Source: a virus
IMG/VR virus record: IMGVR_UViG_3300048537_000020
Span: 1 to 23,398 of that record
Strand: one strand, 5' to 3'
Length of the DNA stretch: 23,398 nt
Below the pieces are notes generated by a model that made no database searches, was not told where the DNA came from, and saw nothing but the letters and a program-made list of their open reading frames with translations. The stretch's first letter is position 1; each line of letters starts with the position of its first letter. Made by a program: the position numbers and the translations under genes. Below are positions 1 to 23,398 of the stretch, one piece after another.

Positions 1-1
1 G

Positions 2-445
2 GTCAAGTGGTTGCAGAACTTGGTCAAAGAGCTTCCGAAGGGGGTTGTCCGGCGAAGTCATCAGCCGGGGGTTCCTACGTGGATCGACGCGCCGGGGTTC
101 GTTCAGTGGTGGGTCGATCGAGAGATGCAGAAGCGGCGCCGACGAGAGACGGTTCCCGCGGCATCTTCATCAGGCAATAACGGCGACCCGCTCTTGGTGG
201 CAGACGCCCCTGCCTCCCCTGCTTTGGAACGCTATCGGGAGGCTCGGGCCGATCTGGCGGCGTTGGAGCTTGCGGAGCGGCAACGCGACCTCTTGCCGCG
301 TCAGACGGTGCATGAGGTCTTTGGGCGAATAGCTTCCCGGCTTCGTGATGCTGGGGAGCAACTGGGGCGAGAGCATGGGAGCGAGGCCCATGAGGTGCTT
401 ACTGAGGCGTTGGACGATTCCGAACGGGAGATCGGATCTCTGTGA
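2..445 (+). CDS. Terminase small subunit, Nu1-like (5' truncated)
   Basis: Probable DNA-recognition subunit of the packaging motor, which binds phage DNA and hands it to the large terminase. The frame is open back to base 2, so the gene starts before the window and the TTG at 11 is not a credible start. The visible N-terminal part (R-S-H-Q-P-G-V-P-T-W-I-D, then F-V-Q-W-W-V-D-R-E) matches the winged-helix 'wing then tryptophan helix' pattern of lambda Nu1-type small terminases. The C-terminal half is helical and charged, with an 'RYREARADLAALELAERQRD' stretch like the dimerisation helix of that family. It lies one gene upstream of a GpA-family large terminase, as expected. Family assignment rests on pattern and position; an excisionase-like DNA-binding protein is the alternative. 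Confidence 0.75.
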   Translation, partial: VKWLQNLVKELPKGVVRRSHQPGVPTWIDAPGFVQWWVDREMQKRRRRETVPAASSSGNNGDPLLVADAPASPALERYREARADLAALELAERQRDLLPRQTVHEVFGRIASRLRDAGEQLGREHGSEAHEVLTEALDDSEREIGSL

Positions 446-466
446 GTCAACGCGGGCTAGGCGAAC

Positions 467-958
467 GTGGCCGAAAAGGCGGATCTGATGAGTAGCCCAC
501 AAAGCGGCGACCCTTGCCTGTGCGGCGGGAGGATCCACGTCGTGAACACGAGGATCCTCGGTAACACTCGGATTCGCTACTTGGGGTGTCGGCGATGTGG
601 TTTCCGGCCGGCGAACAACAAGGTTCAGGTACCTCTGGCCAACGCCCTGCTTGAATACTGCCCCGACAGGGAGAAGTGGGAGAAGGAATCGCTCCGGAAT
701 CTCTACCAGGAAATGGTACAGCGGCGACGGCGGAGCCCAGAGGAGCGGAAAGGGAACGGCGCGCCGAGTTCTGGTGAACGAGCAGCTAGAACCGGGTCGA
801 CCGGCCAGGATGACGCGGAAAAGTTGCGAGCAAAGTGTCGGGAGCTACTTGAGGAAAACGCGGCACTCCATCGCAAGCTGGCAGAAGCCGACCAGGAAAT
901 CGCGGCATTGCGAGAGCAAGTGGCCCAGTCAAAGGAAGCCGAGCTGGCGACCGTATAG
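467..958 (+). CDS. Zinc-ribbon, coiled-coil protein between terminase subunits
   Basis: Function not recognised. The N-terminal ~50 residues hold a C-x-C ... C-x2-C arrangement (CLCGG, then GCRRCGF) typical of a zinc ribbon. The middle is basic and low-complexity (MVQRRRRSPEERK) and the last ~50 residues form a heptad-like coiled coil (KLRAKCRELLEENAALHRKL). A GTG at 467 gives 163 residues; an in-frame ATG at 488 would give 156 residues and keeps the whole zinc ribbon, so the start is uncertain. It ends three bases before the terL ATG, so it is probably co-transcribed and may be a DNA-binding packaging accessory. Role is inferred from position only. Confidence 0.7.
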   Translation: MAEKADLMSSPQSGDPCLCGGRIHVVNTRILGNTRIRYLGCRRCGFRPANNKVQVPLANALLEYCPDREKWEKESLRNLYQEMVQRRRRSPEERKGNGAPSSGERAARTGSTGQDDAEKLRAKCRELLEENAALHRKLAEADQEIAALREQVAQSKEAELATV

Positions 959-961
959 TAG

Positions 962-2959
962 ATGTCAACCACCTTCACATCCCCCGACCCCGTCCAGGAA
1001 GAGGTCCGCTACCTAATCGAGCAGGCCCGGGCGCCCAAGCTCCGCACCATGCGTCAGTTCGCCGAGCAGGAGATCGTCCTGCCGCGCGACGGGGGGCCTT
1101 TCGAGGGGCAGCGGTTTCGCATTCACCGGCAGCCGTTCACCGGTCTGTGGCTTGACGAGGTCGACCGAGGCAAGTGGCCGCGGTTCGCGTCGGTTGGGCC
1201 GACCCAGTCGGGGAAGACGCTGCTGTGCTTCGTGATCTGTGTCCTCTACCACCTCTTTGAGATCCGCGAGACGGTGATCCCCGGCGTCCCCGATATGAAC
1301 ATCGCGGACGATAAGTGGACGAAGGATCTCAGGCCGGTGATCGAGGCGGCCCCGAATCTGGCCCAGTTCCTTCCGGACCGTGGGCAGGGTAGCAAAAGCG
1401 GCCGAGTCAAGACCGGCGTCACTTTCCGCAACGGGGCGACGATGCGGTTCATGGGCGGGGCCAGCCGGGACGTGGGCCGGGCCAGTTTCACGAGCCGCGT
1501 GCTGGCGGTGACCGAGACGGACGCCTTTGACGAATCGAGCGAGACTAGCCGCGAGGCCGATAAGCTGACCCAGCTTGAGGGGCGGTGTCGGGCCCGCACC
1601 CTGTTGCAGCGGCGGATCTACCTGGAGTGTACGGCCACGATTGAGACAGGGCGGATCTGGAAGGAATGGGAGGGAGGGACGGCAAGCCGGATCGCCCTGC
1701 CGTGTCCGCACTGCAAAGCGTGGGTCAGCCCCGAGCGTGAGCACCTGAAGGGCTGGCAGGCGGCGGAAACGGACCTGGAGGCGTACGGTAAAGCGTACTT
1801 TGCGTGTCCCGAGTGTGAGAAGCCCTGGTCGGAGGCCGATCGACGCAAGGCCAATCTGGGCGGCGTGCTGGTCCACAAGGGGCAAGAAGTGACGCCTTCG
1901 GGCCAAGTGACCGGGCCAGATCCGTCGACGCTGACTTTTGGCTTTCGTTGGTCGGCCGTGAACAACATGTTACTGACGGCCGGTGACATCGGGTTCGACG
2001 AGTGGAAAGCTCGCCGGGCGACGGATCGGGAGAACGCCGAAAAGAAGATGTGCCAGCAGGTCTGGGCGATTCCCTACGAGCCGCCGATCGTGGAACTGAT
2101 CCCGTTGGATCGGGAGGCGGTGAAGAAACGAACCACGAAGCTCAAACGGGGGGTGGTGCCCCAGCAATGTGTGGGCATCAGCGTGGGGGTCGACACGGGC
2201 AAGCGGCAATTGGACTGGGTGGCACCCGGATGGTGCCCTGGACGGCCGAGCCATATCATCGAATACGGAGAGTACCCAGTCGATTCGGCGAAACTGGGGA
2301 CGTATGAGGGCCTCGTGCAAGCTCTTCGTGCCCTGGTCCCCTACTGGGTTTGGCGAGACGAGAGCGGTCAGGAGTGGCGGCCGGCTCAAGTGTGGATCGA
2401 TTCGGGCTACCACGAACATAAGGATGCGGTCTACGCTTTCTGCGCTCAGGCGAACCAGGGGCGGCTGATCGGGGCAGAGTGGTGTCGGCCGACCAAGGGC
2501 TGGGGCTACGGTCGACGATTCGCTGGGCGTTATCACAAGCCGACGTCGCTGTCCAGGCAGGTTCGATACATCGGCCGCGAGTACCACTTTGCGATGCAGC
2601 AAGACTCGCGGACGATGTTGACTCACATCAACGCCGACTACTGGAAGTCGCAAGCGCACGAGGCGTTGGCAAAGCCGGAAGATGAACCAGGGGCGTTGTT
2701 ACTGTGGGATGGCCCGCCAGATGAGCATGACGGCTTTTCTGATCAGGCCACAGCAGAGCGACCAATTGAGGAGTTCATAGAAGGAAAGGGGTTGATAAAG
2801 TATTGGGAAGTCCTGCGGCGAAAGAACCATAAGCTGGACGCCCTCTATGCCGCGGTGGCCGGTGGCCATTTCGTGATGAGCGAGGCGGCTAAACCGAAAC
2901 CGTCGCGGGGCACGGACAGGTGGTGGTCGCGACGCGAGAGACAAAGGAGAGCGGGATGA
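962..2959 (+). CDS. terL: Terminase large subunit, GpA family
   Basis: ATPase-nuclease that packages DNA into the prohead and cuts the concatemer. 665 residues, close to lambda gpA (641). The ATPase domain is N-terminal, with a Walker A-like GPTQSGKT at about residues 79-86 and acidic residues in VLAVTETDAFDE as a Walker B candidate. A GpA-type zinc-knuckle insertion follows (CPHCKAW ... CPECEKPW). The C-terminal nuclease-like part carries SVGVDTGKRQLDW and VWIDSGYHEHKD, with acidic residues fit for metal binding, and ends in NHKLDALYAAVAGGHF. The start is the ATG just after the upstream stop. Its last ~50 codons are duplicated in the next gene. The family call is strong; exact catalytic residues are inferred. 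Confidence 0.95.
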   Translation: MSTTFTSPDPVQEEVRYLIEQARAPKLRTMRQFAEQEIVLPRDGGPFEGQRFRIHRQPFTGLWLDEVDRGKWPRFASVGPTQSGKTLLCFVICVLYHLFEIRETVIPGVPDMNIADDKWTKDLRPVIEAAPNLAQFLPDRGQGSKSGRVKTGVTFRNGATMRFMGGASRDVGRASFTSRVLAVTETDAFDESSETSREADKLTQLEGRCRARTLLQRRIYLECTATIETGRIWKEWEGGTASRIALPCPHCKAWVSPEREHLKGWQAAETDLEAYGKAYFACPECEKPWSEADRRKANLGGVLVHKGQEVTPSGQVTGPDPSTLTFGFRWSAVNNMLLTAGDIGFDEWKARRATDRENAEKKMCQQVWAIPYEPPIVELIPLDREAVKKRTTKLKRGVVPQQCVGISVGVDTGKRQLDWVAPGWCPGRPSHIIEYGEYPVDSAKLGTYEGLVQALRALVPYWVWRDESGQEWRPAQVWIDSGYHEHKDAVYAFCAQANQGRLIGAEWCRPTKGWGYGRRFAGRYHKPTSLSRQVRYIGREYHFAMQQDSRTMLTHINADYWKSQAHEALAKPEDEPGALLLWDGPPDEHDGFSDQATAERPIEEFIEGKGLIKYWEVLRRKNHKLDALYAAVAGGHFVMSEAAKPKPSRGTDRWWSRRERQRRAG

Positions 2960-3273
2960 AACGCCGAACAGAACTTCTGGCGATGCTTGGAGCGATTCCG
3001 GAGCTGGGGTTTCTGAAGAGGCGGTCAGCTTGCCCGGAGGATGTCTCTTGTGTTGGCCGCGTACTCCCGGAGGGCATCGCGGTAACGGTGATTGATCCGC
3101 CGAATTGGGGACCTTACGGGGAGGTGTTGCGGCGGAAGAATCACTTCCTCGATGCCCTGTACGCCGCGGTGGCGGCGGGCCATTTCGTGATGAGCGAGGC
3201 GGCTAAACCGAAACCGTCGCGGGGCACGGACAAGTGGTGGTCGCGACGCGAGAGACAGCGGAGGGCAGGGTGA
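2807..3273 (+). repeat. Direct duplication of the terL 3' end (2807-2959 and 3121-3273)
   Basis: Two 153-base copies lie 314 bases apart. By hand comparison, bases 2864-2918 match 3178-3232 without a difference and 2920-2943 match 3234-3257 exactly. The preceding 57 bases (2807-2863 against 3121-3177) carry about 16 differences, mostly at third codon positions. The duplication includes the coupled ribosome-binding region, so each copy ends in a stop that overlaps the next gene's start (ATGA at 2956, GTGA at 3270). Confidence 0.95.
2956..3273 (+). CDS. Small protein made from a duplicated TerL C-terminus
   Basis: 105-residue protein whose last ~50 residues, from EVLRRKNHFLDALYAAVAAG to the C-terminal RRERQRRAG, are almost identical to the end of TerL. 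The first ~55 residues (MKRRTELLAMLGAIPELGF...) have no recognisable domain. The ATG at 2956 overlaps the terL stop (ATGA) and has a GGAG ribosome site at 2946-2949, so it is preferred over an upstream GTG inside terL. Most base differences from terL are synonymous, which suggests the reading frame was kept. It may be a remnant of another phage's terL left by recombination, or a regulator or competitor of TerL assembly. No function can be assigned. Confidence 0.65.
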   Translation: MKRRTELLAMLGAIPELGFLKRRSACPEDVSCVGRVLPEGIAVTVIDPPNWGPYGEVLRRKNHFLDALYAAVAAGHFVMSEAAKPKPSRGTDKWWSRRERQRRAG

Positions 3274-3656
3274 GCTTTGTAGGTCTCGAAAAGTGCGACG
3301 GTCCTGAGTGTCCGAACTGCGGATGCCGGGATACAGAGGAACAGACCGGCAAGGGCCGCTGGGGGCTGCCGTCGACTCGGATGGTGTGCCGAAACTGCCG
3401 ATTTGAGTGGATTGAACCGGCGCAGACCAAAGGGAACGGGCAAGAGCGGCCACCTCCCCCACCGCCACCTCAACAACCCCCGCCTCCCCCGACTCCGCGA
3501 CCTGGAGGCGTCATCTATCGGCCTGTGCGGTGTCCAGAGTGCCAGTCGGCCGACGTGAGGATCACCAGCACGCGGCGGCCACTCCGCCACCACAAGTGCA
3601 AGGCGTGCGGCCACAACTTCAAGAGCATCGAGGAATCTCAGCCCGATGTGGTCTAA
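3270..3656 (+). CDS. Two-zinc-ribbon protein with proline-rich linker
   Basis: 128 residues. Two C-x2-C ... C-x2-C modules are visible: CPNCGCRD...VCRNCRFEW near the N-terminus and CPECQSAD...CKACGHNFKS near the C-terminus. They are joined by a linker of mostly prolines (~residues 63-82). The second module resembles a transcription-factor-like or transposase-type zinc ribbon that binds nucleic acid. The GTG at 3270 overlaps the upstream stop and has GGAGGG at 3260-3265, so it is preferred over an earlier in-frame GTG at 3234. It is the last gene before the terminator-bearing gap. A DNA or RNA binding role is inferred. Confidence 0.7.
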   Translation: MSFVGLEKCDGPECPNCGCRDTEEQTGKGRWGLPSTRMVCRNCRFEWIEPAQTKGNGQERPPPPPPPQQPPPPPTPRPGGVIYRPVRCPECQSADVRITSTRRPLRHHKCKACGHNFKSIEESQPDVV

Positions 3657-3683
3657 CCCCGCCTCGGGGGTATTTCGCAAGTT

Positions 3684-3702
3684 GGTTACACGCTGTGTAA
3701 CC
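3684..3702. promoter_or_regulatory. Perfect dyad, operator candidate
   Basis: GGTTACACGCTGTGTAACC is an 8-base inverted repeat around a 3-base centre. No T-run follows, so it is not a terminator. It lies about 30 bases upstream of the -10-like element at 3733-3738, which would suit a repressor or activator site, or an mRNA hairpin. Dyad seen directly; role inferred. Confidence 0.5.
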
Positions 3703-3730
3703 TGGCCCCGCCGCGAATCACCCCTTCTGT

Positions 3731-3738
3731 GGTAAGAT
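3731..3738 (+). promoter_or_regulatory. Possible extended -10 promoter
   Basis: TGG-TAAGAT (TGN plus a -10-like hexamer at 3733-3738) without a good -35 at the right distance. The predicted start would be near 3745, immediately before the outer stem of the structured element at 3748. Weak on its own; the placement is what makes it worth recording. Confidence 0.3.
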
Positions 3739-3744
3739 TCCGCT

Positions 3745-3834
3745 GAGCGCAACAAGGCCCGTGGCCACGGGCTGACCACCGATCAGAACCCGCTAGACCT
3801 GTCGACAGGCGGTCTGGCGGGTTTTTTGTTGCGC
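3745..3834 (+). ncRNA. Candidate structured short RNA / leader upstream of the portal operon
   Basis: Four inverted repeats are nested here. GCGCAACA (3748-3755) pairs with TGTTGCGC (3827-3834). Inside are a perfect 16-base palindrome GCCCGTGGCCACGGGC (3757-3772), a small CTGA/TCAG hairpin (3772-3786), and the terminator hairpin (3787-3823). GGG-C-TGA (3769-3775) can alternatively pair with TCA...CCC (3783-3791), which would break the terminator stem. A promoter-like element lies just upstream. The result could be an ~80-base terminated RNA or an attenuator. No known RNA family recognised. Confidence 0.4.
3787..3827 (+). terminator. Rho-independent terminator
   Basis: AACCCGC (3787-3793) pairs with GCGGGTT (3817-3823), with further pairing inside (AGACC with GGTCT), followed by a run of six T ending at 3827. 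It separates the terminase genes from the portal operon and would cut read-through unless antiterminated. Confidence 0.85.
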
Positions 3835-3847
3835 CATCAGGAGATCC

Positions 3848-4114
3848 ATGAGCGCAGCATCCGACCTCGAAACACTCCGAGACGCGGCCTCAGCGGCCAT
3901 TCTGGCGGCTGACTACGCCACCGCGTTGACGCACGTCGAACGCATGGCAGTGATCTTGGCCGGGACACCGGACCAGGAGATGGCTAGCGGCGCGAAGCTC
4001 GAATGGGGCCGCAAGATCGACCGCCTCTTTGACCAGCTCGGCAGCCGCCGAAACGCGGCTGCCGGCATTCAACGAACCAAGACTGTGTGGGCCCAACCCT
4101 CAGCAGCCTCATGA
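3848..4114 (+). CDS. Small protein in the gpW (head-tail joining) position
   Basis: 88 residues, helical and alanine-rich (LETLRDAASAAILAADYATA, then ALTHVERMAVIL). It sits between terL and portal, where lambda encodes gpW (68 residues), and has a similar size and helical opening, but I see no diagnostic W-family motif. The ATG is preceded by CAGGAG at 3838-3843, an excellent ribosome site. The stop overlaps the portal start (ATGA at 4111), so portal translation is probably coupled to it. Function is inferred from position. Confidence 0.7.
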   Translation: MSAASDLETLRDAASAAILAADYATALTHVERMAVILAGTPDQEMASGAKLEWGRKIDRLFDQLGSRRNAAAGIQRTKTVWAQPSAAS

Positions 4115-5652
4115 CCGCACGCAGCGTGAGAGCGAAAGTCAAGCGAAGCTACCCGGCCGACGCCCTCAGTGCGCGCCGTTGGGAGGCGGCGAAGACCCAC
4201 CGTCTCAACCAGGCCCATTGGCAGAACGCCCGAGAACAATCGGTCAACGTCGACCTCCAGGACTATCTCGCCACGTTGCGGACCCGTTGTACCTACGAAC
4301 GGGACAACAACCCGTTGGTCGACGGAATCGTTTTCACGCACTACGTGGACATTGTCGGTCGAGACGGTCCCGAGCTGCAAGTCCAGAGCGACTCGTCGAC
4401 CTATAACGAGTGGCTCGAAGCGCACTGGCGGAAGTGGTTCAAGGCCCCAACGCCTAACCCGAAGGTTTCCGGCGCTGCTCTCTTGCGGTTGTGGGTTCAA
4501 AGTCTCTGGCGGGCGGGTGAATTCCTTGCCCAGAAGGTGACGGCCAAGGCTGATTCGCTGGTACAGATGCGGTTGCGGCCGATTCATCCGAGACGACTTG
4601 CAACTCCGATGGCGATGGCGGGCCGCGATGACATCGTGATGGGAATTCAGTTTTCGCGTGAAGGCGAACCGCAACGCTACTTCATCCAAGAAGAGCAGGC
4701 GTTCGGAACGCTGGCTTATTCAACGGAAACCGCCTCCATTCCGCCGGATGACATCGTTCACTTCTTCTTGCTTCGTGAAGAGGACCAAGCCCGTGGTTTT
4801 CCGTGGCTTGGCTCCAGTCTCCCATCGACTGCGGACCTTCGTGACTATGACGCCGAGACATTAGAGTCGGCCCGCCAAGCGGCGAACTTGGGCGTTTACT
4901 GGCACACGGTTGACCCCAACGCCCCATATCTTGACGTAAACGAGCAGGAGACTCTTGAACGGGGCACGCAATCGACGGGGCCGCCAGGCTGGCAACCCAA
5001 GATGCTCACGCCGCAACAGCCCACGACGCAATACAGCGAGTTCCACGACGAGCGACTCCGCGAAGTTGGCCGCCCTGTGGCCATGCCTCTGATGGTCATC
5101 AAGCTTGACGCCGGCCAGCACAACTACTCTTCGGCCCGCTTCGATGGTCGGAACTACGACCGGGCTTGTGAAGTGATCCAGTGTGCGATCAGCGGGACGG
5201 CGAAAGCGACTGGTCCACTGAGTGAGCTGGTTGACGACGTGGATCGGGAAGCCGGGCTTTACGAGCGCGCCCAGCGGATGAATCCGCCAGAACGCCCTGA
5301 GGAAGTCACCTACGAGTGGACCTGGTCGCGACCACCGCAAGTGGACCGGGAGAAAGAGTCGGCCGCTGATCGGGCGGACATGGAGATGATGATCGCCTCG
5401 CCTCAGGACATCGCGGCCGCGCGAGGCACGACACTCGACACGCTGATAGCCAAGTTGCAGCGGGCGAATGAGAAGCTCGAAGCCGCTGGCCTGCCGCCGA
5501 TACCCATGATCTTACCCAAGGGCTCAGCGTACGCGCGGCGAGGGGACTTGAAGGCCGCGGCGACTGATGGGCCGACGCCGGTTCCTGGAGATGCAACTGA
5601 CTCAGAAGACGTGGAGGAGACCGATGCCGAAACGGTCAGTAGCAACGACTGA
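4111..5652 (+). CDS. Portal protein, lambda gpB family
   Basis: Forms the dodecameric ring at the capsid vertex through which DNA enters. 513 residues, similar to lambda gpB (533). Characteristic stretches are RTRCTYERDNNPLVDGIVF near residues 52-70, typical of the family's 'R-x-L-x-R-N-N-P' opening, then SGAALLRLWVQSLWRAGEFL, and the C-terminal half RPVAMPLMVIKLDAGQHNYSSARF, the usual conserved 'N-Y-S-S-A-R' region. The ATG at 4111 overlaps the preceding stop and is preferred over an upstream GTG at 4087; a clear ribosome site is absent, so coupling is likely. The acidic C-terminal tail overlaps the start of the next gene. Confidence 0.93.
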   Translation: MTARSVRAKVKRSYPADALSARRWEAAKTHRLNQAHWQNAREQSVNVDLQDYLATLRTRCTYERDNNPLVDGIVFTHYVDIVGRDGPELQVQSDSSTYNEWLEAHWRKWFKAPTPNPKVSGAALLRLWVQSLWRAGEFLAQKVTAKADSLVQMRLRPIHPRRLATPMAMAGRDDIVMGIQFSREGEPQRYFIQEEQAFGTLAYSTETASIPPDDIVHFFLLREEDQARGFPWLGSSLPSTADLRDYDAETLESARQAANLGVYWHTVDPNAPYLDVNEQETLERGTQSTGPPGWQPKMLTPQQPTTQYSEFHDERLREVGRPVAMPLMVIKLDAGQHNYSSARFDGRNYDRACEVIQCAISGTAKATGPLSELVDDVDREAGLYERAQRMNPPERPEEVTYEWTWSRPPQVDREKESAADRADMEMMIASPQDIAAARGTTLDTLIAKLQRANEKLEAAGLPPIPMILPKGSAYARRGDLKAAATDGPTPVPGDATDSEDVEETDAETVSSND

Positions 5653-7927
5653 GCAGCAGTCGCGGGACATCACCTGTCGAACCATCACTACCCGTGCGGA
5701 CACGGTTGACGATGCAACGCGTAGTGTCGAGGCCGTTCTGAGTACGGAAGAGGTGGTGCAGGTCTGGGATTGGTCGCGTTTTCAGGTGATCGACGAGGTC
5801 TTGTTGGCTCGCGGGGCTGAGTTGCCCGATCAAGTCGTGTTGTTGGAGAACCACAGGCGGTGGGAACTTGACGATGTGCTCGGGTCTGTCCGTAATTTGC
5901 GAGTTGAAACCGACACCACCGTTGGCCGGTTGTTTTTTGACGAGGATGAAGGCCGGGCAGAGAAGGCGTGGGGTAAATACCGCAGAGGGCACGTTCGCGA
6001 CGTATCAGTCGGCTACAAGGTCGTCGAGTACGTGGACATTGCCCCCGGACAACGCAAAACGGTTGACGGCAAGGAATATCGGGCCAGAGACCGCGTCTTG
6101 AGGGTTACACAACGCTGGAAGCTTCGCGAGGTGTCGGCAACGCCTATCGGTGCTGATGAAGGCGCGAAGACGAGAACTGACTTCTTACCCATAAAGGAGG
6201 GAAGCTCTATGAACGAGCGCCTTCGCAAGTTCCTGGAGTCCGTAGGGCTCCGATCCGATGCCACCGATGAATTGGCCCAGCAGTTTGCTGATGCCTTGTC
6301 GGGGCGTAGTGCAGAAATCGTCAAGCTCCTCAAGAGCGAAGACGAGACCGACACGTCGACGGTCGCGGTCCGGGGGGCCCTGAGGGCGCTCGGGGTCGAC
6401 CCCGATGACCCATCCAAGACGCTCCCGGAAGAGAATGCTGGTCAGGGCACGGCGAGCCGTGCGGAGGCTGGCGACGGAGCTGGTGGTGAGGCCATCGAGT
6501 CTGTCAATACGCCGACCGTGGACGCTGATGTCATCCGCACCGAAGAGCGGGCACGGTTCGCCATGGTTCAGCGCGTTGGTGGGCAGGATCTCTCCGAAGA
6601 GACGCGAGACCAAGCCGTGCGTGAAGGGTGGGATGAAGCCCGCGTGTCAAGCGCCACGCTTGAAGCGGTCCGCGGGAACCGCTCGGAATCGGTCGGCCCA
6701 GCGATCCACAGCCGAAGTCGCGAGGCCGATTGTACGCGAGAGGCCCTTGGCGCCGCGATGATGATTCGAGAGGGGCTTGATCCGGTTGCGAGGGCCGTTC
6801 GGTTTGACGAGGGCGTTTACGTTCCCCGCCGGGAAGGCGAACGGACGGACCACCTTGAACAGGCGGCTGACCGCGGTTGGGCCTATCGGGATTGGAGTCT
6901 GATCGACTTCTGCCGTGAAGCCTGCCGACTGGACGGTATCACGGTGCCGATGAACCGCAGGGAAGTGATCCGGGCTGCCGTGTCAGGCTCGGCACTGACC
7001 AACATCTTTTCGACGAGCGTCAATGCTCAATTACTGTCTGGCTATACGGACTATGCCGACACCACCGATGGCTGGACCTCAGCGGCCGATGTACCCAACT
7101 TCCAGACCAACGAGCGAATGATGATGGGCAAGTTTGGAGCCCTTCAGAAGCTCGCTCGCGGGAAGACGGCCGAGCATCTTGACGAGTCGGACTCCAAAGA
7201 GGAGTACAAGATTGCCCGATACGCCGGTCAGTTTGTCGTTGACGAGCAAGACATCATCGACGACCGACTCGGAGCGATAAATCAGGTGAGCCCCTCGGAC
7301 ATCGGCTCCTCGGCTGCCCAGCTTCGCCCCAATCTGGTCTATGCCATCCTGCTGGCAAATGCGGCCCTGTCGGACACGGGGTTGTTGTTCAACAGCACGG
7401 CTGAAACCACGGCTGGTGGACACGCAAACTTGTTGCAGGACGCTTACGACGCTGCGGGGATGCAAGCTGGCCTCCTCGCGATGGCCAAGCATCGGATTAG
7501 GACGCGACCGTTGAACATTCGGGCGCGGTATATCCTGGCTCCACAGGATCTCAAGTTTGCGATTCTGGTCAGTCTGAAATCTGCCTCACGTGATTATGAC
7601 GGCACGGAGGGAATTTACAATCCGCTGTACGATTTGGGCATAGAGGCTCGTTTTGACGATCGGTTGGGCGCGGTGGGCGTTGTTGACCCAGCGACCGAGA
7701 CTGCCTATACGGGGTCGGCGACCAATTGGTTTCTTACTGCCCGGCCCGGTGAGAACGGCGCCAAAACGATTGAGGTCGGCTACTTGCGAGGAACGGGGCG
7801 AGCCCCGCAAAGTCGCTCTTTCGTTCTCACTCAAGGTCAATGGGGTATCGGCTGGGACATCAACCTTGATATTGGGGCCAAAGCGCTCGATTATCGTGCG
7901 ATGCAGTATTCGGACGGTACTTCGTAA
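5624..7927 (+). CDS. Fused prohead protease and HK97-fold major capsid protein
   Basis: 767 residues in one frame. Residues ~15-180 match HK97/U35-type prohead proteases, with His77 in LLENHRRW and Ser128 in VRDVSVGY as the expected catalytic pair. Residues ~196-330 are charged and low-complexity, suited to a scaffold or delta domain. From about residue 400 the sequence reads as a major capsid protein (SALTNIFSTSVNAQLLSGY, ILAPQDLKFAILVSLKSASR, then LTQGQWGIGWDINLDIGAKA). The ATG at 5624 has GGAGGAG at 5612-5618. A second, perfect ribosome site lies inside the gene before the in-frame ATG at 6209, so capsid-only subunits may be made in excess. The protease should cleave the scaffold part during maturation. 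Confidence 0.92.
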   Translation: MPKRSVATTEQQSRDITCRTITTRADTVDDATRSVEAVLSTEEVVQVWDWSRFQVIDEVLLARGAELPDQVVLLENHRRWELDDVLGSVRNLRVETDTTVGRLFFDEDEGRAEKAWGKYRRGHVRDVSVGYKVVEYVDIAPGQRKTVDGKEYRARDRVLRVTQRWKLREVSATPIGADEGAKTRTDFLPIKEGSSMNERLRKFLESVGLRSDATDELAQQFADALSGRSAEIVKLLKSEDETDTSTVAVRGALRALGVDPDDPSKTLPEENAGQGTASRAEAGDGAGGEAIESVNTPTVDADVIRTEERARFAMVQRVGGQDLSEETRDQAVREGWDEARVSSATLEAVRGNRSESVGPAIHSRSREADCTREALGAAMMIREGLDPVARAVRFDEGVYVPRREGERTDHLEQAADRGWAYRDWSLIDFCREACRLDGITVPMNRREVIRAAVSGSALTNIFSTSVNAQLLSGYTDYADTTDGWTSAADVPNFQTNERMMMGKFGALQKLARGKTAEHLDESDSKEEYKIARYAGQFVVDEQDIIDDRLGAINQVSPSDIGSSAAQLRPNLVYAILLANAALSDTGLLFNSTAETTAGGHANLLQDAYDAAGMQAGLLAMAKHRIRTRPLNIRARYILAPQDLKFAILVSLKSASRDYDGTEGIYNPLYDLGIEARFDDRLGAVGVVDPATETAYTGSATNWFLTARPGENGAKTIEVGYLRGTGRAPQSRSFVLTQGQWGIGWDINLDIGAKALDYRAMQYSDGTS
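6193..6211 (+). promoter_or_regulatory. Internal ribosome-binding site and in-frame start for capsid-only product
   Basis: AAAGGAGG at 6193-6200 lies 8 bases before ATG 6209, which is codon 196 of the fusion and in frame. Initiation here would give a 572-residue protein starting MNERLRKFLESVGL, lacking the protease domain. The spacing and strength are better than at most gene starts in the window. Confidence 0.75.
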
Positions 7928-7982
7928 GCCGGTGACCATACACGGCAAACACATCAAGAACCAAACGTAAGAGGATTTCCAA

Positions 7983-8957
7983 ATGGCTGATGCACTTTAC
8001 AGGAGCGAGTGGGATAAATCGCAAGTCACTGCCGCGGTGGCAAGGGCAAGCGGTGAAATCATCCAGCTTTCAGACGGCCGGGCTGCCTACGTCATGGGGC
8101 TCAATGCCCGAGCAATTGGCGACGCTGTGGGCCTGAAGACCAGCGGTGTCGTGGAAGTGACAAAGACCGCGTCGATCGTTTTTCTCGACGGCGGGAAAGT
8201 CTATTGGGACCGGTCTGCCAACGCCGCGCACTTCCGACCTCAATCCGGCGATTTTTTCATCGGCACGGCGTACGGCGATGCCGCCGCGGCCGATACAACG
8301 CTCAAGGTCAACTTGAACGTGGACCAGAGTTGCCAATGGGAACTCGGCAAACAGGGCGATCGGCACACGACGGTGCTGACCACAACGGCCGGCTCCCCGA
8401 CCGTTACTCGTAACCAGATGGGGTATTACCAGTTGCTCCTTGAGAGTAACGACGAGGCGGAATGTGTAGACATTCTGTCCGACGTGTCGATTCCGAAAGA
8501 CGATGGGCCGATCTTCGAGACTCGCATCACCTTTGACGAGAAGGGCGACAACGCGGCCGTCGATACGGTGTTCGGACTGGTGAACGCATCCCATACGAGT
8601 GATGCGGACTCGATCACCGAGTCGGTATTGTTCTCGCAAAACGGCAACGATTCAAAGCTCAACTGCGAGAGCGATGACGGGACAACCGAAGTAGCAGCGA
8701 CCGACTCAACCGTTGTCCTGGTCGAGGATACTTCGCAGGAATTTTGGATCGACGGCCGTGATCCGGAAGACATGAGGTTCTACATCGATGGTGTCGAGGT
8801 GTTGAATGCGACCGCGAACCTCGGCGATGTGGATGACGCGACAGGCCCGTTCAAGGCCCTCGTCTTGGTTGAGAAGTCAGGCGGGGCCCACGTTCCGTCA
8901 ATTTTGGTCGATTGGATGCGGCTCCGCAGTACCGACTTGGCCACAGCGCGGATCTGA
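7983..8957 (+). CDS. Head decoration-like protein with C-terminal jelly-roll-like domain
   Basis: 324 residues. The first ~115 residues resemble DUF2190-type capsid cement proteins found right after the capsid gene: VEVTKTASIVFLDGGKVYWD followed by RPQSGDFFIGTAYGDAAAAD. The remaining ~200 residues are beta-rich and read like a concanavalin/LamG-type sandwich (IFETRITFDEKGDNAAVDTV, DMRFYIDGVEVLNATANLGD, ILVDWMRLRSTD). That layout, cement plus display domain, would put a carbohydrate-binding surface on the capsid. Ribosome site AGAGGA lies just upstream. Domain calls come from sequence pattern; sugar binding is speculation. Confidence 0.75.
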   Translation: MADALYRSEWDKSQVTAAVARASGEIIQLSDGRAAYVMGLNARAIGDAVGLKTSGVVEVTKTASIVFLDGGKVYWDRSANAAHFRPQSGDFFIGTAYGDAAAADTTLKVNLNVDQSCQWELGKQGDRHTTVLTTTAGSPTVTRNQMGYYQLLLESNDEAECVDILSDVSIPKDDGPIFETRITFDEKGDNAAVDTVFGLVNASHTSDADSITESVLFSQNGNDSKLNCESDDGTTEVAATDSTVVLVEDTSQEFWIDGRDPEDMRFYIDGVEVLNATANLGDVDDATGPFKALVLVEKSGGAHVPSILVDWMRLRSTDLATARI

Positions 8958-8960
8958 TCG

Positions 8961-9347
8961 ATGAGCCGAGCGGGTTCGGAATTCGCAGTGGGGCTCGCCG
9001 ATCAGTTCTATCAGTTCGGCGAGTCCCTGGTGTACAGCCCGGGTGGTGGTGGCGCCAGTCGGACGATCACGGGGATTGTCGCACCTGATAATCGAGAAAC
9101 TGAAGAGGGGGCAGTTGCCGAGCGAGACGTGGAGCGGGTGTGGGTGACGGTCCGACGCGATGCCTCGCACGCAACGGACGGGGGCATTGATGCTCCGGCG
9201 ACCCACGATCGTCTGTTCCAGAACAGCGAATCGGAACCAGAACCCTTTGTGTACCAAGAGCAGATCCGCAATCAGACCGCCGACGCTTGGGATTTGCTCT
9301 ACAGCCGGAATGTAGTGAAGCGACAAGGTCCGCCGCACGCCGCATGA
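8961..9347 (+). CDS. Head-tail connector, lambda gpFII-like position
   Basis: 128 residues, close to lambda gpFII (117). It contains a beta-rich middle (ASRTITGIVAPDNRETEEG, then VERVWVTVRRDA) as in small head-completion proteins that present a surface for the tail. It follows the decoration gene with a three-base gap and its stop overlaps the next ATG (ATGA at 9344). Assignment is mostly by position and fold-like pattern; no invariant residues can be checked by eye. Confidence 0.6.
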   Translation: MSRAGSEFAVGLADQFYQFGESLVYSPGGGGASRTITGIVAPDNRETEEGAVAERDVERVWVTVRRDASHATDGGIDAPATHDRLFQNSESEPEPFVYQEQIRNQTADAWDLLYSRNVVKRQGPPHAA

Positions 9348-9856
9348 TCCAAACCATCAAAGGACCGTTTACGGCCGGCGTATTTGGCCTCACCCGCCTG
9401 GTGGCCGAGAGTGCGGCCTTTCAGCGGCGGACGAAGGCTGAGGACTGGAAGACCGCACAGGACCATATTGAGCAGTGGGGATACCAAGCGTGGGAATCAG
9501 GCGGTCTGGCGGCCCTGGTCGTCAAGACGGAGCAGCCGCGGGCAGCGATCTGGCCGGCGTCTCGGGTTGAGCTGACTCAGTACGCGGGCGGTGACCATAA
9601 CTATCTGAAAGGCGGCGGGAGCCTGACGTGGGTTTTGGCGGATGCTGATCGGTATGCACCAGCGGCAAGAGACAAGTCAGCGGCGGACTTTGCAGCATGG
9701 GTTGACGAAGTGCTCCAGGACATTCGGCACAACGCAGGGCGGGATGATCGGTTGGGGGTGTACCAGATCGGGCTCTTGCTGCCGTTTGCCCACTCGTCGG
9801 TTAGGGTGAACGCCTCGTATTGGCAAGTGGTGTTCGTTGTGGACTGGAGGGCGTGA
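9344..9856 (+). CDS. Probable head-tail/tail completion protein
   Basis: 170 residues starting at the ATG that overlaps the preceding stop; a longer frame from 9287 would run deep into that gene. No family recognised with confidence. The N-terminal half is mixed helix and strand (WKTAQDHIEQWGYQAWESG), and the C-terminal half ends in VNASYWQVVFVVDWRA, a strand-rich ending. Its place between connector and HK97 gp10-like genes suggests a tail terminator or completion role (lambda gpZ/gpU position). Inference from gene order. Confidence 0.55.
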   Translation: MIQTIKGPFTAGVFGLTRLVAESAAFQRRTKAEDWKTAQDHIEQWGYQAWESGGLAALVVKTEQPRAAIWPASRVELTQYAGGDHNYLKGGGSLTWVLADADRYAPAARDKSAADFAAWVDEVLQDIRHNAGRDDRLGVYQIGLLLPFAHSSVRVNASYWQVVFVVDWRA

Positions 9857-9857
9857 C

Positions 9858-10349
9858 GTGTACCCGATAGCGATCAGCATCACCTATGAACCACCTCCCA
9901 GCAAATACGCTCGCGCGCTGCACAAAGTGACAAAGGAAGTGCAGCGTGAGGCGGCCCAACACTGGCACGACAGAATTTTGCCAGAACACTTCAAGCCTGG
10001 GGCAGCAGAACGATATGGATATGCTCGGCGAGTCAAGAGGCGCAAACTGCTGAGAAGGAAGCGACGCACCAAGCCGCATCCGCTAGAGCATTTGCCGCTT
10101 ATTCATACTGGTGCGGCAATGGAGGACATTCTGTCGCCTCCTTACATCCAATCGTTCCCGACTCGCGTGAACATCAACTTGGCAGCTCCGTCCTATTTTG
10201 GGTTGAATCTTGAGCCGGATATGGTGGAGGAAGTGGGAACAATGACGTTCCAGGAGCAGCAGGCAATCATGATTCGGATGGGCAAGAACGCCTCCCGAAT
10301 GCTGCGTGAGATGGGCGGCAAGGAAACCGTAGTCCTCACTGGAGGTTGA
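9858..10349 (+). CDS. Tail completion / virion morphogenesis protein
   Basis: 163 residues. The motif HFKPGAAERYGYARRVKRRK followed by a basic stretch (KLLRRKRRTKPHPLEHLPL) and LIHTGAAMED recalls a phage morphogenesis family with 'L-x-x-H-F-x-x-G-A-x-x-R-Y-x-Y' and 'P-L-x-x-T-G', found near tail genes. The GTG at 9858 is chosen because GGAGGG lies just upstream and it starts two bases after the previous stop; a GTG at 9837 would overlap the upstream gene. Role (joining head and tail) is inferred from family and order. Confidence 0.6.
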   Translation: MYPIAISITYEPPPSKYARALHKVTKEVQREAAQHWHDRILPEHFKPGAAERYGYARRVKRRKLLRRKRRTKPHPLEHLPLIHTGAAMEDILSPPYIQSFPTRVNINLAAPSYFGLNLEPDMVEEVGTMTFQEQQAIMIRMGKNASRMLREMGGKETVVLTGG

Positions 10350-10353
10350 CGAT

Positions 10354-11292
10354 ATGCCAGGTACGACCAAGCAGTTCTACCTGCACGGGATTCTGCTTCC
10401 CGGTTCCGTGTGGATCGGTGAGCTAACCGACACGACGCCGGCGGCAAACGTGACTTTCCTCGACGGCTTCGCGGCTGGCAGTGCAGTTGTTCCGAGCTTC
10501 CGCGGCGGCCAAGGGGCAACGCCCGATATCTCGTTCACTTCGCCGCAACTCAAGACGATTCTTGACCAGTGCGGGATGACGGGACTCGACTGTTCCGCAA
10601 GTCAGATTGATCTTTTCTACCGGAAGGCAAAGATTCTTGACACGCGTGAGGCGATCGCATCGGCTGCTCATTTGCGGGTGCGGGCTAAGCGGTGTTTGCT
10701 TTACTGGACCTCCATCCAAGCCCAGCAAGGCCAGCCTGCGACGATCTCTTGCCGCATCGTGCCGACGTTTGACGGTACGAATGATCCGCTTGTCGGTCTG
10801 GGCAGTCAGGCCATTGCGGCGAATCTCTTGGCCGAGCAACACTTCACCCTCGGCCCTGTAAAACTCAATGGATCATGGGTCGACGGCGTGCAGGGGTGGA
10901 ACCTGGATCTTGGCGTTCAGCTCAACGAGAAACAGTCGGACGGCCAGACGTACCCGACCTTTGTGGGCGTGCGCCAGCACAATCCCGTCTTGACCGTCAC
11001 AACGCCCGACGCGGACTACTGGGCGTCGCCGGGTGTGGCTGGAACTGCGGTGACTGCCCTTCTGGCGTATCTCCGCAAGAAGGACGACGACGCGACGGGG
11101 AACCTGACGGACGTGACGGCGTCCCACATCCAGTTTTCAAACGCCGAAAACCCGGCTGGCTTGGCTACCGTGGAGAACAGCACGGGCGGGATTGATGATG
11201 AGGCCAGCCTTGATTTGAGGATCGGTCTGCGGATTTCGTCGGCCAACACGGCCCACCCGCTGGCGGTCAACACAGCAATCGCTATTTCATAG
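10354..11292 (+). CDS. Putative major tail (tube) protein
   Basis: 312 residues, beta-rich, with no membrane segment. It lies where lambda places gpV, after the completion genes and before the chaperone and tape measure. N-terminal part KQFYLHGILLPGSVWIGEL, a long middle with FYRKAKILDTREAIASAAHL, and a Thr/Asn-rich C-terminal part (GIDDEASLDLRIGLRISSAN) are consistent with a structural virion protein. GGAGG at 10341-10345 precedes ATG 10354. No invariant tube motif was identified, so a minor tail or decoration protein remains possible. Confidence 0.55.
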   Translation: MPGTTKQFYLHGILLPGSVWIGELTDTTPAANVTFLDGFAAGSAVVPSFRGGQGATPDISFTSPQLKTILDQCGMTGLDCSASQIDLFYRKAKILDTREAIASAAHLRVRAKRCLLYWTSIQAQQGQPATISCRIVPTFDGTNDPLVGLGSQAIAANLLAEQHFTLGPVKLNGSWVDGVQGWNLDLGVQLNEKQSDGQTYPTFVGVRQHNPVLTVTTPDADYWASPGVAGTAVTALLAYLRKKDDDATGNLTDVTASHIQFSNAENPAGLATVENSTGGIDDEASLDLRIGLRISSANTAHPLAVNTAIAIS

Positions 11293-11303
11293 CGGAGAAA
11301 GCC

Positions 11304-11690
11304 ATGAGCATCACGGCACAACTGAGGCAAGCCATTTCGGTCGGCGGCCTCGAAGTAGACAAATTGATTGCTCTGACCCAGGGCAACGCTGTCATCCTCG
11401 ACGAGGCTATCGCCGACAGTACGACAGACGGCGAGGTTGCTTGCGACATCGACATCAGTCAGATGGAAGCGTGCATCATCATGGCCGATGGGGGTGATAT
11501 GACCCTGGAGACCAACAATGGGGGCACGCCTGATGACACGATCAACTTGGAGGATGGCAAGCCGTTCCTCTGGTACGACAAGTATCTTGCGGCTCACTTC
11601 AGCGCCGACATTACGGCACTGTTTATGACGAATTCAAGTGGGTCGTCGTCAACGCTCAAGGCTATTTTCATTGTCGATCCAACGGTCTAG
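11304..11690 (+). CDS. Small beta-rich virion-associated protein
   Basis: 128 residues, unrecognised. The C-terminal ~85 residues alternate polar and hydrophobic residues and read like a small beta sandwich (MEACIIMADGGDMTLETNNG, then GKPFLWYDKYLAAHFSADIT). The pattern of glycine-aspartate turn, strand, aromatic strand and final hydrophobic strand recurs in the product of the gene at 15452, so the two may share a fold. GGAGA lies just before the ATG. It is in the tail operon and probably virion-associated. Confidence 0.6.
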   Translation: MSITAQLRQAISVGGLEVDKLIALTQGNAVILDEAIADSTTDGEVACDIDISQMEACIIMADGGDMTLETNNGGTPDDTINLEDGKPFLWYDKYLAAHFSADITALFMTNSSGSSSTLKAIFIVDPTV

Positions 11691-11699
11691 GAGATTGCT

Positions 11700-11960
11700 G
11701 TGATTACGTTCGAGATCCAACCGCAGCGGCGCGGCGACTTGGCGGTGACCAAGTACAGGGATGGTAATCAGTACATCGGCGGCGTGGCGCGTGTTTGCAG
11801 GGACACGACGGGCCGTCCGATGGTCAATATGACCCGTCCCGTGAGCCTCGAAGGGCTCAAGCGAATCTGCGAGGAACTGGAGAGCGCAACGAAGGACTGG
11901 GCGGAGCCAGCTCTCGTCACACAGCCCGATGACGTTGCCGAGGAAGACGATGAGGTCTGA
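11700..11960 (+). CDS. Small protein between tail genes, unknown
   Basis: 86 residues from a GTG with AGGAG about six bases upstream (11689-11693). N-terminal beta-rich half (ITFEIQPQRRGDLAVTKYRD), a helix (LEGLKRICEELESATKDW), and a very acidic C-terminus (DDVAEEDDEV). Position between a tube-like gene and the chaperone-position gene fits a tail assembly accessory. No family recognised. Confidence 0.6.
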   Translation: MITFEIQPQRRGDLAVTKYRDGNQYIGGVARVCRDTTGRPMVNMTRPVSLEGLKRICEELESATKDWAEPALVTQPDDVAEEDDEV

Positions 11961-11963
11961 TCC

Positions 11964-12842
11964 ATGGCTCCTCCGATCTACTTTTTTCCGTCACTCACTG
12001 TAGAAGATATGTTGACGGGAAAACCTAGTGACGCATCAAGGAAGCTCACTTCGCAATTCCTTGACCGATTTTCTCTCTCTCTTGCCTTCGCCGACCTGGG
12101 CTCGGTGGCGGAAGATACCTTTCTCTCGCCCATCTCGACCGCGACCGGGCCGGGCGGGCACACTGGGGTGCTCTTCTGTGCCTTGCCTTCCAACGGCGAC
12201 AAGCCGGAGCGATTGGGCTACTACCCCGACTTGCAGAACTGGGAGGAAGTCGAAGAGAACGGCCAGACGTTCTGGGTCGGCACCGACAGGGACCAGCCGA
12301 TCCGACCAGCCGATCTCATGCGCAAGACGGTGATTTCCGGCTACGTCTGTGATCTGCCCGGCGGCAAGTGGTCGATCCCCGTGATTCGTGACCATGAGGG
12401 CGCGACCACGTTACCCAAAGATTGGCGGTGGGACGGTAGCGGGCAGGTGACCGAAGTCGTGCAGGCGACCTATCGGGATCTATGGGACGAGTTCGCCGGC
12501 GTGGTCGATCTGTACTTCGGCGAGAACGAAGAGACGCCGGGCGTGTTATCGCTTGAACCATCCGAGGCGATGCTGCGGTGTGCCCAAGTGCTGGGGATCA
12601 ACTATCGGTTTGGGCGCGTCGAGCAGAACCTAATGGGGGTCATTTCGTCCACGACGTGGATGACAATTCTGACCTGTGCCGTGGACCTGCCAACCTTCTG
12701 GGATGTATTCGATGCAATCCAGAAGGGCAAGCAAAAAAAAAGCGGCGACGACTCCGACCAGGAGCCCAAGGGCGAGTCGCCCGATACTTCGCTTGGGCCG
12801 CCGGGCGACTCTCCGGACATCGGCCAAGCCGAGGCGAGCTAG
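11964..12842 (+). CDS. Tail assembly chaperone-position protein with slippery A-run
   Basis: 292 residues, directly upstream of the tape measure where siphoviruses encode the tail assembly chaperone. The body is globular (FLDRFSLSLAFADLGSVAED; EAMLRCAQVLGINYRFGRVE; CAVDLPTFWDVFDAIQKGK), then comes an acidic, Ser/Pro-rich tail after residue 259. At that junction the mRNA has nine A in a row (12733-12741). A -1 shift there would replace the 33-residue acidic tail with a 44-residue arginine-rich tail. It is twice the length of lambda gpG (140 residues), so homology is not shown; role is inferred from position. Confidence 0.6.
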   Translation: MAPPIYFFPSLTVEDMLTGKPSDASRKLTSQFLDRFSLSLAFADLGSVAEDTFLSPISTATGPGGHTGVLFCALPSNGDKPERLGYYPDLQNWEEVEENGQTFWVGTDRDQPIRPADLMRKTVISGYVCDLPGGKWSIPVIRDHEGATTLPKDWRWDGSGQVTEVVQATYRDLWDEFAGVVDLYFGENEETPGVLSLEPSEAMLRCAQVLGINYRFGRVEQNLMGVISSTTWMTILTCAVDLPTFWDVFDAIQKGKQKKSGDDSDQEPKGESPDTSLGPPGDSPDIGQAEAS

Positions 12843-12874
12843 AGCTGTTTAGCTGGGGAATCCTTCGTAGGTGA
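12734..12874 (+). other. Candidate -1 programmed frameshift site and extension
   Basis: Zero-frame codons read CAA AAA AAA AGC, giving the slippery heptamer A-AAA-AAA at 12734-12740. After a -1 slip the frame stays open to a TGA at 12872-12874, four bases before the tape measure ATG, and encodes a 44-residue basic tail. GGCGAC (12744-12749) can pair with GTCGCC (12776-12781), a stem starting three bases after the heptamer. The total product would be 303 residues. Layout copies the G/GT scheme, but the extension is short and unverified. Confidence 0.5.
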
Positions 12875-12877
12875 TTC

Positions 12878-15022
12878 ATGCCCATCAAGATCAAGTGGGA
12901 ATCCGAAATCACCAAGATCCGGAAGGATCTGCACACGCTCCAGAAGGAGAACGTGAACCTCCGGGAGAAGCTTCGGGGGGTCACGAAGGAGAGTGCCAAG
13001 GGTGCAAAAGGTCACCAGGAACTCGCCAGAGCAGCCAAGCGTGTCTACCGGGAGATTGAGACTCCGGCCCAGCGGTACAATCGGAAGATGGAAGAGCTGA
13101 ATCGTCTTCTGAAGGCGGGGGCCATCGACCAGCAAGCCTATGGGCAGGCAGCGAAGCGTGCCAGGAGGCAGGCCGACGAAGCCGGCAGAAGCACACGCCG
13201 GATGTTCGATTTGCCGGGGATGCGAACGGCGATCGGTTTGCTGGGTGGTATGGGCGTCACGGTAAGCGTGGCCGGGGCGATGCAGAAGATTATCGGGTAT
13301 GCCCGGTCGGCGAAGGAAGAGATTGACGGCATTGTCGAGGGCCTGAAGGCAACACATCAGGGAGCAAAAGCCATCTGGCAAGTGGCGGAGTCGAAGAAGG
13401 CGTACGAGTCCCTATCGGCCCGTGTCCGTCTGGCCATGGCCAAGGAAGGCATGACACGGGACCAGGCGCAGGACATGATTTTCAACCTGAAGTCCCTACA
13501 GCAGATTGAAGCGGCGCCGACCGTGGCCAGGGCGGCCCGATTCATGCCGGCCGACGTAGCGGCGGAGTTCGTGACTACCATGCGGTCGCCGACTACTTGG
13601 GGGCGGGAAGCGGGGACTCCCGAACAGGTGTTGTCCGGTCTCATCACCGGGGCGGGTCGGTCGAAATTCAACGTCCAAGAGACCGCCCAATGGGCGGCCC
13701 GCGTGGCCCCGACGCTAAAGGCTATGGGTGCGACACCGGCGGAGATTCTCGGGGTAGGCGGTGCAATCTCGGTTCCTGCCCAAAAGCCCGAGATCCTCGG
13801 CACCTACATGTTCGCGTTGGAAAAACAGGTCAGCCAGCATCGGCGGCAACTGGTTGAGCAGGGCAAGCTTGACCCGGTGAAAGAGCAGGCGGGGCTAATC
13901 CAGGGGTTTCGAGATCTGCGGGCAGATGCCGAGGCGTGGTCGACGGCGATGGGGGAGGCCCGATTCAAGAGGGCAGCGGTCGCGTTGACGGGAGCCCTGG
14001 AAGAGGCGGAGAAAAACACCAAGGCGATTGCCGACGCGTTCAAGAGTATCGAAGTGTTCCGCCAGAAGGTGGAGAGCTTGCCGCGGACATTGGACATTCA
14101 GCAGCGGATGGCGGTTGCTGAGGCCCGGAAGGAGGTAGCTCTTGAGCCCAAGGGATTCCGCAAGATGCAGTTGGACGCCGCTATCGAAACCAACAAGGCG
14201 CTGGCGGCAATGTTCGACAAGAGTCCCGTCGTAGAGGAGGCCACGGAAGACTACTTGGAGAGCCTCACGACGTTGGGGCAGGTCCAGAAGGCCCGGGAGG
14301 TAGCCGCAGAGCGGACCTTGAGTATGCTGCGTCGCGAGCGGCCCGACATCTACGAGCAGTACATCGGGGCGCAAGTGCCAATAGCTCGGACGCCATCCAG
14401 GGCGGCGTTGTACGGTAGGCCCGTAACGATGGAACGCCCCGACCTGCCCGGCCCACCGACCCAGGCAATCGAGGAAGCCATGGGCCGCGCGATGGAGGTT
14501 CTTGTCACTGAGGTAGTGAAGCAGCGGGAAGCGACGGAGAACCGGTTGCAGGCCCTTCGCGACGTGAGCAGCAAGGTGCAACGGCAACCGGAGCGGACGG
14601 AAGTACCGCGGCAAGTCCAACGAGAGAGCAGTGGGTCGATACAGCAGTCTTGGTGGAAGCAAGCGATAGAACGCCCTACGGCGCTTGTGCCCGAACCTCA
14701 GATCATGAGGGAACCCAGGCATCCAGAGATGCCGGGTGTTCCGGCGCCTATCCAGCGAGAGGCAAGCACCCAGGGGGCGGATCGCCTTGTCGAGGAGATG
14801 GTTCGGCAGAGGCAGGCGACTGACGAGCAGTTGAAAGTCCAGCGGGAAGCGGTCGATGCCACCCGGGCACAAACGGCTGCCACGGAAGCCCAGACGCAGG
14901 CGTTACAGCAAGCGACGGCCGACCCCGCTGCGACGTTGGGGCTCCCGCCGGTGCCCCAGACGCCCGCGGTGATCACCCAGCCCAAGGACGAAACCGCGGA
15001 GACCGCGTTTAGCGTGAACTGA
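12878..15022 (+). CDS. Tape measure protein
   Basis: 714 residues, the longest helical protein in the tail block. The N-terminal ~60 residues are a coiled coil (IRKDLHTLQKENVNLREKLR). A hydrophobic glycine-rich segment (AIGLLGGMGVTVSVAGAM, ~residues 112-129) is of the kind tape measures use at the tip or for membrane contact. The rest is long amphipathic helix with Gln/Ala/Arg-rich stretches (RQATDEQLKVQREAVDATRA near the C-terminus). By the usual ~0.15 nm per residue, the tail would be about 100 nm. Weak ribosome site, so translation is probably coupled to the upstream gene. Confidence 0.88.
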   Translation: MPIKIKWESEITKIRKDLHTLQKENVNLREKLRGVTKESAKGAKGHQELARAAKRVYREIETPAQRYNRKMEELNRLLKAGAIDQQAYGQAAKRARRQADEAGRSTRRMFDLPGMRTAIGLLGGMGVTVSVAGAMQKIIGYARSAKEEIDGIVEGLKATHQGAKAIWQVAESKKAYESLSARVRLAMAKEGMTRDQAQDMIFNLKSLQQIEAAPTVARAARFMPADVAAEFVTTMRSPTTWGREAGTPEQVLSGLITGAGRSKFNVQETAQWAARVAPTLKAMGATPAEILGVGGAISVPAQKPEILGTYMFALEKQVSQHRRQLVEQGKLDPVKEQAGLIQGFRDLRADAEAWSTAMGEARFKRAAVALTGALEEAEKNTKAIADAFKSIEVFRQKVESLPRTLDIQQRMAVAEARKEVALEPKGFRKMQLDAAIETNKALAAMFDKSPVVEEATEDYLESLTTLGQVQKAREVAAERTLSMLRRERPDIYEQYIGAQVPIARTPSRAALYGRPVTMERPDLPGPPTQAIEEAMGRAMEVLVTEVVKQREATENRLQALRDVSSKVQRQPERTEVPRQVQRESSGSIQQSWWKQAIERPTALVPEPQIMREPRHPEMPGVPAPIQREASTQGADRLVEEMVRQRQATDEQLKVQREAVDATRAQTAATEAQTQALQQATADPAATLGLPPVPQTPAVITQPKDETAETAFSVN

Positions 15023-15025
15023 CCA

Positions 15026-15439
15026 ATGGTGCAGAATTGGCTCGGAGCATATCAGTTTGTCACCCTCAGCCGACCGCCGGTGGGAATTACGCCGGGCACG
15101 CGGCTGATGACCCGCCCCGGCGTGGCTGGGGTAGCGATGTGGTTGACGGCAGAGCGAGGCCGACCGTTCGTCCTGCGAAGCGGGCTCGATACGGTCAATT
15201 ACGCGTTAGCGATCTTCACCTACAAACTGTATCGGACATTGGTTGGAACGAAGCCCACAAGGCTTATCCAGGGGAACGTATCATGGACCGACGAAGACAC
15301 GAAGATCCTGGTGCTTGATGTGTTGCCAGCCGGAGAAGAAGGCATCCGTGCGTTGATTGGCGGCGTGGGCGGACTGAACTATCCGAGCCAAGGGTTCCTT
15401 GAATGCGACTGGACCCTGTGCTTTGTCGACGTTTCATAG
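15026..15439 (+). CDS. Distal tail-region protein, unknown
   Basis: 137 residues, starting three bases after the tape measure stop. Beta-rich with conserved-looking turns (TRLMTRPGVAGVAMWLTAER; EDTKILVLDVLPAGEEGIRA). No family recognised. Directly downstream of the tape measure one expects a distal-tail protein or its partner, so a tail-tip structural role is likely but only inferred. There is no clear Shine-Dalgarno sequence. Confidence 0.55.
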   Translation: MVQNWLGAYQFVTLSRPPVGITPGTRLMTRPGVAGVAMWLTAERGRPFVLRSGLDTVNYALAIFTYKLYRTLVGTKPTRLIQGNVSWTDEDTKILVLDVLPAGEEGIRALIGGVGGLNYPSQGFLECDWTLCFVDVS

Positions 15440-15451
15440 GGGAATACCATT

Positions 15452-15934
15452 ATGGCGGTTACACTCACGGCGAACCTGGCAGCGAGATTGGGGCTTGTCC
15501 GTTCGCTTGACGACACGGAAGTGCCATCGGCGGGAGCGCACACGACGGCCCACAACGCGTTTGACTTTACCAAGCTTCTTGACGCCAATTCGACGCCACC
15601 GGGCACCAAGAGCTACGTCGATGAGTTGACGGGCACGCAGAACCTTGACCTGACCGCGCTGAGTGATCCCGAGCTGGGGACCGTGGACGGCACTGGGCTC
15701 AAGGTGCAGGCGATTCTCGTCAACAACACGTCAGGGTCGGCGGACTTGACGATCAGCGACGGGGCGGCCAACCCGTACAGTCTGAACGGGACGGCCGATA
15801 TTGTGGTCGAGTACGGTGGAACGTTGCTGATGTATTTCAACGACCAGCTCGCCGATGTCGCGGCGGGTGCAAAGGCGATCGACTTCACCATCACGGCTGG
15901 GCAGACCTTCCAGCTTGCAATCATCATGGGCTGA
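15452..15934 (+). CDS. Small beta-sandwich-like virion protein
   Basis: 160 residues, unrecognised. The first ~70 residues are Thr/Asp-rich; the last ~80 look like a beta sandwich (VQAILVNNTSGSADLTISDG, IVVEYGGTLLMYFNDQLADV, IDFTITAGQTFQLAIIMG). The arrangement is similar to the C-terminal part of the product at 11304. AGGGGAA precedes the ATG by seven to eight bases. Likely tail or capsid surface component. Confidence 0.6.
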   Translation: MAVTLTANLAARLGLVRSLDDTEVPSAGAHTTAHNAFDFTKLLDANSTPPGTKSYVDELTGTQNLDLTALSDPELGTVDGTGLKVQAILVNNTSGSADLTISDGAANPYSLNGTADIVVEYGGTLLMYFNDQLADVAAGAKAIDFTITAGQTFQLAIIMG

Positions 15935-15938
15935 CCTC

Positions 15939-16325
15939 ATGCCCGACACGCCAAGTTCTCCGCAAATTTGGGATGTGTGGGAAGACAGTGGCTGTCTGCT
16001 GTTGGCCCGCGTCGAGGATTGGGACGGCAACCTATTGACCCAGGCGGCCTGTACGGGGATCTCGTATAAGATCATTGACCGCGACAACAACAACGCGGTA
16101 ACGGCGAGTGGTAGCTTGACGGTGGCCACAGTCGTATTCGACACGGAACAAAGCGGCGGCAACTGGCCCTACTCAGACGGGTACAACTTCAAAGCCATGA
16201 TCGCGGCAACGGCATTCCCAACCGGCGGCCATCGCTACGTGGCCGAGGTGATCGTCGATCCTGTCAGCGGCGAAGACTTTCCTCTGTGGTGGATCCTCCA
16301 GGCGTATAACCTTGTGGGGTCGTAA
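15939..16325 (+). CDS. Small tail-tip region protein, unknown
   Basis: 128 residues from the ATG at 15939, which lies just after the previous stop; a longer frame from 15855 would sit inside the upstream gene. The sequence reads as a beta-rich fold with Ig-like alternation (CLLLARVEDWDGNLLTQAAC; SGSLTVATVVFDTEQSGGNW; GHRYVAEVIVDPVSGEDFPL). No family recognised; membership of the tail-tip operon is clear from spacing. Confidence 0.6.
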   Translation: MPDTPSSPQIWDVWEDSGCLLLARVEDWDGNLLTQAACTGISYKIIDRDNNNAVTASGSLTVATVVFDTEQSGGNWPYSDGYNFKAMIAATAFPTGGHRYVAEVIVDPVSGEDFPLWWILQAYNLVGS

Positions 16326-16328
16326 CCC

Positions 16329-18512
16329 GTGGCCGATCCCAGCCCCATCACTCTCTCTGACGACATCGTCCGCACGGCGCAGACGGCGGCCGTCTATCTT
16401 CGGCAATTCTGGGCGGGCACTTGGACTGAAAAGCCGTTTCTCTACTGCGATTCTGCCTCGTGGGTCGCGAGTCCCAGCATTGCCTCGGCTCAGCTCTCTT
16501 GGACCTACGGCCGCGGTGTTCGGCAGGATGAAACCACGGTGGGTACGGTTACCCCTCTGAGTATCGAGGGCTGGTGGGTCAAGATTGTCTTTGACCAGGG
16601 GGATGATGACGACCTGCTGTGGTACGGCTTCGTCGATGAAGTGACGCGTCACATGGGCGGGGATCTCGTTGTCGCGAGCGCCCGAGTGGCGACCGGGCAC
16701 CAGACGTTTTTGTGTCGGGGCATGGAGGCTTTGCTTGATCGTCACATAGTGCGCTCGGCCTGGTGTGCGGACGGCACGGCCGAGGCCCAGATACACCGGG
16801 GACTAGAATTCAACGCGCCCAATCGGTCGGACGACGCCGGCAACAGATCGGCGGCCATCGGACCGCGCGGGTTCCACCTGTTTTCCGATAATCTCACGAC
16901 GGCCAACAAGTGGGCAACGCGGCACATTCTCGACTATCTCTTGGAGTACCATGCTCCACGCGACCGCCAGGGCGCAAAGGCCGTCACGTTCAAGACGCAT
17001 TTTGACGCCAGCCTGTATTTGCCAAACTGGGACACTCCGCGGCTCGCCTCGCATGGCCGGACAACGAAGCATCTCTTAGACGCAATCATGGATCGGCGTC
17101 GAGGATTGTCTTACGTGGTGGAGGTCGACTCGGACACAGAAGAGGTGATGATCCGGCCGTGTAAGTTTCTCGATACAGACATTTCCGTTTCGGGCGGGCA
17201 TGTTCTCAATCAGAGCAACGCGCAAAAGTCCGTTGATTTTCAGCAAACTCCAGACGTAGCGTCTGCAATGCTTCGATCGGTGGCTGGGCGAACGTATCAT
17301 CAAGTGGCGGCCTTCGGTCGACAGATGATCGTGTGCGAGACGATTCGCGAGGGCGCTGGGTCGATCGTTGCCCACTGGAACACGGGGGCTCTTCAGACAG
17401 CGTACAACGCGGGGGCATCGGGCGAGGGCGACTACCCCGCAGCAGCGAATCGGACGGAACGTAGGCAACGGAACATCGAGTGGCGGAGTGCTGAAACGTA
17501 TTCGCGGGTTTACAGTCACTTTGGCCCAGATGATTCCTGGGATTCGGCCATCCAAACCAATCAAGTGGTATACGCTGACCTTGGCTTGAACTTCCAGACC
17601 GACTATCTCTTTTATCGGCCAACCCAGCGCTTTGAGCGAACGCTGCCTCTGAAGACCGATCACGTCTACCCGACAGCTCACGTTGGTGGGTTGACGCTGG
17701 CAAGCGTGACCGACAACACGCCGTCAGGCAAGGCTTGGGAGTACCTTCGCCCAATCGTGGCGATGACGCTACACGATGACTTGCCGGGAACGAGCAGCAA
17801 GTGGGCCGAAGTCGACAAGCTGTCAGTGGCGGCTGGAGTCGAAGGAACTGGCGATGGGCACGGCAGGACGTTCGGTTGCTCCGTCCGAATGCAAAACGAT
17901 GCCCTGGGGTTTGTCCTCAAGGTCCACGGCGCCCCGCAGTGGGCGATTGCCAAGACGGATTTCACGGCACCCGATGATTCGGATCTTGGAGGTACTTATC
18001 ACCCTATCGGCGATTACGACTGGAAGGATGACCTTGCAGCCACCGTCGCCAGCAAAGCGGACTATTTTGTCAGCTCAGCCTATCCGGAGACAGTGACGGC
18101 CCAAACCGATGCACTCCGCGTCTTGTACCTTGACGCATCGGCAAAGGCGGGGCTGGAGATCCTTGTTGACGACACGATGGTTGACGTACAGGACGGGGAC
18201 CGTGTCGAAAGCGGAAGCTCCACCTATTACATCAGGGACGATCGGGAGATGCTCGAACAGATCGCTCGGATTGCTCACGAGTGGTACGCCGTGGTTCGCC
18301 AAACGTTGTCTGTGACGTGGAACCAAATCGAGAATGCTGGGCTGTTTTCGATCGGTGACCTCATCACGACAATCGGAGCCGACGAAACCGAGGAAGACGT
18401 TCGGACAGTCATCACGTCAATTCGGATTGCCATGGCCCAGAGTGACCAGCAGTTCAATCGGCTAACCATCGAGACGCAGTGGGCCGACCTTGACCTTGTA
18501 GGAATGTATTGA
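16329..18512 (+). CDS. Large tail-tip / baseplate hub-like protein
   Basis: 727 residues from a GTG three bases after the preceding stop. No transmembrane segment. The N-terminal ~130 residues (SAQLSWTYGRGVRQDETTVG, WWVKIVFDQGDDDDLLWYGF) resemble the first beta domain of phage hub proteins, which bind the tail tube; the C-terminal end (ENAGLFSIGDLITTIGADET, RTVITSIRIAMAQSDQQFNR) is like the recurrent strand region of that class. By order it would match the gp27-like hub or lambda gpJ position. Fold assignment is tentative; a receptor-binding role is possible. Confidence 0.5.
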   Translation: MADPSPITLSDDIVRTAQTAAVYLRQFWAGTWTEKPFLYCDSASWVASPSIASAQLSWTYGRGVRQDETTVGTVTPLSIEGWWVKIVFDQGDDDDLLWYGFVDEVTRHMGGDLVVASARVATGHQTFLCRGMEALLDRHIVRSAWCADGTAEAQIHRGLEFNAPNRSDDAGNRSAAIGPRGFHLFSDNLTTANKWATRHILDYLLEYHAPRDRQGAKAVTFKTHFDASLYLPNWDTPRLASHGRTTKHLLDAIMDRRRGLSYVVEVDSDTEEVMIRPCKFLDTDISVSGGHVLNQSNAQKSVDFQQTPDVASAMLRSVAGRTYHQVAAFGRQMIVCETIREGAGSIVAHWNTGALQTAYNAGASGEGDYPAAANRTERRQRNIEWRSAETYSRVYSHFGPDDSWDSAIQTNQVVYADLGLNFQTDYLFYRPTQRFERTLPLKTDHVYPTAHVGGLTLASVTDNTPSGKAWEYLRPIVAMTLHDDLPGTSSKWAEVDKLSVAAGVEGTGDGHGRTFGCSVRMQNDALGFVLKVHGAPQWAIAKTDFTAPDDSDLGGTYHPIGDYDWKDDLAATVASKADYFVSSAYPETVTAQTDALRVLYLDASAKAGLEILVDDTMVDVQDGDRVESGSSTYYIRDDREMLEQIARIAHEWYAVVRQTLSVTWNQIENAGLFSIGDLITTIGADETEEDVRTVITSIRIAMAQSDQQFNRLTIETQWADLDLVGMY

Positions 18513-19126
18513 TGCCGAGCGAGCAGTGGATGCGCGACGTTCAAGCAGAGCTGGCCGCGCTGCGTCGGCACGTGGAGCAGTTGCAGGACCGGGCGCCGGT
18601 GGCGTGTGAGAGTTCGCAGATACGGTTAGCGCAGACTGTGGAGAAAAGTGGAACCACCTACCCGATTGATGGTAGCGGCGCCGATACGTTTTGGTTCGTT
18701 TTCGTCGATGCGACATTCACCGAGGCGCAAGGCAACCAGACGCCGACTTACAAAACGAACCAGCCGACGACGGCGCCCATGTACTTGGCGCACTGCATCG
18801 AGGGCGCGTGGTATCCCGAGAGCAGCCGTGTGTGGGTGGCGTGGCAAAACGGCCGATGGTGGATCATTGGCAAGGTCGGCTATCAGGCCCGGTGGATCAC
18901 GTTCGTAGTCAACGACGCAACCGGCTTCAGCACGACCGACGCCTCCGTCACTGTCGACGGCGTGGCCTACTTCGACGGCTACGAGCCGGCGAGCCCTGTC
19001 ACGACGGTCTACAATCTCGCGATCAGCGCGAACCGCCTTTTTGAGGGCGACGATGACGACGTTGGTATGGCGATTTACGACCCGGCTGGGGACAAGTATC
19101 ACATCTTCCAAATGGAGTGCCCTTGA
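18512..19126 (+). CDS. Tail-tip/fibre protein with N-terminal coiled coil
   Basis: 204 residues; the ATG at 18512 overlaps the hub stop (TGATG). An N-terminal coiled coil (DVQAELAALRRHVEQLQDR) suggests a trimer. The rest is beta-rich (YPIDGSGADTFWFVFVDATF; WVAWQNGRWWIIGKVGYQAR), as in short tail fibres or tip adaptors. The TTGACG of the next module's promoter overlaps this gene's stop codon, so the HNH module begins immediately at its end. Confidence 0.6.
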   Translation: MPSEQWMRDVQAELAALRRHVEQLQDRAPVACESSQIRLAQTVEKSGTTYPIDGSGADTFWFVFVDATFTEAQGNQTPTYKTNQPTTAPMYLAHCIEGAWYPESSRVWVAWQNGRWWIIGKVGYQARWITFVVNDATGFSTTDASVTVDGVAYFDGYEPASPVTTVYNLAISANRLFEGDDDDVGMAIYDPAGDKYHIFQMECP

Positions 19127-19150
19127 CGTGGTGCCTTATTATAATAGAAT
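19123..19150 (+). promoter_or_regulatory. Promoter of the HNH module
   Basis: TTGACG (19123-19128), 16 bases, then TAGAAT (19145-19150), overlapping an AT-rich TTATAATAGAAT run in otherwise GC-rich DNA. The -35 overlaps the upstream stop codon. It should start transcription near 19157, at the base of the hairpin below. Confidence 0.6.
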
Positions 19151-19152
19151 GC

Positions 19153-19184
19153 GAGCAGCCGAGAGGATGCACTCTCGACTGCTC
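19153..19184 (+). promoter_or_regulatory. Hairpin in the HNH 5' leader
   Basis: GAGCAG-C-CGAGAG (19153-19165), six-base loop, CTCTCG-A-CTGCTC (19172-19184): 12 pairs with one C/A mismatch. No T-run follows, so it is not a terminator. It sits between the promoter and the ATG at 19221 and could stabilise or control the mRNA. Confidence 0.6.
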
Positions 19185-19220
19185 TTGCCACAACGCAACC
19201 CTAACAGGGAGGGTCACATC

Positions 19221-19778
19221 ATGGCTACGCGGAAGTCTACCACGAAACAGATCCCCTTGCCAGTCGAAACGTCCCGCCGCTTCGCTCGCATTCCAGAATG
19301 GTCAGGCTATGCCGCCAGCGATGATGGACACATTTGGTCATCGAAATCTGGTAGATGGACACGCTTGAGCGACACACCAGATCGCGCCGGAAGACCACGC
19401 GCAACATTGTATGACCAGGGCCTTATACACCGAGTCATTGTGTGCCGCTTGATCTTGCTGGCATTTGTGGGCTCGTGTTCTTCTGGCCAAGAATGCCGCC
19501 ATCTCGACGGCGATCCAGCAAACAACAACATTGAGAATCTCCAGTGGGGTACGCGTTCAGAGAATCACCACGATGCTATACGACATGGTACCCATACTTG
19601 CCTATCTGGCGAGCGGCATCCTGCTAGGCGCGTTACTGCATCAATGGCCAGCGACATGGTCCGATTGGCCAAGATCATGCCGCGCAAGATGATAGCTTCA
19701 CACCTCGGAGTCTCTTACGCAACGGTCTGTCGCTATCTTCGTCGAAGTTTACATACACAGGCCGCGTTCAATGAGTAG
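19221..19778 (+). CDS. HNH homing-type endonuclease with NUMOD4-like and HTH parts
   Basis: 185 residues. Near residues 22-40, RIPEWSGYAASDDGHIWSS fits the NUMOD4 motif of phage homing nucleases. HRVIVCRLILLAFVG leads into the HNH_3 core CRHLDGDPANNNIENLQWG...SEN at about residues 90-113, with the His/Asn residues expected for a beta-beta-alpha metal site. Near residues 140-173, SDMVRLAKIMPRKMIASHLG with VSYATVCRYLRR reads as a helix-turn-helix. AGGGAGGG precedes the ATG; an earlier in-frame ATG (19041) lies inside the upstream gene. It has its own promoter and leader hairpin. By hand, 31 of 60 bases are G+C at 19561-19620 against 39 of 60 at 18961-19020, consistent with transfer. Confidence 0.88.
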   Translation: MATRKSTTKQIPLPVETSRRFARIPEWSGYAASDDGHIWSSKSGRWTRLSDTPDRAGRPRATLYDQGLIHRVIVCRLILLAFVGSCSSGQECRHLDGDPANNNIENLQWGTRSENHHDAIRHGTHTCLSGERHPARRVTASMASDMVRLAKIMPRKMIASHLGVSYATVCRYLRRSLHTQAAFNE

Positions 19779-20319
19779 GGTTCGCCGAACTTGGCACCGC
19801 CTGCGAAGCGGCCTGTATGTTCCGCGATTGCTGCGCCGCGTACACCGGAACGAATGGGGTGGGCTGTGGTATCCGTTCTGTGACTTTCCGTGCGAAGCGA
19901 ACGGCGATTGTCACGATTTGACGACAAGCGACACGGTAGATGTAGGCTTCGACGAAACGGCGTTTGCCAACAACTATTGCAGCGACTGCGAACTGCTGGA
20001 GCCGCCTTACACTCTTACCTGGAGCATTCCGGACGCTGCGTGGGTGTATTCAACTGGCACGATCTGCGACAGCCTCGATATTCTATTCTGGCCCAGGTGC
20101 GATCCCGGCGGCGCATACAGCGGGGATTGTGTGGCGCGGGTGGAAATCGTATTTATGACCGGCGCATACGGCACCTTCTACTATTACCAAGACACCTACG
20201 ACCCCGAAGAGCGCACGAGCTGGACGATCCCGTTTGACAGCGCGCCCGCAAGCGATCCCACCTACGGCCCGTGCGATGACGAGGCATATCCCAGTGAGGT
20301 AACGGTCACGAAGAACTGA
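19771..20319 (+). CDS. Cys-rich beta protein of the tail region, unknown
   Basis: 182 residues. A basic start (SRVRRTWHRLRSGLYVPRLL) is followed by Cys clusters (CDFPCEANGDC; NYCSDCELL) and an acidic, strand-rich C-terminus (ARVEIVFMTGAYGTFYYYQD). The ATG overlaps the end of the HNH gene; before HNH insertion it would have followed the tail-tip gene directly. Cysteines could bind metal or form disulphides in the virion. No family recognised. Confidence 0.6.
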   Translation: MSRVRRTWHRLRSGLYVPRLLRRVHRNEWGGLWYPFCDFPCEANGDCHDLTTSDTVDVGFDETAFANNYCSDCELLEPPYTLTWSIPDAAWVYSTGTICDSLDILFWPRCDPGGAYSGDCVARVEIVFMTGAYGTFYYYQDTYDPEERTSWTIPFDSAPASDPTYGPCDDEAYPSEVTVTKN

Positions 20320-20732
20320 TGCACGACTGCACACCGGTATTGACTGACGGCGAGTGGGTTTGTTCCCATTGCGGGTTTGGCAAGGGCAAGGGGCGCGACG
20401 AGCCTTTTCGGAAGAATTGTGTTGCGACCACCGACGATCGCTCGATACTTGAGCGTGACGACGGAGCGTCAATGCCTCCCCTCCGTCGCCAAGCATGGAA
20501 CCTCGCCTCCGCTCTTGCTGCGTTCGTCGCGGATGGATGCTGGACACTGACCGCTGACCAGTATCGTGAGCGGCTGGTCGTCTGCGATACATGCGAGCAC
20601 CGTCGCCGCAACCGCTGTAGGAAGTGCGGTTGCCGATTAGCGATCAAGGCTAAAGGCCGGGCGTTCAGATGCCCGGAGGACAGATGGCCGAATCTGGAGC
20701 ACAGCGAATCACCAACGCAATCGCCGAGCTAG
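20319..20732 (+). CDS. Zinc-ribbon protein, unknown
   Basis: 137 residues. The N-terminus has CTPVL...VCSHCGFGKGK; the C-terminal half has CDTCEHRRRNRCRKCGCRL followed by CPEDRWP, a C-x2-C ... C-x2-C-x-C pattern seen in small phage proteins that end in 'C-P-x-x-x-W'. The ATG overlaps the previous stop (TGATG at 20317-20321). Its 3' end overlaps the next gene by 49 bases. Metal binding is likely; role unknown. Confidence 0.65.
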   Translation: MHDCTPVLTDGEWVCSHCGFGKGKGRDEPFRKNCVATTDDRSILERDDGASMPPLRRQAWNLASALAAFVADGCWTLTADQYRERLVVCDTCEHRRRNRCRKCGCRLAIKAKGRAFRCPEDRWPNLEHSESPTQSPS

Positions 20733-20929
20733 AATCCAACGGCTTGGCCACACGGCCGTGGGCGATGGCCGGGCTCAATCTCTCCCTTTGCCAGAAGTGC
20801 CCGGAGTGGATGGGCAGCGGGTGTTTTGAGGTGAGTTTGGAGCCTGGAAAGTTCGCAGAGTTTCTCGTCAACGCAAAGCGGAACTGCCCGCGGTGGGAGG
20901 AGCTTCACCAGCGCATTACTCTGGAATGA
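20684..20929 (+). CDS. Small Cys-containing protein, unknown
   Basis: 81 residues from ATG 20684, three bases after GGAGGA; an in-frame ATG at 20669 would add five residues and cannot be excluded. A helical start (AQRITNAIAELESNGLATR) precedes CQKCPEWMGSGC and NCPRWEEL, four cysteines suited to one zinc. It overlaps the previous gene at its 5' end and the minus-strand gene by 14 bases at its 3' end, so two transcripts converge here. Confidence 0.55.
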   Translation: MAESGAQRITNAIAELESNGLATRPWAMAGLNLSLCQKCPEWMGSGCFEVSLEPGKFAEFLVNAKRNCPRWEELHQRITLE

Positions 20930-21455
20930 GCCAATCGTCCGTCATCTCTCGTTGGGGTGCAAAAACTTCTGCCGTATCCCACCCTGGGCGGCCAGGCTGA
21001 TCGACAATGCGATCGACGAACTCCAGTATTGCTCGTCCCTTGAAATCATGGAAGGCTATACCATTTCCCCATCCGCTATTAACGACCATCAAACGCTTAC
21101 GGCCAGTGATGTCGTAGAGGTACAATCCAGGTACGCGATCGACTTTGCCCAGTCGGTCAAACCCGAGTCTGAGTAGAATTCTGCCAGCCCTATCCCGAAG
21201 GATGAAGCCTTCAGCCTCCACGATCGTCGGTTGTAGAGACGGCTGTGGAGGCGGGGTTGGACTAGGCTTGACCGAACGGAGTTGGGCCACGTCGTCAGAG
21301 AGTTGAGAGATGCGGGACTCCAAAGTGACGATTTGCTGCTGTGCTGTTGCATCAGCGCGATGAATGGCGCGGCCCGCTATGGCACAGAGGAGCAGCAAGA
21401 CAAGAAGGGTGCAGGCGAAAAGTAATGCCAAGACGATGACCGAGCGTTTCTGCAT
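20916..21455 (-). CDS. Membrane-anchored protein with repeated D-x-x-G beta motifs
   Basis: 179 residues, the only convincing minus-strand gene. Residues ~5-29 are a strongly hydrophobic signal anchor (SVIVLALLFACTLLVLLLLC). A short coiled coil follows (QQQIVTLESRISQLSDDVAQ), then a proline-rich linker, then three repeats of a beta unit: EGFILRDRAGRILLRLGF, GLYLYDITGRKRLMVV, GIAFHDFKGRAILEFV. This 'F-x-L-x-D-x-x-G-R' repeat recurs in bacterial, notably planctomycete-type, surface proteins. GGGAGGG lies just upstream of its ATG. Orientation and its own promoter suggest expression in the lysogen (a moron), perhaps changing the cell envelope. A spanin-like lysis role seems less likely, as no partner is visible. 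Confidence 0.75.
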   Translation of the reverse strand: MQKRSVIVLALLFACTLLVLLLLCAIAGRAIHRADATAQQQIVTLESRISQLSDDVAQLRSVKPSPTPPPQPSLQPTIVEAEGFILRDRAGRILLRLGFDRLGKVDRVPGLYLYDITGRKRLMVVNSGWGNGIAFHDFKGRAILEFVDRIVDQPGRPGWDTAEVFAPQREMTDDWLIPE

Positions 21456-21491
21456 TCTCTGCCCTCCCTGTCATTCGCTCCCACCGCCAGC

Positions 21492-21521
21492 ATCTTAGCC
21501 GGAATCCCGTCCCTCTGTCCA
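21492..21521 (-). promoter_or_regulatory. Promoter of the minus-strand membrane gene
   Basis: Read on the minus strand: TGGACA, 18 bases, TAAGAT, ending about 37 bases before the ATG. Hexamers differ from consensus by one and two bases; the spacer is one base long. Confidence 0.45.
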
Positions 21522-21943
21522 GCCCTCCTGTCCTGATCGGGCTCCTTCGGCCGATCCTCCGGCCTGCCAGGGCCCGCAACAGAGGCCGTCCTGGGGCGTC
21601 TGGCGGGGCGTCCGCGCGGACAAGGGATTGTCCCTTGTGGTGTCCCCAGTGTCCCCACGCTAAGTGCTGTAGCTGGCCTGGTTTAGCATCGGGCGCCGGC
21701 ACTTGAAATGTCCCCAGTGTCCCCAGGGCTGTCCCTCAAGATGTCCTCACCCCCCGGCTCTGGAGCCCGGCGCGCGCCGCCTAAGCCGGTCCGGACGGCC
21801 GCTCTGCGCCGCCTGACCCGGCGCCCGGGGCGGATTCCGGCCGCTGCCTGCGGATTCCGGGAAATTCCCGTCGCCGTAACTGCCTATCTGGCGGGGACTT
21901 CTGACTATTTCCCCGAAATCCCCGGAATTATCCCCGTAGCCTA

Positions 21944-21971
21944 TAGACACACGGGGCCGATTGGCTACAAT
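21944..21971 (+). promoter_or_regulatory. Promoter of the small-gene operon
   Basis: TAGACA (21944-21949), 16 bases, TACAAT (21966-21971), both one base from consensus. Transcription from about 21978 would give a ~70-base leader containing the first leader element. TCCCCG repeats directly upstream could bind a regulator. Confidence 0.65.
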
Positions 21972-22002
21972 GAGGACATGGACAGGACAAAAACCAACAC
22001 GA

Positions 22003-22050
22003 CACGGGGCACTCGCCGACTGAGAGAGTCGGAGGCAAAGGGAGAACGAG
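22003..22050 (+). ncRNA. Leader element copy A, upstream of the gene at 22051
   Basis: Conserved flank CACGGGGCACTCG, a hairpin CCGACT-GAGAG-AGTCGG (22016-22032), then GGCAAAGGGAGAACGAG holding the ribosome site, directly before the ATG. A nearly identical copy lies at 22223-22269, with two compensatory base-pair changes in the stem. CTCG (22012-22015) could also pair with CGAG (22047-22050). No known family recognised. Confidence 0.65.
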
Positions 22051-22215
22051 ATGATGACCGACCCCACAAACGAAGGCATGACCTTTTTTTCGGTTCGCCG
22101 CATCGACAGCGAGGAAACCCCTGAACATGAATACGAATGCCTAGACGAGGGCTGTGCCCGACTGCTTGCGGCTGGCGAGCACGGTGGTGATCCGGAAGAC
22201 TATGAGGTGATTTGA
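22051..22215 (+). CDS. Small acidic protein, unknown
   Basis: 54 residues (MMTDPTNEGMTFFSVRRIDS..., ending GGDPEDYEVI), too short for most gene finders. Acidic, with two cysteines. The ribosome site AAAGGGAG sits inside leader element A, six bases before the ATG. A second ATG follows at once. Together with the next gene it forms a leader-plus-short-gene pattern repeated twice. Function unknown. Confidence 0.6.
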   Translation: MMTDPTNEGMTFFSVRRIDSEETPEHEYECLDEGCARLLAAGEHGGDPEDYEVI

Positions 22216-22222
22216 CCCATCC

Positions 22223-22269
22223 CACGGGGCACTCGCCCGCTGAGTGAGCGGGGGCAAAGGGAGAACGAG
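22223..22269 (+). ncRNA. Leader element copy B, upstream of the gene at 22273
   Basis: Same layout as copy A: flank CACGGGGCACTCG, hairpin CCCGCT-GAGTG-AGCGGG (22236-22252), then GGCAAAGGGAGAACGAG. The 13-base left and 17-base right flanks are identical to copy A, while stem positions 3 and 4 change as pairs (G-C to C-G, A-T to G-C). It starts eight bases after the stop of the preceding gene. Confidence 0.65.
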
Positions 22270-22272
22270 AAC

Positions 22273-22524
22273 ATGACGACTGAACAGCGACAACAACTTG
22301 AAACCGCGATCGGTGGCTATCTGTCTTCGGCCAGGAACCCTTGCGGCGTAGAGTTCTACCACGAACCGGAGAGTGACACACCTTGGCGGATCGCCGACGA
22401 TCATGCAGAGGAATCGTACGCGACGTTTGAGGACCTGCTTGCGGCCACGGCAGACTGGAAAAGGGCGTTTGACGCCGACGAGGCGTTCGAGGCCACACAA
22501 GAGCAGCTTGGCCTTTCTGACTAA
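22273..22524 (+). CDS. Small acidic protein, unknown
   Basis: 83 residues, acidic and mainly helical (TEQRQQLETAIGGYLSSARN; YATFEDLLAATADWKRAFDA). No family recognised. Its ribosome site AAAGGGAG belongs to leader element B. It is probably in one operon with the 54-residue gene and the HTH gene. Small acidic phage proteins of this kind sometimes inhibit host enzymes; that is speculation here. Confidence 0.6.
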   Translation: MTTEQRQQLETAIGGYLSSARNPCGVEFYHEPESDTPWRIADDHAEESYATFEDLLAATADWKRAFDADEAFEATQEQLGLSD

Positions 22525-22528
22525 CTCC

Positions 22529-22629
22529 CTGGGGCGCCGGTACGCCTGGCCCAGGCGGGCGGCTCCGGGCACCGGCACGGGGCCAGCAATGGCCATCCGA
22601 GCAACGTGTGGCCGCCTGCGGCGCCCCAG
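22529..22629 (+). other. GC-rich, strongly foldable intergenic segment
   Basis: CTGGGGCGCC (22529-22538) pairs perfectly with GGCGCCCCAG (22620-22629). Inside, GCGGGCGGC (22556-22564) pairs with GCCGCCTGC (22611-22619) with one G-T pair, and GGCC-AGCAAT-GGCC (22581-22594) forms a local hairpin. The 101-base unit fills the gap before the HTH gene. It could be a structured leader RNA or a palindromic repeat. No known family recognised. Confidence 0.55.
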
Positions 22630-22650
22630 CCTACTTGATGAGGACCAAGG

Positions 22651-22875
22651 ATGTCAAAACACTACAGCCCCACCCCCGCCGGCCTACGCAAGGCACGTGA
22701 GTCCAAGTTCCCCTCGCAGGACGCACTCGCCGAAGCACTCGGCTGGGCTCGGGAAGAGGTCAACGCAGTCGAATGTAGTCGCAAGGCGATCGGCCTCAAA
22801 CGGCTGCACAAATGGGCCGCGGCGTGCGGCTGCGAGGTCCGGCTGGTCCCGATCGACAGAATGACGGGAGGATAG
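22651..22875 (+). CDS. Helix-turn-helix (Xre/Cro-like) protein
   Basis: 74 residues. LRKARESKFPSQDALAEALG is a typical first part of a Cro/C1-type HTH, followed by WAREEVNAVECSRKAIGLKR as the recognition helix and next helix, ending in LHKWAAACGCEVRLVPID, the common 'helix plus strand' tail of Xre-type antitoxin-like and Cro-like proteins. The ATG follows AGGA by about eight bases. It may regulate the small-gene operon or the control region upstream. A type II antitoxin is an alternative, as the next gene overlaps in operon fashion, but that gene shows no toxin motif. Confidence 0.7.
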   Translation: MSKHYSPTPAGLRKARESKFPSQDALAEALGWAREEVNAVECSRKAIGLKRLHKWAAACGCEVRLVPIDRMTGG

Positions 22876-22877
22876 CC

Positions 22878-23120
22878 GTGCTGGTGAAGCTCAGCAAGCG
22901 GGAGATCGGCCGTGTCTGCCAATCGCTCCGATTGGCGATCGAGTATCAGGAATCGAAGATCGACGCTCACACCACGACGGTCCGCAGAGGCGGCACTCTG
23001 GTCTCGCAAACAGTATCGGGACAAGCGGCCTTCGTGCGCCGGTGGCGTCGTGACATCGCAGCGTTTCAGCGACTTATAAAAGACCTCAAAGCCGCGCTAC
23101 AGCCGATCGACGGGGCTTGA
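22878..23120 (+). CDS. Small basic helical protein, unknown
   Basis: 80 residues from GTG 22878, with GGGAGGA at 22866-22872 and a two-base gap from the HTH gene, so the pair is co-translated. Helical and basic (LSKREIGRVCQSLRLAIEYQ; RRWRRDIAAFQRLIKDLKAA). No family recognised. It is the last gene before the attachment-site candidate. Its pairing with the HTH gene is the only clue to function. Confidence 0.6.
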   Translation: MLVKLSKREIGRVCQSLRLAIEYQESKIDAHTTTVRRGGTLVSQTVSGQAAFVRRWRRDIAAFQRLIKDLKAALQPIDGA

Positions 23121-23260
23121 CGGCCGGCTCGGCACTCGTCAGAATGCCCGTGCTGGCTCTTCTCAGAAGGTCACGCTGAGGGACATCTAGCTCCCTCTGA
23201 CGCGGGGCGACATCCGCTCCATTCTACCGGCGATTCTCGCCCAAAGTGATCAGCACCTCG

Positions 23261-23307
23261 CGAGGCTCATAACCTCGAGGTCCTAGGTTCGAATCCTAGC
23301 CCCGCCA
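23261..23307 (+). tRNA. 3' part of a CAT-anticodon tRNA; att core candidate
   Basis: Anticodon arm CGAGG-CTCATAA-CCTCG (23261-23277, anticodon CAT at 23268-23270), variable loop AGGTC, T arm CTAGG-TTCGAAT-CCTAG (23283-23299), acceptor 3' strand CCCCGCC and discriminator A at 23307. All pair correctly, but the D arm and the matching GGCGGGG 5' acceptor are absent directly upstream. The anticodon stem lacks the three G-C pairs of initiator tRNA, so elongator Met or Ile2 is likely. A 3' fragment is what integration into a tRNA gene leaves at one prophage end. Confidence 0.8.
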
Positions 23308-23310
23308 CTT

Positions 23311-23379
23311 CCGGGAGTCGGGGGTGTCCGCAAGGTCCCCACGGGTTCCATTTGCCGGTGTCCCGCGAACACGGCTCCC
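23311..23379 (+). other. Imperfect long inverted repeat after the tRNA fragment
   Basis: CCGGGAG (from 23311) pairs with CTCCCGG (to 23379), and a second block, TGTCCGC near 23326, pairs imperfectly with GCGAACA further inside. If the tRNA fragment is the prophage end, this is host DNA just downstream of the original tRNA gene. No T-run follows. Role unknown. Confidence 0.35.
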
Positions 23380-23398
23380 GGGACTTCTTGACATTTAT

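Follow-up and report, generated by a model that had tools for sequence, protein, structure and literature searches.

Candidate start-associated RNA leaders with variable hairpin stems before unrelated small genes in two related phages

We found that a 23,398-base stretch of viral DNA (IMG/VR record IMGVR_UViG_3300048537_000020, positions 1 to 23,398; the whole stretch is henceforth referred to as the window) carries two ~47-base elements directly before two small genes. Our preferred explanation, which we hold with moderate confidence, is that both are copies of a start-associated translation-initiation leader, i.e., a cis-acting module placed before unrelated small phage genes of early type. 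A role at the translation start is the simplest reading because the stem of the hairpin pairs yet varies, the loop is fixed, the ribosome site is conserved beyond what pairing with 16S rRNA needs, the distance to the AUG is constant and the genes that follow are unrelated. In the mRNA, the leader would fold into a hairpin whose stem need only pair while its loop and flanks stay fixed, followed by an extended Shine-Dalgarno sequence at a set distance from the AUG; at the head of unrelated small genes of an early-type operon, it would act in cis on translation initiation. We infer that the leader acts at initiation, as part of the mRNA, and, more tentatively, that the constant loop and the extended ribosome site are read together by a factor of the phage or the host, in which case the carrier genes would be expressed together.

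Origin of the window and its probable host

The window encodes a GpA-type terminase, a lambda-family portal, a capsid protein, a cement protein and a tape measure protein. Relatives of its terminase in bacterial genomes were found mainly in Planctomycetota, which makes a planctomycete host a reasonable guess: the host is probably a member of this phylum, and the planctomycete phage setting in which the elements had originally been placed agrees with these terminase relatives. The closest relative of the window (L004) has a terminase that is 82% identical, and its alignability to the window is lost at ~18.9 kb, before the region of the twin elements. Separately, the 3' end of the terminase gene of the window is locally duplicated (2805-2959 and 3119-3273; 86% over 155 nt), the duplication leading to a zinc-ribbon-like ORF at 3234.

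Twin elements share their flanks and their distance to the start codon

The twin elements, the genes behind them and the nearest predicted promoter are as follows.

21944-21971 (+): promoter-like site TAGACA-16-TACAAT ahead of copy 1, predicted by a consensus scan (10/12 matches)
22003-22015 (+): left flank of copy 1, CACGGGGCACTCG, same letters in copy 2
22016-22032 (+): hairpin of copy 1, CCGACT-GAGAG-AGTCGG, with a 6-bp stem present in the MFE structure of local folds
22034-22050 (+): right flank of copy 1, GGCAAAGGGAGAACGAG, with the Shine-Dalgarno sequence AAAGGGAG, same letters in copy 2
22051-22215 (+): small gene 1 (53-54 aa), from the ORF list, starting at ATG 22051 or, in the register of copy 2, at ATG 22054
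22223-22235 (+): left flank of copy 2, CACGGGGCACTCG, 7 nt past the stop codon of gene 1
22236-22252 (+): hairpin of copy 2, CCCGCT-GAGTG-AGCGGG, with a 6-bp stem of altered letters present in local folds
22253-22269 (+): right flank of copy 2, GGCAAAGGGAGAACGAG, with the Shine-Dalgarno sequence, same letters in copy 1
22273-22524 (+): small gene 2 (83 aa), from the ORF list

Copy 1 (22003-22050) thus reads CACGGGGCACTCG-CCGACT GAGAG AGTCGG-A-GGCAAAGGGAGAACGAG and copy 2 (22223-22269) reads CACGGGGCACTCG-CCCGCT GAGTG AGCGGG-GGCAAAGGGAGAACGAG. The two lie 220 nt apart, and their differences are concentrated in the stem and one base of the loop, which has the form GAGNG in both. The original prediction of two ~47-base elements with identical flanks was exact in coordinates and sequences, and it also correctly placed the ribosome site of the next gene in the right flank, where the Shine-Dalgarno sequence forms part of the repeat. 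The likeness between the copies extends to the start codon, with ATGAC conserved, and then ends; counted from the first base of the right flank, ATG 22054 and ATG 22273 both lie at 20 nt. When the window was compared with itself by BLAST, the elements appeared as a 56-nt match (E = 6e-10), and chance repetition can be excluded because dinucleotide-shuffled windows contained on average only 0.03 exact 17-mer repeats. No third match to the right flank was found within the window at up to 3 mismatches.

The two downstream proteins had been described as unrelated, which agrees with the finding that they gave no local alignment to each other at E <= 100. Neither small gene had a match in Pfam or PHROGs, gene 2 had no relatives in viral contigs or phage records, and our searches returned no credible relatives of either protein; the leader before gene 1 nonetheless suggests that this is a real gene. 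Within the 2 kb scanned for promoters we found three promoter-like sites (0.4 expected), and since the best of these lies just upstream of copy 1, this copy is probably located in a true 5' leader. The proposal that the elements regulate an early operon in cis therefore draws support from the Shine-Dalgarno sequence in the flank, the promoter-like site upstream and the unrelated genes, and is weakened by the lack of homologous copies elsewhere (see below). Further downstream, an HTH_3-like gene lies 126 nt past gene 2, and the genes at 22651 and 22875 are without the element.

The same end of the window has several other features. The repeat GTCCCCAGTGTCCCCA occurs in two copies 68 nt apart (21634-21725), with a third, weaker copy at 23318. 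The G+C-rich intergenic stretch before the HTH gene (22525-22635) has a long predicted fold closed by CTGGGGCGCCG/CGGCGCCCCAG (-68.8 kcal/mol, z -1.5). The 3' part of a tRNA-Met gene, which matches phage tRNA-Met genes and is possibly an attachment site, is present at 23254-23310, where ARAGORN reported no complete tRNA.

Pairing and folding of the twin hairpins

In the register of the hairpin, two base pairs are changed on both sides between the copies, and the original prediction had read these changes as two substitutions that both preserve pairing. While the 6-bp stem is indeed present in both copies, the count of paired substitutions depends on the alignment: MAFFT aligned the 3' arms with one T deleted plus an A-to-G change instead of two paired substitutions. 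Furthermore, a stem of at least 6 bp was kept in 3.8% of trials in which copy 1 was randomly edited (four substitutions and one deletion), and, given the changes in the 5' arm, 4 of the 126 possible 3' repairs restored a 6-bp stem. As the covariation is alignment-dependent, comes from only two copies and has to be set against stem survival by chance, it hints at selection for pairing and is suggestive, not strong.

Compared with shuffled sequences, neither element was unusually stable (z = -1.45 and -0.23), as can be expected of so short a hairpin. The predicted accessibility of the ribosome site was slightly higher in the twins (0.48 and 0.60) than the mean of the other window genes (0.45), a prediction that does not decide between recognition by a factor and a passive structure. 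On paper, the CUC of the left flank could also pair with the GAG of the loop to give a compact pseudoknot, and a closing pair CUCG/CGAG could form; the bases involved are invariant.

Searches for further copies of the window element

No Rfam covariance model matched the window at its gathering score, and the weak scores obtained were at chance level, in line with the original reading, which did not recognise a known family. Patterns combining the two flanks, or the left flank with the loop, found nothing in IMG/VR viral contigs, and patterns of the window element found nothing in GTDB contigs. The right flank alone had one match in the viral contigs (L003 819-835), in another phage lineage; we rejected it as a further copy, as its hairpin is different, its start codon is not in register and the match is likely due to chance. 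A sequence model (R1) produced only weak scores in 17 genomes of terminase relatives, 49 phage records and 392 sampled Planctomycetota genomes, and its six best matches among the last were not leader-like. The contig of the window ends 1.1 kb past copy 2. On the basis of these searches, the letters of the window element appear, so far, to be private to this phage. The original prediction had conceded that an absence of further copies with paired changes in related phages would count against it, and this is in part what we found: no homologous copies were detected in the viral and GTDB contigs, the 49 phage records or the 392 Planctomycetota genomes.

A related phage carries ten leaders of this design

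A scan of related phage records for repeats preceding start codons led us to record IMGVR_UViG_3300045952_000348 (henceforth G053), whose terminase is 43% identical to that of the window. Its leader region is as follows.

17312-22915 of the record (L124:7312-10000 and L125:1-2915): leader region with ten headed genes

Between 17368 and 22915, each of ten genes in a row carries CCTGGAGCAC(G/A) at exactly 4 nt from its ATG, on the upstream side. The ten proteins show no mutual similarity, and the nine that were scanned against Pfam yielded one clear family (DUF3560). A hairpin with a GATCAG loop is found in 9 of the 10 leaders, with the loop invariant in all nine, and every one of the seven GATCAG hairpins in the whole record that has at least 6 contiguous stem pairs lies inside these leaders. 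The arms are mostly 9-11 bp long and variable in sequence, and the linker between the hairpin and the Shine-Dalgarno sequence is of variable length and, in most copies, rich in pyrimidines.

To count pairs, we used a fixed register running outward from the loop, as MAFFT alignment slides the stems. Six distinct versions of the stem were found, with both-sided changes at 11 out of 11 pair positions. With one out-of-register copy set aside, 96% of cells were paired, and with this copy included, 85%; neither value was reached in any of 5000 column shuffles, a result that is not to be read as a probability since the shuffle ignores the kinship of the copies. When arms were swapped between different hairpins, they were mostly unpaired. 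Selection acting on an RNA hairpin whose loop is recognised would be expected to leave such a pattern.

No Rfam covariance model matched the G053 leaders. A loose pattern of the motif matched 96 viral stretches, and among the 80 listed G053 was the only one with more than one match; one match in a planctomycete genome was discarded, as it had no hairpin.

Among the sequences studied here, G053 makes the strongest case for a start-associated RNA leader; its claim is stronger than that of the window, and it is also the better test case. The two sets of leaders are unrelated in sequence and have a design in common, meaning that applying the G053 evidence to the window element is an argument by analogy. 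The original prediction of selection on RNA structure is right in kind, in that the ten leaders of the same design, with their clearly covarying stem, support a start-associated element acting at the level of RNA. It was overstated with regard to covariation in the twins, which are ambiguous when taken alone, and is better supported by G053 than by the window.

Repeated leaders in other relatives

Two other relatives of the window have repeated leaders. One of them (L042) carries twin leaders (9740-9819 and 10895-10979) with the hairpin GGGGAAA-TGAAAGG-TTTCCCC directly at the start codon, and a further hairpin lies upstream of each, its GCGGATGCGGCCGCTGAA core conserved and its outer stems different. 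The other (L159) has three cassettes on its minus strand (~5280-5385, 5650-5760 and 6018-6126 of the reverse complement) before small genes, each consisting of a promoter-like AT-rich stretch, the hairpin CAGAC-ACGA-GTCTG, whose stem is invariant, and a G-rich ribosome site. Repeats before starts in four more records were rejected as leader hairpins, being terminators in one (L126) and G+C-rich arrays in the others (L034, L049 and L056). Judging by these sequences, repeated leaders seem not to be rare among the relatives, with strong covariation found in G053 only.

Alternative explanations

A serious rival to a trans-acting factor, and a variant of the explanation preferred here, is that the element is purely structural: with no binder involved, the hairpin would shield the 5' end of the mRNA or keep the ribosome site apart from structure upstream of it, in the manner of T7 gene 10 leaders. 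We regard this variant as possible, if doubtful. It accommodates a stem that is free to vary and hairpins that lie upstream of a linker and Shine-Dalgarno sequence in both phages, but it needs neither an invariant loop (in G053, GATCAG in 9/9 such hairpins; in the window, GAGNG in both copies) nor conservation beyond the Shine-Dalgarno sequence. Because it is the loop and the extended ribosome site that stay constant and the stem that is free to change, we consider their recognition by a trans-acting factor somewhat likelier than a purely passive role.

We think it unlikely that the twins reflect plain local duplication, in which a leader and start were copied, the gene behind one of them was replaced by recombination and the pairing is partly due to chance. 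Such an event would suit a pair of copies only 220 nt apart, on a contig with another local duplication of ~155 nt (2805-2959 / 3119-3273), and a 6-bp stem is retained by chance in 3-4% of cases. It sits less well with a likeness that ends at ATGAC before proteins that share nothing, or with differences concentrated in the stem and one loop base, and a single duplication cannot explain the ten-copy analogue in G053. Of the original argument that simple gene duplication is unlikely, the part concerning the unrelated proteins stands, whereas duplication of the leader is still viable in view of the other duplication on the contig.

A transcription signal, i.e., a terminator, attenuator or nut-like antitermination hairpin between genes, is improbable. 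The hairpins are intergenic, two of those in G053 pass a loose terminator scan, and box B of lambda, which occurs in early operons, likewise combines a constant loop with a stem free to vary between phages. However, no terminator-like site was found in 21400-23398, the window elements lack the G+C-rich hairpin followed by a T run of a Rho-independent terminator, and neither of the box A-like matches in the window is near the elements, as it would be in a lambda-type nut site; in addition, copy 1 comes first in the operon, and nut sites are not arranged as ten copies joined to ribosome sites. A DNA operator, i.e., an inverted repeat bound as a duplex by a dimeric repressor, has an equally small chance and fits poorly because duplex binding should fix the half-sites, whereas in both phages the half-sites vary and the loop is fixed, even though gene 2 is followed, at 126 nt, by an HTH_3-like gene and later work puts promoters, and possibly a regulator's site, into cluster K ESAS (see below; PMC11373665).

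If the elements are indeed translation-initiation leaders, their design suggests a little-studied form of phage control over the start of protein synthesis, and should a factor read them, phages would be able to mark their own mRNAs for translation. A much more speculative extension, which we consider rather unlikely, is that this terminase lineage uses a genome-specific "start code", in which each phage would have its own hairpin with a private loop and an extended ribosome site before many unrelated early genes, read by a phage-encoded translation factor, resulting in class-wise translation of viral mRNAs.

Comparison with known systems

The leaders of the window and G053 resemble lambda nut sites in being small hairpins with a fixed loop and a variable stem in early operons. 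Nut sites differ in that they are not fused to a ribosome site and are not repeated before each gene, and the window elements have no box A nearby.

Phages have been known since 2011 to carry repeated start-associated sequences, with no function proven; in the best-known set, pairing at the RNA level was considered unsupported. Specifically, the SAS/ESAS of cluster K mycobacteriophages are 13-bp ribosome-site repeats of unknown function, half of them with an upstream inverted repeat (PMC3203893). The ESAS are 17-bp imperfect inverted repeats of conserved sequence, whose changes, according to the 2011 authors, do not support RNA pairing (PMC3203893); later work located promoters, and possibly the site of a regulator, within them (PMC11373665), and the function of SAS/ESAS is still unverified (PMC12699233). 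The likeness to our leaders lies in a repeat that covers the ribosome site, is conserved beyond it and stands a few nt before the ATG of unrelated, non-structural genes; in both the window and G053 we found such a conserved ribosome-site repeat at a fixed distance of a few nt before the ATG of unrelated genes. The sequences differ, as the cluster K 13-bp consensus GGGATAGGAGCCC was not found before the starts at up to 2 mismatches, and the six window matches at up to 3 mismatches equal the number expected by chance, none being near the elements. Unlike the 17-bp, sequence-conserved repeats of the ESAS, the arms of the window (6 bp) and G053 (mostly 9-11 bp) vary while pairing and loop stay.

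In Microbacterium cluster EF phages, a 13-bp ribosome-site repeat in ten copies, accompanied by a weaker upstream motif, is thought to be regulatory, and the passages that describe it mention no hairpin (PMC7302621). Its sequence is unrelated to that of the window: the consensus GGGAAAGGACCCC had four window matches at up to 3 mismatches (9.7 by chance), none near the elements. As the window element fits neither of the two sequence definitions and has variable arms, it would appear to act like SAS/ESAS and the cluster EF repeats without being a member of either set. We view the leader as an analogue of cluster K SAS/ESAS for which there is the RNA-hairpin evidence reported to be lacking there: with ten fixed-loop leaders and both-sided stem changes in G053, and the same design in other letters in the window, the RNA-structure hypothesis becomes directly testable.
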